Shown here in pieces: positions 1-64,000 of a stretch of DNA of 64,000 nt. Position numbers and translations under genes: made by a program. The DNA lies in the NCBI GenBank assembly GCA_947649615.1, contig CANSSG010000012.1, positions 1 to 64,000 of the forward strand, read 5' to 3'. Source of the DNA: an uncultured Clostridia bacterium (lineage in GTDB: Bacteria; Bacillota; Clostridia; Oscillospirales; Oscillospiraceae). The notes below the pieces were generated by a model, which worked only from the letters and a program-made list of their open reading frames with translations, did not search any database and was not told where the DNA came from. How positions within the stretch are numbered: position 1 is the stretch's first letter; the number at the start of each line of letters is the position of its first letter.

Positions 1-1241
1 TCACCTACAAGTTCCAGAAGAAGATCGTCAAGGCCTGGCTCCTGGAGGGCCACCGCGTGGACGGCCGCGCCAAGAACGAGATCCGGCCCCTGGGGGCCGA
101 GGTGGGCGTGCTGCCCCGGGTCCACGGCTCCGGCCTGTTCACCCGCGGACAGACCCAGGTGCTCAGCGTCTGCACCCTGGACACCATGTCGGCGGCCCAG
201 AAGCTGGACACCATCTGGCCCGAGGAGTCCAAGCGGTATATGCACCACTACAACTTCCCCGGCTACTCCGTGGGCGAGGCCAAGCCCTCCCGCTCCCCCG
301 GCCGCCGGGAGATCGGCCACGGCGCGCTGGCCGAGCGGGCCCTGCTGCCCGTGCTCCCCTCTGAGGAGGAGTTCCCCTACGCCATCCGGGTGGTGAGCGA
401 GGTGGTCAGCTCCAACGGCTCCACCTCCCAGGGCTCCATCTGCGGCTCCACCCTGGCCCTCATGGACGCCGGCGTGCCCATCAAGGCCCCCGTGGCCGGC
501 ATCTCCTGCGGCCTCATCCAGGACGACGACGGCTCCTTCACCACCTTCATCGACATCCAGGGCGTGGAGGACTTCCACGGCGAGATGGATTTCAAGGTGG
601 GCGGCACGAAGAAAGGCATCACCGCCATCCAGATGGACCTGAAGAACGACGGCCTGACCACGGAAATCATCAAGAACGCCCTGGACATCACCTATGACGC
701 CCGGTGCGAGATTCTCGACCAGATCATGCTGCCCTGCATCGCCGCGCCCCGGCCCGAGGTCAGCAAGTGGGCGCCCAAGATGATCACCATGCACATCGAC
801 CCCGACAACATCCGCGATGTAATTGGCAAGGGCGGCTCCGTCATCCAGAAGATTGTGGCCGACACCGGCGCCAAGATCGACATTGACGACGACGGCACCA
901 TCCGGATTGCGTCCCCCAACGCCGAGTCCGCCGAGGCGGCCAAGCATGCCATCGACCAGATCGTGTTTGTGCCGGAGGTAGGCGCCCTGTACTATGGCCG
1001 GGTAGTCCGGCTGATGCAGTTCGGCGCGTTCGTGGAGCTGGCTCCCGGGAAGGACGGGCTGGTGCATATCTCCAAGCTGGCAAACCATCGTGTGGAAAAG
1101 GTGGAGGACGTATGTAAGATCGGCGATATGATGTGGGTCAAGGTGACCGAAATTGATGAAAAGGGACGGGTCAACCTGTCCCATAAGGACGCCCTGCGGG
1201 AAATTGAGGCGAAAAAGGCCCGGGGCGAGATTGTGAAGTAA
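1..1241 (+). CDS. pnp: Polyribonucleotide nucleotidyltransferase, C-terminal part (5' end outside window)
   Basis: PNPase degrades RNA phosphorolytically from the 3' end and works in RNA turnover. The reading frame is already open at the left edge (codons from position 3) and ends at a TAA, so the start lies upstream. What remains is the second RNase PH domain, with the conserved [24 protein letters not shown] and GRREIGHG blocks. Next come a KH domain with the VIGKGG loop near position 825, and an S1 domain ([19 protein letters not shown]) from about position 987. Domain order and the C-terminus match full-length bacterial PNPases. The only anomaly is truncation by the window. Confidence 0.97.
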
Positions 1242-1280
1242 TACTTTTTCCGGAAGGGAATCGCATAAGGTCAATATGTA

Positions 1281-1309
1281 GGCGGGGACAGCCATGGGCT
1301 GTCCCCGCC
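1281..1309. terminator. Hairpin between convergent pnp and the nucleoside operon
   Basis: A perfect 13-bp stem (GGCGGGGACAGCC and its complement) closes a 3-nt ATG loop and is followed by TTT on the plus strand. It lies between the pnp stop and the stop of the converging minus-strand operon. It can therefore serve both, although the T tracts are short. Confidence 0.75.
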
Positions 1310-1315
1310 TTTCAA

Positions 1316-2482
1316 CTATAGGATTCCTGAGCCATACTGCGGATAGTAGTCGGGATAGACCGGGCCGCGCGTATAGGGAAACTCCTTGAGCATATCCTCG
1401 TCTATTTCAATACCCAGACCAGGCTTGTCAGAGGGACGAAGCATGCCATCGGTGATTTTGTCCGTATCAAAGATGGGGTTCTTCAGTATCACATCGCGCA
1501 AAGGCTGGAAGCCGCAGGCATCTACCTCCAACTGCTTCACATTGCGGCAGGACAGCGCCAGATGCAGGTTTGCCGCAATGCCTACGGCGGTAATGCCGCC
1601 AATGTGGGGAATGCACTCAATGCCGTAGGCTTCTGCAAAGCCGCAGATTTTCTTACACTCCATAATGCCGCCGGCAATACAGGCGTCCGGCTGCCAAATC
1701 TGGCCAATGTTGCGGCTCTTCAGATTTTTGAATTCGTACAGGGATGTAACCCGCTCCCCCAGCGCAACAGGAATGGGGGATTCTTTTGACAGCCGCTCGA
1801 GGGATTCCAAATCGTATTGTGAAATGGGTTCTTCATAGAAATAGGGCTTATAAGGCGCAAAGCGGTGCGCCATCTCAAAGGCGGTTTCCGGCGTGTACGT
1901 CATGTATGCATCAATGTACAGCCTGCGGTCCGGGCCAATGAATTCGCGGATATTTTCCACAAACCCTTCGTCCCAATCTTTGCTCTTGCCAACACGGCAT
2001 TTGACGCCCTTGAAGCCGGCTTTCAGCGGGCGGCTGAAAAATTCCCTGTGCCAGTCGTAGTCCACGTCAAAATTTGCCGCGCCGGTGGCATAGATTTCAA
2101 TCTCATCCCGGAAGCCGCCCAGCATCTTATAGAGGGGCAGGCCAGCGCGCTTGCCCAGGATGTCCATGAGCGCGATTTCTACAGCGGCAATCGCCTGGTT
2201 AGAAACGCCCGCGGAACCTAAGTACCCCCAAATCCACGTCCGCATTTTGGAGACCAGCCGCTCCACATTGGCGGGATCTTCGCCGAGGATCAGACGCTTT
2301 AACGTGTGATCGATGATTTCTTTGACCACCAAGGGGTAGGAATGCCCATAGGCGGAGCTGGCCTCGCCCCATCCTACCAGCCCGTCGTCCGTGGTGATTT
2401 TGCAGAGAAGAAACGTGCGGGGAATTTTGGGCGCGTCTTTTATATATTGCAAGGGGTAGGTTTGCACATCAGCAATTTTCAT
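1316..2482 (-). CDS. Enolase-superfamily enzyme, mandelate racemase subgroup
   Basis: A 388-aa enzyme that should abstract the alpha proton of a carboxylate (acid-sugar dehydratase, racemase or similar). Visible landmarks are the strand-2 motif K161-C-R163 (usually KxK), metal ligands D191, E217 and E243, and an Asp-His dyad formed by D266 (QPDACIAGG) and H293 (PHIGG). That dyad is the signature of the mandelate racemase subgroup rather than muconate cycloisomerases. The start has a GGAAAA ribosome site and overlaps the end of the upstream deaminase gene by 14 nt, so the two are translationally linked. It is the last gene of a nucleoside-uptake operon. The substrate cannot be read from the sequence; a product of nucleoside or sugar catabolism is an inference. 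Confidence 0.9.
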   Translation of the reverse strand: MKIADVQTYPLQYIKDAPKIPRTFLLCKITTDDGLVGWGEASSAYGHSYPLVVKEIIDHTLKRLILGEDPANVERLVSKMRTWIWGYLGSAGVSNQAIAAVEIALMDILGKRAGLPLYKMLGGFRDEIEIYATGAANFDVDYDWHREFFSRPLKAGFKGVKCRVGKSKDWDEGFVENIREFIGPDRRLYIDAYMTYTPETAFEMAHRFAPYKPYFYEEPISQYDLESLERLSKESPIPVALGERVTSLYEFKNLKSRNIGQIWQPDACIAGGIMECKKICGFAEAYGIECIPHIGGITAVGIAANLHLALSCRNVKQLEVDACGFQPLRDVILKNPIFDTDKITDGMLRPSDKPGLGIEIDEDMLKEFPYTRGPVYPDYYPQYGSGIL

Positions 2483-3527
2483 AATTCATTTTTCCTTTCT
2501 CAAGCCATCCGCTTATGCAGCCGCGCAGGTACGGCTTGCAGTCATCACGGAAAATGGAATCAACCGCCGCCAGCATAAGCGCCGCGATTCTTTGGGGAGA
2601 CAGTTGGAATACACGGTGCATTTCCTCATATTCCCGGCAAAGCCCCCAATGAATGACGCGTGGGTCGTCTGTGTTTATGCTCACGGATATCCCATCCCCA
2701 ATCATGCGCGGCAAAGGGTGGGCGTACAACTGCTCCAACACGCCAAAAATCACATTGGAAGTAGGACAGCATTCAATGTGTACACCCCGGTCCCGGATTT
2801 CAGCAGGGAGATCCGGGCAAAGGCCGTCGTACAGCTTCAAGCCATGGCCGATCCGCTCCGCGTGAAGAAGGCGGACAGCGGTTTGTATATTCCAGGCGCT
2901 TCCGTATTCGCCGGCATGGACGGTCCTATGGACGCCGGCATCCAGCGCCCTTTGATAAATCCCGGCGAATTGTTCCGGAGGATACGCCTCGTCGGAGAGG
3001 AGGTCGATGCCGCAGACGCCGTTACCCGCACCGTTTATCGCCAATTCCAGCACTTGTGCGGCGTAGCCCAGGTCCATTTCCCGATTAATGCCAAGAATGA
3101 CAGCGGCTTTTATGCCAGACGACCGCTCTCCCAGCCTAATGCCCTCCTCAACTGCCGCAAGGATGTCCTGTCCGGGAATACCCTTCGCCAGCAGCGGCCC
3201 CGCGCTTAGGCGAAGCTCCTGGTAGACGGCGCCCTCTGCCGCCGCGTCCTCAATGGCTTCCGCCAAAATCCGCGCAATGGCTTCCTTATCGGCAAAAGCG
3301 TGGCGGAGCCATGCAAAATGGCTCAGCCCCAGGTGAAACCCCCGTTTGTCGTCCGGCCCGATGGAAATCAGGCGTTCGACCGCTTCCCTGTCCCGCAGCT
3401 TAACAGGCAAAAGGCCGCCAAGCCCCCGGCTCCGAAGAATGTCAATATACGTTTCCGTCCGGACGCTGCCTTCGGCGTGGCGGTGCAGTTCCAGCTTCGG
3501 GACGCTGTGATAAAGCATATCTTCCAT
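2469..3527 (-). CDS. Adenosine deaminase family protein
   Basis: A 352-aa TIM-barrel metal-dependent deaminase. Zinc ligands and catalytic residues are all in place: H15-x-H17 (LHRHAEGS), the HAGE block, RIGHG and NTDDP. Adenosine, adenine or a modified purine nucleoside are the likely substrates. The family splits into adenosine and adenine deaminases, and I cannot separate them safely here. It lies directly downstream of the two nucleoside permeases (5-nt gap) with a GAGGAA ribosome site, which supports deamination of an imported purine nucleoside in the cytoplasm. It overlaps the start of the enolase-superfamily gene. Length is normal for the family. Confidence 0.9.
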   Translation of the reverse strand: MEDMLYHSVPKLELHRHAEGSVRTETYIDILRSRGLGGLLPVKLRDREAVERLISIGPDDKRGFHLGLSHFAWLRHAFADKEAIARILAEAIEDAAAEGAVYQELRLSAGPLLAKGIPGQDILAAVEEGIRLGERSSGIKAAVILGINREMDLGYAAQVLELAINGAGNGVCGIDLLSDEAYPPEQFAGIYQRALDAGVHRTVHAGEYGSAWNIQTAVRLLHAERIGHGLKLYDGLCPDLPAEIRDRGVHIECCPTSNVIFGVLEQLYAHPLPRMIGDGISVSINTDDPRVIHWGLCREYEEMHRVFQLSPQRIAALMLAAVDSIFRDDCKPYLRGCISGWLEKGKMNYENC

Positions 3528-3532
3528 AGCGG

Positions 3533-4417
3533 TTATTCCTCTTCCCGGGTATAATTCTTCCCAAACATGGCGGGGGCTTTCCTGCTGCCGAAGAAAACCA
3601 GGGCAATCACGGTTACAGCATAGGGAAGCGTCAGCAGAAATTCACTGGGTATATCCACCAATAGCTGGGCGTTCATTTGGAAGGCGTCGAAGAAACCCAG
3701 GAAAAGCGTGGTCAGTACGACGGCCAGGGGCTTATAGCCCGCAAAGACCACGGCGGAATAGGACAAAAACCCCATGTTAGCGGTCATGTTCCGGGCAAAG
3801 AAGCCCATCTGCCCCAAGGCCAGTTCGGAACCGCCGATGCCCGCCAGCACACCGCATACCAGCATAGCCTGAAAGCGGTACCGGTTGACGGCAATCCCCA
3901 GGGAATCGGCCGCAGCGGGATTCTCTCCCACGGAACGCACCCGCAGCCCCCAATTCGTCCTGTAAAGCAGGAACCATACGGCGAAAACCGCCCCCGCCAT
4001 AACAAACAGGTTAATGGACTGCTCCCCCAAGACAGGCAGTTGAACCAACGGCAGCTTTTGCACATTGGGCGAAAACCCGGTGTTCCCAAACGCGGGCTGC
4101 ATCAGCACGGTGGTCGCGCCCAGCATAATGAAGTTGAACCCGATGCTGCAAACGACGTGGTTGCCTCGGCATTGATTGATAAAGAAGCTTAGCAGCATCG
4201 CATACAGCAGGCCGAACACAATTGCCGCCGCCTCGCCTAAGACTGCGCTGCCGGTTAAAAAGCAAACATAGGCCGCCGCAAAGCCCGCGCCGAGCAGGCC
4301 CCCTTCCATGGCCATGAAGATAATGCCGGACTGGGCGCATACCACGATGCCAAGCGCGCCGAACAGCATGGGCAGCGTCAGGCGGACCGTGCTGGGCAGC
4401 ATAGAAAGAACGCTCAT
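3533..4417 (-). CDS. Nucleoside ABC transporter permease (NupQ/BmpD type)
   Basis: A 294-aa hydrophobic protein with about eight to nine membrane segments, of the BPD_transp_2 permease family that pairs with BMP-type nucleoside-binding lipoproteins. The EAA-like cytoplasmic loop is recognisable around RVRSVGENPAAADSLGI. Its start overlaps the stop of the other permease by one base (ATGA arrangement) and has a GGAGGTG ribosome site in the end of that gene. It should form the channel as a heterodimer with that neighbour. Specificity for nucleosides comes from the family and from the adjacent deaminase. Confidence 0.92.
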   Translation of the reverse strand: MSVLSMLPSTVRLTLPMLFGALGIVVCAQSGIIFMAMEGGLLGAGFAAAYVCFLTGSAVLGEAAAIVFGLLYAMLLSFFINQCRGNHVVCSIGFNFIMLGATTVLMQPAFGNTGFSPNVQKLPLVQLPVLGEQSINLFVMAGAVFAVWFLLYRTNWGLRVRSVGENPAAADSLGIAVNRYRFQAMLVCGVLAGIGGSELALGQMGFFARNMTANMGFLSYSAVVFAGYKPLAVVLTTLFLGFFDAFQMNAQLLVDIPSEFLLTLPYAVTVIALVFFGSRKAPAMFGKNYTREEE

Positions 4418-5493
4418 CAGGCGGCACCTCCTTCTTCCTTTTTTCGCGCCGGGAAGCGCCTGCGTACCAGCGATAGGACTGTCCCGGCAAAGCGAGGCGT
4501 CACCAGCAAAATGATAATCAGCCCTTGCAGCATGGTAACGAAGTAGGGCGACATGCCGGTCGTACGGCTGATTGCCAACGCACCGACGCGGATCATGGAA
4601 ATAATCAGGGCAGTCACAATGATGCCCAGCGGATGGCTTCCGGCCATATAGGCGATGGCAATGCCGTCAAAGCCATAGTTGGTAAAAAATTCGTCAAAGT
4701 AGGCATGCTGTCCGCCCAGGACCTCCAGCGCACCGCCCATGGACGCCACAGCGCCTCCCAGCGCCATCGCAAGCAGGCAGAGCAGCTTGTTGTTGATCCC
4801 CAGGTACCGCGCCGCAGCCGGCCCCGCTCCGGCGGCGCGCATTTCCAGTCCCTTGGCGGTGCTTCTGAAAAACAAATGGGTGAGGACGCACAGCGCCAAG
4901 GCAATCAACAGCCCCCAAGAAAAGTCCAGTTTGCCGAAGGTTGGGATTTCAGCCGCCGGCAAAATCTTTTTGCTCTGCGGGGAGTAATCCGTTCCTTTAA
5001 AGGGATTGAGGACCAGCCAGGTGACGATATAGGAAACTATGCTGTTGAGCATCAGCGTCGTCACAACCTCGTTCGCGCCCCGGGTAATCTTCAAGAGACC
5101 CGGCAGGCCGGACAGAACAGCGCCCACGGCCATAGCCGCAGCGATGGCCGCAGCGGCATGCAGCCCTGCCGGAAGCCCCAGGTCGGAAGCCCCTACCACA
5201 GCGGCAGTCAATGCGCCGGCGATAATCTGTCCCTCGCCGCCCATGTTAAACATCCCCGTTTGCAGCGGGATGGCAATTGCCAAACCGGAGAGCATGAGCG
5301 GAGTGGCGCGGCGTAGCGTACTGTCAAAGCTGCCAAAGGCCTTTGCGAAAATCGCGCCATAAATGGTCAGCGGGTTCGAGCCAATAGCCATCAGAAATAC
5401 CGCGCCGGCCGCAAAGGCAAACAGCATGGCAAACGCGACCCGCCCTAACTCCCGCAGCGTTCCGGACTGCATGCGGGATAATTTGCTTTTCAT
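4417..5493 (-). CDS. Nucleoside ABC transporter permease (NupP/BmpC type)
   Basis: A 358-aa permease with an N-terminal membrane segment after a short basic stretch and several further segments. It has the family motif GMFNMGGEGQI and the cytoplasmic coupling loop RAAGAGPAAARYLGI. The AAGGAGGTG ribosome site fixes the start. The gene follows the ATPase gene after 3 nt and overlaps the next permease, so the four transporter genes are one transcription unit. It is the membrane half-channel of a BMP-type (Nup/Yuf) nucleoside importer. Confidence 0.92.
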   Translation of the reverse strand: MKSKLSRMQSGTLRELGRVAFAMLFAFAAGAVFLMAIGSNPLTIYGAIFAKAFGSFDSTLRRATPLMLSGLAIAIPLQTGMFNMGGEGQIIAGALTAAVVGASDLGLPAGLHAAAAIAAAMAVGAVLSGLPGLLKITRGANEVVTTLMLNSIVSYIVTWLVLNPFKGTDYSPQSKKILPAAEIPTFGKLDFSWGLLIALALCVLTHLFFRSTAKGLEMRAAGAGPAAARYLGINNKLLCLLAMALGGAVASMGGALEVLGGQHAYFDEFFTNYGFDGIAIAYMAGSHPLGIIVTALIISMIRVGALAISRTTGMSPYFVTMLQGLIIILLVTPRFAGTVLSLVRRRFPARKKEEGGAA

Positions 5494-5496
5494 CCG

Positions 5497-7032
5497 TCAC
5501 ACCTCCTTGCCGCCGCCCATATACAGGCCGATGGCTTCATCGGCAAACCCCTGCGCCGCCCGCTGAACGGCGATAGAGCCATTATATAAAATAGCAATTT
5601 CGTCACTGAGGGCCTTGATTTCATCCAGGTCGCTGGAAATCAGCAAAATGGTTTTCCCTTCCTCCCGCAGCTTGAGCAGCGTACTGTGAACGGACTGGAT
5701 GGCTCCGGCGTCCAGTCCCCTGGTGGGCTGAGAAACCACGACGATTTTAACATCCGGACTGCTCAGTTCCCGGGCCAGGACCACCTTCTGCTGATTACCG
5801 CCGGACATCCTTTTTACCAGAATGCCCGTGTCCCGGGGCCGGATGTCAAAAGTATTGGAAAGCTGGGAGACGAACTGCCGGGCTTTTGCCTTGCGGAAAA
5901 CGCCGTCTTTGACAAACCGCCTGTCTTTCCGGTAGCCCAGCATGATATTTTCATACACGCTGAATGCCAACACAAGCCCCTGGCGGTGGCGGTCCTCCGG
6001 GATAATTTGGATTCCCTCCTGCCGCATCGTGCCGGAGGTGTTTTTTTTGATTTCCTTCGCGCCGATTTGAATGGAGCCGCCGGAAAGCTTTTTTACACCG
6101 GCCAGGACTTCCACCAGCGCAGTCTGCCCGTTGCCATCCACACCGGCCACACCGACAATTCGTCCCGCGTACAGGTTCAGATTGACGTCTCTAAGGGGGC
6201 AGGCGTCCCCTGCGGCGGCGGTGGATAAGCCGCGAAGTTCCACAGAAGGCGGACAGTCATGGCTGTGAAGCTGTGCGCTGACCTGCGCCTTTACCAGTGT
6301 TTTGCCAATCATGGTTGCAGCCAGCTCCGCCTGGGTCGTTTCATTGGTGTTGAAGATGGCGGCTGCCTTTCCCTGGCGCAGCACCAGCACACGGCTGCTG
6401 ATTGCCATGACCTCATGGAGCTTGTGGGTGATAATGATAATCGTCATCCCGGCGGCTTGAAAGCTGCGGAGCAGGTCAAAAAGCGCGTCCGTCTCCTGCG
6501 GCGTCAGCACGGTGGTCGGCTCGTCCAAGATCAGCACCTTGCAGCCCCGGTACAGCGCCTTTAAAATCTCCACGCGCTGCTTGGCTCCCAGCGGCAAGGC
6601 GGATACCACGCTTTTCGGGTCAATGTCCATACCGTACCGACTGCAAAGCGCCCCAACGGCCCTTTCACATTTTTCGCGGCGGAACAAGCGGCGGCTTACC
6701 ATTGTTTCAGCGCCTAAAATAACATTCTGGGCGACGGTGAAGGTTTCTACCAGCTTCAAATGCTGGTGGACCATCGCAATGCCGTGTTCGATGGCAGTTT
6801 GAGGAGAATATTCCACCGGCATCTCCACCCCATCAATCGCAATGGATCCGGAATCCCGCCTGCAAAGCCCGAACAAGACGTTCATCAGCGTTGTTTTCCC
6901 CGCGCCATTTTCACCAAGCAGGGAAATGATTTCCCCCTTTTTGACGCTTAGCGAAATATGGTCATTGGCGCAGGACGGCCCAAACATCTTCACAATGTCC
7001 CGCATTTCGATCATGTTTTTCAATGGCGGCAT
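5497..7032 (-). CDS. Nucleoside ABC transporter ATP-binding protein, double NBD
   Basis: A 511-aa protein with two nucleotide-binding domains, as in sugar and nucleoside importers of the RbsA/NupO kind. Domain 1 has the Walker A GENGAGKTT and Walker B VLILDEPTTVL, with a degenerate signature (ALPLGAKQRVE). Domain 2 has a degenerate Walker A (GVDGNGQTA), an intact MSGGNQQK signature and the site VVSQPTRGLD. Such unequal sites are usual for this family. The GGAGG sits immediately before the ATG at 7032, so a TTG nine bases later is an alternative start. It lies between the binding-protein and permease genes. Confidence 0.94.
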   Translation of the reverse strand: MPPLKNMIEMRDIVKMFGPSCANDHISLSVKKGEIISLLGENGAGKTTLMNVLFGLCRRDSGSIAIDGVEMPVEYSPQTAIEHGIAMVHQHLKLVETFTVAQNVILGAETMVSRRLFRREKCERAVGALCSRYGMDIDPKSVVSALPLGAKQRVEILKALYRGCKVLILDEPTTVLTPQETDALFDLLRSFQAAGMTIIIITHKLHEVMAISSRVLVLRQGKAAAIFNTNETTQAELAATMIGKTLVKAQVSAQLHSHDCPPSVELRGLSTAAAGDACPLRDVNLNLYAGRIVGVAGVDGNGQTALVEVLAGVKKLSGGSIQIGAKEIKKNTSGTMRQEGIQIIPEDRHRQGLVLAFSVYENIMLGYRKDRRFVKDGVFRKAKARQFVSQLSNTFDIRPRDTGILVKRMSGGNQQKVVLARELSSPDVKIVVVSQPTRGLDAGAIQSVHSTLLKLREEGKTILLISSDLDEIKALSDEIAILYNGSIAVQRAAQGFADEAIGLYMGGGKEV

Positions 7033-7055
7033 CCTCCGATTTCCCGTAAGCGCGG

Positions 7056-8150
7056 TTAGGAGTAAGACTCCGACCAGGCATCCAATTCCTCAACCGTGCC
7101 GGGAGGAACGATCTCCCCCGCAGTCAGTTTGCCCTTGACCTCGTCCATAACGGAGCGGACCTCTTCAGGCACCTCGAAATTCTCCTGGTAACTGAAAGCT
7201 ATACCGCTGTTGGCATAAGAATTCAAAACATTCTCGCCGCCCCTAAAGGTCCCGGCAACAAAGCCGTCGAAAAATTCTCCAATCACGGCATCGTGGTCCT
7301 TATGGGAAGACGCCAGCATATGCACGGCGTCAAGGCTGTTCTGATTTGCGTCAAAGCCAATCATAAACCGGTCCAAGGTCTTGGCCGCTTCCAGCGCGCC
7401 CAAGGCGGAACCGCCGGCGTTGTGGAATAAGATGTTTACGCCGGCGTTATACATAGTAAGGGCAAGTTCCTTTGCCGCAGCCTGATCGGCCCAGGACCCA
7501 ATTTCCGCCACAACCACATCCGCGTCGGGTTTGATATACCGGATTCCTGCCTGGTAGCCTGTGATGGCGCCAACTGTGCTGGGCAGGTTCACGCCGATCA
7601 GCGCGGCATATTTGTCCCCTGCCGTCCAAGTTTTTGTTTCACCCCCGACGGAGACGGCGCCATAGTCCTCCATAAGCGCCGCGAAAACGCCAGCCATGAA
7701 CCCCATCTCATTTTTGGCGTAGGACAAGGAGGTAATGTTAGGCTGCCCTTCGCAGGACACGTCGTAAACCATATACTTTTGGTCAGGGTAATCATCCTGC
7801 ATTTCAATGGCAACATCCAGGCCGTGGTAGAGCATAATAATCAAATCATACTCCTTGGACGTGGTATAATCCTGCAATGTCAACGACATGTCGCCGCTGC
7901 CGCATTCAGACACATCCAACTGAAAGCCATGCTTTTCCTGCGCCTTTTTGACGGCATTGCAGAGCATGTCGGACAGCGAGTTGTCACCCAAGCGTTCCAC
8001 CAGCAGGCCGATTTTCAATTCCGAAGCTGCCGAACTGCCCGGCGTTTTGGTGTTTGCGTCTCCCTGCGGGGCGTTACAAGCGCAAAAAGACGCCAAGATC
8101 CCTAAAATAGATAAAAGAATAGCAAGAAGTTTGGAAAGCGGCCGTTTCAT
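7056..8150 (-). CDS. BMP family nucleoside-binding lipoprotein
   Basis: A 364-aa substrate-binding lipoprotein. The start at 8150 is chosen because it has an AAAGGAG site and begins a classic signal peptide (MKRPLSKLLAILLS) ending in a Cys lipobox (FCAC). The mature protein has the Bmp/PnrA pattern: ELKIGLLVERLG at the N-terminus, then YDLIIMLYHGLD, LSYAKNEMGFMAG and NILFHNAGGSALG. These proteins bind purine nucleosides outside the membrane and deliver them to the permeases encoded downstream. It is the first gene of the operon and follows a strong promoter with a leader of about 200 nt. A longer in-frame extension to 8339 has no ribosome site and lies inside that leader. Confidence 0.93.
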   Translation of the reverse strand: MKRPLSKLLAILLSILGILASFCACNAPQGDANTKTPGSSAASELKIGLLVERLGDNSLSDMLCNAVKKAQEKHGFQLDVSECGSGDMSLTLQDYTTSKEYDLIIMLYHGLDVAIEMQDDYPDQKYMVYDVSCEGQPNITSLSYAKNEMGFMAGVFAALMEDYGAVSVGGETKTWTAGDKYAALIGVNLPSTVGAITGYQAGIRYIKPDADVVVAEIGSWADQAAAKELALTMYNAGVNILFHNAGGSALGALEAAKTLDRFMIGFDANQNSLDAVHMLASSHKDHDAVIGEFFDGFVAGTFRGGENVLNSYANSGIAFSYQENFEVPEEVRSVMDEVKGKLTAGEIVPPGTVEELDAWSESYS

Positions 8151-8163
8151 AAGAAAGCTCCTT

Positions 8164-8259
8164 TCAAAAAGCAATTGGAGGATTACAACAAGTTCTAGTG
8201 TACCCTCTTTCTTTGAAACAGTTCCGCTCTCGTTCTTCCATACACAGATAGCATGCCAT
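8164..8259 (-). other. Possible 31-aa leader ORF upstream of the nucleoside operon
   Basis: An ATG at 8259, 12 nt after a GGAG, opens a 31-codon frame containing five cysteines. It stops at 8164, just before the ribosome site of the binding-protein gene. It lies wholly within the predicted 5' leader. It could be a regulatory leader peptide or chance; nothing identifies a function. Confidence 0.2.
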
Positions 8260-8265
8260 CTGTGT
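8242..8265. promoter_or_regulatory. 24-bp palindrome in the operon leader
   Basis: ACACAGAT and ATCTGTGT flank a GCATGC-centred core, giving a near-perfect palindrome about 85 nt downstream of the predicted transcription start. It could be an operator (roadblock repressor) or an RNA hairpin that overlaps the possible leader ORF start. I do not recognise it as a known riboswitch, and no purine-riboswitch core is visible in the leader. Confidence 0.45.
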
Positions 8266-8354
8266 GCTACTCTCCTTTCTTTTGGACCAGGCGTCGGAAA
8301 TGTCATATTCAGTTGTGCGGCGGTGTTGCAATGCTGCAATCCTCTATGGAGAAC

Positions 8355-8383
8355 ATGCTAGCATAATTTCGAAGGGTTGTCAA
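8355..8383 (-). promoter_or_regulatory. Sigma-70-type promoter of the nucleoside operon
   Basis: TTGACA (8378-8383) is separated by exactly 17 bp from TAGCAT (8355-8360) on the minus strand. This places the transcription start near 8348 and gives a leader of roughly 200 nt before the lipoprotein gene. Confidence 0.75.
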
Positions 8384-8682
8384 GCCTTCTGCTTTACGGC
8401 AGCGGGGTTTTTGAATAGCAAGGCCACAAGCCGCCCCGTATAAGCCCGCAGCCCTGCACGTCTCCAACGGCAGCCGCTACAAGCCCTACGCTACGCCCCC
8501 AGGGACATTTTATCCGAATTCTCAATTAAGCTTTTTATCAGGAAATAGCATTACCGCTATTCCCCGCAGCACACGAACATCCAGGACGGGCTGGCAATCC
8601 GCCAAGCCAAATGCCAGTTCCCGGCTTGGTGGACTGCCAGACTTGATTCCCCGCAGCGCCCGCCTGAAGCCGCGCCGCCTTT
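8384..8682. other. Intergenic stretch without a recognised gene
   Basis: About 300 bp between the DUF1294 stop and the nucleoside promoter. A minus-strand open frame (8522-8956) crosses part of it but mostly shadows the DUF1294 gene out of frame and resembles nothing. I see no clear terminator or RNA gene. Confidence 0.5.
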
Positions 8683-9024
8683 TTACCGAAATACCAGGTA
8701 CAGCCATATCGCCAGCGCCACCTCCGCCATGGTGATGAAAGGCAGCCCTATCACAAAATACCAGTGCTTCGTCTTGTGGCGGAAAACCCACATGCCCAGG
8801 CATGCCCCCAGGCCGCCGCCCAGCAGCGCGGAGAGGAATAATGTACGCTCCCGGATGCGGCGCGCGCCTTTTTTCTTGGCCTTGCGCTTGTCTATGCCCA
8901 TCAGGGCGAAGGCCCACAGATTTACCAGGGCCAAATATGCCCCGGCCAGCGGCCACGGGGAGCCAATGACAAACCAGACGGTCTCCGCGCCCGATGCTTC
9001 AGGGTAGAACCTGTTGTCCATCAT
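8683..9024 (-). CDS. DUF1294 family small membrane protein
   Basis: A 113-aa protein with about three hydrophobic segments. The DUF1294 core is clear: MGIDKRKAKKKGARRIRER, then LLGGGLGACLGMWVFRHKT and KHWYFVIGLPF. The family is widespread in bacteria and its function is unknown. The ATG overlaps the thyX stop by 4 nt (ATGA), so it is translated with thyX. No functional link between the two is known to me. Confidence 0.9.
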   Translation of the reverse strand: MMDNRFYPEASGAETVWFVIGSPWPLAGAYLALVNLWAFALMGIDKRKAKKKGARRIRERTLFLSALLGGGLGACLGMWVFRHKTKHWYFVIGLPFITMAEVALAIWLYLVFR

Positions 9025-10367
9025 AGATCACCACCGAAATAAGTCTTCATTTCCTCCTGCCGTCCACAACTGAAACGGCCTTCGGGACAGGCGCCGGTGA
9101 GATAGCAGCTCGGGCCAAAACGGTTGAAAAGCGCCGGGTAATGGCCCCGCAGGCGGGTGAGAATGGCTAAGGCGATGTGCCGGATTTCCCACTGCGCCCG
9201 GGTGCAGGCCCGCAGGCGGACAATCAGCCGCAATTCCCGGGCGTTTAGGGTGGTCATCACGTCCATCATGTTTCCCGCCACGGCGAAGTAATAGCCGTAG
9301 GGGCGCAGGCCGGGGTTCTCTAAGAGCGTTTGGGCCGTGCGGCAGGCGGCGCCCAGGGCCGTGCGGTAGATTTCCAGGGCGGCGGGGTTGCTGCGGACCG
9401 TGTCCGGCAGGATGAAACGGCTGTGGTCTACCGCCTGGATGGGCGGGACAACCACCGACTGCATCCGGTGGCGGACCAAGTGGGTTACGCCTGCCAGCGA
9501 AATGTCCCGGATGGCGAAGGTATAGCTAAGCTGCTCCAACTCCCGGGGGCGGGGAGACGACATCAGCGCGTCCAAGGACAGCGGGCTTCCGGTCCCGGGA
9601 TGTGCCGCGCGGCAGGCCATCTCTAACAGCCCGCCGGGGTCTGTGGGGGCGGCCAGCAGTTCTACCGCGCCCGCTTGGGATTCCTCTACCCAGGAGGGGC
9701 TGCCGCTGAACAAGGGGGCGGGAAGCCCCCCTTCCTCCCCGCCGCAGGGGCGGTCAAGCTCGGGCAGGAGACTGGGGAACAGCATCCCTAGCTGCTCCGA
9801 AAGCTGGACGGCGATGGCTTGCAGTTCCGGGACGCTCCTGCCCCGTCCGTGGCGGATGGAGCGGATCAGTTCAATTAGTTCGCGGGCGTTGAGGGTGCAG
9901 TAAAAATTGCTGCAAAAGGCGTAAGGCAGCACAAAACGGGCGTCCTCCTTGGGTACGCCGGCATCCAGGAGGGCTTGGTAGGCATCAAATAAGCCGTCCA
10001 TCCAACTGTGGTAAGCTGTCAGGGACGCGCCCTCCAATGCCGGAGGGATGTAGTAGCCCAAGCCGCTGAAATCAACATACCGCCGGGATTTTACTGTAAA
10101 GGACGCCAGGCGGCACTCGATAAAATACTGTTCTACAAAAACGGAGACATTTTGCAGGGCTATGGAAAATACGGCGTGTTCGATCACCGACCGGTGGCCG
10201 GAACGGACGACCTTGCCAATCAAATCCTGGTTATTGGGGTTGTTTTGGGCCTTTTCAAAAAGCGCCAGGGCGTCGCCTAAAGTCGTGGATATGCGGGCCG
10301 CGCTGGCGCAGACCTCCGCGCCGCCGGTGGTCCAGCTGATGATCTTCGCTTGGGTCAAGTTGTTCAT
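9021..10367 (-). CDS. thyX: FAD-dependent thymidylate synthase, tandem ThyX domains
   Basis: ThyX makes dTMP from dUMP using FAD and methylenetetrahydrofolate. The protein is 448 aa, about twice a standard ThyX, and contains two ThyX-like halves. The N-terminal half keeps SxxxxSRRY-like residues (ECRLASFTVKSRRY), ARFVLP and TLNARELIELI. The C-terminal half keeps RHR (HLVRHRMQS), TLNARELRLIVRL and QWEI, and ends in a Cys-rich tail (CYLTGACPEGRFSC). Each half lacks motifs that the other retains. The start at 10367 is chosen for the GGAGGAG eight bases upstream; the ATG 24 nt earlier has no such site. No thyA is visible in the window. Confidence 0.88.
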   Translation of the reverse strand: MNNLTQAKIISWTTGGAEVCASAARISTTLGDALALFEKAQNNPNNQDLIGKVVRSGHRSVIEHAVFSIALQNVSVFVEQYFIECRLASFTVKSRRYVDFSGLGYYIPPALEGASLTAYHSWMDGLFDAYQALLDAGVPKEDARFVLPYAFCSNFYCTLNARELIELIRSIRHGRGRSVPELQAIAVQLSEQLGMLFPSLLPELDRPCGGEEGGLPAPLFSGSPSWVEESQAGAVELLAAPTDPGGLLEMACRAAHPGTGSPLSLDALMSSPRPRELEQLSYTFAIRDISLAGVTHLVRHRMQSVVVPPIQAVDHSRFILPDTVRSNPAALEIYRTALGAACRTAQTLLENPGLRPYGYYFAVAGNMMDVMTTLNARELRLIVRLRACTRAQWEIRHIALAILTRLRGHYPALFNRFGPSCYLTGACPEGRFSCGRQEEMKTYFGGDL

Positions 10368-10401
10368 TTTATTTGCTCCTCCGTTCCCCATCCATTGTAT
10401 T

Positions 10402-10445
10402 AAATAGCGGCCCTTGCAGCTCCTAAGCCGTAAGGACCGCTATTT
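10402..10445 (-). terminator. Long imperfect hairpin downstream of the lipoprotein gene
   Basis: AAATAGCGG-x-CCTT is repeated as its complement (10402-10415 and 10432-10445), leaving a 16-nt loop. It lies between the lipoprotein stop and the thyX start, with a modest T-rich end on the minus strand. A terminator or attenuator ahead of thyX is likely. Confidence 0.5.
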
Positions 10446-10477
10446 GATATAGTGTACTATTCGTGCGTATCCCTGCC

Positions 10478-10789
10478 CTATGATACCGGGGCGTAGTGCA
10501 TATGCTCTAAGTTTTGACAGCCTAAGTCCTTGCATCCCTTATCCGGCGAAAAAATCCAGACCTTATCGGTCTCTATATCCTCTGGCTCCACTCTCTTTAT
10601 ACTAGCCGCAACGCCTTTTGAACTAGCTTCCAAATCGTAGTCAATATCGCCTGATACGTACCGCCGGGGAATAATGACTGTCGGAAGAGGGGGGAGCGGC
10701 TGCTCGTTCGATTCTATATTTGCGGAAACACACGCGGAGAGACAAAGCAACGTACTCAAAAAAACTACCCCACACCATATCTTTTTCAT
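10478..10789 (-). CDS. Small lipoprotein of unknown function
   Basis: A 103-aa product beginning MKKIWCGVVFLSTLLCLSAC, a signal peptide with a lipobox cysteine, so the mature protein is probably membrane-anchored outside the cell. The C-terminal part has two close cysteines (CKDLGCQNLEH). The start at 10789 overlaps the upstream stop (ATGA) and has a GGTGG ribosome site, so it is co-translated with the secreted Cys-rich protein. Base composition is more AT-rich than the neighbours. I recognise no family. Confidence 0.7.
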   Translation of the reverse strand: MKKIWCGVVFLSTLLCLSACVSANIESNEQPLPPLPTVIIPRRYVSGDIDYDLEASSKGVAASIKRVEPEDIETDKVWIFSPDKGCKDLGCQNLEHMHYAPVS

Positions 10790-11175
10790 ACTTCCACCCA
10801 AAGGCTATCTTTACACGCTACACCTCTCTGTGATACATAATCTGCTCCAACATATCCTTCACACTCATTGCATATCCAAAGTCTTCCAAATACCCAAGGA
10901 ACATGATATCTTTTGCTACCTGGAACACAATCGCATGGAGTCGCTTGACCCCAAAAATACGCTAATGAGTTAGGGTGGGCGCTAGTATCAGTGGATCCAC
11001 AATCTCCACATACAGGCCCTCTTGGCATAATAACTTTTTCCTCATTACTATCACTAAAAGCTACAACTTGGGTGCATATTGGTAAAGAGTCATTCCAAGC
11101 AAATGCTTTCGCAGAAGGTGCTACCATAGAAACAATACACATCATCAGGCAAATTGTTGCGAATACTTTTTTCAT
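10786..11175 (-). CDS. Secreted cysteine-rich protein of unknown function
   Basis: A 129-aa protein with a Sec signal peptide (basic MKK start, hydrophobic core, AKA-FA cleavage region). The mature part has about ten cysteines, including CGDC, CDC and CNEC pairs that look like a metal-binding or disulfide-linked knuckle. The start at 11175 has an AAAGGAAAG site; an in-frame ATG 24 nt earlier does not. A good promoter lies upstream, and the downstream lipoprotein overlaps by 4 nt. A two-gene exported unit is evident. The function is unknown and the composition is AT-rich relative to the flanks. Confidence 0.72.
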   Translation of the reverse strand: MKKVFATICLMMCIVSMVAPSAKAFAWNDSLPICTQVVAFSDSNEEKVIMPRGPVCGDCGSTDTSAHPNSLAYFWGQATPCDCVPGSKRYHVPWVFGRLWICNECEGYVGADYVSQRGVACKDSLWVEV

Positions 11176-11214
11176 TACCAACTTTCCTTTCATATACAAA
11201 ATTAGGATAGGTTC

Positions 11215-11244
11215 ATCGTATCATAACCGTCCGGCGTTTGTCAA
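11215..11244 (-). promoter_or_regulatory. Promoter of the secreted protein/lipoprotein pair
   Basis: TTGACA (11239-11244), an 18-bp spacer and TACGAT (11215-11220) on the minus strand, about 40 nt upstream of the start at 11175. Confidence 0.65.
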
Positions 11245-11281
11245 GTGTCCGTACTGAAAATTGATTTCCGTGCCTGCCGTC

Positions 11282-11635
11282 TTATAACAGGTATGTGCGC
11301 CCCCACTCCGCCAACTCACAGAATACAGGCAGCAATGCTTCGCCCTTTTTCGTCAGAGCGTATTCTACATGGGGCGGTATCTCGTTGTACTGCACCCGGG
11401 AAATCAGGCCGCTCGCTTCCAACTCCCGCAGGGCGTTGGTCAGGGCCGCGTTAGTGACGTTCCCCAGCTTGCGGCGCAGTTCCCCAAAGCGAAGGGGCGA
11501 TTGGACGCACAGTTCGTAGAGAAGCTGGAGCTTCCATTTGCCTTGCAGCATCCGCACGGCCGCTGCCGCTGGACAGCCGCAGGGCTGCTTTTCGCTCATG
11601 CCGCGCAGTTGGTCTTGAAAGTCTTTGCGGGCCAT
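11282..11635 (-). CDS. HxlR family winged-helix transcriptional regulator
   Basis: A 117-aa regulator with the family pattern: LQGKWKLQLLYEL, the recognition helix region (FGELRRKLGNVTNAALTNAL), LEASGLISRVQYNEIPPHVEY and LTKKGEAL. HxlR proteins often sense reactive electrophiles or redox state. Here a CxC pair (PCGCP) lies just ahead of the DNA-binding domain. The start at 11635 has an AGGAGGTG site; a longer in-frame extension does not. No obvious target gene is adjacent, since both neighbours are on the same strand and unrelated. Confidence 0.92.
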   Translation of the reverse strand: MARKDFQDQLRGMSEKQPCGCPAAAAVRMLQGKWKLQLLYELCVQSPLRFGELRRKLGNVTNAALTNALRELEASGLISRVQYNEIPPHVEYALTKKGEALLPVFCELAEWGRTYLL

Positions 11636-11716
11636 AGGCACCTCCTGAAGGTTGGAAATGGGGCGGGCGGCTCCACTTGTATCCTGCGGCTCCAAAAACA
11701 CCGCTCAGGAAGCTAT

Positions 11717-11748
11717 GCAGCCCCGCCCGGATACACGGGCGGGGCTGC
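11717..11748 (-). terminator. Terminator after the metG/DUF4177 unit
   Basis: A perfect 13-bp GC stem (GCAGCCCCGCCCG) with a 6-nt loop lies 10 nt beyond the DUF4177 stop. The T tract on the minus strand is poor, so termination may be partial. Confidence 0.65.
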
Positions 11749-11757
11749 TTTCCTCTC

Positions 11758-11952
11758 TCAGCGGACTTCCCGCTCGAATATCAGGTCCATCGACTTGATG
11801 CCGCCATGGCTGGAAAACGTCAGCGGCACATAGCCTACATAGCGCCAGCCGTCACGGGCTTCCCGGTCGATTACTTCCCGGTGGGTACCCTGCTCATTGT
11901 TAATCCAGAAGCCGCCGCCAGTTTCGATCTCGATATATTCATATTCGTACAT
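11758..11952 (-). CDS. DUF4177 domain protein
   Basis: A 64-aa protein starting MYEYEYIEIETGGG, with the DUF4177 features REVIDREARDGWRYVGYVP and a C-terminal DLIFER strand. The start at 11952 has AGGAG seven bases upstream and lies 12 nt after the metG stop, so it is probably co-transcribed. The family is small, soluble and of unknown function. Confidence 0.85.
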   Translation of the reverse strand: MYEYEYIEIETGGGFWINNEQGTHREVIDREARDGWRYVGYVPLTFSSHGGIKSMDLIFEREVR

Positions 11953-11963
11953 CTTTGTACTCC

Positions 11964-13940
11964 TCAGCAAAGCTTTGCCCCCGCAGGGATCTTATCATCT
12001 ACCATCAGCAGGTTCAGCGCTTCCTCGCCCTTCTCCGTATGGACGGCGGAAATCAGCATGCCCTGGCTCTCCTGCCCCATCATCTTCCGGGGGGGCAGGT
12101 TTACAATTGCAATCAGTGTCTTGCCAATCAAATCCTCGGGATTGTACCACTTGGCAATACCGGAGAGAATCTGGCGGTCTGTACCCGTGCCGTCATCCAG
12201 GGTGAATTTGAGGAGTTTGTCAGACTTCTTGACCCGCTGGCAGTCCTTTACCTTTACCGCCCGGAAGTCGGACTTGCAGAAGGTCTCAAAATCCACCTTT
12301 TCCTCCAATTGCGGTTCGATCGCAACGGCGGGGAGGGCGGCTTTTTTCGCTTCCTCCTGGATGCGGCCCAGTTCTTCCAATTCCTGGGCCATGTCAATGC
12401 GGGGGAACAGGTTCTCGCCCTTGCGCACCGTTACGCCTGCGGGCAGTACGCCCCACTCGGCCGCGCTGTCCCAGGTCTGGCAGGATGCGTCCGCGCCGGT
12501 CTGCTGGAATATCTTTTCACAGCTCTCGGGCATGAAGGGCGTCAGAAGGATGGTGCAGATGCGGACGGTTTCCAGAAGGTGATACAGCACCGTCCCAAGA
12601 CGGGTCCCGTTGGCTTCCATGTCCTTTGCCAAGGCCCAGGGCGCATTTTCGTCAATATACTTGTTGGCCCGCTGGACGGCCTTGAACACCAGCTCGAGGG
12701 CGTTCTGGAACTGGTATTTCTCCATCTGCCCCTCATACTGGTCCCGCAGGGCGGAGACTTGGGCGATCAGGCCTTCGTCCAGCTCCGGGTTGGTCTGGCG
12801 GGCCTCGGGCAGCCTGCCGCCGAAATATTTCTCCGCCATGGCGGTGGTGCGGCTGACCAGGTTGCCCAGGTCGTTGGCCAGGTCGGTGTTGATGGTCTGG
12901 ATGAGCAGTTCGTTGGTGAAGTTGCCGTCAGAGCCGAAGGGGAACGTCCGCAGCAGGAAAAACCGCAGGGCGTCCACCCCGTACCGCTCGCTGAGCAGGT
13001 GGGGGTCCACTACATTGCCCTTGGACTTACTCATCTTGTCGCCGTTGAAGTTCAGCCAGCCGTGGCCGTAGACCTTCTTGGGCAGGGGCAGATCCAGGCT
13101 CATGAGGAACGCCGGCCAGTAAATGGCGTGGAACCGGACGATCTCCTTGCCCACAAAGTGGACATCGGCAGGCCAGAATTTCTCCAAATCGTTATATTTC
13201 CCGTTTTGATAACCCAGCGCGGTCATATAGTTGAACAGCGCGTCCAGCCACACATAGACCACATGGCCCGGGTCGAAGCCCACCGGTACGCCCCAGGTGA
13301 AGCTGGTGCGGGATACGCACAAATCCTGTAGGCCGCCTTCGCAGTCGATGAAATTGTTGACCATCTCATTCACCCGGCTCTTCGGCTCCAGGAAGTCCGT
13401 GTTTAACAGCAGGTCGCGGACACGGCCGGCATACTTGGAGGCGCGGAAGAAATAGGCTTCCTCCTCCGCGTCCACCACCTCGCGGCCGCAGTCGGGGCAT
13501 TTGCCGTCCACCAGCTGGCTCTCTGTCCAGAAGGATTCGCAGGGCTTGCAGTACTTGCCCTTGTAGGAACCCTTGTAGATGTCGCCATTGCCGTACATCT
13601 TCTTGAAAATCTTCTGGATGGCGGCAACATGGTATTCATCCGTGGTGCGGATGAAGCGGTCATAGCTGACGTTCATCAGCTTCCACAGGTCCAGCACCCC
13701 GCCGGGGGCGGCAACAATGTTGTCCACGAACTGCTGGGGGGTGACCCCGGCTTCCTTGGCCTTGTCCTCGATTTTCTGGCCGTGCTCGTCGGTGCCTGTG
13801 AGGAACATGACGTCATAGCCGCACAGGCGCTTGTAGCGGGCCATGGCGTCGGTGGCTACCGTGCAGTAGGCATGGCCGATATGGAGCTTCCCCGAGGGGT
13901 AGTAGATGGGGGTAGTGATATAAAAATGTTTGTTGTCCAT
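11964..13940 (-). CDS. metG: Methionyl-tRNA synthetase
   Basis: Charges tRNA-Met in the cytoplasm. The 658-aa protein has the class I HIGH motif at residues 20-23, a four-cysteine zinc knuckle (CKPC and CPDC) around residues 130-155 and the KMSKS loop (DKMSKSKGN). It ends in a C-terminal EMAP-like tRNA-binding domain of about 100 aa beginning near FETFCKSDFRAVKV. This layout is typical of Firmicutes enzymes. The start at 13940 has a GGAGGAA site. No T-box motif is evident in the upstream leader. Confidence 0.98.
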   Translation of the reverse strand: MDNKHFYITTPIYYPSGKLHIGHAYCTVATDAMARYKRLCGYDVMFLTGTDEHGQKIEDKAKEAGVTPQQFVDNIVAAPGGVLDLWKLMNVSYDRFIRTTDEYHVAAIQKIFKKMYGNGDIYKGSYKGKYCKPCESFWTESQLVDGKCPDCGREVVDAEEEAYFFRASKYAGRVRDLLLNTDFLEPKSRVNEMVNNFIDCEGGLQDLCVSRTSFTWGVPVGFDPGHVVYVWLDALFNYMTALGYQNGKYNDLEKFWPADVHFVGKEIVRFHAIYWPAFLMSLDLPLPKKVYGHGWLNFNGDKMSKSKGNVVDPHLLSERYGVDALRFFLLRTFPFGSDGNFTNELLIQTINTDLANDLGNLVSRTTAMAEKYFGGRLPEARQTNPELDEGLIAQVSALRDQYEGQMEKYQFQNALELVFKAVQRANKYIDENAPWALAKDMEANGTRLGTVLYHLLETVRICTILLTPFMPESCEKIFQQTGADASCQTWDSAAEWGVLPAGVTVRKGENLFPRIDMAQELEELGRIQEEAKKAALPAVAIEPQLEEKVDFETFCKSDFRAVKVKDCQRVKKSDKLLKFTLDDGTGTDRQILSGIAKWYNPEDLIGKTLIAIVNLPPRKMMGQESQGMLISAVHTEKGEEALNLLMVDDKIPAGAKLC

Positions 13941-14072
13941 GGGATGGTTCCTCCGAAACTTTTATGATTCCAATTTCTCGCACAGGGGCATTAAAAGGAA
14001 ACCGGTACAGCTTCCCCGCCGTTTACCAGTCGTTCCCACAGCATCGCCCCCCTTTTTTTTGTAAGTATACCC

Positions 14073-14101
14073 AATGTACCACAAATTTCCGTCCTTTACA
14101 A
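14073..14101 (-). promoter_or_regulatory. Candidate metG promoter
   Basis: TTGTAA (14096-14101), 17 bp and TACATT (14073-14078) on the minus strand. The match is moderate, and it implies a leader of about 125 nt before metG. Confidence 0.4.
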
Positions 14102-14202
14102 GTGCCGCACTGTTTACACCGGCAAAATTTTGCGGAAAAAGCAACCCGCTGGACATATCAAGCATAAGCCGCGCATAGGCTTGTCAGAGAGGAGTGAGAC
14201 CC

Positions 14203-14748
14203 ATGGAACGGCTGCCGCTGAACTGCCAAGGGGAACGGCGCGGGGAGGTCACCCTGGCCCTCTGGGGGCCGAACGGAGCGCGGACGGAAATTATCGCACA
14301 GATGGATGACCCTGGGGACGGATTGTACCGGGCCTTCCTGCTGGGGGAGCGGGGAGAGCTTGCCCTGGGGGTACTGGCCCCGGAAAACGGGCGGTTGAGC
14401 GTATGCCGGAGAGTATACAACCGGGACGTGGGGGCGTTGGGTCCGTTGGTCCGCGGGGAAGCGAGGCGGTCCTTCCGGTTTGAGGAAACTGGATTGTGCT
14501 GGCGGGAGACCTGCTGTCCGGCCCAGCTATTTCAGAGCCAGTTCCTTATCCACCGCCTGCGGCCCATCGGGCGGGGCTGGTGGCGGCGGGAGGGCGGCGT
14601 CCTCCTGCTGGCCCTGCCGCTGGAGCCGGAAAAGCCTTTTCCGCTGGAAGCCCTGTTCTGCCTGGGGCGGGTGCAGTGCGTGGAGGGGGCGCGGTGCGTC
14701 GTGTACGCTTTCCGGGAAGAGGAACCAATACTTTGGCATGATGTGTAA
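14203..14748 (+). CDS. Hypothetical protein, 181 aa
   Basis: An open frame with an AGGAG site eight bases before the ATG at 14203, strongly biased codon positions and no overlap with other genes. The sequence begins with a short beta-rich part (GEVTLALWGPNGARTEI, ELALGVLAPENGRL). It continues with an Arg-rich basic centre with two adjacent cysteines (CWRETCC) and a Leu/Pro-rich C-terminus. It has no signal peptide, no membrane segment and no family I recognise. It stands alone, divergent from metG and convergent with the metalloprotease gene. Confidence 0.75.
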   Translation: MERLPLNCQGERRGEVTLALWGPNGARTEIIAQMDDPGDGLYRAFLLGERGELALGVLAPENGRLSVCRRVYNRDVGALGPLVRGEARRSFRFEETGLCWRETCCPAQLFQSQFLIHRLRPIGRGWWRREGGVLLLALPLEPEKPFPLEALFCLGRVQCVEGARCVVYAFREEEPILWHDV

Positions 14749-14787
14749 AAATTTGGCTGAAACCCTTCCTTTTTCCGGAAAATTGTG

Positions 14788-15651
14788 TTATAATTGATAC
14801 TGCTTTACAAATTCTTTGTATAGATCACATACAGTCTGGATTTCCAGGCCCAGCAGACTGTCAAAGGGATGCGTCTCCGTCAGATGCCGCACGAACCTGG
14901 CCCCCAGATAGTACCCTGTGTCCCCCCACCCATGATAGGAGCACCAGTCGCCGAAATACCGCTGGCTGGACGGCGTCATGGAGGACAGGTCCGCGTGGAA
15001 GTCCGATAAGATCTGGGGAAAATGTCCCTCGCACCAGGCCAGCCACCCGTTTTTATCCTGATGGTAATAGCGGGGGTTCCCCACCAAGGCCTGCTCGAAG
15101 TACATGGCGGCGCCTTCGGTGAAAAGCTGCCAGACGAAGTTTTCCGCGCTGCTGGCCGGTTCCCGCTCCAGGACGCCGTATTGCGACTGGTATGCATGGC
15201 CCAGCTCGTGGTAAACCAGGCCGTACATGTCATCCACGCCATGCCAGCCCAATTCCAGTATCTTTTCCACGCCCAGCAGGATTACATCCCGGCCGTTGAC
15301 CCGTGTGACCCATCCGGCGCCGTTGCATAAGCCCAGGTACAAAATCACATCGGCGTCCAGCGTCCGCCCGAAGCAAGCGGATACCCGCTGGTCCAGCCCT
15401 TCCACCACAGCGGCGAAGGATTCCCGCAGCACATCCAGCTTCGGATTCCCAGGGACAGCGTTGAGGATGGGGAGAAAGTCCTTTTCAAAGGTGTACAGGC
15501 CGCTGTCCAGGCACTTTTTCACATCATCCGTGAACATGTGGATTGGGTTGGGGCAAACGGACTCTATATAGGCCGTCCATTGGCTGTGTTGAAATACGCC
15601 GTCCGGAAACAGGCTGGGAATTTGGACGGATGCGTCCAGCGTTTTTATCAT
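14788..15651 (-). CDS. Putative zinc metallopeptidase (DUF2268-like)
   Basis: A 287-aa protein with an HExxH zinc site (VYHELGHAYQ) near residue 147 and a downstream TEGAAMYFEQ helix. The glutamate in that helix is placed as the third ligand of a gluzincin. This pattern matches the DUF2268 group of predicted Zn-dependent proteases. It lacks a signal peptide, so it should act in the cytoplasm. A GGAGGACA site fixes the start at 15651, and a promoter lies just upstream. The substrate is unknown. Confidence 0.75.
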   Translation of the reverse strand: MIKTLDASVQIPSLFPDGVFQHSQWTAYIESVCPNPIHMFTDDVKKCLDSGLYTFEKDFLPILNAVPGNPKLDVLRESFAAVVEGLDQRVSACFGRTLDADVILYLGLCNGAGWVTRVNGRDVILLGVEKILELGWHGVDDMYGLVYHELGHAYQSQYGVLEREPASSAENFVWQLFTEGAAMYFEQALVGNPRYYHQDKNGWLAWCEGHFPQILSDFHADLSSMTPSSQRYFGDWCSYHGWGDTGYYLGARFVRHLTETHPFDSLLGLEIQTVCDLYKEFVKQYQL

Positions 15652-15682
15652 TTATTTGTCCTCCTAGATGGTTTATGTTTTT

Positions 15683-15712
15683 AGTGTATCACAGGGCCTC
15701 CGGCCCGTCCAA
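15683..15712 (-). promoter_or_regulatory. Promoter of the metallopeptidase gene
   Basis: TTGGAC (15707-15712), an 18-bp spacer and TACACT (15683-15688) on the minus strand. The spacer carries a small GGGCC/GGCCC inverted repeat. It lies in the divergent region shared with nrdR. Confidence 0.55.
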
Positions 15713-15744
15713 TTACATTTTATTTACAAAAGGAGGGTCCCGCC

Positions 15745-16206
15745 ATGAAATGCCCCTACTGCGGCTACAAGGAGAGCAAAGTTGTGGACAGCCGTCCTGC
15801 CGATGAAGGCAACAGCATCCGCCGCCGCCGGGAATGCCTGGCCTGCGAAAAGAGGTTCACCACCTATGAAACCATGGAATCTCTGCCCATGGTGGTGATC
15901 AAACGGGACGGCAGCCGCCAGAGCTTCGACCGGAGCAAGGTGCTGGGCAGCATGCTCCGGGCTTGCGAGAAACGGACGGTCTCCATAGCGGATTTGGAGC
16001 GTATGACGGACGAGATTGAGCAAAGCCTGCAAAACAACCTGGAACGGGAAATCCCTACCGTGCTGGTGGGGGAACAGGTCATGGACAAGCTGCGGGGGGT
16101 GGACGAGGTGGCCTATGTCCGCTTTGCCTCCGTGTATAGGCAGTTCAAGGATATCCATACCTTTATGGCCGAGCTGGCGAAGCTGCTGGAAGATAAACCG
16201 TTGTGA
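15745..16206 (+). CDS. nrdR: Transcriptional repressor NrdR
   Basis: NrdR represses ribonucleotide reductase genes according to dATP/ATP level. The 153-aa protein has the N-terminal zinc ribbon with C3, C6, C31 and C34 and the conserved VVDSR and [15 protein letters not shown] stretches. An ATP-cone follows from about residue 46 to 136 ([17 protein letters not shown]). Length is standard. The start has AGGAGGG upstream, and a textbook terminator follows, so it is monocistronic. I found no NrdR box in the window. Confidence 0.97.
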
Positions 16207-16258
16207 TAACGTCTTTTTTAAGACGCGCATAATGTCTTGCAAATAATGACACCCGAGA

Positions 16259-16294
16259 GGGCTGTAGCAATTCGTTGCTATGGCCCTTTTTTTT
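16259..16294 (+). terminator. Rho-independent terminator of nrdR
   Basis: A 12-bp stem with two G-U pairs is closed by a TTCG tetraloop and followed by eight T residues. It lies 52 nt after the nrdR stop. Confidence 0.95.
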
Positions 16295-16330
16295 GTACCC
16301 ATTTTTACCCCGGCGTCCACCCCGGTGCCT

Positions 16331-16978
16331 CCCCGATTTTCTCCCTTGCAGGGGTATCCTTCGTGCAAAAACCCCTTATTTCCATCCCCCAAACCACCCC
16401 AATTCAGCCCCTTCCTCCTACCCTGTGCAGGTGATTATTCCCCCCGGAAAAGCTCAATTTTGAACAGAACCGCCTGGTTTTAGTTATGAATTCTGCCTGC
16501 TGGGACGCTCTGAAAGGGAAGAAAACAGGGGAGAAGGCAGGGGAATTGCTGGGGGGAATGTGACTGCGAAGGAGCCAAAAGCGCTAAAAAGCGTCCTGTT
16601 TTTGCCCCATTTCTCCCCAAACCGTCTCCAAACACTCCCCAATTTTCTCCCTTTCAGGGGGATGCTTCGGAGAAAAATCGCTTAATTCTTCCCTATCGCT
16701 CCTCAAAAAATGCCCCTGTTTCTGCCCAGCGCGGGGGTGATTTGCACCGAAAAGGCTTTAATTTTGGACGGAAACGCCATGATTTTGTTATATATTTCGT
16801 CTGTGAAGTATATTGGGGCGGGGAGAAAATGAGGGGGAACGATTGGGAAACGTGGCTGCGAAGGACGCCCTCTGAAAGAGAAGATGAATGGGGGAAATGC
16901 AGGGGATTTGATTGGGAATTCCTGCTGCGTAGGATGCCATCTGAAAGGGAAAAAGAGCAAGGGCGGACAAGCAGGGGA
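16331..16978. repeat. Non-coding cluster of about six degenerate ~68-bp repeats in both orientations
   Basis: The 900-bp gap between nrdR and the barstar terminator holds repeated blocks and no credible gene. Two tandem copies with a 69-bp period (16841-16909, 16910-16978) share GATTGGGAA, then CTGCGwAGGAyGCC and TCTGAAAGrGAA, then GCAGGGGA. Related direct copies lie at 16491-16547 and 16549-16576. Inverted copies lie at 16331-16371 and 16637-16680; these two agree at most of 43 positions. Each unit has a small hairpin around TCTGAAAGG. Open frames here read as low-complexity Ser/Pro/Arg repeats and are probably not translated. A small CGTCTT/AAGACG hairpin at 16210-16225 precedes the cluster. 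Confidence 0.6.
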
Positions 16979-17142
16979 AAATGGGGGAAAAAGTTGCAGA
17001 AATTGATTTTTTTGAAGTTGGAAATCATGCTGAAAATGGACATCTTTCGGCAGACAAAAGGACAAAATCCTCAGACAAGTGGTTCGTTTTAAAAAAGGCA
17101 AGCACACGTTGGAGACGGACGGCGAATGAACTCCGAGCGGCT

Positions 17143-17182
17143 GCAAAAAGACGGCGCGGCTTATGCCGCGCCGTCTTTTTGC
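17143..17182 (-). terminator. Terminator of the barnase-barstar operon
   Basis: A perfect 18-bp stem (GCAAAAAGACGGCGCGGC and complement) with a TTAT loop. The A-tract/T-tract arms let it act in either orientation. It lies 19 nt beyond the barstar stop. Confidence 0.9.
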
Positions 17183-17200
17183 AAACTGGCCCCTTATCCA

Positions 17201-17476
17201 TCATTCCACGGGAAACAGCACTTCCAGCTTCGGGTTGCTCCGGTCCGCGTCTTCCAAGGTCTGGCACAGCGCCGCACCATAGTCCCCCAGCCAGCTTATC
17301 AGTATATCGCGGCGGCGCACAATCAGGCGGGTGGGATTGCTGCGCTCCGTCAGCAGGTCGTACAGCGCGTCCAGGTTCCTGCCGTAATGCTCCGGCAGGG
17401 AGAGGGCTTCCGCCAGATGGTCGTGGGCAGCCCGCCGGTTTAACATCCGCGCCCCGTCAAGGATGATGGTTTCCAT
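17201..17476 (-). CDS. Barstar family ribonuclease inhibitor
   Basis: A 91-aa cytoplasmic inhibitor. It carries the barstar interface: LPEHYGRNLDALYDLLTE, matching the barnase-binding helix with the conserved Tyr, Asn and two Asp (equivalents of Y29/30, N33, D35, D39). The rest also follows the family (LIVRRRD, ALCQTLEDA, KLEVLF). It starts 2 nt after the stop of the barnase gene, with GGAGG in that gene's last codons, so the pair is co-translated. The role is to protect the producer's cytoplasm from the ribonuclease. An ATG 6 nt earlier is too close to the GGAGG. Confidence 0.93.
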   Translation of the reverse strand: METIILDGARMLNRRAAHDHLAEALSLPEHYGRNLDALYDLLTERSNPTRLIVRRRDILISWLGDYGAALCQTLEDADRSNPKLEVLFPVE

Positions 17477-17478
17477 CC

Positions 17479-18114
17479 TCATTCCTCCCCATACAAGAGG
17501 TCGAAGGTCTCATAGTGGTCCTCCGTATAGTAAATACGGCCATCGTCGGAGTATACGATGCGCTTCGCGCCCCGGCTGCTCTCGCCAATGGTATCTATAT
17601 CGCACTCGTGGTACCTGCCCTCAGGCAGAATGCCCTCCCGGTTGCCAAAGGTGTCGCCGCCAATGGCGCAGCCGGGGGCGACCTGCTCTACCGAGCCTCC
17701 GGTCCAGCCTAAGTCGCGGGCTTCGTTCTTCGTGATGTAATTGTCAGGCAAATGGCCGTACGTGTACAGATAGAGGGAGACGTCCCCCGCGCTGTTGTAG
17801 GTGCCGCCCTCGTCTAAGGCCGGCTCCTCCTCATAGGGAAGGTCCTCCCCAACGGCAGCGCCGGTGCCGTCAGATGGGGCTTCGTCTTCCGGGACTCCAG
17901 CGGGAGGGACTGTTTCTTCCGCGTCCGGGGCGGGCGGTTCTTCGCCCTCCGGCTCGCCGTCAATGAGGTACTCGTCTCCTCCGGTATAAATGCCTGTGGG
18001 ACCGTCTGCGCCGCCTATGACGCCTGCCTCCGGCAGGTCCGCGCAGCCTGTCAGGGCAATTGCAACGCTCAGCAGCAGGGCCGCCAGGGCGGCCAGCGTG
18101 TGGTTGGCTTTCAT
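17479..18114 (-). CDS. Lipoprotein-anchored barnase-type ribonuclease
   Basis: A 211-aa precursor. Residues 1-24 form a signal peptide ending in a lipobox (LTGC, C24), so the mature enzyme should be lipid-anchored on the outer face of the membrane. Residues 31-44 contain GGADGPTGIYTG. Residues 47-105 are an acidic Pro/Glu-rich linker. Residues 115-211 are a barnase domain, with LPDNYITKNEARDLGW, the GGDTFGNREG loop and the catalytic set E170, R181, R185 and H200 (barnase E73, R83, R87, H102). Known barnases are simply secreted; the membrane anchor and linker are unusual. A near-consensus promoter precedes it and barstar follows directly. Confidence 0.93.
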   Translation of the reverse strand: MKANHTLAALAALLLSVAIALTGCADLPEAGVIGGADGPTGIYTGGDEYLIDGEPEGEEPPAPDAEETVPPAGVPEDEAPSDGTGAAVGEDLPYEEEPALDEGGTYNSAGDVSLYLYTYGHLPDNYITKNEARDLGWTGGSVEQVAPGCAIGGDTFGNREGILPEGRYHECDIDTIGESSRGAKRIVYSDDGRIYYTEDHYETFDLLYGEE

Positions 18115-18146
18115 CTGTCTCTTTCTCCTTGGTTGGTTTGCTTTAT

Positions 18147-18174
18147 ATTATAAAACGCCTGGGGAAAATGTCAA
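18147..18174 (-). promoter_or_regulatory. Strong promoter of the barnase-barstar pair
   Basis: TTGACA (18169-18174), 16 bp and TATAAT (18147-18152) on the minus strand: both hexamers are full consensus. It sits about 30 bp upstream of the barnase start, with an AAGGAGA ribosome site in between. Confidence 0.8.
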
Positions 18175-18199
18175 GGTACAATTCTTTCCCTGCCCGGCG

Positions 18200-19057
18200 T
18201 CAGACGCCGGATTCCAGCTCCACCGCTTCCCGGGCCAGCGCCTCGGCATCCTCTACCAGTAGCAGTTCCGATGGCACCGCGCCGCCCGTGTAATCCCGGA
18301 GCGAGCCTGGGGATATGTGGTAGTGGTTCTTGAAATGCACGTAGAAGTTGTTGAGCTGGCTGTAGCCCACCATGCTGGCTACCACCGATATCTTCTCCTG
18401 GGTATTTTCAATCAGGCGGCGGGCTTGGATCATTCGGTAGGCCGTCAGGTACGCCGAGAACTTAATGCCGGCGTCTTGCAGAAAGATGCGGCCAATATAT
18501 TTGCTGCTCATGTTCAGCATCTCCGCGATACTGGTCAGGGACAGGCCCTTGCGGTAGTTGCTCTTTACAATCAGAATCATCTTGTTGGTAATGCGGGAGA
18601 GTTTGCCGTACTCCACTTGCAGCACCGGGTCTACGCCGCTTTGCAGCGCCCCCCGCTCCGGCAGTGTGCCGTGGAGGTCCTGAATCACCGCCCGTTCCAG
18701 GAAGGAGCGCAGTTCCTTGGCGTTGATGGGCTTGAGCAGATAGTCCCTGGCCCCCGCCCGCATGGAGCGCCGCACCCACTGGAAGTCCTCCCGGACGCCC
18801 ATCATGCAGAACACCGTTTCCAGCCCCGCTTCCCGCAAATGCCCCACCAGCTCGTCTCCCCGGCCGCCGCCCAGTTCCAAATCTATCAGCGCAATGTGGG
18901 GCTGGAAGTCCACTGCACGGCTGACCGCCAGCTCGTAAGAGTCCGCCGTCAAAATGCCGGCTACGTTGTACTGGGGCCAATCCAGCAGATATTGGATGGT
19001 TTCGCTTATGCTGGGGCTGGGATCGGCGATCATCAAACGGTACTTCGCGGTACTCAT
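18200..19057 (-). CDS. Response regulator with AraC-type DNA-binding domain
   Basis: About 285 aa. The N-terminal receiver (YRLMIADPSPSI, phospho-acceptor region ALIDLELGGGRGDEL, DYLLKPINAKEL) is followed from about residue 170 by a two-helix-turn-helix AraC domain. That domain contains SLTSIAEMLNMSSKYIGRIF and MVGYSQLNNFYVHFKNHY. This is the YesN type that usually pairs with a sensor kinase for sugar or stress signals, but no kinase is adjacent. The start is uncertain: ATG 19057 has GAGGAG directly against it, and a TTG at 19081 lies in a hairpin. The gene is divergent from the fructokinase and shares its promoter core. Confidence 0.9.
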   Translation of the reverse strand: MSTAKYRLMIADPSPSISETIQYLLDWPQYNVAGILTADSYELAVSRAVDFQPHIALIDLELGGGRGDELVGHLREAGLETVFCMMGVREDFQWVRRSMRAGARDYLLKPINAKELRSFLERAVIQDLHGTLPERGALQSGVDPVLQVEYGKLSRITNKMILIVKSNYRKGLSLTSIAEMLNMSSKYIGRIFLQDAGIKFSAYLTAYRMIQARRLIENTQEKISVVASMVGYSQLNNFYVHFKNHYHISPGSLRDYTGGAVPSELLLVEDAEALAREAVELESGV

Positions 19058-19076
19058 CTCCTCGGGCCTTACCCGC

Positions 19077-19113
19077 CGCAAGCGGCCCCATCCCGGAGGA
19101 GGGACCGCTTGCG
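19077..19113. repeat. Inverted repeat at the 5' end of the response-regulator gene
   Basis: CGCAAGCGG (19077-19085) and CCGCTTGCG (19105-19113) are perfect complements around a GC-rich centre, downstream of the minus-strand promoter. It could hide the ribosome site of the longer TTG start or serve as an operator. Confidence 0.5.
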
Positions 19114-19137
19114 CCGCATGGCTATTTGTTGTCTCAT

Positions 19138-19167
19138 ATTATCCTTCCCAGTCCCATGCGTTTGCAA
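19138..19167 (-). promoter_or_regulatory. Promoter of the response-regulator gene
   Basis: TTGCAA (19162-19167), 18 bp and GATAAT (19138-19143) on the minus strand. The -35 hexamer is self-complementary and is also used by the divergent promoter. Confidence 0.55.
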
Positions 19168-19190
19168 GTATCCTATAGATGGAATATAAT
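19162..19190 (+). promoter_or_regulatory. Promoter of the fructokinase gene
   Basis: TTGCAA (19162-19167), 17 bp and TATAAT (19185-19190) on the plus strand, giving a start near 19197 and a leader of about 125 nt. It shares its -35 hexamer with the opposite promoter. Confidence 0.65.
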
Positions 19191-19322
19191 ATAAATAGGA
19201 TGGAATCCCTCTTATTTATACCAGAATGTATCTTTCCGGCAATTGTCCTGCGGCCTTTCACATGCTACGTTATTCTTAGCGCAGTATCCCATGATGAGAG
19301 AGGAATAAAAGGAGTTGATACT

Positions 19323-20213
19323 ATGCCCCGTTTTGGCGCTCTGGAAGCCGGCGGCACTAAAATGGTATGCGCCGTCGGCGATGAGCAGGGACGAATACTG
19401 GAACGCATCAGTCTGCCCACCCGCACCCCGGAAAATACTATGCCGGAGATGCTGGCCTTCTTTCAGGATAAAGATCTGGCCGCCATCGGCATCGGATGCT
19501 TCGGCCCGGTGGACTTGGATCGGGCTTCCCCTACCTATGGCTCCATTTTATCCAGCCCTAAGCTGAGCTGGCGCAATTTCCCCATTCTTCAGCGGTTTGA
19601 GCAGGCCCTTGGCATCCCTGTGGGCATTGACACCGACGTAAACGCCGCCGCCCTGGGCGAAGCCGTCTGGGGCTGCACCAGGAACGTGCGGGACAGCATA
19701 TATATCACGGTTGGCACCGGCGTGGGGCTGGGCGTTATTATCGGCGGCAAACCCCACCATGGCATGATCCACCCCGAGGCCGGCCATATCTTCATGGACC
19801 GCCGCCCCGACGACCCCCTTGAGCAGGGCGTCTGCCCCTATCACGGCAACTGCCTGGAGGGGCTGGCCAGCGGGCCGGCCATTGAGCGGCGCTGGGGGCG
19901 GAAGGCCCAGGATTTGGCGGACTGCAACGCGGTGTGGGAGTTGGAGGCCTATTATATTGGCCAGGCAATCTGCGACTACATCATGATGATCTCTCCGGAG
20001 AAGATCATTCTGGGCGGCGGCGTCATGCACCAGCAGCAAATGCTGCCCCTGGTGCGCAAGGAGGTCCACCGCCAGCTGCACGGATACCTCCACGGCAAGG
20101 GCCTGGAAGACCTGGACAACTATATCGTGCCGGTCAGCCTGGGGGACAACCAGGGCGTGATGGGCGCGGTGAAGCTGGCCATGGACGCCTATGAGGAGCA
20201 GGCAGGGAAGTGA
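19323..20213 (+). CDS. ROK family fructokinase
   Basis: A 296-aa cytoplasmic sugar kinase. It has the ATP-binding loop ALEAGGTKMVCAVG, the catalytic Asp in DTDVNAAALGE (D105) and the ROK zinc site H155, C171, H174 and C177 spaced as in Bacillus fructokinases. Phosphorylation of fructose (or mannose) to the 6-phosphate is the likely reaction. The start at 19323 has AAAGGAG eight bases upstream. An in-frame extension to 19179 runs through the promoter and is not used. It is monocistronic, with a terminator following. No sugar transporter is adjacent. Confidence 0.92.
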   Translation: MPRFGALEAGGTKMVCAVGDEQGRILERISLPTRTPENTMPEMLAFFQDKDLAAIGIGCFGPVDLDRASPTYGSILSSPKLSWRNFPILQRFEQALGIPVGIDTDVNAAALGEAVWGCTRNVRDSIYITVGTGVGLGVIIGGKPHHGMIHPEAGHIFMDRRPDDPLEQGVCPYHGNCLEGLASGPAIERRWGRKAQDLADCNAVWELEAYYIGQAICDYIMMISPEKIILGGGVMHQQQMLPLVRKEVHRQLHGYLHGKGLEDLDNYIVPVSLGDNQGVMGAVKLAMDAYEEQAGK

Positions 20214-20243
20214 CATCCGCCCCGGAATAAAGCAATAGGGAAA

Positions 20244-20273
20244 CCCCCGCGCCGGACGCATCCGGCGCGGGGG
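20244..20273. terminator. Bidirectional terminator between fructokinase and Opp operon
   Basis: A perfect 13-bp stem (CCCCCGCGCCGGA and complement) with a CGCA loop lies between two convergent genes. Confidence 0.85.
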
Positions 20274-20277
20274 TAGT

Positions 20278-21549
20278 TTATTGGGTTTTTGTAGGGGCTA
20301 TGGTATAGCGGACTTCCTCGTCCTCATATAAATCAGTCAGCGCCACCCCGGCCTCTGTGGGATGTATGACGCCGTCTACAAAGTACAAGGTATAGACCCC
20401 TCCTGCCGCAAGCGGCGCAAGGGCCTCCGGGTGGAAGCTGCTGGATACATAGACCGGCAGCATCTCCAAGAGCACCTCGCCGCAGCCCTTGTCCCGGGCA
20501 TAGCAGGTGAGGTTGTGGACGGCGTTCCGGGCCAAGCCGTCGGCGGGGTCCGCGTAGGGCGTCCGAATCTCCCCCGTGCGCAGTTCGTAGAACCGGGTGT
20601 TGTCCATGGCGTTCATGGGATAGTCCCGAAGGCTGACGATGCTCATAGGGCCTTGGTAGTGCATCACCGCCGCGTCGTACACCGCCTGTCCCTGCCGGTC
20701 GTAGAGCTGAAGGGAATAATCCACCCCCCCCTGCTCCAAGTTCCGCACAAAACCGTCGAAGCTGGTGACGGCCCCCTTGCCGAAGCCTTGGGCGGTCAGT
20801 TCCTCCGCCAAATAGTCGGCAATAAAGGCATTGCGCATCCAGGCGAAGTCTATGAAACTCTCCACGCCTTCCTGTTGGGCAAAGGCGAGGTACTCTTCTG
20901 AAACCCGCAGGCATATCCGGTTCTCTCCCAACAACTCCACCTGGACCGATAAGGGGTCCTGGGCATAGGCCGCGTAGGCCGCGTACTCCTGTGCTATGGC
21001 GGGGTTGAGTTGGGGGTCGAAATCGTAAAGCTGGCTGTCGTCCTGACAGTAAAATATGCTGCTGTAGCGGTCATACACCGGGCCAAGGTATATGCTCCGG
21101 TTCCCGCTGCGCTCCACCGCCGCAAGGGCGTTATAGAGCGCCTTGTCCACCGTCAATTCCTGGTTAGGATGGCGGTTGATTGCGTACAGGTTGTTGACCC
21201 CTGGTATCTCCATCTGGTTGTGGAATACCTCAAAGGCCGTACGGCATAGCTGGGTGTATGCGATGGTCACCGCCTTATTCTCCGCCGTGGGCGACAGCTC
21301 GCCGCCGCCCAGGCGGTAGAGAAAGACGAATTCAGACGCGCAGGTGGGACCCGCGCTGGAGTTGGCCTCTACTGTGACCCACTCCGACTGGGGGGTAAAA
21401 AGCTGCATGAAGCTATACACCAGCAAGCCCGCGCCTAACAGCAGGAAAATCAGCATCAGCGCCAGCCGCCGTCCTACATGCTCATCATTCAGCTCAATTT
21501 TTTCCACCGGCCGGACGTTGGGCCGTTTGTCTCTGGCGGTGCGTCCCAA
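20278..21549 (-). CDS. Membrane-anchored protein with possible degenerate ApbE-like fold
   Basis: A 423-aa protein with an N-terminal cytoplasmic stretch, one membrane helix (about residues 29-50) and a large outside domain. The outside domain is not a family I can name with certainty. Its order of blocks resembles ApbE (FAD:protein FMN transferase): NLYAIN near SELSRLN of ApbE, then GPVYDRYSSIF, then DFAWMRNAFIADYLAEEL followed by GFGKGAVTSFDGFV where ApbE has its glycine-rich core. Key catalytic motifs look altered. It starts with a TTG two bases after the ATPase stop (GGTGG upstream), so it is the last gene of the Opp operon. Confidence 0.7.
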   Translation of the reverse strand: MGRTARDKRPNVRPVEKIELNDEHVGRRLALMLIFLLLGAGLLVYSFMQLFTPQSEWVTVEANSSAGPTCASEFVFLYRLGGGELSPTAENKAVTIAYTQLCRTAFEVFHNQMEIPGVNNLYAINRHPNQELTVDKALYNALAAVERSGNRSIYLGPVYDRYSSIFYCQDDSQLYDFDPQLNPAIAQEYAAYAAYAQDPLSVQVELLGENRICLRVSEEYLAFAQQEGVESFIDFAWMRNAFIADYLAEELTAQGFGKGAVTSFDGFVRNLEQGGVDYSLQLYDRQGQAVYDAAVMHYQGPMSIVSLRDYPMNAMDNTRFYELRTGEIRTPYADPADGLARNAVHNLTCYARDKGCGEVLLEMLPVYVSSSFHPEALAPLAAGGVYTLYFVDGVIHPTEAGVALTDLYEDEEVRYTIAPTKTQ

Positions 21550-21550
21550 A

Positions 21551-22861
21551 TCAGGCCACCACTCTCCATAGCAGCAGCAAGAAGATAGCCAGTATGGCGC
21601 CGATCAGGACAAATCCGGCAATCGCGCCCTTCCGGCACTGCTTGTAGTTGCGGGTATGCTTGAACTTCTTGAACAGGAGGGCGGCAATCAACCCCAGAAT
21701 GGGCAGCAGGAAGGAAATAATCATGTACCAAATGCTGCCTGTGTCGTGGGTGGGATGGATCAGGAAGTCTTCCACGGCGGCGCTGTCCGCCTCTGCCTCC
21801 TGGGTATGGGTATCCTCCGGGGTATTCTCGTCCCGGATGGTAATGGGCTTGGCGGGAATGCCCCGCTGGCGGATGGCCTTGTATTCCTCGATCTCCTTCT
21901 TGTTGCCGTAGATGTAGTGGTCGTAGCCAATGCACACAAATTCCGGCTTATCCTGGGAGTAGTCGTGGATGGAGGGGTCATAGGTGTACAGCACCTTGTT
22001 CTTCTCCAACTGTGGATCGGGGATGGGGATGGCGGAGATCAGGGAGTGGGTGTAGGGGTGGAGGGGGAAGTTGAACAGCTCTTCCGCCTCCGCTACCTCC
22101 ACGATCCGGCCCTTGTAAATAACGCCGATGCGGTCGGAAATGAAACGAACTACCGACAGGTCGTGGGCGATGAAGAGGTAGGTCAGGTTCTTTTCCTCCT
22201 GGAACTTCTTCATCAGGTTGAGCACCTGGGCGCGGATAGACACGTCCAGCGCGGAAATCGGCTCATCGGCTACCACCAGCTCCGGCTCCATGACCATGGC
22301 GCGGGCAATACCGATACGCTGGCGCTGGCCGCCGGAAAACTCGTGGGGATAACGGGTCAGATGCTCGGGCAGCAGGCCTACTTCCGCCACCATTTCCTCC
22401 ACCTTCCGCACGCGGTCGGCTTCGTTCTCAAAAAGGTGGAAGTTATAAAGGCCCTCAGAAATGATATAATCAACGGTGGCGCGTTCGTTCAGCGAGGCGG
22501 CGGGGTCCTGGAAAACCATCTGGATATTCCGGATGACCTCGCGGTCCAGGCTGTGGGGAATCTTACCGGAAATCCGGACGCCCTTGTACTGGATTTCGCC
22601 CCGGGCCAGGGGGTTGACGCGGATAACCGCCCGGCCTACGGTGGTCTTGCCGGAGCCGGATTCACCTACCAGGGAGAAGGTTTCCCCCTTGTAGATATCG
22701 AAAGACGCGTCTTGTACGGCGCGGACTGCGTCCTCGCCCTTGCCGAAGGTGATGTCTACGTTTTTCAGAGACAGCAGGATTTCCCTGCCGTTATCAGCAA
22801 TCGGCCCATGTTCCGGCAGATGGCCGGACCGGACCTGGTTTTCTTGCTTCAGTGTAGCCAC
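21551..22861 (-). CDS. Oligopeptide ABC transporter ATPase (OppF-like) with C-terminal membrane segments
   Basis: A 436-aa ATPase that powers peptide-type uptake. Walker [10 protein letters not shown], signature FSGGQRQR, Walker [12 protein letters not shown] and the switch HD are intact, as is the OppF-type [12 protein letters not shown]. After residue 330, where OppF proteins usually end with a Cys-rich motif, the protein continues with an acidic linker and two hydrophobic helices (about 377-397 and 412-433). The nucleotide-binding protein is therefore predicted to be membrane-anchored. It follows the OppD-like gene after 16 nt. Confidence 0.92.
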
Positions 22862-22877
22862 GTTATTCTCCTCCCCC

Positions 22878-24629
22878 CTAAATATTGAACGCGCGGATCA
22901 GCTTTTCGTGGATGTCCTGGATGCCCTCCGGCTTCTCGATCTTGGGGGCGTTGGGGTCCAGCAGCCAGGTCTTGGCGTAGTGGGTATCCGTCACCCGGAA
23001 CATCGGCGGCTCCATGAGGGTGTCGATCTTCAGGCAGTACGGATTCCGGGGGGCGAAGGAGTCGCCCACAATATGGTTATAGAGACTGGGGGGCGTACCG
23101 GTGATGGAATAGAGTTTGGTGTTCTTCTGGGCAAGCTGGGGCAGGGAACTAAGCAGCGCCCAGGTGTAGGGATGGCGGGGATCGTAGAATACTTCCTCCA
23201 CCTTACCCAACTCAATTACCTGGCCGGCATAAAGCACGGCTACACGGTCCGCCACATTGGCCACCACGCCCAAGTCATGGGTAATGAATACGATGGTATA
23301 ATTGAATTCCTTTTGCAGGTCCTTGATAAGCTGCAAAATCTGGGCCTGGATGGTCACGTCCAGCGCGGTGGTAGGCTCGTCGCAGATCAGGATTTTGGGC
23401 TGGCAGGACAAGGCGATAGCGATAACAATGCGCTGGCGCATACCGCCAGAGTACTGGAAGGGATAGTCGTCAAAACGGGCCTCCGCCTTGGGAATGCCCA
23501 CCTTCCGCATCAACTCCAAGGCGCGGCGGCGGGCTTCCGCTTCGCTGCAATCCTGGTGCTTGAGGATGATGGAGGTGATCTGCTTGCCGATGGTGATAAT
23601 GGGGTTCAGGCTGGTCATGGGATCCTGGAACACGGTGGCAATGCGCCGGCCGCGGATCTGGCTCCAGTCCTTGGCGTACTTCACCTTTGCCAGGTTCAGC
23701 ACACATTCGCCGTGGAGGGACTCCGCCGTCTCGTCCACGTACTTGACCCGGAAGGTCACCTCATCAAAGATAGCGTTCAATTGGGCGTCATTGCTCAGGT
23801 CCACGCCAAGCTGCATGGCCTTTTCCAAAGCCTTTTCCAGCTTTTGAATCATCTGCACCCGCTGGCGGTAGCTGTAGCGGCCTACGGAGAGGTAGACCTC
23901 CTTGGCCAGGATCTCATTGCGCCGCAGGGTGGCAGGGGAAACCTTCCCCTGGATTTCCTTGTCATAGGCGGCCTTCAAGGCGGCAGACTGCTCGGCGTAG
24001 CGCTTGTTAAAAGCGGCGTCGTTGGCAGCGTGGGCCTTGCGGTCCTGGATAAGCTGCTCTTCCTTTTTCTTTAAGGCCTTGATCTGCTCGTCGTAGTCAT
24101 TGATCAGACGGTCGGCTTCCTTGATCTTATCCTTCTCCTTGCTGCGGTCATAGGTCTGCTTGAGGTTAAAGGCGTCTGTGCGCTTGCCCACCAGCTCCTT
24201 GTGTTCCGCTTCCATCGCGGCCTTTTCCTCGTCGGAAAGGCTGCTCTTTTCCCGCTTCTCACTCTCCAGCGCCAGAATCTTCTGGTAGGTGGCCGCGCCA
24301 AGTTCCAGCTTGGACGCTTCATTGAGTTTGGCAAGGGTGCGGGCAATCAGCTTGTGGGCGGCGGGGGTGAGCTTTACATGCGTCTCAGTCAGTTCGTCAT
24401 CGTTGAAAATGATGCTGCCCTGGCTGACAAAGCCGTTGGAGTCCAGCATGCCGGCGAAGGTCTTGGTAAACACCGATTTGCCGGAACCGGATTCGCCGAC
24501 GATGGCGATGGATTCGTTTTCATAAATATCCAGGGAGATGCCCCGGATTGCGGTGAGTATTCTGCCGCGAACCTTGAATTTTACCCAGAGGTCCTTGACC
24601 GACAGCAATACTTTCTTTTCTTCTGCCAT
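22878..24629 (-). CDS. Oligopeptide ABC transporter ATPase (OppD-like) with large coiled-coil insertion
   Basis: A 583-aa ATPase; OppD proteins are usually about 330-350 aa. Walker A (GESGSGKS, residues 45-52), Q335 of the Q-loop ([10 protein letters not shown]), the YSGGMRQR signature, Walker [12 protein letters not shown] and the switch region THDLGVVA are present. Between Walker A and the Q-loop lie about 230 extra residues (roughly 85-325), highly charged and rich in Lys, Glu and Ala, with coiled-coil character. Both flanks remain collinear with OppD. It sits between permease and OppF genes in one operon. Confidence 0.92.
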
Positions 24630-24641
24630 GGCTCTCCCCCC

Positions 24642-25619
24642 TTACATGTGTGTTCTCGGATCGGACGCGTCGCCCAGGTTTTGGCCCACTACATACAGCA
24701 CGACCGTGATGATCGCGGATACGGCTACCGGGCTCCAGAACTCAAAGCCCCAGCCCGGCGTTACCATGGCGGCTTCCGCTTCGTAGATCAAACGGCCCAA
24801 GCTCATCTCGCTCATGCCGATACCAATGAACGCCAGGAACACTTCGCTGGAAATATAGGACGGGATTTCCGTGGCGGCCATGGTCACAATGATACTGGTC
24901 ATAAAGGGCAGGATGTTCCGCATGGCGATTTTCACTGTGGATGTACCCAAGCACCGGGAGGCCATGTTATACTCCCGGTCACGGATGATCACCACCTGCA
25001 CACGGATGGCATAGGCAATGAAAATCCAGCCCGTGATGGTCAGGGCAAACACCATGGTCCAGAAACCGCCGCCCAGAATCATCATCAAAACAGAAATCAA
25101 GAGGATGTTCGGCACGTTGCCCACGATCTGGTAGACCGCCGTCATTACCATGTCCACCTTCTTGGAAAAGCCCCAGATGGCGCCTACCACTACGCCCACC
25201 GTCATGTTGATGGCAGCGCAGATGAAGGCAAGGGAGATGGAAATGCCCGCGCCATTCCAGACCGCGTCAAAGGTGGAGTTGCCCGACGCGCCGGTACCCA
25301 GAATGTATTTAATGGAGAAACCAAACTTTTCAATCGCCGCACTAGGCCCCAGGTGCCGCGCACCCTCGTGGAGGAGCTGGCCGAAGCGGTCATATTCCGT
25401 AAATACAGGGTACAAATAGGCAAACAGAATGACAACCGCCAGCAGCAGCAGAATCACAATGTTCAACTTGTTGCGGAAGAACACGCGGAACACGCTGCTC
25501 CAATAAGAATACCGGGGCGCGGTGATCTTTTCAGAGTCCAGGTCATTGTGCTCTTGCTTGGAGAACAGCTCGGCCGTGCTCAGGCCCAATTTACTGTAAT
25601 CATATTCCATACTGGTCAC
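24642..25619 (-). CDS. Oligopeptide ABC transporter permease (OppC-like)
   Basis: A 325-aa permease with an N-terminal cytoplasmic tail, a first membrane helix (LNIVILLLLAVVILFAYLY) and five more helices in the BPD_transp_1 domain. The coupling helix region is REYNMASRCLGTSTVKI. The start overlaps the OppB stop by 4 nt. It pairs with the OppB-like protein to form the channel. Confidence 0.93.
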   Translation of the reverse strand: MTSMEYDYSKLGLSTAELFSKQEHNDLDSEKITAPRYSYWSSVFRVFFRNKLNIVILLLLAVVILFAYLYPVFTEYDRFGQLLHEGARHLGPSAAIEKFGFSIKYILGTGASGNSTFDAVWNGAGISISLAFICAAINMTVGVVVGAIWGFSKKVDMVMTAVYQIVGNVPNILLISVLMMILGGGFWTMVFALTITGWIFIAYAIRVQVVIIRDREYNMASRCLGTSTVKIAMRNILPFMTSIIVTMAATEIPSYISSEVFLAFIGIGMSEMSLGRLIYEAEAAMVTPGWGFEFWSPVAVSAIITVVLYVVGQNLGDASDPRTHM

Positions 25620-27181
25620 CTATCCTTTGTCGAGAAGGAAATCCGCGGATCTACGGTAGCCATCAGAATGTCGCCCAGGACGAGGGACAACACGCTCAGA
25701 ACAGCGTAGAACAGCGCGACACCAACAATAACGCTGTTGTCGTACTTGTTGATCGCCTCTGTCAGCAGGTTACCGGCGCCAGGAACCACATACACGCGCT
25801 CGGTAATGATCGCGCCGACCATGGCGAAGAGGATCGTGCCGGGGATGCCGTGGACAATGGGGATAGCTGCGTTTTTCAGGATGTGCTTGGCAAAAATCTC
25901 ATTCTCCGTCAAACCGCCGGACCGGGCGAACTTTACATAGTCGGAGTTCATCTGGTCGATCATGTAGCGGCGGGTCCACTTCATCAGGTTGGCAATGGTC
26001 GGCATCGCCAGGGAGATGATGGGCATGACGTAAATCAGTTTGCTGGGGGAGTCCATATCAAAGGTCGTAGGCATCCCCATGCGGGTACCAATGGCCTTGA
26101 GCATGAAGATGTAGGCCAGAGACGGCACGGCGATGAGGAAAATAATGTAGACCGTGCCCAGCTTATCAATGAACTTATCCTTCTGCCGGGCCATGAGCAC
26201 ACCAATGGGCAGACCCAGGCAATAGGCAATCGCGGAAGAAATGATGCCCATGATGAAGGAGTAACCCAGCTTGGAGCGGCCGGCGCGGTACAGATCCACA
26301 TTGGTGTAGTCATCTGTAAAACGGTCCTTGGCCACCATGTTGCTGTCGCGGGAACCGGACATATAAGTCGCTGTGTGAAGGTTGTCGGCGCTGCTCTCTA
26401 CCAGGCCCGTGGGGAATGTGACTTGCCGCAGGACATAGGAGCCTTGGCTGCGGGTCATGGTATCAAACACGTCCACACCGCTGCTGACGCTGTAGGACAT
26501 GCCCAGGCGGATGGAAATTATATTCTGGTGAATATAAGGAAATTCTGAATCAAAATAAAGCAGATACTTATGGGTTGTGCCGTTGCCGATAATTGCCGGA
26601 GAGAATTTCCCCTCGGCTAAGGGATCGTACAAGGTGAAGGTAAGCCCACGGTCAGGGATATCCTCCTCCACATTGTGAATGCTGTCGATGGACAGCAGAC
26701 CGGTGAAATACTTCCACAGGCGGTTGGTCAAGGGCTTGGGTCTGGTGGCGAACATGGCGGCATTGCCGCCGTTGACCACCTTACGGCCTACTTTTTTGGT
26801 ATCCAGGCGCGTAACCGTATAGCCCTTCGCTTCATATTCCTCTTGGAACTGTTTGATAAAAACCGCTGTTTCGGGCTTATCCTTTTCAGCGGTGTCACCC
26901 AGTTTGGCTACGGATTCACGAGTCTCCTCGTCCAACTCTCCCCTTTTCACAAGCTCGCCGAGATACTCCTGATAGGTCACGTAGTCCTGATACCCATAAT
27001 CTTCCCATTTCTGGTTCATATAGGTCTCACGGGTATTGTTCAATACTTTGGTAAACGTCGCATCGGTGGCAAAGATCCGCTGCTTGGGCAGCAAGGAATA
27101 GATCAGTACCATGACGATGGCGACCACGATGATGATGCAAATAATGCCGTAAAACAGTCGTTTGAGCAGATATTTTGCCAT
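25616..27181 (-). CDS. Oligopeptide ABC transporter permease (OppB-like), enlarged outer loop
   Basis: A 521-aa permease, against about 300-330 aa for most OppB proteins. The extra length lies between the first helix (residues about 8-29) and the second (near residue 300), so a domain of some 250 residues should face outward. The C-terminal BPD_transp_1 core is normal, with the coupling loop YVKFARSGGLTENEIFAKHILKNA. It is the second gene of the operon, separated from the binding-protein gene by a perfect palindrome. The outer domain has no family I recognise and may contact the enlarged binding protein. Confidence 0.92.
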   Translation of the reverse strand: MAKYLLKRLFYGIICIIIVVAIVMVLIYSLLPKQRIFATDATFTKVLNNTRETYMNQKWEDYGYQDYVTYQEYLGELVKRGELDEETRESVAKLGDTAEKDKPETAVFIKQFQEEYEAKGYTVTRLDTKKVGRKVVNGGNAAMFATRPKPLTNRLWKYFTGLLSIDSIHNVEEDIPDRGLTFTLYDPLAEGKFSPAIIGNGTTHKYLLYFDSEFPYIHQNIISIRLGMSYSVSSGVDVFDTMTRSQGSYVLRQVTFPTGLVESSADNLHTATYMSGSRDSNMVAKDRFTDDYTNVDLYRAGRSKLGYSFIMGIISSAIAYCLGLPIGVLMARQKDKFIDKLGTVYIIFLIAVPSLAYIFMLKAIGTRMGMPTTFDMDSPSKLIYVMPIISLAMPTIANLMKWTRRYMIDQMNSDYVKFARSGGLTENEIFAKHILKNAAIPIVHGIPGTILFAMVGAIITERVYVVPGAGNLLTEAINKYDNSVIVGVALFYAVLSVLSLVLGDILMATVDPRISFSTKDR

Positions 27182-27210
27182 TCGTTTTCCCCACCTCTCT
27201 GATAAGTGGC

Positions 27211-27242
27211 TGCGGGAGAATGGAATATTCCATTCTCCCGCA
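27211..27242 (-). terminator. 32-nt perfect palindrome between binding-protein and OppB genes
   Basis: TGCGGGAGAATGGAAT is followed directly by its exact complement. It has no T tract, so it is more likely a 3'-end stabiliser or partial attenuator that keeps the binding-protein transcript more abundant than the permease part. Confidence 0.6.
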
Positions 27243-27287
27243 ACGCGCTATGATCGTCCGGCCTTACGGCCTACACTCGCCTATATC

Positions 27288-29525
27288 TTAGAACAGGCCG
27301 AAGTTCTTGGCCATATAGCCCGCGCCATCGGGCAGGAGGGTATCCAGGAAGGAAGCGGGATCGCCGTAGTCGGGGCCCCAACCGGACACGTCGGTGTAGT
27401 CGAAGTTCATCTCAGCACCGGTTGCGGGGTTGTAGCCAGTGTCATACCACTCTTCCTGGTTGGCACAAGCAACCAAGTTGACCTTCACAACGCCGCCGCC
27501 GACCGCGTTCCAGCACTGCTCCATGATGTGGGCGCAGTTGGTGAACACTTCGGAGTTGCCAACGTAGGTGATGTCGATCTGGATGGGGTTCTCGGGAGAG
27601 ATCTCAAGGCCCATGGCAGCCAGCTCTTCAACAGCAAGGGCCATCTCCTGATTGGCGTAGTCCAGATTGTACCAGCCGTCAAAACCAGTGGAGGAACCAG
27701 CGCCATCGTTACCGGCGGGATCCCAAACAGTGATGGGGAAGCCGTCCGCGTCAATCTGGGCCTGCATGATTTCACCGTAGTTGGTGCCGGCGGGGAAGCT
27801 CATGGACTGGCCGTTGATGTCAATGGTCAGATCCTCGGTCAGCTTCAGGAAGTCGCCGGGAGTATAGGAGTTGATGATGTTGCTGAACTTCAGTTCTTCG
27901 CCGTTACGCTGGGCATTGAACATGCCGCGGTCCAGGCCAGTCACCAGAGCCATGCGGAAATGCTGGTTGAGCAGAGCGGCATGGGTGCGCTGGTTCTCTT
28001 CGGGGGTCTGGGTGGAAACGCACTTGCTGGCATCGTTGTAGTTGGCAAAAGCCTTACGGTTGAGGTTGAAGAAGCCCATGAAGGAGGTGGCGTCGGTGTT
28101 GCTGCGGCACTGATAAGCGTCGAACACGGTCTTCTCTACGCCGTCAATGGTGACGGTATCCTTCTTAGCCTGCTCCAACTGGGAGGGCCCGAGACCAGCA
28201 GCGTTGGTCAGACTGTCAGCCGCCATGAAAGCGTTGTAGCTGCGCATGGGGTCGCTGCCATCGTCATACTGGTGGGTCAGGGTGTGGATCTCCATGTTGT
28301 CATAGTTCCAGAAGTTCTCGTTAGCCTGGAAAACCATGACGTTCTTGGAGGTGTAGTTGGTCATCAGGAAAGCGCCGTTGTAGGCAATGTGGTTGGGATC
28401 CTTGCCGTACAGATAGGTCTCAGCGGCAGGATCATAGTCCTCGCCAAACTTGCCGCCCTGGGACTCAAAGTAGCTGCGGCTCATGGGGGCAAACAGGCCA
28501 TAGTTCATCACGGTGGTGAAGTAGGGAGTGGGCTTGGTGAGGGTGTACTCCAGGGTGTACTCATCCAGGGCCTTCACGCCCACGGTGGAGAAATCGGTGG
28601 TGTCGCCGTTGATATACTCAGTAACGCCAACCACAATGCCGTCCACCAGGAACTCCAGACCGCCCATAGCGTCCAGCATGTGCTGGAAGCCGGCGACCCA
28701 GTCGTCAGCAACCACATCGGCTACCTTACGGCCCTGGGAGTCAACCCAGACCTGGCCCTCACGGATCTTGAAGGTGTACTTCAGGTGATCCGCAGACTCT
28801 TCCCAGCTCACAGCGGCGGCGGGCTGCGCCACGTTCTTGCCGTCGTACTGGAGCAGGTTGCAGACCGTCTTGGTGATGAACTCGGAGTCACCAGTCTTGG
28901 AGGTGGCCAAGATATCCCAGGTTTCGGGATCGGCGCGGTACTCGCCGATATCCATATAGGAGTCGCGCTGGGTATAGCCATTCTCAGCCATGAAAGCCTT
29001 CAGGCGCTCACGGTATTCAGCATCGGTCTCGCACTCACCATAAATCTTCTTCATCTCTGCGTAGTCTTCGCTCTTGATGGGTTCATTGCAGATGATGGTG
29101 TACTCAAAATGGTACCGATCCTGGCCCCACAGGACGGGGGAGACGGTGTAGGGGGTCACTCTGGTCAGGCCGTAGGTACCGCCGTTGGCCTGCTTGGGGA
29201 TCATAACGCCGGCTTCCAGCATCTTGGCCTCAGCAATGGCCATCAGGCCCAGGTGCTTGGCGGGATCGGCTTCTTCCTTAGCGGCCATGTAGGCCTCATA
29301 GAACTCGCCGAAAACCATGTCGTACACTTCGTTGTCATCGGTGGGAAGCTCGGTGTAGTTAACAACTTCCGTGGGTTCGTCGGGGGTATCAGGGGTATCG
29401 GGGGTATCGTCCTCAACAGGGGGGGGATCAACGGGGTCAGTTGCGGGTTCGTTCTTGTTGCCACAGGCAACCAGGCTCAGGAGCATTACCAGCGCCAGAA
29501 CCAGGCTCAGGAACTTCTTTTTCAT
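27288..29525 (-). CDS. Peptide-type ABC transporter substrate-binding lipoprotein (large)
   Basis: A 745-aa extracytoplasmic solute-binding protein of family 5 (OppA/DppA fold). The start at 29525 has TAGGAGG upstream and begins MKKKFLSLVLALVMLLSLVAC, a lipoprotein signal. A Pro/Asp/Thr linker follows. Family-5 features include the YTFKIREGQVWVDS stretch, LEYTLTKPTPYF and a C-terminal YADPASFLD-like region. At 745 aa it exceeds the usual 500-600 aa. It is the first gene of the operon, has a full-consensus promoter and a structured leader. The ligand (peptide or other) is unknown. Confidence 0.94.
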   Translation of the reverse strand: MKKKFLSLVLALVMLLSLVACGNKNEPATDPVDPPPVEDDTPDTPDTPDEPTEVVNYTELPTDDNEVYDMVFGEFYEAYMAAKEEADPAKHLGLMAIAEAKMLEAGVMIPKQANGGTYGLTRVTPYTVSPVLWGQDRYHFEYTIICNEPIKSEDYAEMKKIYGECETDAEYRERLKAFMAENGYTQRDSYMDIGEYRADPETWDILATSKTGDSEFITKTVCNLLQYDGKNVAQPAAAVSWEESADHLKYTFKIREGQVWVDSQGRKVADVVADDWVAGFQHMLDAMGGLEFLVDGIVVGVTEYINGDTTDFSTVGVKALDEYTLEYTLTKPTPYFTTVMNYGLFAPMSRSYFESQGGKFGEDYDPAAETYLYGKDPNHIAYNGAFLMTNYTSKNVMVFQANENFWNYDNMEIHTLTHQYDDGSDPMRSYNAFMAADSLTNAAGLGPSQLEQAKKDTVTIDGVEKTVFDAYQCRSNTDATSFMGFFNLNRKAFANYNDASKCVSTQTPEENQRTHAALLNQHFRMALVTGLDRGMFNAQRNGEELKFSNIINSYTPGDFLKLTEDLTIDINGQSMSFPAGTNYGEIMQAQIDADGFPITVWDPAGNDGAGSSTGFDGWYNLDYANQEMALAVEELAAMGLEISPENPIQIDITYVGNSEVFTNCAHIMEQCWNAVGGGVVKVNLVACANQEEWYDTGYNPATGAEMNFDYTDVSGWGPDYGDPASFLDTLLPDGAGYMAKNFGLF

Positions 29526-29758
29526 AATTTTCCTCCTATTTAATTTATCTTTAACCAACAGCCGGATGCAAGATTCTGGCCGCCGGTTAAATACAAATGG
29601 CAGAGGGATTGTCTTTCCCTCGGGCAATACGGGCAAGCATCCTCATGGCATCCGCAAGGCGGATGCCGCTTTAAACCAGTTTAAAGCGCGAAACCGTCCC
29701 GCCGGAAAGCGCGGCCCGTCCTTATAGATAAACCGCACGAAAGGAGAAACGTTACCCC
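29526..29758 (-). promoter_or_regulatory. Structured 5' leader of the Opp operon
   Basis: About 230 nt separate the predicted transcription start from the binding-protein ATG. They contain two adjacent hairpins, CGCTTTAAA/TTTAAAGCG (29667-29688) and GGCATCCG/CGGATGCC (29647-29667). A long-range TTTAACC/GGTTAAA pairing lies nearer the gene. I recognise no known riboswitch class. It could be an RNA stability or attenuation element. Confidence 0.45.
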
Positions 29759-29765
29759 GGAAAAT

Positions 29766-29794
29766 ATTATAGCGAAAAAACCAGAGGTTGTCAA
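29766..29794 (-). promoter_or_regulatory. Full-consensus promoter of the Opp operon
   Basis: TTGACA (29789-29794), 17 bp and TATAAT (29766-29771) on the minus strand: both hexamers and the spacing are ideal, implying high expression. Confidence 0.85.
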
Positions 29795-29900
29795 TAAGCC
29801 CTTTGCAAAATGCGTTGATTTTTCTTCCCGCCCCCCTCTCGTGTCCCTGCGGCCGTTGGAAACGGTGAAATTCTCTGCTTCCGCGCTTTTTTTGTGAAAA

Positions 29901-29929
29901 TGGCGCGGAGCTGCGCCAGCTCCGCGCCA
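29901..29929 (-). terminator. Terminator of the SLH-protein gene
   Basis: A perfect 12-bp stem (TGGCGCGGAGCT and complement) with a GCGCC loop is followed by TTTT on the minus strand, 12 nt beyond the stop. Confidence 0.85.
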
Positions 29930-29941
29930 CAGGCTGCTCTG

Positions 29942-32086
29942 TTATTCCGCAATATCGCGGTACAGATAGGTCACAATATTGGCTCTGGGGGACTGGCTGG
30001 CGGGATCGAAGGCCGCGCCGGTGTCATCCAACAGGCCGTTGGAATCGGCCCAAGCGACCGCGCTGGTATAGAACTTGCCGGGATAGGTCTTGGCCAGCGC
30101 GCTATCGCCGCTGGCGTCAGGCTCCCCGTTGGCCCGCCACAGGAAGGTCACTACATGGCCGTTGGTGCAGGTGCCGTTGGGGTTGAAGGTGTTCGCCGTC
30201 GCGCCGGTGGTAATGCCGTTTTCATAGGCCCACAAGATGGCTTTGTAATAGGGGCTTGTGGCGCTGACATCCCGGAAGGGATTGGACTTGGTAGCCGGCT
30301 CCGGCTGGCCTTTGGCCCGCCACAGGAAGGTCACTACCTGGCCCCGGGTGCAGGCCGCGCTGGGGGAGAAGGTGGTAGCGGTGGTGCCAGTGGTGATGCC
30401 GTTGTCCAGCGCCCACAGCACCGCATCATAGTAGTACGCATTGGCGGAAACGTCCGTAAAGGGATTGCGGGTAGTGTTTCCGCCGGGGGCAGCGGGCTTT
30501 TCCGGCTCAGAGGGCTTTTCAGGTTCGGAAGGTTTCTCAGGCTTAGAGGGCTTTTCAGGTTCGGAAGGCTTCTCAGGCTCAGAGGGCTTCTCAGGCTCAG
30601 AGGGCTTCTCAGGTTCAGAGGGCTTCTCAGGCTCGGAGGGCTTCTCAGGTTCAGAGGGCTTCTCAGGCTCGGAGGGCTTCTCAGGCTCAGAAGGCTTCTC
30701 AGGCTCAGAGGGCTTCTCAGGCTCAGAGGGCTTCTCAGGCTCAGAGGGCTTCTCAGGTTCAGCAGGCTGCTCAGGTTCAGAGGGCTTCTCAGGCTCAGCA
30801 GGCTGCTCAGGTTCCGCCGCGCCGCCCACGGGGTGGGCCTGCAAACCGCTGGCGCTGAGCGTATAGAAGACAGGCTCCGAGTTGTTGGTCACATACCATA
30901 CTGCCTGCCCATTATAAGCGATGGGCTGGCAGTCGGACAGGGACCCCGTGGCCTTCTGCACCGCGCTGGGGGCGCCGTCCGCCGTGTACGCCACATAATA
31001 CAGCGTGTCGTTAGCCCTGCCGCCGTCCTTGGCGTTCCACAGCATATAGCCGCCGTCCAGCCCCATCGGCGCCAGGACCGGCGTAGTATTGTCTCCGCCG
31101 TTGGTCATTTTGTACTGCTTGCTCCGGCCAGTCGCCTTGTCGGCGGCGTTCAGATACACGTCCCGGTTTCCTCTGCCGCCTACGCCGTCATAGTTATAGA
31201 CCATGATGTAGCTCTGGCTGGTCTCTTCCAGGCCGCCGGCGGACGCGCCGGTAGCGTTCTGCCCCACCGCCCCTGCAAAGGGCTGCAAGACCTGGTTGAA
31301 GCACCACTTTTCATACCTTCCGCCGGTAAACTTGCCCGTCCCGGCGTCCGTGTAGTAGCCCAGCCAGACTACGCCCCGGGGGTAGGCGTCGCCGTGGTCC
31401 ATGGCGATGATGCGGCCGCTCTGGTCCACCAGGATGAATTGGTTGAAGGAGTGGCTGACATAGCCGTAGTCCACGTTCATAACGTCATAGTAGGCGTCGG
31501 AGATGGACATATCGCTCTCTTTGACCGCCATGGTCAGATTGGACTGGTGGTTCAGGCCATCATCAGAGGTATACATTTCATGGCAGGTGCGGATGTAGAG
31601 ATACCCGCCATACTCGCTGCAACGAAGGGAGCCTGCGTCAAAGGGAACCGTGGTGTTCGCGCCCTTGAGGCTGGTCTGGCCCTGGCGCTGCCAGTCCTTG
31701 GAATATTTAACCACGCGGATCACTTCGGTGGAATCGCTCTGGCTGGGGTTGCTCTGTCCAAAAATCAGGAAGTTCGCGTCCTTCCCGGCATAGAAGCCGC
31801 CCCAGATGGACAGTTCCATGGGAATGGTCCGGCTGGAGAGGAAGCGGAAGCTGCTGTCATAGTCCTCTACCACGACGGAGCCGTTAACATACTCCACCCG
31901 GGTCAGGCCGCTGCCGTTGTCATAGAGATAAGACTTTACGGTCGCGCCATAGGTCGAGTAATCCTGCCGGTTGATATTGCTGGATGTCGCGGGACCGCCC
32001 GCCGCCATGGCGGTGGGCGCCAGGCTCAGCAGTAGCGCAAAGGCGCACAGCAGAGCCAAGAGATGCGGGTTGTGTCTTGTTTTCAT
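29942..32086 (-). CDS. Surface protein with three S-layer-homology domains and EPEKPS repeat
   Basis: A 714-aa exported protein. A signal peptide (ending near PTAMAA) precedes an N-terminal domain of about 380 aa with repeated Trp/Tyr-rich beta strands, possibly a propeller. A linker of 18 hexapeptides (EPEKPS type) joins it to three C-terminal SLH domains (NPFTDVSANAYYYDAVLWA, NPFRDVSATSPYYKAILWA, and a third ending in YLYRDIAE). SLH domains bind pyruvylated cell-wall polymers, so the propeller-like part is displayed on the surface. The second of two ATGs is chosen because GGAGG lies seven bases away. It is monocistronic. Confidence 0.93.
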   Translation of the reverse strand: MKTRHNPHLLALLCAFALLLSLAPTAMAAGGPATSSNINRQDYSTYGATVKSYLYDNGSGLTRVEYVNGSVVVEDYDSSFRFLSSRTIPMELSIWGGFYAGKDANFLIFGQSNPSQSDSTEVIRVVKYSKDWQRQGQTSLKGANTTVPFDAGSLRCSEYGGYLYIRTCHEMYTSDDGLNHQSNLTMAVKESDMSISDAYYDVMNVDYGYVSHSFNQFILVDQSGRIIAMDHGDAYPRGVVWLGYYTDAGTGKFTGGRYEKWCFNQVLQPFAGAVGQNATGASAGGLEETSQSYIMVYNYDGVGGRGNRDVYLNAADKATGRSKQYKMTNGGDNTTPVLAPMGLDGGYMLWNAKDGGRANDTLYYVAYTADGAPSAVQKATGSLSDCQPIAYNGQAVWYVTNNSEPVFYTLSASGLQAHPVGGAAEPEQPAEPEKPSEPEQPAEPEKPSEPEKPSEPEKPSEPEKPSEPEKPSEPEKPSEPEKPSEPEKPSEPEKPSEPEKPSEPEKPSEPEKPSKPEKPSEPEKPSEPEKPAAPGGNTTRNPFTDVSANAYYYDAVLWALDNGITTGTTATTFSPSAACTRGQVVTFLWRAKGQPEPATKSNPFRDVSATSPYYKAILWAYENGITTGATANTFNPNGTCTNGHVVTFLWRANGEPDASGDSALAKTYPGKFYTSAVAWADSNGLLDDTGAAFDPASQSPRANIVTYLYRDIAE
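30495..30818. repeat. 18-bp tandem repeat, 18 copies, inside the SLH-protein gene
   Basis: Eighteen consecutive 18-bp units of the form GGCTTCTCAGGCTCAGAG (plus strand) encode the EPEKPS linker. Units differ at a few wobble positions, and three encode Q/A variants. The array keeps frame and is likely to vary in copy number. Confidence 0.97.
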
Positions 32087-32239
32087 CATGTGTCCTCCTT
32101 GATTTTATTCCAAAGCGGAGCCGGAACCTCCGCATTGGTTACATAGTTTCACTAATTTATCGGCATCGGAATCCAATTCTTTAACGTTTTTTCCAAAAAA
32201 TACCGGCGCCGCGCCTGCCGCAGGGCCAGGCGATCCCCC

Positions 32240-32268
32240 TTGCAGCCGCCCGCCCGCAATGCTATAAT
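32240..32268 (+). promoter_or_regulatory. Promoter of the dipeptidase gene
   Basis: TTGCAG (32240-32245), 17 bp and TATAAT (32263-32268) on the plus strand, about 100 nt ahead of the ATG at 32377. Confidence 0.65.
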
Positions 32269-32376
32269 GACAGCGTTTTGCCCCCGAAAAAGCAATGCAA
32301 ACGGATTCACGCCTGCGGGGGCTTTTTAACCATCAGATTGGTCATGCCGCTCCGGCGCGGCGGAAAGGATGTAAGT

Positions 32377-33318
32377 ATGCCATTGTTTGATCTGCACTGC
32401 GATACCCTTACAAGAAGCCTCTACCCGCCTTACGAGGGGGCAGGGGAGACCCTTGACAACCCGCAATTCCAGTTGGCCCTCGGCAAGGTCCCGGCAGGGA
32501 CGAAATGGGTCCAATGCTTCGCCGTCTTCGTTCCCGACGAGTTCCGGGGCGGGGACGCCGCCTCCTTTTTCGACCGGTGGGCGGACAGCTTCCACCGCCA
32601 GGCGGCGGCCCACGGAAGCCGTCTCGCGGCCTGCCGGACCTTCCCGGAAATGGAGCAGGCGGTGGCCGGCGGAAAATGCGCCGCCCTGCTCACCGTGGAG
32701 GGCGGCGCGGCCCTGGCGGGGCGGCTGGAACGGGTGCAGGCCCTCTATGAGACGGGCGTACGGATGATGACGCTGACCTGGAACGGGGAAAATGAGCTGG
32801 CCTCCGGCCACGACACCCAAAAAGGCTTCACTTCCTTCGGCCGGGAAGCCGTGGCGGAAATGGAGCGGCTGGGGATGGTGGTGGACGTGTCCCACCTCAA
32901 CGACCGGGGCGTGGAAGAGCTGCTGGGCTTCGCCGGGAGGCCCTTCGCCGCGTCCCACTCCAACGCCCGCGCCGTCTGCGGCCACAGGCGGAACCTGCCC
33001 GACGCGTTCCTCCGGGAAATGGTGCGGCGGGAATGCCTGATTGGGCTGACTTACGCCCAGCCCTTCTTGTCTGAGGACGGGCGGGGGAATATGGACGACC
33101 TCTACCGCCACATCTGCCACCTCCTGGACCTGGGCGCGGAGCGGTGCATTGCCCTGGGCAGCGACTATGATGGAGCCAGCATACATCCGGCGTTGGATTC
33201 TGTGGAAAAGAGTTTGGGGATTCAGGCGTATCTGACCGCCCGCGGGATTCCGGAACATACGGCGGAGGATATTATGTTTGGCAACGCCTGGCGGTTCTTT
33301 CAGGCCTTCTCCTGGTGA
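32377..33318 (+). CDS. Membrane dipeptidase (peptidase family M19)
   Basis: A 313-aa metal-dependent dipeptidase related to renal dipeptidase. Ligands are visible in order: H-x-D in FDLHCDT (residues 5-7), the bridging Glu in LTVEGG, His in VDVSHLN, His in AASHSN and Asp in GSDYDG. It should hydrolyse dipeptides, including D-amino-acid-containing ones, in the cytoplasm, since no signal peptide is present. The start at 32377 follows AAGGATG. A longer in-frame extension has no ribosome site. It is a single gene with its own promoter and a strong hairpin after it. Confidence 0.93.
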   Translation: MPLFDLHCDTLTRSLYPPYEGAGETLDNPQFQLALGKVPAGTKWVQCFAVFVPDEFRGGDAASFFDRWADSFHRQAAAHGSRLAACRTFPEMEQAVAGGKCAALLTVEGGAALAGRLERVQALYETGVRMMTLTWNGENELASGHDTQKGFTSFGREAVAEMERLGMVVDVSHLNDRGVEELLGFAGRPFAASHSNARAVCGHRRNLPDAFLREMVRRECLIGLTYAQPFLSEDGRGNMDDLYRHICHLLDLGAERCIALGSDYDGASIHPALDSVEKSLGIQAYLTARGIPEHTAEDIMFGNAWRFFQAFSW

Positions 33319-33344
33319 AAAGGGCGCTGGCCGCAGGGCTAAAA

Positions 33345-33384
33345 GCTTGTATGCATAGGCGGCGCCCCGCCTATGCATACAAGC
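33345..33384 (+). terminator. Perfect 18-bp hairpin after the dipeptidase gene
   Basis: GCTTGTATGCATAGGCGG and its complement flank a CGCC loop, 26 nt past the stop. There is no clean T tract, so it may be a stability element rather than a terminator. Confidence 0.6.
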
Positions 33385-33435
33385 CTTGCGCTTCCTGACA
33401 GCCCGCTTTTTCTTTTTCCAAAAATTTCTCTGCCC

Positions 33436-33462
33436 GCAAACTTTCCCGCCCCCTCCTCCGTC
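33436..33462 (+). promoter_or_regulatory. Candidate ECF-type autoregulatory promoter
   Basis: GCAAAC (33436-33441) and CGTC (33459-33462) are 17 bp apart, matching the AAC/CGTC layout of Bacillus ECF promoters (SigX/SigV type). It lies about 75 nt before the sigma-factor start, which fits autoregulation. The flanking DNA is C-rich and no housekeeping promoter is as good. Confidence 0.5.
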
Positions 33463-33537
33463 TAATATACAGGCGCCGCTCTTCACGGCCGGGCGGAGCG
33501 GCGCCGCATCTTGGCACAAGCAGAAAGGAACATCGAT

Positions 33538-34017
33538 GTGACGAAGGAAGAAATTCTGATACAGTACCTTGTGGAAAACCAGGCCAGGTTTTACCGGCTG
33601 GCCTATAGCGTTTTGAAGGACCGCGACGAGGCCCTGGACGCCGTACAGACCGCCGTCTGCCACGCCCTGGAACGCCAAAGCAGCCTCCGGAACCCCGAAG
33701 CCGTCCGGTCCTGGTTTTACCGCATTTTGTTGAACGCCTGCACCGACGCCCTCCGGCAGAGGCCGCGGACGGTTCCATTCCCGGAGGGCTTTGACCTTCC
33801 TCACGAGGACCCGGAGCCTGCCGGCGGCTCCCTGGCCCGGCAGGTAGACGCCCTGCCGCCAAAAATGGGAATCATCATTAAACTGCGGTTTTACGAGGAG
33901 CTGTCCTTGAAGGAGATCAGCCAGGCCACTGGGCAGAATTTGAATACGGTAAAAAGCCGCCTATACGCCGGTTTGAAGAAATTGCGCATTGCAATGGAAG
34001 GAGCAGAGATATCATGA
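33538..34017 (+). CDS. ECF-type RNA polymerase sigma factor
   Basis: A 159-aa sigma factor with region 2 (RFYRLAYSVLKDRDEALDAV, then SWFYRILLNACTDALRQ) and region 4 (LRFYEELSLKEISQATG, NTVKSRLYAGLKKL). The GTG at 33538 is the probable start because AAAGGAA lies seven bases upstream; a TTG at 33511 lacks a site. The gene overlaps the RsiV-like anti-sigma gene by 4 nt. By analogy with SigV-RsiV it would direct a cell-envelope stress response, possibly to lysozyme. That role is inferred from the partner. Confidence 0.93.
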   Translation: MTKEEILIQYLVENQARFYRLAYSVLKDRDEALDAVQTAVCHALERQSSLRNPEAVRSWFYRILLNACTDALRQRPRTVPFPEGFDLPHEDPEPAGGSLARQVDALPPKMGIIIKLRFYEELSLKEISQATGQNLNTVKSRLYAGLKKLRIAMEGAEIS

Positions 34018-34868
34018 ACGAATTTGAGAATGCGAAGAACGCTTACGGCAGCACCCCCATCCCCCCGGAACTGGCCGGGCGTGTGCAGGAGGGCATCCGG
34101 GCGGGAAAGGACCGCCGCCGGAACCGCCGGGCCATGGCGGTCCGCCGCTGGGCGGCTGCGGCCGCCTGCTTCGGCCTGGTGCTGGCAGGGCTGAACCTGT
34201 CGCCCACCCTGGCCAACGCCGTCTCCAGCGTACCAGTCCTGGGCGGGTTGTTCCAAGTGCTGACCTTTGTGGACTACGACAAATCCGAAGGAGGCATCGA
34301 CTATGACGTCTCCGTCCCCGAGGTGGACGCGGCGGGCAGCCTGGCGGAGAAGGTCAATGCCGCCATCCAGGAGAAAGTGGATCAACACCTGGCCAAAGCG
34401 GAGCAGGATTGGGCGGACTACCGGGAAGCCTTTTTCGCCACCGGAGGCACGGAGGAGGAATGGGGCGGCCGTGAAATGAACGTTATGATCGACTATGAGA
34501 TCAAGGGGCAGACGGACCATTGGGTCTCCTTCATCGTAACCTTCGCCGAGGGCTGGGTGGCCTCTTACGAGGAGCGGAACTATTACAACCTGGACTTTGC
34601 GGAGGGCCGCAGCCTGACCCTTCGGGACTTCCTGGGGGAGGATTGGGTCAATACCTGCAACGCCTCCATTCGAAAGCAGATTGATGCGCGCACGGACGCC
34701 GGTGGCTCCACCTTATTCTTCGCGCCTGACGAAGGGGGCTTTACCACGGTGGACGAAAGCACCAATTTCTACGTCCGCGAGGACGGCATTGTCGTTGTGT
34801 GCTTCCCCAAGTACAGCATTGCCGCAGGCGCGGCCGGGAATGTGGAATTTGCCATAGAAGCGCCCTGA
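34014..34868 (+). CDS. RsiV-like membrane anti-sigma factor (DUF3298 domain)
   Basis: A 284-aa protein. Residues 1-43 are cytoplasmic and basic, and about 45-62 form one membrane helix. An extracellular part follows with the DUF4163/DUF3298 pattern (SFIVTFAEGWVASYEERNYYNLDF, SLTLRDFLGEDW, FYVREDGIVVVCFPKYSIAAGAAG). This is the architecture of RsiV, which binds lysozyme and is then cleaved by signal peptidase. An ANA motif at residues 67-69, just beyond the helix, is placed like a signal-peptidase site. Translational coupling to the sigma gene supports the pairing. Confidence 0.88.
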   Translation: MNEFENAKNAYGSTPIPPELAGRVQEGIRAGKDRRRNRRAMAVRRWAAAAACFGLVLAGLNLSPTLANAVSSVPVLGGLFQVLTFVDYDKSEGGIDYDVSVPEVDAAGSLAEKVNAAIQEKVDQHLAKAEQDWADYREAFFATGGTEEEWGGREMNVMIDYEIKGQTDHWVSFIVTFAEGWVASYEERNYYNLDFAEGRSLTLRDFLGEDWVNTCNASIRKQIDARTDAGGSTLFFAPDEGGFTTVDESTNFYVREDGIVVVCFPKYSIAAGAAGNVEFAIEAP

Positions 34869-34887
34869 CGCATCTGCGTCGCATGGA

Positions 34888-34924
34888 AACAGCGCGGCGG
34901 ACCAGAATGGTCCGCCGCGCTGTT
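34888..34924 (+). terminator. Terminator of the sigma/anti-sigma operon
   Basis: A perfect 16-bp stem (AACAGCGCGGCGGACC and complement) with an AGAAT loop lies 19 nt beyond the stop, between convergent genes. Confidence 0.85.
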
Positions 34925-34935
34925 GTGCTAAGCGG

Positions 34936-36711
34936 TCAAATGACATGGTATTCCTTCAGTAGTTTTGCGATATCCGTCCCCTCTATTTTTTTCAGCGCTT
35001 CATGGAGGACCAGCTTCTCTTTGAATCCCAGATCCATTTCCGTAATCTTCTTCCCATCCCGGAGCTTCACCGTAGCGTCCAGCAGCGCGCGGACGTCGTA
35101 GGTGCTGCCCCAGACCTCGGGAACGCCCCGGTCCACGCCGAGCAGGGTGTAGACCGCCTCCATGCCGGTGCGCATAGAGTACTCGGTGGTGAAGATGGTG
35201 TCCCGGGCAATCTCTGCAAACTGCCCCAGGAACGCGAAGTTTACCGCGCCGTCAGGCACCACCTTGGGCCGGTCGCTATCGTTGCGGGGCATGAAGAAGG
35301 CGTCGATATAGGGCATCATCACCGGCACGGTGTTGGCGCTGTTGGACGCCAATTCCTCAATCTGATCCTCAGGAACCCCCAGGTGGTACAGCCACTCCAT
35401 GCAGATTTCCTTGCCGGTGCAGCTCCGCATGGGCTTTTTGACATAGTCGCCGGGCTTATCGCTGAACAGGGCGTACACCCACACCAGGCAGTGGTCCTTA
35501 GGCTGGGCGCGGAACTGGGGCTGGCGGTTGATGGTCCAGCTCAGGAGCCAGGAAGAATCCTTCACCGTCACAATGCCTCCGGTGACCACGCCGCCGGTAA
35601 AGGGGTCCCGCTGGCAGATGCCCTTGATATAGGGGATGATCCGCTGGTCTAACGTTTCCACGGTGGCGCTCATCCAGTTGGTTTGTTCCGGGGCGGAGCA
35701 GAATTTATCCGGGTTGCCAAAGGCGGGGTCCTGGGCGGCGATCTTCCGCCACATATCCCAGCCGCCGCCGGGCCGGATTTCGGTGTTGTAGGCGGCCGGC
35801 TTGTCCTGGGCGCCCATGGAGGAATTCTCCACGCAGCCGCCGTTGGTGATGAATACAAGGTCGTTTTCCGTCAGCTCCACGAACTCCTGCGCCCCCTCCC
35901 GGAGCAGTTCGATGCGCTTGGCCAGCTTCCGCTCCGGCCGGATGTCAAACGTTACGTTCACCACCTTGGTGCTGTAGTGGAACTGAACGCCGTGATCCTC
36001 CAGATACTTGACCATGGGCAGGATCATGGATTCATACTGGTTATAGCGGGTAAACCGCAGGGCCTTGAAATCCGGCAGGCCGCCGATATGGTGGATGAAG
36101 CGTTTAATATACCGCTTCATCTCCAAGGCGCTGTGCCAGTTCTCAAAGGCAAACATGGTGCGCCAGTAGAGCCAGAAATTGCTGTCAAGGACTTCGTTGT
36201 CGAAGTAGTCGGTAATGCGCTTATCATACAAATCCTCATCCGGGGTGAAGAACAGGCGCATAATCTCCATCGCCGCCTTGTCGGAGACATCGAACCTGCC
36301 GTCCGTGTGGGCGTCCTGGCCCCGGTTGACGGTCGCGCGGCAGAGGGAATAGTTGGGGTCTTTTTTGTTGAGCCAGTAGTACTCGTCCAGGACGCTGACG
36401 CCCTCTGTCTCAATGGAGGGGATGGAGTGGAAGAGGTCCCACATGACCTCGAAGTGGTTGTCCATTTCCCTGCCGCCCCGCATAACGTAGCCTACGTTCT
36501 CGAACCGCCAGCCGTCGCAAGCCCCGCCCGGGGTCGGGTCCTTCTCAAAGATATGGATGCGCCCGCCGTTCATCTGGCCGTCCCGGACCAGGTAGCAGGC
36601 GGCGGTAAGCGCCGCCAGGCCGGTGCCGATGATATACGCCGATTTGCCGTCAACGCCCTCCGGTTTTTGGGGGCGGGCGAAGGCTTCGTAGTTGCCGCTG
36701 GAATAATACAT
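34936..36711 (-). CDS. ohyA: Oleate hydratase
   Basis: A 591-aa FAD enzyme (formerly myosin-cross-reactive antigen) that adds water to unsaturated fatty acids such as oleate, giving 10-hydroxy acids. Visible are the dinucleotide-binding YIIGTGLAALTAACYLV, then FEKDPTPGGACDGW and NVGYVMRGGREMDNHFE. The active-site loop region around TGGIVTVKDSSWLLSWT, then PYIDAFFMPRN and FLGQFAEIARD complete the family pattern. The start at 36711 follows AAAGGATG; a 29-residue extension has no site. It is monocistronic. In gut bacteria it is thought to detoxify host or dietary fatty acids. Confidence 0.96.
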   Translation of the reverse strand: MYYSSGNYEAFARPQKPEGVDGKSAYIIGTGLAALTAACYLVRDGQMNGGRIHIFEKDPTPGGACDGWRFENVGYVMRGGREMDNHFEVMWDLFHSIPSIETEGVSVLDEYYWLNKKDPNYSLCRATVNRGQDAHTDGRFDVSDKAAMEIMRLFFTPDEDLYDKRITDYFDNEVLDSNFWLYWRTMFAFENWHSALEMKRYIKRFIHHIGGLPDFKALRFTRYNQYESMILPMVKYLEDHGVQFHYSTKVVNVTFDIRPERKLAKRIELLREGAQEFVELTENDLVFITNGGCVENSSMGAQDKPAAYNTEIRPGGGWDMWRKIAAQDPAFGNPDKFCSAPEQTNWMSATVETLDQRIIPYIKGICQRDPFTGGVVTGGIVTVKDSSWLLSWTINRQPQFRAQPKDHCLVWVYALFSDKPGDYVKKPMRSCTGKEICMEWLYHLGVPEDQIEELASNSANTVPVMMPYIDAFFMPRNDSDRPKVVPDGAVNFAFLGQFAEIARDTIFTTEYSMRTGMEAVYTLLGVDRGVPEVWGSTYDVRALLDATVKLRDGKKITEMDLGFKEKLVLHEALKKIEGTDIAKLLKEYHVI

Positions 36712-36796
36712 AAAAAGCATCCTTTCAAAATAGTTACTTGGGGTGAATCCCTTGATGTGCTTATGATATGACAAAGGCCGGTTTTTCACAATAAAC

Positions 36797-36839
36797 AAAA
36801 AGCCCCCCGTGATGAAAAATTCACCACGGGGGGCTTTTT
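36797..36839 (-). terminator. Terminator of the histidine-kinase operon
   Basis: A 15-bp stem (AAAAAGCCCCCCGTG and complement) with a GTGA/TCAC inner extension ends in TTTTT on the minus strand, about 80 nt past the kinase stop. Confidence 0.9.
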
Positions 36840-36919
36840 GTCTGAAATTTAGGCATTTGGCGGGATTTGCTGAAACGGGTCCGGGACGCGGCCTCGTTTC
36901 ACTGCCCGTCCCAAGGCCG

Positions 36920-39499
36920 TCACCGCAAATATTTCTTCAGCTTAAAGGCTACGGCCTGCATATCAATCGGTTTGGCCAGATGGTCGTTCATGCCGCATGC
37001 CAGGCATCTTTGCATATCCTCCGAAAACGCGTCGGCGGTCATGGCGATAATAGGGACGCCCGCGTCTTTCCGTTCCAGTCCCCGAATGGCCGCAGTCGCT
37101 TCATAGCCGTCCATAACCGGCATCCGCACGTCCATAAGGATCGCGTCATAATAGCCAATCGGAGACCGTTCAAACTTTTCAACACAAATCCTGCCGTTTT
37201 CCGCCCAATCCAAATCCATTTCAAGGGCGGAAAGCAGCTCCCGGGCAACCTCCCAGTTAAGTTCATTGTCCTCCGCCAGCAGGATATGCTTCCCACGAAG
37301 CACCAAATCCACCGCTTTTTCACCGCCGCCGGCTTCTTCTGCGGCGGCTCCGGCGAACGCTTTGAGGGCGTCGAACAGAGTGGACTTAAACAGCGGCCTG
37401 GGGACAAACCCGGCAATCCCCGCTTCCCTGGCTTCCGTCTCTATCCCGCTCCAATCGCAGGCCGAGAGCAGCAGCGCCGGGCCGTCCTCCCCGCAGCGCG
37501 CGCGGATTGCCCGGGCGGCTTCCACCCCGTCCATGCCCGGCAGCTTCCATCCCAGAAGGACGATTTGATAGCCGTCCTTCTGCCGCCGGCGTTCCGCGAT
37601 TTGCTCCACCGCCTGTTCCGCGCTCAGGCTCCATCCGGCGCGGACGCCGAGGGACGCCAGCGCCCGGGCCGCACTGCTGCACAAGCGCTCGTCGCCGTCC
37701 ACTACCAGCACGTTCCAGGCGGGAAGCGTCCCGCCAGCCTCCCGCCCCTCCGCCTTTTCCAGGTCAAGGACCACATGGAACGCACTGCCCTTCCCCTGCT
37801 CGCTGCGGACCGAGATAGCGCCGCCCATAGCGTCTACAATGTACTTGGTGATCGCCATCCCCAGCCCGGAGCCTTCCGTCTTCTGTACGCGGGAGCTGGC
37901 CTCCCGGCTAAAGGATTCAAATATTTTTTCCTGGTACTCCATCGACATGCCGATCCCCGTGTCGCTGACCAGGAAATGGGTGCGGACGCGGGAAGCGTCC
38001 TCCGGCAGTTCCTCCTGGTACACAGACACGCTGACGGCCCCGTTCTCCGGCGTAAACTTCACGGCGTTCCCCAGCAGGTTGATTAATACCTGGTTGAGCC
38101 GTACGCCGTCGCAGCGCACATCTTCCGCAAGGATTTCGTAGGCGGCGGCGCTAAACTGCTGGTTTTTCGCCTTGACCTGGGGCTGGATGATATTGACAAT
38201 GCTGTCCATCGCTTCCCGCAGCGACATGGTTTCCATATTCAGCGTCATCTTACCGCTTTCAATCTTGGAAATATCCAGCACGTCGTTAATCAGCCCCAGC
38301 AGATGCTTGCTGGACAGCGAGATTTTATGCAGATAATCCTGGACCTGCTCCGGGTTATGGGTATTGCCCATGGCCAGCGAGGTCATACCAATGATGGCGT
38401 TCATGGGGGTGCGTATATCATGGCTCATGCTGGAAAGGAACTCCTGCTTTGCCGCGTTGGCGCGTTCCGCCTCCTTCTGCGCCTTTTCAGCCTCCAGCCG
38501 CGCCTCGTCCATTTCCGCGTTCACGCGCTTAAGCTCCGCCATCTGCCGTCTGAATGCTTTCAAATACTGAAAGAATATGTAGAGCAGCATGGCGATCACC
38601 GCAAGGGAGGCGGCGTACATGAGCGCCAGCCATTGCCGCCCCATCCCTGAAATCGTGTGATCCAGCCCTTCAAAGGGCATAACCGTCACCAAATACCACT
38701 CGCAGTAGGGAAGGTCGGTACAGTACAGATGGTGGCGGGACACTCCGTTTTTCATGATAACGGAATAGTCCTCCCCCGCGTCCATGGCGGCCGTCAGTTG
38801 GCTGATATAGGAATCGGCATCCTGCCCCTCAAAGATGCTGGAAAGCCTGTCGAAATAATTTTTGTGAACGTCCCCCTCATTGCCAACGACGTAGCTGCCG
38901 TCCTTCCGTATGACGAAGGAATACATCAGCGAACTGTCCGAGTCAAGGAAAAGGACCTCGCCCATATATTGGACGGAAAGCCCCACAATGATAGCAAGGC
39001 TGTCCTCCCCATTGAACATAGGGTACCGGCAGGGGACGCCAAACAAAATCACGCCCTCCCCGCCGCTGGCTGTGGCGGACGCCGCCTTGCGCTCGCCCTT
39101 CCGCAGGCTCTCCAAAAACGTCTCCGGGTGGTTCAGCTCCACGGGGTCGCCGTAAAGCATCTCGATTTCACCGCCGGAGGAATACAGCGCGGCGCACGTA
39201 AAGCGCCTGGCCCTTGCGCCGTATTCGATCTCCTCCTTGGAGCCGTAGCCGGAACGCCCTTCTCCCTCCGCGATATACGCGATGGATTCCGCCATCGTCA
39301 GCCGCAGTTCGATGATGGTTTCAAAATGCAGCGACACCTGCTCGTTCATGCCGGCCATATAGGAAATGCCAATATCTTCAATCGTGTCCTCGCTCATATT
39401 GTGAATGGAGCTTCCCAGAAAGGAAAACACGAAAACCGTCAAACAAATGACCACCGCTATGCTGATTTTCAAGGAAAGCGGCAAAGCCTTGCTTTTCAT
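36920..39499 (-). CDS. Hybrid sensor histidine kinase with extracellular sensor and two receivers
   Basis: About 859 aa. A membrane helix near the N-terminus and another near residue 310 bracket a Cache-like extracellular sensor of some 260 aa. A coiled coil, the HisKA box (FLSSMSHDIRTPMNAIIGM), HATPase motifs (NLLGNAVKF, DTGIGM, GSGLGMAI) and two receiver domains follow. The first receiver lacks the usual phospho-acceptor Asp (VLLGWKLPGMDG), so it is probably inactive. The second (HILLAEDNELN, ILMDVRMPVMDG, LAKPID) is intact. The start is uncertain among GTG 39517, ATG 39511 and ATG 39499. It lies 30-50 nt after another hybrid kinase. Confidence 0.92.
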   Translation of the reverse strand: MKSKALPLSLKISIAVVICLTVFVFSFLGSSIHNMSEDTIEDIGISYMAGMNEQVSLHFETIIELRLTMAESIAYIAEGEGRSGYGSKEEIEYGARARRFTCAALYSSGGEIEMLYGDPVELNHPETFLESLRKGERKAASATASGGEGVILFGVPCRYPMFNGEDSLAIIVGLSVQYMGEVLFLDSDSSLMYSFVIRKDGSYVVGNEGDVHKNYFDRLSSIFEGQDADSYISQLTAAMDAGEDYSVIMKNGVSRHHLYCTDLPYCEWYLVTVMPFEGLDHTISGMGRQWLALMYAASLAVIAMLLYIFFQYLKAFRRQMAELKRVNAEMDEARLEAEKAQKEAERANAAKQEFLSSMSHDIRTPMNAIIGMTSLAMGNTHNPEQVQDYLHKISLSSKHLLGLINDVLDISKIESGKMTLNMETMSLREAMDSIVNIIQPQVKAKNQQFSAAAYEILAEDVRCDGVRLNQVLINLLGNAVKFTPENGAVSVSVYQEELPEDASRVRTHFLVSDTGIGMSMEYQEKIFESFSREASSRVQKTEGSGLGMAITKYIVDAMGGAISVRSEQGKGSAFHVVLDLEKAEGREAGGTLPAWNVLVVDGDERLCSSAARALASLGVRAGWSLSAEQAVEQIAERRRQKDGYQIVLLGWKLPGMDGVEAARAIRARCGEDGPALLLSACDWSGIETEAREAGIAGFVPRPLFKSTLFDALKAFAGAAAEEAGGGEKAVDLVLRGKHILLAEDNELNWEVARELLSALEMDLDWAENGRICVEKFERSPIGYYDAILMDVRMPVMDGYEATAAIRGLERKDAGVPIIAMTADAFSEDMQRCLACGMNDHLAKPIDMQAVAFKLKKYLR

Positions 39500-39547
39500 A
39501 TTTTTTTCCATCTCCACAATTTGGAATGTTTTGCGCCCGCCGCCCGG

Positions 39548-42085
39548 TCAGCGCCGCAGCCGGTTCATAACCTGGAACATTTTTCGGATATCCACGGGCT
39601 TGGCCAGGTGGGCGTTCATCCCGGCGTCCCTCGCCAGCGCGATATCCTTTTCAAACGCGTTCGCCGACAGCGCGATGATAGGCACCGTCCCTGCGTCCGC
39701 CCGGTCCAGGCTGCGGATCACCCGCGCCGACTCATAGCCGCTCATGACCGGCATCATCAAATCCATAAGTATGCAGTCGAAGGCCCCCGGCGCGGCCGCC
39801 TGAAAGGCGTCCACGGCGGCTTTCCCGTCGTTGGCGGTTACAACCTCCGCCCCCGCGTCCCGCAGCATGAACTCCACAATTTCACAGTTGATCTCGTTAT
39901 CCTCCACCAGCAGCACCCGCATGCCGGCAACGTCGCTGCGCCCTTCTTCCTGGGGGCGGGGCTTCCAGTCCTGATCCACCCGGAGGGGCAGGGTAATGCG
40001 GACCACGCTGCCCTTACCGGCCTGGCTGTCCACCACAACCGTCCCTTTCATTTGGTCTACCAGCTTCTTCACGATGGACATCCCAAGCCCCACGCCGCTG
40101 TAATTGGTTCTCGCGTCCTGGTGCTCCTGGGTGAACGGCTCAAAAATATGCTCTTTAAAGTCCTCCCCGATGCCGATGCCGGTATCCTCGACGGTAAACC
40201 GGCAGCTTGCCGTGCCGTCCTGGAAGCCGTCCTCTTCCGCCCGGATGAACACGGAGCCGCAGGGCCGGTTGTATTTGACGGCGTTGTCAATAACATTCGT
40301 CAAAATCTGCTTGACGTGCAGCGGGTTCCCAATCACCCGGCTATGCCGCAGGCCGGACGCCTCCAGTTCCATGCGTACGCCCCGCTCCTCCGCCAGGGGG
40401 GACATGATGGTAACGCAGTCCTCCAGCGCACCGCGAAGGTCGAATGGCTCCTCCACCTCCGCCGGGCGGCCGCTCTCCAGCTTGCTCACCTGAAGCACGT
40501 CGTTTACCAGGGACAGCAGGTGTTCCGTTGACACCCGGATTTTCTCCCGGCAGGCCTTCTGCCGCTCCGGGTCGTCCTGGCACTTTTCCTGGATGGCCAG
40601 CATGCCCAAAATCCCATTGATTGGCGTACGGAGATCGTGGGACATATGGGAGAGGAATTCGCTTTTGGCTGAGTTTGCCTGCCGCACCCGGTCCAGAAGC
40701 TCCATAATGGACTGCTCCTGCTTTTTTCTCGTCACCATGGTCTCCGTGATATCCTGGTGGTACCCGTTCAGGCATACGCCTGGCTTTTTAAAGGTTTTGT
40801 CCGGCACGCCGCCGCAGCGGACATAAATTTTCCCCAGCTTTGGATGGTTCCAGGGGTAAATCACCTCGGAGCGTCCGGTAGCCAGGATTTCCCCCACCGT
40901 CTCCTGAACCATCCCCACATAATCCGGCTCGATATTGGCAAACCAGCGCCGGTAGCACTCCTCCGGGCCGATATTGTCCGGTACGCCCAGGAGAATCCGC
41001 ATGGTCCGGTCCGCGTACATCCTTGGCAGGCAGCCCTCCTCCATCTCAATGGTCCATATGCCGGTCCTGGCGCCTTTTAGGATGTCCTCCAAGCTCCGCC
41101 GCGCTTCCAGCCGGTATTTTTCCTCCTGCTCCACCACAGCGTTGACGTCCCGCAGGGCAAAGATGGCGCAGTTTTCCCCCGCCGGCTTCTCTGTGGCGGA
41201 GAAATGGAGTTCCAGGTGGTTCAGCCCGGAGGCGCCGTCCTCCACCCGGTACCGGACGGAAAACTTCTTCTTTACCGCAAGCTGCGCCAGCACATAGTCC
41301 TTTTTCGTCACCTCCCGGAGACGTTCCTGGTCCCTGGGGGCCACGTACCCGGCAATATACCGCTCCATTGCCGCCTGATAGCCGTCCTTGAAATGGGCGG
41401 GCCAGTCCATGCCCGCCTGCTCGCTGTTCCGGTAAACCTCGTATTCGCCCGTGTCAAAGTTCACCTGATAGATGCACAGGTAGTCCACGCTAAGGGCGTG
41501 GAGGACGTTATAGCTCCGCTTTTGCAGTTCCCGGACCAGGTTGCGCCGCTTCAAGGAGGACACGATAAAATAAGCCGCCGTCTGAAGGGTGTTGGACGCG
41601 TATTCCAGCAGCTTCACGGGGGGGTTATCCACACCGTAAAAGCCAATAATCTTCTCGCCGTCATAAAGCGGGACCACCACCAGGGAGCGGATGCCCTGCC
41701 TCGCCAGGTTCTCATATTGGAGGGGGTCCGTATCCCGAATATCCTCCAGGTTCTCAATGACGATATGCTCTCCTACGCTGAAGTTCCGGTACCAGCTTGC
41801 ACACACCTCCGGCGGGACGTTTTGCAGGCTGTCCTTTTCCGGCTCCACGCCGGCGGCGGTCCACTCATAGGTATTGTCGTCGCTGCCGGACTCGTTCTGT
41901 TCAAAAATATAGGTTCGCTCCCCGTTCAGCGCCCGTCCCAAATGTTCCAGCAGCACATTCAGCGAACCATCCGGCGTTTCCTCCAGCAGGGCGACGCGCA
42001 GGCCCTCATTGATGACGGTCTCCAGGTCTTGGCTATTCTGCATTCCGCCGCCCGCCCGTTCCAAAAATGTCCCTGAATAATCCAT
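39548..42085 (-). CDS. Cytoplasmic hybrid histidine kinase (GAF-PAS-HisKA-HATPase-REC)
   Basis: An 845-aa protein with no membrane helix. The N-terminal GAF-like domain (to about residue 185) is followed by two PAS-like regions. Then come HisKA (FLSHMSHDLRTPINGILGM), HATPase (NVIDNAVKYN, DTGIGIGEDF, GVGLGMSIV) and a complete C-terminal receiver (VLLVEDNEINCEIVEFML, CILMDLMMPVMSG, LAKPVD). The start has GGAGGAG upstream and a good promoter precedes it. It heads a two-kinase operon without a DNA-binding regulator, so output must go through a phosphorelay to a partner elsewhere. Confidence 0.93.
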   Translation of the reverse strand: MDYSGTFLERAGGGMQNSQDLETVINEGLRVALLEETPDGSLNVLLEHLGRALNGERTYIFEQNESGSDDNTYEWTAAGVEPEKDSLQNVPPEVCASWYRNFSVGEHIVIENLEDIRDTDPLQYENLARQGIRSLVVVPLYDGEKIIGFYGVDNPPVKLLEYASNTLQTAAYFIVSSLKRRNLVRELQKRSYNVLHALSVDYLCIYQVNFDTGEYEVYRNSEQAGMDWPAHFKDGYQAAMERYIAGYVAPRDQERLREVTKKDYVLAQLAVKKKFSVRYRVEDGASGLNHLELHFSATEKPAGENCAIFALRDVNAVVEQEEKYRLEARRSLEDILKGARTGIWTIEMEEGCLPRMYADRTMRILLGVPDNIGPEECYRRWFANIEPDYVGMVQETVGEILATGRSEVIYPWNHPKLGKIYVRCGGVPDKTFKKPGVCLNGYHQDITETMVTRKKQEQSIMELLDRVRQANSAKSEFLSHMSHDLRTPINGILGMLAIQEKCQDDPERQKACREKIRVSTEHLLSLVNDVLQVSKLESGRPAEVEEPFDLRGALEDCVTIMSPLAEERGVRMELEASGLRHSRVIGNPLHVKQILTNVIDNAVKYNRPCGSVFIRAEEDGFQDGTASCRFTVEDTGIGIGEDFKEHIFEPFTQEHQDARTNYSGVGLGMSIVKKLVDQMKGTVVVDSQAGKGSVVRITLPLRVDQDWKPRPQEEGRSDVAGMRVLLVEDNEINCEIVEFMLRDAGAEVVTANDGKAAVDAFQAAAPGAFDCILMDLMMPVMSGYESARVIRSLDRADAGTVPIIALSANAFEKDIALARDAGMNAHLAKPVDIRKMFQVMNRLRR

Positions 42086-42149
42086 ACGCGCTCCTCCATA
42101 CAGGCCATTTTGTTCCGCGTCTCATGATAAGAGTCAGAAAATCCCTGTC

Positions 42150-42178
42150 ATAATACCATATACCCCTCACCACGTCAA
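42150..42178 (-). promoter_or_regulatory. Promoter of the two-kinase operon
   Basis: TTGACG (42173-42178), 17 bp and TATTAT (42150-42155) on the minus strand, about 65 nt upstream of the first kinase start. Confidence 0.7.
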
Positions 42179-42268
42179 TAATAAGAGATGTCAAACCTAA
42201 AAACTGTAGAACTTCCTATTAACGGAGGAAATGCAGCGGCGGCTTTATCCGAGAAATAGGGCAAGCAA

Positions 42269-42305
42269 AACCGCCCTGCTGAATTTGTCGTTCAGCAGGG
42301 CGGTT
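42269..42305 (-). terminator. Hairpin between the kinase operon and the ceramidase-like gene
   Basis: A perfect 15-bp stem (AACCGCCCTGCTGAA and complement) with a 7-nt loop and TTTT after it on the minus strand. It lies about 115 nt beyond the ceramidase-like stop and marks a sharp change in base composition. Confidence 0.75.
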
Positions 42306-42419
42306 CGCCTGCCCCCTGCAATCAGTCTCTTGTGCGACCGGGCTGAATCAAATAGCATCAAACCAGTATCACACGGCAAAGCGGCAGGCCAAAAGCCCTG
42401 TATTCATAAAAGGCAGCCA

Positions 42420-43682
42420 TCACTCCGTTACCGGTGCGTTCCCGAGAATAAACGCAATCAATTTGCTTGCGGAATCTCTTACAAAAGGAAAGACTCTATT
42501 GAAATATTTGTAGTAGAGCAATATAGACCAATACACTTCATAGCCGCCTTTATCATACTCTTCTTCCGTGGGAAAATAGGACGAGCATCCATTTGTATAT
42601 CCATTTACATAAAAGAAGGGATTATTTAACTTCTCCATGGGTACAAGAGCAAACTCAACCATTAACTCATAGGGAACCCCGCAAATACACCATTTTCCAA
42701 TAGCAAAATAGTGAACTTCTATCGTTTCCTCTTGCCGGCGCACCCCTGCATTATGCAATCTCTTTATTTCCTCCAACCATGCCCTGCCGTCTATCCCACA
42801 ATAATTCCTTGCGTCTTCTGCAATTTTTTCCGCCATCGTAAGAGGTGGTACATCCGCATACAAGCGCATTTCTCTTGAATACATATCAAGCGCCAACGAA
42901 TCTGCCACTTCAATCAGCGCTATCCGTTGGGACAATTTTTCCCAGACAACATCTGCCATATCTTCTAACGCCGTACTTGACCTGCTATATTGCGCGCCTC
43001 TTGCATCAACAGGCGTTTCTGCGGAATTGAAATACTTAGGCGCTATATTTCCGGCTGAACCTTGTATCACCATAACCGGACAGCCATAGTTCTTCTGCAA
43101 CAGCTCCCTTATACTTCCAAAATAATCCGGTGATACCAAATAATTGTCGCGTTTCAATACATTGCAATGAGCCGTCACTCGAATTAGAAGCAATTTTCGT
43201 TCTTTTTTGTCTAAACCACATACTTTCAATATGCCGGCTCTTTTATCCAAGTTTACATTATCCGCTCGTCTATTAACGCCAATATCTACTTCGACGTTGT
43301 CCCACCCGACTAAAACCGGATGCATAGCATTCTCCGCACGATGAACCGCCGTTAAAATATGACTGCATACCATTTCAAAATATTCTTTTGAAGCATCCAC
43401 ATTGGGCGCAGAATGGCAATGTGAAAAGCACAACATTACTTTATCGCATGTAACGTCCAAAATATTGCTCACTTTAATCCGCAATATATCCGCCAATTCC
43501 TTCTTAAACCCGATACTGTCAATTGTAATCAAGCAGCAGCGGTTTCCACTTTCCCATATGGACACTTGCGCCAATAATGGCTTCAGTATCCCTCTGGACA
43601 TATTATCCGTTCTATTAAACCCAATCAACTGCATTGGAATCTTGGGTGTTATATCTGTTTCTGCATACCCCAGTTTTATCAT
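42420..43682 (-). CDS. Neutral/alkaline ceramidase-like protein (PF04734 type)
   Basis: A 420-aa protein beginning IKLGYAETDITPKIPMQLIGF, the typical start of neutral-ceramidase-type domains. It continues with LITIDSIGF, LCFSHCHSAPN (the His-rich metal region) and VIQGSAGNIAPKYF, another family hallmark. Eukaryotic and some bacterial members cleave ceramide amides. Many clostridial homologues lack a signal peptide, as this one does, and their substrates are unknown. The start at 43682 follows GGGGGA. The gene is clearly more AT-rich than the kinases beside it, suggesting acquisition by transfer. It is divergent from the APH-fold kinase. Confidence 0.8.
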   Translation of the reverse strand: MIKLGYAETDITPKIPMQLIGFNRTDNMSRGILKPLLAQVSIWESGNRCCLITIDSIGFKKELADILRIKVSNILDVTCDKVMLCFSHCHSAPNVDASKEYFEMVCSHILTAVHRAENAMHPVLVGWDNVEVDIGVNRRADNVNLDKRAGILKVCGLDKKERKLLLIRVTAHCNVLKRDNYLVSPDYFGSIRELLQKNYGCPVMVIQGSAGNIAPKYFNSAETPVDARGAQYSRSSTALEDMADVVWEKLSQRIALIEVADSLALDMYSREMRLYADVPPLTMAEKIAEDARNYCGIDGRAWLEEIKRLHNAGVRRQEETIEVHYFAIGKWCICGVPYELMVEFALVPMEKLNNPFFYVNGYTNGCSSYFPTEEEYDKGGYEVYWSILLYYKYFNRVFPFVRDSASKLIAFILGNAPVTE

Positions 43683-44034
43683 TATCATATTCCCCCATGG
43701 ATTTTCTTTAAACAAATTTGTTAATATTTCACCCGCTATTTTTGATCGCTAATCTCCCTTGTATCAAAATAGTATCACAGAAGGCGAGGAGATGCAACTA
43801 CACTCCCCGCCTTTCCATGACAACGACAGCAAAATCTTACACCACAGCTTCACTCATTTTGCATCCCCTTTGTGCGATGTTACCTTTTATGGGTATCACC
43901 GGGGATATTGGAGAGAATCCCATAAAAACTTGCGTTTTACAAAATCCTGCTGTACTTATCTGGATAAATAAAGTATAATACTGCCAGCGGAAATCGTAAC
44001 GGCCTTTTTGAATATTCATTTGGAGGATTTAAGA
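43683..44034. other. AT-rich divergent region with a plus-strand promoter candidate
   Basis: About 350 bp between the ceramidase-like gene and the kinase, with no gene. A consensus TATAAT (43974-43979) with a weak -35 (TGTACT, 43951-43956, 17-bp spacing) could drive the kinase and GH20 genes. A perfect 12-bp palindrome, AACAAATTTGTT (43711-43722), lies close to the ceramidase-like start and could be an operator. Confidence 0.45.
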
Positions 44035-45009
44035 ATGAATAGGCAGTCAAGTCTTTTTCAAGAAATTCCAATAGAAATAATCAGGGATATTTTTGTTAAC
44101 GCATTACAGGAAGAAATCATTTGGGAAGCGATACTTTTGGATGGAGGACTGTTCAATACAACTTATATTGTAGAATACGGTTCTTTTCATAAGAAAGCCG
44201 TACTGCGCTTAGGCCCCGTAAACCGGCATCTGCTTATGGGGTTTGAAGAAAATCTGATGAATGCTGAGGTGTATACGTATTCCGTATGCCAGACGATTGG
44301 CGTTCCCTGCTCCAAGGTCCTTGCATGTGATACATCAAAGCAGGTAATTGACAGAGATTTCATGATCGTGGAATATATCCCATCAATAGTCATGTCCAAA
44401 GCAGATCTGACGGAAGAAAAGCGAAATATGCTTTACCGGCAAATGGGAATCTATCTAACGAAATTTCATCAGGTAACAGGTGATAGTTTTGGATTTTTAT
44501 CACGGATTTGCAGTGGAAAGAAATTTGATAAATGGAGCGGCGCACTTATCTTTGAAGTAGAGGACATGACAGAGCGTTTGGAAAAGTTTAGCGGATTAAG
44601 CGCGGAGGAAGCGCAAACAATACGGCATCAATTCGAAAAAAGCAGGGAGCTACTGGATGAAATCAGGACTCCTCATTTATTGCACACAGATTTGTGGGAA
44701 GGGAATGTCCTTTTAAATAGGGATACATTAGAAATAGCCGCCATTATTGACAGCGACAGGTCAATGTATGGAGATCCGGATTTTGAGTTTGCCAGCCCAT
44801 GGATGGACAATTTGCCCTTGCGGGAAGGATATGATTCTATCATACCAAAATCCCCCCGTCCTAATGATGCAAGGCGCCGGCAGCTGTATCAAATGTTCTT
44901 TTGCCTTTTGGAGACTTACGTTGGGTGTGGCGAATACAACAATCCAGAATTATACAGCACCCGCAAAAAACAGTTGATGGAGCATCTGCGGTGCTTTTTA
45001 ATGGAATAA
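44035..45009 (+). CDS. APH-fold small-molecule kinase, candidate N-acetylhexosamine kinase
   Basis: A 324-aa kinase of the aminoglycoside-phosphotransferase/choline-kinase superfamily. The catalytic loop H217-T-D219-x4-N224 (LLHTDLWEGN) and the metal-binding D239-S-D241 are intact. The N-lobe has GGLFNTTYIV and a Lys in KKAVLRL. The start at 44035 has GGAGG upstream. Annotation as a drug-resistance enzyme would be automatic but is not supported. N-acetylhexosamine 1-kinase (NahK) belongs to the same superfamily, and this gene is followed by a GH20 enzyme 100 bp downstream. I therefore infer a HexNAc kinase. Composition is AT-rich. Confidence 0.82.
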   Translation: MNRQSSLFQEIPIEIIRDIFVNALQEEIIWEAILLDGGLFNTTYIVEYGSFHKKAVLRLGPVNRHLLMGFEENLMNAEVYTYSVCQTIGVPCSKVLACDTSKQVIDRDFMIVEYIPSIVMSKADLTEEKRNMLYRQMGIYLTKFHQVTGDSFGFLSRICSGKKFDKWSGALIFEVEDMTERLEKFSGLSAEEAQTIRHQFEKSRELLDEIRTPHLLHTDLWEGNVLLNRDTLEIAAIIDSDRSMYGDPDFEFASPWMDNLPLREGYDSIIPKSPRPNDARRRQLYQMFFCLLETYVGCGEYNNPELYSTRKKQLMEHLRCFLME

Positions 45010-45109
45010 GCCCTGCTGCACTTTTGAAAAATCAAGACCATAGGGAATTTCATGATTCTTATAACCTGTTTCATCAGGATATAAACTTATTATACGTGGA
45101 GGTATAAGT

Positions 45110-46954
45110 ATGATCGTATTACCGGTTCCTCAAAAAATGGAGGAAGGAAATGCACAATGGATGCTCCAAGGGGATAGCATGATTGTGCTGGACGCATCCT
45201 GCCCCCAGGGGGCGTTTCTGTACGCCCGGCTGTTACAGGATGAGATTCGGACATGGGCAGGGCTGACCACCGGCATAGGCAGGGGGGCTTCCCGCAAGGG
45301 GGATATTCTGCTGAAGGTGGACGATGCGCTGGGGGATCAACATTATACGCTGGAGATTACGGAGGACGGCGCGTACTTGTGCGGCGGCAGCCTGGATGCT
45401 ATGGGATGGGCTGTGCAGACATTGCGGCAGCTCGTGCGTCAGAGCGGCGGCCTGCTACAGCAAGTGGTTATTGATGATGAACCGGACATTAAGAACAGGG
45501 GCTTCTTCTTTGACATCACCAGAGGGCGGATACTGTCATTAGAGTCTTTGAAGCATCTGGCGGACACCATGGCTTTTTATAAAATGAACCAGTTGCAGCT
45601 ATATGTTGAGCACACGTATCTGTTCCGGGATTTGACGGAGGTTTGGAGGGATGATACGCCTTTGACGGCAGAAGAGATATTGGAGTTGGAGCAGTACTGT
45701 TCTGATAGGGGAATTGAGCTGGTGCCTTCCCTCGCCTCCTTTGGCCACTTATGCAAGCTGCTGCAAACCAAAACCTTTGAACCCATGTGTGAATTGCCGG
45801 AGAGCGCGGGCAATGCATTCTCATTCCGCGACAGGATGGAGCACCATACGGTAAATGTGTCAAATCCGGATGTGCTTCCCATGATAAAGGGTCTCATCGA
45901 GGAATATATGCATCTGTTCCGTTCAGATAAGTTCAATATCTGCGCAGATGAAACCTTTGATTTAGGGAAGGGCAGAAGCAAGGCCTTGGCGGAGGAAAAG
46001 GGCGTCGGAAGCCTCTACATGGATTACATTATGGAATTATTCGGCTTCCTGATAGAGAAAGGGAAGAAGCCCATGTTTTGGGGGGATATCATTGCCCATT
46101 ATCCGGAGAAGTGCGCCCTGCTGCCGAAGGAGACGGTCTGCCTTACCTGGGGCTACAGCGCGACGCAGTCGGACCGGGAAGCAAAAATTCTTCACGACGC
46201 GGGTGCGGCACAATACCTGTGTCCCGGGGCCTGCGGCTGGAACACATGGGTCAACGCCTTCCAGGACAGCTATGAAAATATCCGCAGGATGTGCAGCTAT
46301 GCCAGACAGTATGGGGCGGCCGGCATATTGAATACGGAATGGGGAGATTACGGCCATATCAACCAGCCGGTTTTCAGCATTCCGGGAATGATATATGGCG
46401 CCGTATGGTCCTGGGGGAAGAATGTTCCGGATTACCAGGAACTCAACAGGCAGATTTCTGTCTTGGAGTTTGGCGATTCTTCCGGCCGGCTGTTGGATTT
46501 CCTTGGCGGCGTGAACGGCCTGACCGTATTCAGCTGGAATCACGTCGTCACCATCAAGGAGTGGACGGAAAAGAATGTGGATCGGGATAAGCTTCGGGAG
46601 GTGTTTGAGAGAGAAGATATGGCAAAAGTTCCCGACTGCAACCGCCGTATTCTTGAGATGAAGAGGGAACTGTATATGATTGGCCGCAGCATGGACAGCA
46701 GGAACAGGGGCGTTCTGGAATGCGCGCAGACGTCGCTGGAGGCCGTCCGGGTTTGGAATGAGGTAGGCCTGCGTTTACGCTGTTTGCAGAAAGGCGAGAA
46801 GCTTGCGGACGGCATGGAGCTGGCAAGCAATTTGGAGAAATGCCTTCGTTCTTTCCAGACGCTTTGGCGCAGGATCGGGAAGGAAGGAGACCTTGCAAGG
46901 GTTTCTGAAGTATTTTATTGGTATGCGGACGTGCTGAGGGAAATGCAGGCGTAA
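45110..46954 (+). CDS. Glycoside hydrolase family 20 enzyme (beta-N-acetylhexosaminidase-like), first
   Basis: A 614-aa enzyme with an N-terminal GH20b-type domain (residues about 1-120) and a TIM barrel starting at KNRGFFFDITRGR. The catalytic pair is D280-E281 in CADETFDLG. Substrate-assisted release of terminal beta-linked GlcNAc or GalNAc is the expected reaction. It has no signal peptide, so it is cytoplasmic and must act on imported glycans. A GGAGG site fixes the start. It follows the APH-fold kinase and has a strong terminator, so the two may be one operon. Two paralogues lie 8-11 kb downstream. Confidence 0.9.
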   Translation: MIVLPVPQKMEEGNAQWMLQGDSMIVLDASCPQGAFLYARLLQDEIRTWAGLTTGIGRGASRKGDILLKVDDALGDQHYTLEITEDGAYLCGGSLDAMGWAVQTLRQLVRQSGGLLQQVVIDDEPDIKNRGFFFDITRGRILSLESLKHLADTMAFYKMNQLQLYVEHTYLFRDLTEVWRDDTPLTAEEILELEQYCSDRGIELVPSLASFGHLCKLLQTKTFEPMCELPESAGNAFSFRDRMEHHTVNVSNPDVLPMIKGLIEEYMHLFRSDKFNICADETFDLGKGRSKALAEEKGVGSLYMDYIMELFGFLIEKGKKPMFWGDIIAHYPEKCALLPKETVCLTWGYSATQSDREAKILHDAGAAQYLCPGACGWNTWVNAFQDSYENIRRMCSYARQYGAAGILNTEWGDYGHINQPVFSIPGMIYGAVWSWGKNVPDYQELNRQISVLEFGDSSGRLLDFLGGVNGLTVFSWNHVVTIKEWTEKNVDRDKLREVFEREDMAKVPDCNRRILEMKRELYMIGRSMDSRNRGVLECAQTSLEAVRVWNEVGLRLRCLQKGEKLADGMELASNLEKCLRSFQTLWRRIGKEGDLARVSEVFYWYADVLREMQA

Positions 46955-47019
46955 CGCCGCTCGATTGCGCAATATCATTTGCGATTTTCATTCAACAGGC
47001 CCGCGGCCCATTTTCGGCT

Positions 47020-47073
47020 ATAACGAGAGTCCTCATAGACTGGATGTCCTATGAGAACTCTCGTTATTTTATT
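47020..47073 (+). terminator. Terminator after the first GH20 gene
   Basis: A 19-nt arm (ATAACGAGAGTcCTCATAG) pairs with CTATGAGaACTCTCGTTAT except for one mismatch. It is followed by TTTATTAT. It lies 65 nt past the stop. Confidence 0.88.
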
Positions 47074-47248
47074 ATACATTTTGCGCCCGTTGATGCAGGC
47101 GTTCTTTCCGGAGGAACTGTACGCGTCAACTGGCGGCACACCGCCCGACGGTAACATGCCCGAATCATCGGGCAAATTTGCTGCCGCAGAAAGCCGGAAA
47201 CAGTCAATATGCATATTTTTGCAGGCCGAATTTTGGGTGTAATGTGAA

Positions 47249-47277
47249 TTGACGGATGGGGACGCCCGTGATATATT
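47249..47277 (+). promoter_or_regulatory. Promoter of the ROK-transporter-GH20 operon
   Basis: TTGACG (47249-47254), 17 bp and TATATT (47272-47277) on the plus strand, about 45 nt ahead of the ROK regulator start. Confidence 0.65.
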
Positions 47278-47301
47278 TAATTCATAGTTTGAACGAATTA
47301 A
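47277..47301. promoter_or_regulatory. Candidate ROK operator
   Basis: TTAATTC (47277-47283) and GAATTAA (47295-47301) form perfect inverted arms around an 11-bp spacer. They overlap the end of the -10 element and the transcription start. The position and AT-rich arms suit self-repression by the adjacent ROK regulator. Confidence 0.5.
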
Positions 47302-47320
47302 TTTACGAAGGTGTGCGCTT

Positions 47321-48361
47321 ATGAATAAAAAGACAGAGCGTAAGGAAAATTTGCGTTTGATAATCGACACCCTCAGGTTATCCGGCCCTCTGGCGCAGGC
47401 GCGGTTGAAGGAAGCCTGCTCGCTCCAGGCATCCACGGTTTCATACCTCGTAAACGATTTAAGGATGTGCAATCTGATAGTGGATGCCGGCAAGGAAGAT
47501 ACCCAGGGCAGGGTGGGAAAGCCCGGCAATACGATTGGCTTGAACAATGAACAGGCGCAGTTTTTGGGGGTATATGTGGAGGATGATTGCCTTCATGCGT
47601 ATTTAATCGGGATTGATGGCAAGACGCTCGGCTATGAGTACGTGGAATACGCCCCCAGCGATGTGGAGAAAATGATTTTTGCCATCAGCGAAAAGAACCT
47701 GAAAGCGCATCGCAGCATCCGGGGCGTCGGGATCACCATTAAAGCGATTGTCTACAACGACGGGCGCATCAAGTCGGGTATCCGCCGGGGCGGTCAGGAC
47801 GGCCAGGCCGGCTGGGACCTGGTAAATTTGCCGGATAATCTGAAGGCGGCGTTTCCTGACGTTCCCATCCTCATTGAAAATGACGCCAATAGCGCGGCGG
47901 CGCTCTACCGCTATATCCAGAAGTGCGACAATTTTGTGCTTTATATTCTCAATGATATTCCCTTTGGCATTGGCTGCGGCCTGATGGTTAATGGCAAGGT
48001 TTATCGCGGCTTCAAGGGCGCGGCCGGTGAATTCTTCGTGAAAAACCTGAAGGCCCAGCAGGTTTACGCAGATGCAGGCGCCAAGGCAGGTACGGCGGAT
48101 AAGATCATCCCTGTGATTTTACCCCATGTTTTGCAGACAGTCTACCTGTTGGACCCGGAACGGATTGTACTGACGGGCAGCTTGTTCCGAAACCTGTCTG
48201 AGGGGGAGCTGGAAAAGGCGTCCGCCTATTTTGGCGATGTGCCGGTGACGGTGGACATTGACGGCGGGGAGGGGCAGCAGTTGAATCCCGCCCGCGGCGC
48301 CGCGCTGCTTGCCATTGATGATTACATCGAACGATTTGTAGAGGAGGTGGCAAAGCGGTGA
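47321..48361 (+). CDS. ROK family transcriptional repressor
   Basis: A 346-aa regulator. The N-terminal helix-turn-helix (about residues 8-65, including KEACSLQASTVSYLVNDL) is of NagC/XylR type. The C-terminal ROK domain has RGVGITIKAIV, IENDANSAAALY and GFKGAAGEF, but I do not see the usual ROK zinc motif CxCGxxGC. It would bind an imported sugar or sugar phosphate and release the operator. It is the first gene of the importer operon, overlaps the first permease (GTGA) and has a palindrome at its own promoter, which suggests autoregulation. Confidence 0.9.
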   Translation: MNKKTERKENLRLIIDTLRLSGPLAQARLKEACSLQASTVSYLVNDLRMCNLIVDAGKEDTQGRVGKPGNTIGLNNEQAQFLGVYVEDDCLHAYLIGIDGKTLGYEYVEYAPSDVEKMIFAISEKNLKAHRSIRGVGITIKAIVYNDGRIKSGIRRGGQDGQAGWDLVNLPDNLKAAFPDVPILIENDANSAAALYRYIQKCDNFVLYILNDIPFGIGCGLMVNGKVYRGFKGAAGEFFVKNLKAQQVYADAGAKAGTADKIIPVILPHVLQTVYLLDPERIVLTGSLFRNLSEGELEKASAYFGDVPVTVDIDGGEGQQLNPARGAALLAIDDYIERFVEEVAKR

Positions 48362-49410
48362 AATACCTGTCTTTGGCAATCTACCTGCTGAAAAGGCTGC
48401 TGAAGATGCTGTTAACAGTTCTTCTGGTCACGTCGGTCATTTTCTTTCTGGTCCGGTTAATGCCGTCCAACCCAATTGACCGCTACGTGGAAGACCAGAT
48501 GGTTCAGTACGGCATAACCTACGCTGAAGCACAAAACCGGGCGGCGGCGCTGTTCTCCATGGATTTGGACAAGCCGGTTTTTGAACAGTATTGGGAATAC
48601 ATCGGCAAGGTATTTCAACTGGACTTTGGCAATTCCCTGCTTTCCCCTGGCGTCCCGGTGATGGACATCATTGCCGCGCGGCTGCCTTGGACGCTGTTCA
48701 CCGTGGGCATAGGCTTGATCCTGTCGTTTGTGGTAGGCATTGTGATCGGCGCAGTGATGGCTTTTAAGCGGGATAGGTGGTATGAACCGCTTGTAACGGG
48801 CTTTGCTTCTTTCCTCAGTGCAATCCCGGATTTCTTGATTGCCATCTGCCTATTGCTGTTGTTTGGCGTTGTCCGCTGGAACGGGGAAAATCCCCTGCTC
48901 CCCATCGGCATGATGCGCGGGACCTACAGCATGCAGGTTACGCCGGGATGGAATATAGAATTCATTGCAGATGTGCTGCGGCACGGCATGATACCTATCC
49001 TTACGTACATGCTGTCCCAGGTTGGCGTGTGGGTTTTGCTGATGAAGACCTGCACCACAAGCTGCCTGAATACGGACTATGTAACCATGGCAAAGATCCG
49101 CGGCCTGTCCTCCGGGAAGGTGTTGTTCTCATACATCGGCCGCAATGCGCTGCTGCCGGTCACCACGGAGTTTTTCATGCGTTTGGGCTTCATAGTTGGC
49201 GGCGCATTAATTATCGAACAGTTGTTTGTCTACCAGGGAATCGGCCTGGAACTGCTTCGGGCTACCAATGGCCGTGACTATCCCATGATGCAGGGCATTT
49301 TCCTCATGATGAGCATTGCTATTGTACTGTGCAATTTCCTGGCGGAAGTCCTCTATGTGGCGCTCGATCCCAGAATCAAAACAGGTGGTGCAGGCAAAGA
49401 TGGAAAATAA
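48358..49410 (+). CDS. ABC transporter permease (DppB/OppB type)
   Basis: A 350-aa permease with a first helix near residues 15-35 (MLLTVLLVTSVIFFLVRLMP), a loop, and five more helices in the BPD_transp_1 domain. The coupling segment is YVTMAKIRGLSSGKVLFSYIGRNA. It begins with a GTG that overlaps the ROK stop. Although the family is named for peptides, the regulator and GH20 neighbours suggest an oligosaccharide or glycopeptide ligand. Confidence 0.92.
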   Translation: MKYLSLAIYLLKRLLKMLLTVLLVTSVIFFLVRLMPSNPIDRYVEDQMVQYGITYAEAQNRAAALFSMDLDKPVFEQYWEYIGKVFQLDFGNSLLSPGVPVMDIIAARLPWTLFTVGIGLILSFVVGIVIGAVMAFKRDRWYEPLVTGFASFLSAIPDFLIAICLLLLFGVVRWNGENPLLPIGMMRGTYSMQVTPGWNIEFIADVLRHGMIPILTYMLSQVGVWVLLMKTCTTSCLNTDYVTMAKIRGLSSGKVLFSYIGRNALLPVTTEFFMRLGFIVGGALIIEQLFVYQGIGLELLRATNGRDYPMMQGIFLMMSIAIVLCNFLAEVLYVALDPRIKTGGAGKDGK

Positions 49411-50290
49411 GACGGCTTATGTAACCCTCTCTCAGTCCAGCAGGGCCAAAAAAATGTTGCACCGTATCTGGTTTGCAATCTCCCATGACAAAGCGGGTTT
49501 TGCGGGCTTCTGCCTGCTTGCGGCCATCATTATCATGTCTGTGGCCGCGCCGGTGGCATTCCCATTGGACACGGAATCCGACCCCACGCAAATCCTCAGC
49601 GCCCCCAGCGCAGAGCACATCCTGGGTACAGACCATTTGGGCAGGGATATTTTTGCGCAGATTGCCAATGGCGGCGGGGAGCTGCTACTATTCGCGGCGC
49701 TGGCGGCGGTCATTGGCATTGTCCTGGGCGTAACCCTGGGCGCATTTTCCGCCATTACCGGCGGGAAGCTTGATGGGCTACTGCTGTTCCTGGCGGATGT
49801 CTGGCTGTCCATTCCCCGCATTCCCCTGCTGGTTGTGCTGTCTGCCTTTTTCAGCCTGACCAGCGTAAAGCTGGCCGTTGTGCTTGGCATCCTGTCCTGG
49901 GCAGGCCTGTACCGTACAATCCGCGCAGAGGTTCTGTCCCTGAAGGAACGGGACTTTATCGAGGCAGCATTCATGCAGAACATGACAAAGGCCCACATCG
50001 TCTTCAAAGAAATTACACCGAATCTGATGGGCTTTATCGCGGTTAATTTTTCCCTTCTGATGCGCTCGTCCATTTATTCCCAGGTTGGCCTCGTATTCTT
50101 GGGCATACTGCCTTTGGAACAGAACTGGGGCGTCATGATTAATCAGGCATGGACTCAGGGCGTCATTTATAACGCAAAATCCATTTTGTTCATCCTTGCG
50201 CCTACGGTCATGATCTGCCTGCTGATTATTTCCTTGGTGTGGGTAGGCAAGGCGCTGGAGGATGTGTGCAGCCCCTCCCTCAGAAAGTAG
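49400..50290 (+). CDS. ABC transporter permease (DppC/OppC type)
   Basis: A 296-aa permease with a cytoplasmic N-terminal tail, a first helix (GFCLLAAIIIMSVAAPVAF) and the LGTDHLGRDIFAQI motif that is highly typical of OppC/DppC. The coupling segment is DFIEAAFMQNMTKAHIVFKEI. The start at 49400 (MENKTAY) overlaps the end of the partner permease by 11 nt, while a longer in-frame extension runs deep into that gene. It forms the heterodimeric channel with it. Confidence 0.92.
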   Translation: MENKTAYVTLSQSSRAKKMLHRIWFAISHDKAGFAGFCLLAAIIIMSVAAPVAFPLDTESDPTQILSAPSAEHILGTDHLGRDIFAQIANGGGELLLFAALAAVIGIVLGVTLGAFSAITGGKLDGLLLFLADVWLSIPRIPLLVVLSAFFSLTSVKLAVVLGILSWAGLYRTIRAEVLSLKERDFIEAAFMQNMTKAHIVFKEITPNLMGFIAVNFSLLMRSSIYSQVGLVFLGILPLEQNWGVMINQAWTQGVIYNAKSILFILAPTVMICLLIISLVWVGKALEDVCSPSLRK

Positions 50291-50300
50291 GTGATGGAAT

Positions 50301-51323
50301 ATGAAGGAGAAATACCCGCCCTTATTGCAGGTTGAGCAGGTTTCCGTCTGCTATAACACGAAGCGGGGCGCGTTGAAAGCCGTATCCGGCGCTTCCTTCA
50401 CAATTGGCGAAGGAGAGTCAGTGGCGCTGATTGGGGAATCCGGCTGCGGCAAGACAACCTTGGCCACGGCCATTGTAAACGCCCTGCCAATGGCCGCATC
50501 CATTACAGGGGGAAACCTGACCTATTATAAGGACGGCCAGGCCGTAAACCTGCTGAAGCTGAAGAAAAACCAACTCCGCCCCCTGCTGTGGTCTGAAATC
50601 TCGATGGTGTTCCAGGCGTCTCAAAGCTCGTTCAATCCCGTCAGGAAAATCAAGACCCAGTTTTTGGATACGGTCCGGACCCATGACCGCTCCCAGTCCA
50701 GGGAAGAAATCCTGAACCGCGCCAGCGGCCTGCTGCGGGTCGTGATGCTGGAGCCGGAAAAGGTTCTAAACGCCTATCCCCACGAACTGTCCGGCGGAAT
50801 GAAGCAGCGGACGCTGATTGCGCTGGCATTGCTTTTGCAGCCCAAGCTGGTGATACTGGATGAACCAACGACAGCTTTGGACTTGCTGACCCAGGAGAAA
50901 ATTCTGCGCCTGCTGAAAGAGCTGAAGAAGCAGTATGGGTTCAGCCTGCTGTTTATCACCCATGACCTGGGCATCGTGTCGGAACTTGCCGACAAGGTCG
51001 TTACGATGTACGCCGGGAAGACAGTAGAGACTGCCCCTGTCAGGGCCTTCTTTCAGAATGCCCGGCATCCGTACAGCATAGGGCTGGTGGACGCGATCCC
51101 CCGCCTGACCTTGGACAACCGGCCGGTCATATCAATCCCTGGTACGCCGCCCGATATGGTATCGGAGGAGCGCGGGTGTGCTTTTGCGCCCCGGTGCAGC
51201 CGGTGCATCCCCATTTGTCAGGAGAAGGTTCCGCATTCCGGCGCGGTTGGCCATATGGACGGCTGGTACTGCGCCTGCTGGAACCCAGCTTCAAGAGGTG
51301 AACACATTGGAAAAGATAATTGA
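50301..51323 (+). CDS. ABC transporter ATP-binding protein (DppD/OppD type)
   Basis: A 340-aa ATPase with Walker A GESGCGKTT, the Q-loop (MVFQASQSSFNPV), an LSGGMKQR signature and Walker [13 protein letters not shown]. It ends with the C-terminal OppD extension containing a Cys cluster (CAFAPRCSRCIPIC), which in some relatives holds an iron-sulfur cluster. Size is normal, in contrast to the OppD-like protein at 22.9-24.6 kb. It lies 10 nt after the permease and overlaps the next ATPase. Confidence 0.93.
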   Translation: MKEKYPPLLQVEQVSVCYNTKRGALKAVSGASFTIGEGESVALIGESGCGKTTLATAIVNALPMAASITGGNLTYYKDGQAVNLLKLKKNQLRPLLWSEISMVFQASQSSFNPVRKIKTQFLDTVRTHDRSQSREEILNRASGLLRVVMLEPEKVLNAYPHELSGGMKQRTLIALALLLQPKLVILDEPTTALDLLTQEKILRLLKELKKQYGFSLLFITHDLGIVSELADKVVTMYAGKTVETAPVRAFFQNARHPYSIGLVDAIPRLTLDNRPVISIPGTPPDMVSEERGCAFAPRCSRCIPICQEKVPHSGAVGHMDGWYCACWNPASRGEHIGKDN

Positions 51324-52290
51324 GGTTTCCGGGCTGGGCAAAGCCTTCCCCCAAAAGCGGGGAAATCCCGTGACGGTTCTGCGGGATATCAATTTTACGA
51401 TTGCCGCCGGACAAACCCTGTGTGTTATGGGGGAATCCGGCTGCGGCAAAACAACCCTGGGCAAGATCATTGCGGGCCTGAGCGGCTACACCAGCGGTTC
51501 CTGCCGCTTTTGCGGAAAGGAAGTCTCTCAGCTGCGGGGCAGGGAATGGAGCGAATTCCGGGAAAGCGTCCAGATGATCCACCAGAACCCCTATGAATCC
51601 TTGAATCCGGCCCTGATGGTATTTGATATTATTGCAAATCCGATTAAACGCCATCGGAAGATTACGAAAATTCCCGCGCTTTATGATGAGGCGGCCCGGC
51701 TGCTGGAGCTTGTCGGCCTGACGCCGGTGGAGGATTTTGTTGACAAGTATCCAGCCCATTTGTCCGGCGGGCAGCGCCAGAGGGTATCCATTGCCCGTGT
51801 GCTGGCGATGCATCCCAAGCTGATTGTGGTTGACGAAGCTACCAGCATGATTGACACGTCCCTGCGCATCAATTTGCTGAGCACCTTGAAGCAGATACAG
51901 GAGCAATTGAACGTCGCCTATTTCTTTATCACCCACGACCTGGCCCTGGGCAAATATTTTGCAAAGGGGCAGAGGGCAATGGTGATGTATCTGGGACGGG
52001 CTGTTGAGGCGGCCGGTATGGATGAACTAGTTGCAAATCCCCGCCATCCGTATTCCCGCGCCATTATTTCTGCGGCAGTGGGCGATACTGGAATTTTAGA
52101 GGATTCCGGCTTTCATAAATACGAGCTGAAGGACGCGGATATCGCGTCGTTCCATAACATGCCGGCAGGCTGTCCGTTACATCCCAGATGCCCGGAGCGT
52201 ATCAGCGGCGTCTGCGGTCAGGATATGCCCCCGCTCTATGAAGTGGGCGGAGGGCATCAGGTGGCCTGCCATCTGTGCCGGGAAAAATAA
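51307..52290 (+). CDS. ABC transporter ATP-binding protein (DppF/OppF type)
   Basis: A 327-aa ATPase with Walker A GESGCGKTT, LSGGQRQR and a Walker B whose usual DEP is replaced by VVDEATSMID (Pro to Ala after the catalytic Glu). It keeps the C-terminal Cys motif (GCPLHPRCPERISGVC). The TTG at 51307 is the best start because AGAGGTG lies six bases upstream and the overlap with the upstream stop is 17 nt; the longer frame from 51178 is out of register with the family start. Confidence 0.9.
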   Translation: MEKIIEVSGLGKAFPQKRGNPVTVLRDINFTIAAGQTLCVMGESGCGKTTLGKIIAGLSGYTSGSCRFCGKEVSQLRGREWSEFRESVQMIHQNPYESLNPALMVFDIIANPIKRHRKITKIPALYDEAARLLELVGLTPVEDFVDKYPAHLSGGQRQRVSIARVLAMHPKLIVVDEATSMIDTSLRINLLSTLKQIQEQLNVAYFFITHDLALGKYFAKGQRAMVMYLGRAVEAAGMDELVANPRHPYSRAIISAAVGDTGILEDSGFHKYELKDADIASFHNMPAGCPLHPRCPERISGVCGQDMPPLYEVGGGHQVACHLCREK

Positions 52291-52309
52291 GCAGAACAGG
52301 AGGGCATAT

Positions 52310-52501
52310 ATGGAAACCCTTGCAAAGGTTCTTGCCGTCTGCGGCATTTTGACTGCCGCCGTCTCGGCGCTGCTGCTGGGCTACAATGAGCGGGGCGGCG
52401 CTTCCTATATACTCTGCCTGATGGATATTGTCATTGGATTTATTATGTTTGTCTTTGGTATGACCTACCTGCTGATACTGAAGAATAAGCAAAATAAATA
52501 A
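52310..52501 (+). CDS. Small two-helix membrane protein
   Basis: A 63-aa protein with an AGGAGG site, two hydrophobic helices (about residues 4-22 and 35-55) and a Lys/Asn-rich tail. It is placed between the OppF-like ATPase and the binding-protein gene with short gaps on both sides, so it belongs to the operon. I recognise no family. A role as an accessory or stabilising subunit of the importer is a guess from position. Confidence 0.72.
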   Translation: METLAKVLAVCGILTAAVSALLLGYNERGGASYILCLMDIVIGFIMFVFGMTYLLILKNKQNK

Positions 52502-52523
52502 TTTCTGAAAGGATGAAAAAAGT

Positions 52524-54317
52524 ATGAAAAAAACAATTGCGCTGCTGCTTGCTCTTGCCATGACGGTCAGCCTGCTGGCGGCCTGCGGGTCTGATCCCCA
52601 GCCGCAGGCGCCTGACGCCAATAACGGCGCTCAGGGAACGGAAAATACCCGCAATGACGTTGCGGATGCGCCTGCTGTGGACAAGGATGTGGCATTTGTT
52701 GGCGGCTGGCCCTATTCCACCGTCCCGACCGGCCACTTTAATATGTTTGTCTCCAATGCCATCGAGCTGAAGTTCTACAGAGAACTGCACCAGTTGGCCC
52801 TGGCAACTTACACCGCGGAAGACGGCGCATACCATGCGCTTCTGGCAGAATCCTGGGAGACCAATGCGGACAGCACCTCCTTCACTGTAAAGCTGAGAGA
52901 CGATGTCACCTGGCTGAACGGCGATGCCTTTACTTCCCGGGACGTCTGGACAACCTTTATGATTTACAAGCTGGTTGGAAATCCGGTCTGGAGTTATATC
53001 AAAGGCGTGGACATGCCCTCTGACTACGAGGTTGCCTTTGAAATCGAAACGCCGACTTCTCTGCTTCTGCGGTACGTTCTGAGGAAGCCCATCGTGGATT
53101 TTGCTACCTACGGCGAATACGCGCAGAGGGTTCAGGATTTGTCCGACGCCGGAGCCACTGCGGAGTCTGCCGAGTGGCAGGCGCTTGTCAACGAATTCAA
53201 TATGTTCCGGCCTGAGCTTGTCAATGCCACCGGCCCTTACTATCTGGACCCGGCAAATGTCACCGAGTCCTGCGTTGAACTGCTGAAAAATGAAAACTCC
53301 TTCCTGGCCAACTCCGTCCATTTCTCCAAGGTTATTGTTTACAATGGCGACGTTCCCGACTTGACGCCTCTGGTTTTGAACGGTGAAGTTGACTTCCTGA
53401 CGCACCAGTTCCCTGCCGCCACGTTGGAAGCCTTTGAGGGCATCGGCTATTCTACCTTACAGGTTGCAGGCGTTGACGGCATCGCGCTGTATTTCAACGA
53501 AGCGGTAAAGCCTCTGGACTCCCGGGAGGTCAGGCAGGCCATTGCCTACATCATTGACCGTGAAAAAGTCGGCGAGTTGGCTTTGCCGGGCGTTTCCCGC
53601 GGCGTCAAGTATATCTCTGGCCTGGGCGATGCCATGACCGAATCCTGGCTTGACGCCAGCGGCCTGATTGACTACTCCGTTGATTATGCAAAGGCTGGGG
53701 AACTGCTGACGGGAGTCGGCCTGACAAAGAAGGACGGCAATTGGTATAAGGCCGACGGTACACAGTTTACCATTTCCCTGCAATGCCCCACTTCCTGGAC
53801 GGACGCTTCCACCGCTTGTACGGAGATTGCCAATCAATTGACTGCATTCGGCATCAAGACGGCCATCGCCGGCATTGATTCCACCATGCGCCAGAGCAAC
53901 ATAAATGAAGGCAGCTACGAGGTCGCGGTTTCCTTCTTTGGCACCAGCCAGTCCCATCCCATGTTCGCGTTTGAGACGCCCTTCCTGGCCAGCAACGTCA
54001 ACTGCGCCAAGGGCCTGAGCTACCCCATGGTTCAGGAGACCGAGCGTTACGGAACCGTGGATCTGAACGAACTGATTGCCGCTTCTACCGCCGGCTGGGA
54101 TACCGGGAAACAGAAGGAAGCCATTGAGAAGATCGTGTATACGCTCAATGAAACTGTGCCGGTCCTGCCGTTGTACACCAAGTATTCCAAGTATGTTTAT
54201 AGCGACGGCCTGCGGACTGACTGGGGCGGGAATGACGGCCTGTACAAGAACAGCGCCGGCGATGACAGCTTTGCCGTCATCAAGATTCTAACCGGCGAGC
54301 TGAAACCCCTGGGTTAA
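52524..54317 (+). CDS. ABC transporter substrate-binding lipoprotein (family 5)
   Basis: A 597-aa binding protein starting MKKTIALLLALAMTVSLLAAC, a lipoprotein signal, followed by a Gln/Ala/Asn linker. Family-5 features are present: LAESWETNADSTSFTVKLRDDVTW, NGDAFTSRDVW, LDSREVRQAIAYIIDRE and TVPVLPLYTKYSKYVYS near the end. It should capture the oligosaccharide or glycoconjugate outside the cell. It precedes an attenuator-like hairpin and two GH20 genes. Confidence 0.94.
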   Translation: MKKTIALLLALAMTVSLLAACGSDPQPQAPDANNGAQGTENTRNDVADAPAVDKDVAFVGGWPYSTVPTGHFNMFVSNAIELKFYRELHQLALATYTAEDGAYHALLAESWETNADSTSFTVKLRDDVTWLNGDAFTSRDVWTTFMIYKLVGNPVWSYIKGVDMPSDYEVAFEIETPTSLLLRYVLRKPIVDFATYGEYAQRVQDLSDAGATAESAEWQALVNEFNMFRPELVNATGPYYLDPANVTESCVELLKNENSFLANSVHFSKVIVYNGDVPDLTPLVLNGEVDFLTHQFPAATLEAFEGIGYSTLQVAGVDGIALYFNEAVKPLDSREVRQAIAYIIDREKVGELALPGVSRGVKYISGLGDAMTESWLDASGLIDYSVDYAKAGELLTGVGLTKKDGNWYKADGTQFTISLQCPTSWTDASTACTEIANQLTAFGIKTAIAGIDSTMRQSNINEGSYEVAVSFFGTSQSHPMFAFETPFLASNVNCAKGLSYPMVQETERYGTVDLNELIAASTAGWDTGKQKEAIEKIVYTLNETVPVLPLYTKYSKYVYSDGLRTDWGGNDGLYKNSAGDDSFAVIKILTGELKPLG

Positions 54318-54326
54318 AATCAATTC

Positions 54327-54358
54327 TCCCGCGTTCCTCCTTCGAGGGGAGCGCGGGA
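54327..54358 (+). terminator. Hairpin between binding-protein and GH20 genes
   Basis: A GC-rich near-perfect stem (TCCCGCG outer arm, CTTC loop region) lies 10 nt past the binding-protein stop without a T tract. It probably stabilises the upstream transcript or allows partial read-through into the GH20 genes. Confidence 0.6.
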
Positions 54359-54409
54359 ATCACTAAAAAGGAAAATTGCGCAGGGCTTGCGCGGAAACGG
54401 GGACCTATT

Positions 54410-56401
54410 ATGTACTACCTTCCCTTGTATAACTGGATCAAAAAAAGCGGGCGCAGTACGGAACTGCCTGATTTCCGGCTGGAGGCAGCGGATTCCATGT
54501 GCCGGGCCTTACAGCCACAGCTAAGCTGCCTGCCGGTGGTACAACGTTCTTCCCGGACGCTACGTCTTGTGCGTTGTACCCAACTGCAAAGCAGCGGGGC
54601 TTACCGGCTGGAAATTGAAGAGGACGCCGTTTCTGTTTACGCCGCCGGAGACCGGGGGTTTTACTATGGCCTTGCGGCATTAAAGATTTTGCTTGCGGCC
54701 TATCATGCCGTGCTGCCCCAGGGTTCCATCGAGGATGTCCCGGACTTTAAGAACCGGGGCCTGCTGCTGGATGTTTCCAGGGGCAAAATGCCCACATTGG
54801 ACTATCTGAAGCATCTGATTCCTGTGCTGTCGGATATGAAGTACAACATCCTTCAGCTTTACTGCGAAGACAAGCTGGCTTTGGCCCGCCACCCCCTGCT
54901 TGGCGGACTTACCGGCGCCTACACCGAGACGCAGATTCGGGAGCTGGACGCGTACTGCAAGGCCCATTTTATAGAGCTGCAACCATGCATCCAGACATAT
55001 TCCCACATGCACGGCCTGCTGCGGCTTCCCGGCTACAGCCATCTGTCCGAAAATGCGGACCTTTTCTCCTTCGCCGCAGGAAATGAGGCTGTTTACGGCT
55101 TCCTGGAGGATGAATTCAGCCAAGTACTGCCCTGGTTTACCAGCAAGACATTGAATATCAACATGGATGAAGCTTACGACATCGGCACAGGCTTCTCCAA
55201 ACAGGCGGTGGAGGAGAAGGGGCGCGGCCGGGTCCTGCTGGAACACATTCTGCGGGTAGCGGAGATTGCCAGAAGGCACGGCGCGGAAACCATACAGCTT
55301 TGGGGGGATATCGTCCAAAAGTACCCGGAGCTGCTTCCGCAGCTTCCCGAAAAGACCATTGTGATGGAATGGAACTATAATCCTTTGGAGAAGTTTGAAA
55401 CGCTTGCCGGATACCAAACAATCGGGCGGGAGTTTTGGGCAGCCGGGGGCGTTGGCAGTTGGAATTCCATTTTCCCCAGGGCTTATAACGCCTATACCAA
55501 TTTGACAAACCTGTCTTCCCAGGCCAAGGCTGCCGGGGCGAACGGCTTTCTGGTGACGGACTGGGGGGATTACGGGCATATGCAGCCCCCGGGGCTTAGC
55601 CTTTATGGGTACCTGATTGGCGCGATGCAGGCATCCTCCGCCAAGGCGCGGACCGGCCCAGAGATAGAAGAAGCCATCTGGCCCCTGCTCTTTGCGGATA
55701 AAAGCCAGGGCGCTGGATTCCGGGCGCTGATGGAGTCCAATTTGGCCCATCATTTAAAAACGGACTTTAAGACCATGTCCATCTACTATTTCTTTGACGA
55801 CATGCTGGACGGGCTTTCCATGCGCGGGAATGAGCGTTATGAAGCGCTCACGGAGGATACCTTTCAACACCTCCTGCGCTGCGGGAGCGAGGCATGCCGC
55901 CATTTGGCACAGACGGAATCCGCTGGGAGCGTGGATACGCGCCGCTACCCGGACAAGGACTGGCAGGCCTTGTTTGGGGAAAGCTATCTGCGGGAGCTTC
56001 AGCTTTGCGCCCGGATGACGAAATTCACCGGTGAAAAAGGGCTTCTCGCCTGCCAGATCCGCAAGGATATGGCAAGGGACGGCGTATCCGCAGATGACAT
56101 TATGCATATGATTTTCAGAATCCATCAACTGTATGATGCGTTCTGCCTTATCCGGCGGATGTTTGAGGATGTATGGATGCTTCGGGCAGGCCGCAAAGGC
56201 ATTCAGACCAGCCTATCTTTGTTTGACCACGCCGCCGTTCAGATGGCGCATACCGTCAGATGGCTTGCGCTTCAGCGCGAGGCGGTCCTCCGGGGAGAAA
56301 AGGCGGATGTTACGTTCCAAAGCTATAATGGCAGACATTACGAAGTGCTTTGGACGGCAGATTTCAGGAATATGTGGGACCGGGCCTATCCCTGGAAATA
56401 A
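54410..56401 (+). CDS. Glycoside hydrolase family 20 enzyme, second
   Basis: A 663-aa enzyme with an N-terminal GH20b-like domain (about 1-110). The barrel begins at KNRGLLLDVSRGKMP, and the catalytic pair is D253-E254 in NMDEAYDIG. The C-terminal 200 residues are helical and carry no known domain. It has no signal peptide. GGGGA precedes the ATG. Sequence divergence from the first GH20 in the loops after the catalytic Glu suggests a different linkage or sugar preference. It is followed 27 nt later by a third GH20. Confidence 0.9.
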   Translation: MYYLPLYNWIKKSGRSTELPDFRLEAADSMCRALQPQLSCLPVVQRSSRTLRLVRCTQLQSSGAYRLEIEEDAVSVYAAGDRGFYYGLAALKILLAAYHAVLPQGSIEDVPDFKNRGLLLDVSRGKMPTLDYLKHLIPVLSDMKYNILQLYCEDKLALARHPLLGGLTGAYTETQIRELDAYCKAHFIELQPCIQTYSHMHGLLRLPGYSHLSENADLFSFAAGNEAVYGFLEDEFSQVLPWFTSKTLNINMDEAYDIGTGFSKQAVEEKGRGRVLLEHILRVAEIARRHGAETIQLWGDIVQKYPELLPQLPEKTIVMEWNYNPLEKFETLAGYQTIGREFWAAGGVGSWNSIFPRAYNAYTNLTNLSSQAKAAGANGFLVTDWGDYGHMQPPGLSLYGYLIGAMQASSAKARTGPEIEEAIWPLLFADKSQGAGFRALMESNLAHHLKTDFKTMSIYYFFDDMLDGLSMRGNERYEALTEDTFQHLLRCGSEACRHLAQTESAGSVDTRRYPDKDWQALFGESYLRELQLCARMTKFTGEKGLLACQIRKDMARDGVSADDIMHMIFRIHQLYDAFCLIRRMFEDVWMLRAGRKGIQTSLSLFDHAAVQMAHTVRWLALQREAVLRGEKADVTFQSYNGRHYEVLWTADFRNMWDRAYPWK

Positions 56402-56428
56402 TTTAGCAATAGAAAGTGTAGAGAAAAG

Positions 56429-58426
56429 ATGGCGTATCAATTGTTTCCTCCTGTGAAGAAAATTACATACGGAAAAGCGTTCTGCGAGCTTGGCCGGCTG
56501 CGCGGCGCGGTTTGCACAGAGCTGGACGCGCAAGCGTTTTCCGGCCTGCCTGAGAACCTGCTCCCGGTTATTGCGTCAGATGCAGGCGTTCATTGCTACC
56601 GGGTTGGGCAAGCGGGAAGCTGCCCCGCACCGGGGACGGCCCAGGGCTATACGCTTCAGATCGCAGAAGATGGCATCTGCGTAACCGCCATAGATTCCGC
56701 CGGCCTGCGCTATGGCATCGACACCCTGCGCCAAATACTGAACCAGGCGGACGGGCGGGTCAATTGCCTGGAAATCCAGGATTACCCCGCCCTGCGCAGC
56801 CGGGGCCTGATGCTGGATATTTCCCGTGGGAAAGTGTACACAAGGGAATACCTGCTTCAGTTGGTTCAGATTTTGAGCAAATTCCGCTACAATGTGCTGC
56901 AATTATATATAGAGCACCCGTTTGATTTCAAAAAGCATCCGGAGATTTGTGAAGGCAGCGGCCCCGTTACCGCCGGGGATATCCGCGCTCTGCAAAGCCG
57001 GTGCCGCGAATTGAATATTGAACTCCAGGCCAACCTCCAATGCCTGGGCCATTTTCACCGGATTCTGACGCGCAAGGAGCACATGGATTTATCCGAAAGC
57101 GATATGTTCTGGTCGCTTTGCACCACATCAGAAGGCGCTGTACAGCTGACGGATGAAATGTTCTCTGAGTACCTGCCCCTTTTTGACAGCCAATGGGTAA
57201 ACATCTGTTTTGATGAGCCTTATGATATAGGAACGGGAAAGAGCGCGCACTCAGGCAAGGATGGTCCCCAGCTATATGTGGAGTATTTGAAGAAGATCCA
57301 CGCTTTGGCAGCTAAGTACGGCAAGCGGATCATGATTTTCGGCGATGTAATCCTCCGCCATCCCGAATTGCTGCCTGCCATGCCCAAGGACATCCGGTAT
57401 CTGGATTGGTGCTATGATCCGAAGTCTCATTACGGTACGCCCGCCATTTTCAACAAGTTTGGGCTGGATTACTGGGTTTGTCCCGGATCAGGCAACTGGA
57501 ATACCCTGTTCCCCCGGCTGGACGGCAGCCTGACCAATATCAACAACCTGCTCCGTGAAGGCGTGGCGGCTGACGCCGGCGGAATGCTGTTTACCGATTG
57601 GAACGATCACGGCGGGTACACGCAGCCTGCGGCGGGCTACTATGCCTACGGCCATGCGGCGGCGGCCGCCTGGGCAGGCGGGGCTCCGCCGTCCAAGGGG
57701 GAGGATGCATACATTGACAGTGTACTGGCTTTGCCGGGCTACTCGAAGATTATCAAGACATTTGCCAAAATCTATCAATTGCCCCCCATATGGTCTAAGA
57801 ACCGCAGCCAGTGCGTCATGGCCCTGTTTGACGAGCCGGTTTTTGGAAAGGCCGTCCGTGGGCCGCGGCCCCCCGATGGGCTGAAGGCCTATGACCTGGC
57901 TCTGCCCGAGGGCGTTCATACCGTGTTGGAGCGTCATTCCCAGCATCCGCTGCGCCCCGTCTTCTCCATTCCGGAGAGCACCTGCGCCGCGATTGCAGAA
58001 GCGGCGGCCCAGGCAAAGGCGCTGGCGCTTCAGCTTCCGGAATGCCCTGCCAGGGAGCAGCTCTGCTATCAGGCGGACGCGTTTGCACTTATGACCGGTA
58101 AATTAGCTCTCAGCCGAAAAATTATCCGCCGCTTTGAGGGCGGCGGGCTGACGGTCCGTGATCTGGTTTTGCTGGAGGACGAGGTGCGGGTGATTACGAA
58201 GCGCTATGTTCATTTGCAGATGCGCTTTATAAATATCTGGCTGCAAGTGGCGAAGGTTTCCGAGATTGACATTTCCCTGACCTACTTCGCGCATATCATT
58301 GAGCGGTTGGATTACCTGCGGGACTGGATATCCCGGCAAAGAGAAGTACTCACTGCCGGGGGCAAAGCCGCCACGGATTTCTCCGGCTATGAAACAGCCG
58401 GGTACAGCACCCTTCCCACCTATTAA
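56429..58426 (+). CDS. Glycoside hydrolase family 20 enzyme, third
   Basis: A 665-aa enzyme collinear with the second GH20. The N-terminal domain runs to about residue 118, the barrel starts at RSRGLMLDISRGKVYT, and the catalytic pair is D262-E263 in CFDEPYDIG. A helical C-terminal extension follows. It has no signal peptide. The ribosome site is weak (AGAG), so translation may depend on the upstream gene. The two tandem genes probably arose by duplication and then diverged. The operon ends here at a strong hairpin. Confidence 0.9.
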   Translation: MAYQLFPPVKKITYGKAFCELGRLRGAVCTELDAQAFSGLPENLLPVIASDAGVHCYRVGQAGSCPAPGTAQGYTLQIAEDGICVTAIDSAGLRYGIDTLRQILNQADGRVNCLEIQDYPALRSRGLMLDISRGKVYTREYLLQLVQILSKFRYNVLQLYIEHPFDFKKHPEICEGSGPVTAGDIRALQSRCRELNIELQANLQCLGHFHRILTRKEHMDLSESDMFWSLCTTSEGAVQLTDEMFSEYLPLFDSQWVNICFDEPYDIGTGKSAHSGKDGPQLYVEYLKKIHALAAKYGKRIMIFGDVILRHPELLPAMPKDIRYLDWCYDPKSHYGTPAIFNKFGLDYWVCPGSGNWNTLFPRLDGSLTNINNLLREGVAADAGGMLFTDWNDHGGYTQPAAGYYAYGHAAAAAWAGGAPPSKGEDAYIDSVLALPGYSKIIKTFAKIYQLPPIWSKNRSQCVMALFDEPVFGKAVRGPRPPDGLKAYDLALPEGVHTVLERHSQHPLRPVFSIPESTCAAIAEAAAQAKALALQLPECPAREQLCYQADAFALMTGKLALSRKIIRRFEGGGLTVRDLVLLEDEVRVITKRYVHLQMRFINIWLQVAKVSEIDISLTYFAHIIERLDYLRDWISRQREVLTAGGKAATDFSGYETAGYSTLPTY

Positions 58427-58456
58427 AATGAGGCGGGGCATCTTTTTTGACACGCA

Positions 58457-58493
58457 GCGCCCGGTATATGGCCGTAGGCCATATACCGGGCGC
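58457..58493. terminator. Hairpin between the GH20 operon and the exopolysaccharide operon
   Basis: A perfect 17-bp stem (GCGCCCGGTATATGGCC and complement) with a GTA loop sits between convergent genes. TTTT lies upstream on the plus strand rather than after the stem, so it fits the minus-strand operon less or more equally. Confidence 0.75.
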
Positions 58494-58511
58494 GCTTTAT
58501 GCCAACAGGAT

Positions 58512-59936
58512 TTAGCGGGCGTCGCTGTGCCGGACCCGTTTGATGGTTCCCCAGGTTCCTTTGTTTTTTCGATAGCCGATAAAGGCATTGAGCCGGATGA
58601 AGTCAAAGACAAATCGAAAGAAGATATTCTCAATCAGGCACATGATGCAGGCCCGAAGTACATCCCCACGGCTGATATGGATATTCTGCGTATAAATTCG
58701 TTGGAAAAATGCGGTAATCGTCAGAATGGCGCTGTAAATGGCAAACAGCAGGTAGAACTGCAACATAAACCCCGCATTGAGCAGCCCCGTCAGAGCGGCC
58801 GCAGCGCTTACAGCCAGGCCAATCACTTCAATGATGGGCGAATACAGTTCATAGAGCAGATAGTAGAGATACGAGGCCGTACCCACCATTCCAAAGCGGG
58901 ATTTCAAAAACATAAAGCGATAGCGCGTGATGCATTGAAACAGGCCGATATGCCACCGCCGGCGCTGTTTGAAGAGGTCCGGCAGCGTGGAGGGGGCCTG
59001 GCTCCAGCAGACCGCGTTGGGTTCATAGCGGATGGAGTACCGCTCCATGTTGTTCCGGCAGTAGGCGTGGAGCTTGGCCACCAGCTCCATGTCCTCGCCC
59101 AGCACATCGGTGGCATAGCCTCCGGCGGCGATGACCACGCTCTTTTTGAACAGGCCGAAGGCGCCGGAAATAATCAGGTTTCCATTGAAGCCGTCCAGGA
59201 GAATCCGGGAGGCCAAAAAGGAGCGGTCATACTCCATGACCTGCATACTGGTCAGGAAGTTCCAGGGCAGATGATAGCTCAGCTTTCGATGTGCGCCCCC
59301 CTCGCCTTCCGGGTTAAACTGAATGCACTGAGCCACCCGGATCAGTCCGCCCACCGCGACCACGCTGTCATCCTCCATGACCGGCTGGACAATGCGTTCC
59401 AGCGAATCCCATTGAAGCACGGAGTCTGCGTCAATGCAGAGGAAGTACGGATATTGCGCGGCGTTGATACCGGCGTTCAGCGCATCGCCCTTCCCCCCGT
59501 TTTCCTTCCGCAGCAGCGTCAGCCGGACCCGGGCATCCGGGGCCTCGTAGACGGCCTGAATCGGTTTGCAGGGGATGCTCAGCCGGATGGGGCGGCTGAC
59601 CTCCTTCATGTGAAAGTGGTCAATCAGCGCCCGGCTGGTATCATCGCTGGAACCATCGTCTATAACGATCACTTCATAGAGCTGGTACTCTAGTTCCAGC
59701 AGGGATTTCACATTATCCAAAATGGTAACCTCCTCGTTGTGGGCAGGCACCAGGATTGAGACGGGAAAATAGAAATCGTGTTTCAGCTCGTTTTTAATGG
59801 TGCGCATCCGGTCCAGGCGGTAAAGCCGCCAGGCGCCCATAGCCACGGACAGAAACAGGTAGGAGGCATACAGCAGTAGGTACAGCAGGAAAAACGCCTC
59901 CACCACGCGCAGAATTTGAAACACCAATTGGCTCAT
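58512..59936 (-). CDS. Processive family 2 glycosyltransferase (membrane)
   Basis: A 474-aa polysaccharide synthase-type enzyme with one N-terminal membrane helix, a cytoplasmic GT-A domain and about four C-terminal helices. Catalytic motifs are complete: IDDGSSDD, DAD (LCIDADSV), GED (VLGEDMELV) and QRRRW, the last being the hallmark of processive synthases such as cellulose, chitin or poly-GlcNAc synthases. No PilZ domain is attached. It overlaps the HEAT-repeat gene by 4 nt and is last in the operon. The polymer is unknown. Confidence 0.93.
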   Translation of the reverse strand: MSQLVFQILRVVEAFFLLYLLLYASYLFLSVAMGAWRLYRLDRMRTIKNELKHDFYFPVSILVPAHNEEVTILDNVKSLLELEYQLYEVIVIDDGSSDDTSRALIDHFHMKEVSRPIRLSIPCKPIQAVYEAPDARVRLTLLRKENGGKGDALNAGINAAQYPYFLCIDADSVLQWDSLERIVQPVMEDDSVVAVGGLIRVAQCIQFNPEGEGGAHRKLSYHLPWNFLTSMQVMEYDRSFLASRILLDGFNGNLIISGAFGLFKKSVVIAAGGYATDVLGEDMELVAKLHAYCRNNMERYSIRYEPNAVCWSQAPSTLPDLFKQRRRWHIGLFQCITRYRFMFLKSRFGMVGTASYLYYLLYELYSPIIEVIGLAVSAAAALTGLLNAGFMLQFYLLFAIYSAILTITAFFQRIYTQNIHISRGDVLRACIMCLIENIFFRFVFDFIRLNAFIGYRKNKGTWGTIKRVRHSDAR

Positions 59937-61048
59937 ACTGCTGCCAGCGCCTCCCTTTCTGTTTCTCCGCCCTTTGCGGCGGGCTGTCCCCCAAGGATAT
60001 ATTCCAGCATTTCTGTCGCATAGCGGTCCACGCTGGGGTCAATCCCACATGCCTCCCAGGTAACGCCCAGCGCCTTCAAAGAGCGGGCCGCGTTCTGCCG
60101 GACGTACCAGTTGGGGCTGTGGAGGGCCTCCTTTAGGGCCTGCCTTGTTTTCTCATCCGGGTAGGACGCAAGGGCGGCTGCGGCCGCAATGGCCAGTTCC
60201 CGCTTTCCCCCGGACTCTCCCTTGAGGAGCCGCAGGAGCACCGGCTGCGCATAGGGAACTGCATGGCGGCGGAAATAACGCACCAGGGTAAATTGTGTTT
60301 CTGCGGGCAGGTTTTCCGTCTCCAGCGCCCTCAAAAAAGCTTCTGCGAAGCGGTCCCCGCCAAAGGTCTCGGCAAAGCGGATGGTTCCCACCTGAAAGCA
60401 CTCGATTAGCTGGCCCCGGCAGCTCCAAAGCCGGCCGGCCAGGGCCTCTTTTTCTCCCCGAAACCGGTTCAGCCCATCGGACAGAAGCCTGGGGTCATGG
60501 TACCAGCCCCGCTGGCTCATGAGAAGGAAGGCGTGTTCCACCGGCTGGATATTCCCAAGGGCGTAGAGGGCGTTCAGCACATTTTCCCGGCTGTATACCG
60601 TGGAGTGCTCCAAATAGTGCAAAAGCTGTTCCAGCAGCGGGCTTCGCTGGTCTTCCATAGCGGGATGAAAGGCGGCGATTACATAGGCGAAAAACGCCTG
60701 CTCCATGGCGTCCTTTTCTCCGTACTCCCGTGCAAGCTCCAAAACTGCGGCATGATTTTTCTGGAAGAAGGACGCGGCTTCCCCCGGCTGTTCTTGCTCC
60801 CGGCCCTCCATCGCCGTATAAAAGGCCATAAGCTCCTGGACATTTTTCAGCCGGCGGAGCAGTTCGTCTGGCCTCCACATAGGCGTCCCCTCTGCAAAGC
60901 TGTCCAGATATTTTTCCCAACGCTGGATTTTCCTCTGCTGCCGCCGTTTGACGCTGCCGGACCGGAAGATATACAGCAGGTTAAACAGCAGCAGGACAAC
61001 ACAAATAAAGATATAAAAGTATATGACCGCCCTGACTGGCAGCCGCAT
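59933..61048 (-). CDS. Membrane-anchored HEAT-repeat protein
   Basis: A 371-aa protein with one N-terminal helix (about residues 8-28) followed by a basic stretch and then helical repeats. The C-terminal part has clear HEAT-like units (LAIAAAAALASYPDEKTRQALKE, NWYVRQNAARSLKALG). By topology the repeats lie in the cytoplasm. HEAT domains bind partner proteins, so a scaffold for the glycosyltransferase is plausible. It lies 1 nt after the glycosidase-like gene and overlaps the glycosyltransferase gene. Confidence 0.85.
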   Translation of the reverse strand: MRLPVRAVIYFYIFICVVLLLFNLLYIFRSGSVKRRQQRKIQRWEKYLDSFAEGTPMWRPDELLRRLKNVQELMAFYTAMEGREQEQPGEAASFFQKNHAAVLELAREYGEKDAMEQAFFAYVIAAFHPAMEDQRSPLLEQLLHYLEHSTVYSRENVLNALYALGNIQPVEHAFLLMSQRGWYHDPRLLSDGLNRFRGEKEALAGRLWSCRGQLIECFQVGTIRFAETFGGDRFAEAFLRALETENLPAETQFTLVRYFRRHAVPYAQPVLLRLLKGESGGKRELAIAAAAALASYPDEKTRQALKEALHSPNWYVRQNAARSLKALGVTWEACGIDPSVDRYATEMLEYILGGQPAAKGGETEREALAAV

Positions 61049-61049
61049 T

Positions 61050-63176
61050 TCAATCTCCTCCCTTCCAATACGCCTGGACCACGTAATAGCTTTCCTTCAG
61101 CCGCTCCCGAAACGCCAGGCTCTTCCAGCCCTTGACCCGCAAGGCCTCCATGAAAACCTCATCCGTCTCGCCGTCCCGGGCCGCCCCGATCCACAGCTCC
61201 CGGATTTGTCTGAACTCTACGCCATAATGCTGGTAGTAGTCCCGGTGAACCATCATGGAGGAGGGCGACCCCACATTCAGCAGCAGCCAGGGAAGGCGGA
61301 TTTCCACACAGCCATCCCCAAAGCAGAAGTCCGCCAAGGAGTTATAGTCCGGTGACTGGCTGTCCCCGTTTCCATGGACAAGCTTCCCGGTTTCCCATAC
61401 CCCCAAGCGTTGGATGGCTCTGTTCTCCGGGGTCAGCGCATCCACCAGCAGGGGGTTCTGCACCGCCATGCCCAGCGGGACAAACCTGGCGCTGTCCTGT
61501 TCCGGAATGTCCAAGAAAGGATCGACTCCCTCGGTTTCATACTGGAACCGCTCCCGCAGCGGGTTCCAGCGTTCCTGCACCAGCAGGCGGCTGTTGTCCG
61601 TTCCATCCAGGCAGAGCAAAAAGTCCGCCTCCCGCTGGAAGGCCAGGGCGGGGCTGGCGCAGGAGCGGCTTCCCACCTCGGCGGAGACATCCAGCGGCAG
61701 ATAGACCGCCTCCTCCCGGCTTACGCCTTCCAGGAGCAGGTAAAGCCCCTCCGCGTCATAGCGGGCGGAGAGCCGCAGCCCGTCCCGTTCCAGCAAAAGG
61801 TCTGCCTCCGTCCATTCGGCGGCATTCCCGTCCAGAACACAAACCGTCTCATTTCCCGGCTCGAAGGCCATCAGGCCATAGCTCTGATTCGCCGTCTGCA
61901 AATCATGCCACAGGTAATGCTCCGTAGGGACTGCGGCAAAGGCGGTGTTCCAGCTTCTCCGGTCCCACTCATCCTGCCAGGTGGAGATAAATCCCCCGGC
62001 CCAGCCACCGGTCTCCAGGGCTTGGCTGGCTTCCACCAAGCGCCGCCCCTGTTCCTTCTCGCTCAGGGGAGGCTGGTTTTGCACAACCGCGCCCCGGCTG
62101 GTGGAAAAGCCGTAGCCCGCCGCCAGCACCGGCATGGTGTGATACCGGCCCATCAGTTCCAGGTAGCCGCCGTAGGGCTGATTGACGGGCAGCCCTGCCA
62201 GGAGGGGGGCGATGTCCTGTTTTTGGCCGGAGGAAAGATACGCCGTAAAGTTGCCGCAGAAGTCATAGAGCCGGTAGGCGGCAAAACGCCCCGCCTTCAT
62301 GGCGGGCAGGGGCGCCACATGCTCCGGGTTTGTCTGCGCATGCTTTTCCAGCTGGCGGGCGTAGACCTCCTCATATTCCAGAAAGTCGCAGGAGGGGTCG
62401 CAGATAAATCCGACGGGCCGCTGCGCGCTGTATTTATCCGTCTCATAGGCGGTGATTTCGTCCATAATCCGGGCCATTGCCGCCTCGAAGGGCGTGGCCT
62501 CCGCCGTTGTCTGAAAGTAGGCGCCTTGGTAAACGCCGGAACGGATGGCGCTGTGGTCCGTATAGGAGATGGTGTCTGCATACCATTCCGTCCCAATCAG
62601 AAACCCGGCCACCCAAGGGGAGACATCCCGCCGGTAGACCCCGCCGCTCCGGGTTCCCGCAGCCGGGAGGTCCTTCCGCCCGTGGATAATGTCCACCAGG
62701 GATTTGCCGTCCTCCAGCAGGGAATCCAGGAAGCTGGAGGTATAAGCGTCCTTGGAGCCGTTCCCCACCGCATCGTCGACGCTGGCCCCCTGAAGCAGAT
62801 ACAGGGTCCGGTCGTGGCTGGTGTTGTATGTATAGAGGGCATTGTAAAAATCATCGTTCATTATATTGGCGGCCCGGACGGCGTTGGCCCCCATGTCCCC
62901 AATGGCCTCAAACCAGCGAAGGTAGTCGTCTTCCCCCGCGTCATAGGCGGTGGCATAGTGTCCCGGCAGGCTGGCGGACACGTCTACCCCCCGCAGAACC
63001 AGCGGGATATAGTCCTGTCCGGTCCAGGCCTGGAACGCGGTTCCTTCCGCCCGGAAGGGAACGTCCACCTCGCCGCGTTCCCCAAAGCGCAGATAATAAC
63101 CGCCATAAAATACCGCCCAATAGGACCCGATCCCAATGGCAAGCAGCAAAACAGCCGCCGCTACAAATCGTTTCAT
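61050..63176 (-). CDS. Secreted or anchored glycosidase-like protein of a polysaccharide locus
   Basis: A 708-aa protein with an N-terminal membrane helix (MKRFVAAAVLLLAIGIGSYWAVFY) and an outside domain. That domain opens like a clan GH-A barrel (PLVLRGVDVSASLPG, YLRWFEAIGDMGANAVR) and closes with GFISTWQDEWDRRSW. The C-terminal 250 residues look like a beta-sandwich of CBM9/DOMON type (DGNAAEWTEADLLLERDG). A role in trimming or handling the exported polymer is inferred from context. I cannot assign a family with certainty. It lies 12 nt after the CotH-like gene. Confidence 0.78.
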   Translation of the reverse strand: MKRFVAAAVLLLAIGIGSYWAVFYGGYYLRFGERGEVDVPFRAEGTAFQAWTGQDYIPLVLRGVDVSASLPGHYATAYDAGEDDYLRWFEAIGDMGANAVRAANIMNDDFYNALYTYNTSHDRTLYLLQGASVDDAVGNGSKDAYTSSFLDSLLEDGKSLVDIIHGRKDLPAAGTRSGGVYRRDVSPWVAGFLIGTEWYADTISYTDHSAIRSGVYQGAYFQTTAEATPFEAAMARIMDEITAYETDKYSAQRPVGFICDPSCDFLEYEEVYARQLEKHAQTNPEHVAPLPAMKAGRFAAYRLYDFCGNFTAYLSSGQKQDIAPLLAGLPVNQPYGGYLELMGRYHTMPVLAAGYGFSTSRGAVVQNQPPLSEKEQGRRLVEASQALETGGWAGGFISTWQDEWDRRSWNTAFAAVPTEHYLWHDLQTANQSYGLMAFEPGNETVCVLDGNAAEWTEADLLLERDGLRLSARYDAEGLYLLLEGVSREEAVYLPLDVSAEVGSRSCASPALAFQREADFLLCLDGTDNSRLLVQERWNPLRERFQYETEGVDPFLDIPEQDSARFVPLGMAVQNPLLVDALTPENRAIQRLGVWETGKLVHGNGDSQSPDYNSLADFCFGDGCVEIRLPWLLLNVGSPSSMMVHRDYYQHYGVEFRQIRELWIGAARDGETDEVFMEALRVKGWKSLAFRERLKESYYVVQAYWKGGD

Positions 63177-63188
63177 TTCGCTTCCCTC

Positions 63189-64000
63189 CTAACCCAGCAT
63201 CTGGTTGGCAAATCGGGAGGGGTGGCAGTACTGGCGCAGGGACTCAATATGCTCATCCATCCACCGGCCCCGGCCTATGATGTAGTCCATCATCCACGCT
63301 ACCGCCTCCTTATAGCTGGAGGGGTTGGCCTCTTGCAGGGTCTCACCGGTTGCCGGGTCAGGCCGCTGGCGCTCCCGGGAGCTGAGTTGCTCCGGGTCGA
63401 AGGTCCAGCCCCAAACAGAGAAGTTCCGGTCCACGGCTCTGCCCAGCCATGCTTCGATCTCCTTTTCATAGGCCACCAGACGGTCTTCGGAGAGGACGCC
63501 CCGGCGCAGCTGGCGGTAGCGGGAGATCACCTGCTCCACAAATTCCCTGTCCTGCGTCAGCTTGGCATACCAGCCCCGCTGGGAAAGCAGAAACTCCTGG
63601 CTGGAGATGGGCCGCAGGAAGTTGTCAAAGGCATTGTTGTAATCCCACACTGGGCCGATGGCCAGCTTTCCCCGGGCATCCCGGTAAAAGTAGGTGGACG
63701 CGCCAAAGGTGTCGTTAATGCCGAAAAACTCCATGAGGATGTAATAATTTACAAAGGACCCCATGTCCAGCTCCTGCTGCCAGCTGCCGGAGCCGTCCAG
63801 CATTTCTACAGAATATAGCATCCGCTCCGCTTCGTTGTAATCAGCCTGCACATATTCCCGCACCTGCCTGGTCTGATTTGCCACCCCTGGATATAACAGT
63901 TCCAGGTGCCTCCCCGGTTCCATCCGGTAGGAATAGTGGCTGAAGTTGTCCAGTACCTTCCCCGGATTGGTATAGGGCTCAATCCGAACCAGATAGCTCA
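63189..64000 (-). CDS. CotH kinase family protein, C-terminal part (start beyond window)
   Basis: The frame is open to the right edge, so the N-terminus is missing; 269 codons are visible. CotH-type features are QELDMGSFVNYYILMEFFG, then STYFYRDARGKLAIGPVWDYNNAFDN, which matches the conserved GPVWDxD block of the CotH kinase fold. CotH proteins phosphorylate spore-coat proteins or are surface-associated in polysaccharide loci. Here it heads (in the window) an operon with a processive glycosyltransferase, so a role in envelope polysaccharide assembly is more likely than in spore coat. Confidence 0.88.
   Translation of the reverse strand, partial: SYLVRIEPYTNPGKVLDNFSHYSYRMEPGRHLELLYPGVANQTRQVREYVQADYNEAERMLYSVEMLDGSGSWQQELDMGSFVNYYILMEFFGINDTFGASTYFYRDARGKLAIGPVWDYNNAFDNFLRPISSQEFLLSQRGWYAKLTQDREFVEQVISRYRQLRRGVLSEDRLVAYEKEIEAWLGRAVDRNFSVWGWTFDPEQLSSRERQRPDPATGETLQEANPSSYKEAVAWMMDYIIGRGRWMDEHIESLRQYCHPSRFANQMLG

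Follow-up and report, generated by a model that had tools for sequence, protein, structure and literature searches.

Barnase has so far been an enzyme that cells secrete in soluble form. The locus described here, from an uncultured bacterium of the Clostridia, encodes a barnase that begins with a lipobox and is followed by a barstar, and this raises the question of whether such an enzyme stays on the cell that makes it and what it would do there. The DNA analysed is one stretch of 64,000 nucleotides (contig CANSSG010000012.1, positions 1 to 64,000), which we call the window. An initial annotation, made from the letters alone, had proposed that the enzyme sits on the outside of the producer cell and had named contact-dependent competition, RNA scavenging and phage defence as possible uses. 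Its reading of the anatomy is confirmed by our analysis and the observation is real, while the three uses fared differently, as discussed below.

Organization and expression signals of the operon

The barnase and barstar genes make up a self-contained two-gene unit on the minus strand, running from 18174 to 17141 of the window (Table 1). The consensus promoter that had been claimed for it is indeed exact, and exact TTGACA/TATAAT promoters were found twice in the window against 0.02 expected from shuffles, the other one (TTGACA-17-TATAAT) being located at 29766..29794 on the minus strand. As a family trait the exact promoter was rejected, as among 15 genes compared (that of the window, 13 of the same genus and that of locus L187) 12/12 was seen in the window gene only and the 14 relatives' genes scored 7-11. 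Downstream of barstar lies a strong hairpin of -40.1 kcal/mol (z -7.5 against shuffles), in which a T5 run in the 3' arm is paired with A5 in the fold; it was absent from the pattern-scan listing, and being palindromic it may serve both strands. Two ORFs near the operon, at 14194..14748 and 14788..15651, were without Pfam match.

Table 1. Features of the barnase-barstar locus, in window coordinates
Feature	Position	Strand	Basis
Promoter, sigma-70-type consensus TTGACA-16 nt-TATAAT	18147..18174	-	both hexamers exact, 12/12
Lipoprotein barnase gene, 211 aa	17479..18114	-	PF00545, AlphaFold2 model, Foldseek
Predicted signal peptide with lipobox LTGC; C24 codon 18045-18043	18043..18114	-	sequence, lipobox pattern and hydrophobicity script
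GVIGGADGPT, residues 31-40, OadB hairpin-tip-like	17995..18024	-	sub-threshold PF03977 and TIGR01109 matches
Acidic low-complexity linker, residues 25-105, motif included	17800..18042	-	charge script, low pLDDT
Barnase catalytic domain, residues 106-211	17482..17799	-	Pfam, solved relatives, alignment, Foldseek
Barstar gene, 93 aa (91 aa from second ATG at 17476)	17201..17482	-	PF01337, solved barstars
Terminator-like 20-bp hairpin	17141..17184	-	fold energy against shuffles
Run of genes for an adenosine deaminase and a BMP-type ABC importer	2469..8339	-	scavenging context

Neighbour genes of the window barnase were shared by 4 of 15 other same-genus loci (L120, L121, L124, L125), and none was seen at the remaining 11, where flanks were of about 1.5 kb or less. 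Nothing pointed to a mobile origin: a search of 50,697 phage records was negative at E 1e-5, and the 12 matching records of the plasmid collection reached at most 54% query coverage at less than 60% identity.

The enzyme and its inhibitor

The window protein matched PF00545 with 65.7 bits (5.8e-18, residues 121-206), well over the curated cut-off of 24, and its best solved relative is barnase (3.8e-24). The catalytic residues pointed out in the initial annotation, E170, R181, R185 and H200, were found in their places and, together with K129, were invariant in 27 aligned sequences including that of the window, all preselected for lipobox and barstar. By barnase numbering and by role we take these five to be the active-site residues of the enzyme, namely one Lys, one Glu, a pair of Arg and one His. 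An AlphaFold2 model of the protein built with the 27 sequences gave a mean pLDDT of 78.8 and a pTM of 0.56; ten-residue blocks of the barnase domain stood mostly at pLDDT 91-98, while the linker was low, and short strand-like pairs flanked the motif at residues 31-40 with low confidence. The top PDB matches of this model in Foldseek were again barnase (E 1.6e-12, TM about 0.9 by target length). The barnase domain is complete, and RNase activity is predicted for it.

The barstar passed its cut-off as clearly (PF01337, 62.6 bits, 3.6e-17, curated cut-off 23.4). Its match to a solved barstar (2.1e-5) was confined to the first half of the protein, where NLDALYD aligned with NLDALWD of barstar, and the second half was left unaligned; the acidic interface residues of barstar are those of a D-x3-D pattern and a further Glu. 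The gene had been said to follow within 2 nt of barnase, which holds for the second ATG (METI...), 2 nt past the barnase stop, while the first ATG instead gives an overlap of 4 nt. Barstar is without signal peptide. In a relative, L191, the barstar found 3' of barnase carries a repetitive N-terminal extension of DNNVPDNN type.

The predicted lipid anchor and the acidic linker

The lipobox that had been described ahead of barnase is present, C24 standing in LTGC downstream of a hydrophobic stretch. As the same genome encodes Lgt (2.9e-70) and LspA (3.4e-37), lipidation of C24 is possible. The acidic linker also stood as to charge, Asp plus Glu exceeding Lys plus Arg by 24 in a script count; its length had been put at about 60 residues and did not stand, as about 80 residues separate C24 from the domain start at residue 106. 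The linkers were net acidic in all 71 lipobox frames of the order and the genus together, with a median of 66 residues and a range of 32-238, the longest belonging to the doubtful frame L087. The predicted tethering by lipid is well supported by sequence and by its recurrence in relatives (57 of 89 frames of the order; 71 of the best 80 of at least 572 relatives), and barnase is probably fixed by lipid to the outer face of the cell of this gut-type bacterium.

Spread and anchor types among relatives

In the order, 80 of 394 genomes carry PF00545, which gave 88 matches in all. All 88 places were taken, that of the window included, and our own profile gave 89 frames since L078, a gene with an internal stop, was counted twice. 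A lipobox, called by pattern and a hydrophobicity rule rather than by a trained predictor, was present in 57 of these frames, two of them doubtful with partial or weak barnase matches (L086, L087), and 50 of the 57 have barstar beside them. Nine more, 8 of them next to barstar, lack a lipobox and have a membrane helix or a signal, and three have a dockerin-like region (none with barstar). The remaining 20, in which cut frames are mixed with proteins of phage or toxin type, are without anchor, and barstar accompanies 14 of them. In the genus of the window the gene is present in 16 of 25 genomes. In named genomes we obtained at least 572 relatives in 593 stretches and kept the best 80, which are top scorers and not a random sample; a lipobox was called in 71 of these best 80, and the other 9, of which L253 is unsure by eye, have no lipobox but a helix or a signal. 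Barstar is within reach in 71 of the best 80 of at least 572, and among the nine without it L202 and L207 lie about 130 bases or less from a contig end. The sources of the best 80 of at least 572 include Butyrivibrio proteoclasticus, Schaedlerella arabinosiphila and many bins of rumen and gut Clostridia, and two are titled Treponema, titles being as recorded and mis-binning possible.

The anchor type varies among lipid, helix and dockerin-like forms, which suggests that, as read from these predicted anchors, it is attachment that is conserved across relatives; we think that attachment itself matters. A barnase-barstar pair with a predicted surface anchor is common in the group to which the window belongs, and different anchors seem to hold barnase on the surface in many Clostridia of gut and rumen, a hint that RNA is handled at the cell face. 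In the tree of the barnases, which is poorly resolved with few columns and many open forks, motif state changes at least 6 times and anchor type at least 11 times.

In L051, L057 and L065 the dockerin-like region precedes barnase and no barstar is adjacent; the genomes of these three (G130, G076 and G320) also encode a membrane-anchored barnase with barstar, at L013, L026 and L015, respectively. The one dockerin-barnase that was examined passed the Dockerin_1 cut-off, and no fusion of dockerin and barnase was evident from the titles of the papers listed for the two together. In L071, L076, L083, L084 and L085 barnase is at the C-terminus of phage-structural-looking proteins with a CxxC...HG stretch and barstar lies behind; ribonuclease was the sole Pfam name returned for L071 and L083. 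These five are presumably comparable to MuF.

An OadB-like motif next to the lipobox

Seven residues after C24 begins GVIGGADGPT, and this anchor-proximal motif is a more surprising element than the barnase-barstar pair. The OAD_beta profile PF03977 matched the window barnase below threshold, with 13.2 bits over 33 residues against a cut-off of 31.6, and in the NCBI OadB models (TIGR01109) barnase residues 29-46 aligned to OadB 195-212 with D37 on 203. Passages of the study of solved OadB place Asp203 at a hairpin tip and state that its replacement abolished sodium binding (PMC7274780). Membership of the window barnase in OadB was rejected, the match being short and sub-threshold and the transmembrane scaffold missing. 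A DNA pattern for GG(A/S)DGPT had two matches in the genome of the window, one in OadB and the other in the barnase gene.

Among 15 same-genus barnase frames with an N-terminus, the sixteenth (L133) being cut and left out, nine including the window have the form [GS]GxDG[PT]T after the cysteine, in L132 22 residues behind it; the motif is decayed in L123 and L125 and none was found in L124, L130, L131 and L134. Mean pairwise identity of 14 same-genus proteins was 0.53 at residues 31-40, 0.30 at 41-46, 0.26 at 47-85, 0.41 at 86-104 and 0.83 in the barnase domain. The motif as a DNA-level insert was disfavoured: when 14 barnase copies were compared, of which three do not differ in the motif stretch, 632 of the 728 comparisons showed the same core residue, and in 252 of these 632 the codons were different. 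The motif is seen as well in L187 and in a second barnase group from another family (L025, L034, L067). It is absent from 53 of the 57 lipobox frames of the order and from 77 of the best 80 of at least 572 relatives, and since most barnase relatives are without it, its role in barnase is unproven.

We also looked for the motif outside barnase. The 80 motif places studied, which are no census (30, then 30 that are mostly top scorers, then 20 chosen mainly by frame length), were sorted by a script pattern and by eye into 42 OadB, of which a contig end truncates one, the window barnase, one doubtful frame and 36 other proteins; L101, whose pattern match resembles a chance frame, was excluded from the real proteins. 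By eye, 13 of the 36 non-OadB Clostridia proteins have the motif directly after a lipobox cysteine, 16 beside a membrane helix and 7 elsewhere. One of the 16, L173, is a small protein with an N-terminal helix followed by three tandem copies of IIGGADGPTQIYT. Seven non-OadB motif proteins taken to Pfam gave one rhodanese domain and one Ig-like domain, and three of the seven passed the OAD_beta cut-off, namely L143 (54 residues), L173 (three copies) and L161, whose match spans both helices and which is possibly a real OadB fragment.

Of the 291 genomes sampled from the class, 218 were hit by the motif profile, to which OadB itself also responds, and 217 by PF03977; 215 of the latter score as OadB (three weaker, 1e-72 to 1e-88). 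A motif match without OadB was noticed in G646 (75% complete), G789 (80%) and G013 (chance-level E 0.03). Full-length OadB was encoded by 42 of 45 named carriers of non-OadB motif proteins as against 215 of 291 genomes in the class, kinship being uncorrected; the carriers without it are G139 (99% complete), G545 (70%) and G646. Motif carriers thus mostly have OadB, and G139 is a clear counterexample. A literature search with the strings 'GGADGPT' and 'IGGADGP' found no paper that prints either, a search by which motifs given as logos only would be missed. We tentatively propose, giving it a somewhat less than even chance, that G-[IV]-I-G-G-[AE]-D-G-P-T-x-[IV] is a portable membrane-proximal module on the outside of the cell, derived from or mimicking the hairpin tip of the OadB sodium site, which is carried by many unrelated lipoproteins and small membrane proteins of Clostridia and does a shared surface job; this might be to dock to one partner common to all, to bind cations or to allow release in a regulated way. 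Should the module be real, it would amount to a surface tag of a new type, by which exported proteins of unrelated kinds are linked to a sodium pump, and matches of the OAD_beta profile to some non-pump proteins would be explained.

Possible role as a surface ribonuclease

We favour, at a probability of about 0.5, the reading that the two-gene chromosomal operon provides a cell-surface RNase with a cytosolic safety inhibitor, for scavenging of RNA. Barnase would be exported and lipidated at C24, and the acidic, disordered arm would hold it outside the membrane, reaching into or through the wall; extracellular RNA would be cut near the cell and the fragments taken up, and barstar would stay in the cytosol and neutralise any barnase that folds before export. 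RNA scavenging is the best fit among the three uses proposed earlier, and its context is thin. The adenosine deaminase and importer genes of the window may belong to this context; the importer is at least 9 kb from barnase, and its nearest NCBIfam models are parts of a putative vitamin B6 transporter, none over cut-off. The genome has no PF02872 5'-nucleotidase, which leaves the step after RNA cleavage unexplained and counts against scavenging.

Neighbour genes were counted among the best 80 of at least 572 relatives. A gene of the pectinesterase cluster is near barnase at 7 loci, at 5 of them less than 100 bp upstream, and one of the GH28 cluster also at 7, one member of each cluster being confirmed by Pfam; together they mark 8 loci, all titled Butyrivibrio (L210, L212, L215, L216, L226, L239, L245 and L246). 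At a ninth locus, L200, titled Ruminococcus, a dockerin-bearing pectinesterase lies 216 bp upstream of barnase. It looks as if plant cells were being dismantled, the link being mostly that of one genus. Other neighbours that recur in this set are ABC proteins of generic type, at 11 and at 5 loci, and, at 4 loci each, a metallophosphoesterase and an HD phosphohydrolase, from each of which one member was tested; a few further clusters extend to 4-6 loci each. Besides barstar and the pectin genes, neighbours are few and none is decisive.

An enzyme that is tethered may be shed later, if a surface protease cuts the anchor-proximal stretch or the linker and frees a soluble RNase like the classic secreted one. 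The linker is long and predicted to be disordered, and both in the window barnase and in the majority of the same-genus barnases that bear the motif, the motif starts no more than 7 residues from the cysteine. We know of no protease site for this motif, however, and the anchor is kept in 6 of the 15 same-genus frames in which the motif has decayed or gone, as it is in the order frames and top-scoring relatives counted above that lack it; we regard shedding as unlikely. The same surface location would also serve a control of extracellular RNA other than feeding, such as degradation of biofilm or host RNA, but no supporting context came up in the analyses above, and we consider this use quite unlikely.

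The uses that had been proposed beside scavenging fared worse. In polymorphic toxins the toxin module can be a barnase and the immunity module a barstar, and passages of PMC3482391 call simple pairs of the two a possible incipient form of these toxins; the window pair might be an incipient toxin-immunity pair acting by contact on neighbour cells; anchorless barnases, some in the phage-structural-looking proteins, are present in the same order. Against this, Pfam finds beside the anchor the ribonuclease and the sub-threshold OAD_beta stretch only, and no delivery or trafficking domain. Moreover, the tree sets its 12 no-anchor rows apart, to one side of the remaining labelled rows (support 85), a split at which long branches meet and which leaves 123 unlabelled rows uncounted. 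We give competition little probability. For phage defence we found nothing beyond its having been suggested: no PADLOC model matched barnase or barstar at E 0.1, the search of phage records mentioned above was equally negative, and an outer RNase would not be expected to meet injected DNA, which makes this use hardly credible.

Comparison with known systems

The pair has the gene order of toxin and immunity, and the domains, of the polymorphic toxins with Tox-Barnase and Imm-Barstar (MuF and others), as these are described in passages of PMC3482391, and differs from them in having no delivery or trafficking domain by Pfam. Its likeness to the beta subunit of oxaloacetate decarboxylase, OadB (PF03977), is that of the short stretch at residues 29-46, D37 falling on 203, and it is unlike OadB in the rest, being without a transmembrane scaffold. 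With the barnase-barstar pair of Bacillus amyloliquefaciens the window pair shares enzyme fold, catalytic residues and inhibitor family, the solved barnases and binases listed by Foldseek being 43-50% identical to the window enzyme. Passages of PMC8294519 describe Bacillus barnase as a secreted RNase with a signal peptide and a propeptide; the window barnase differs from it by the lipobox, the long acidic linker and the extra motif.
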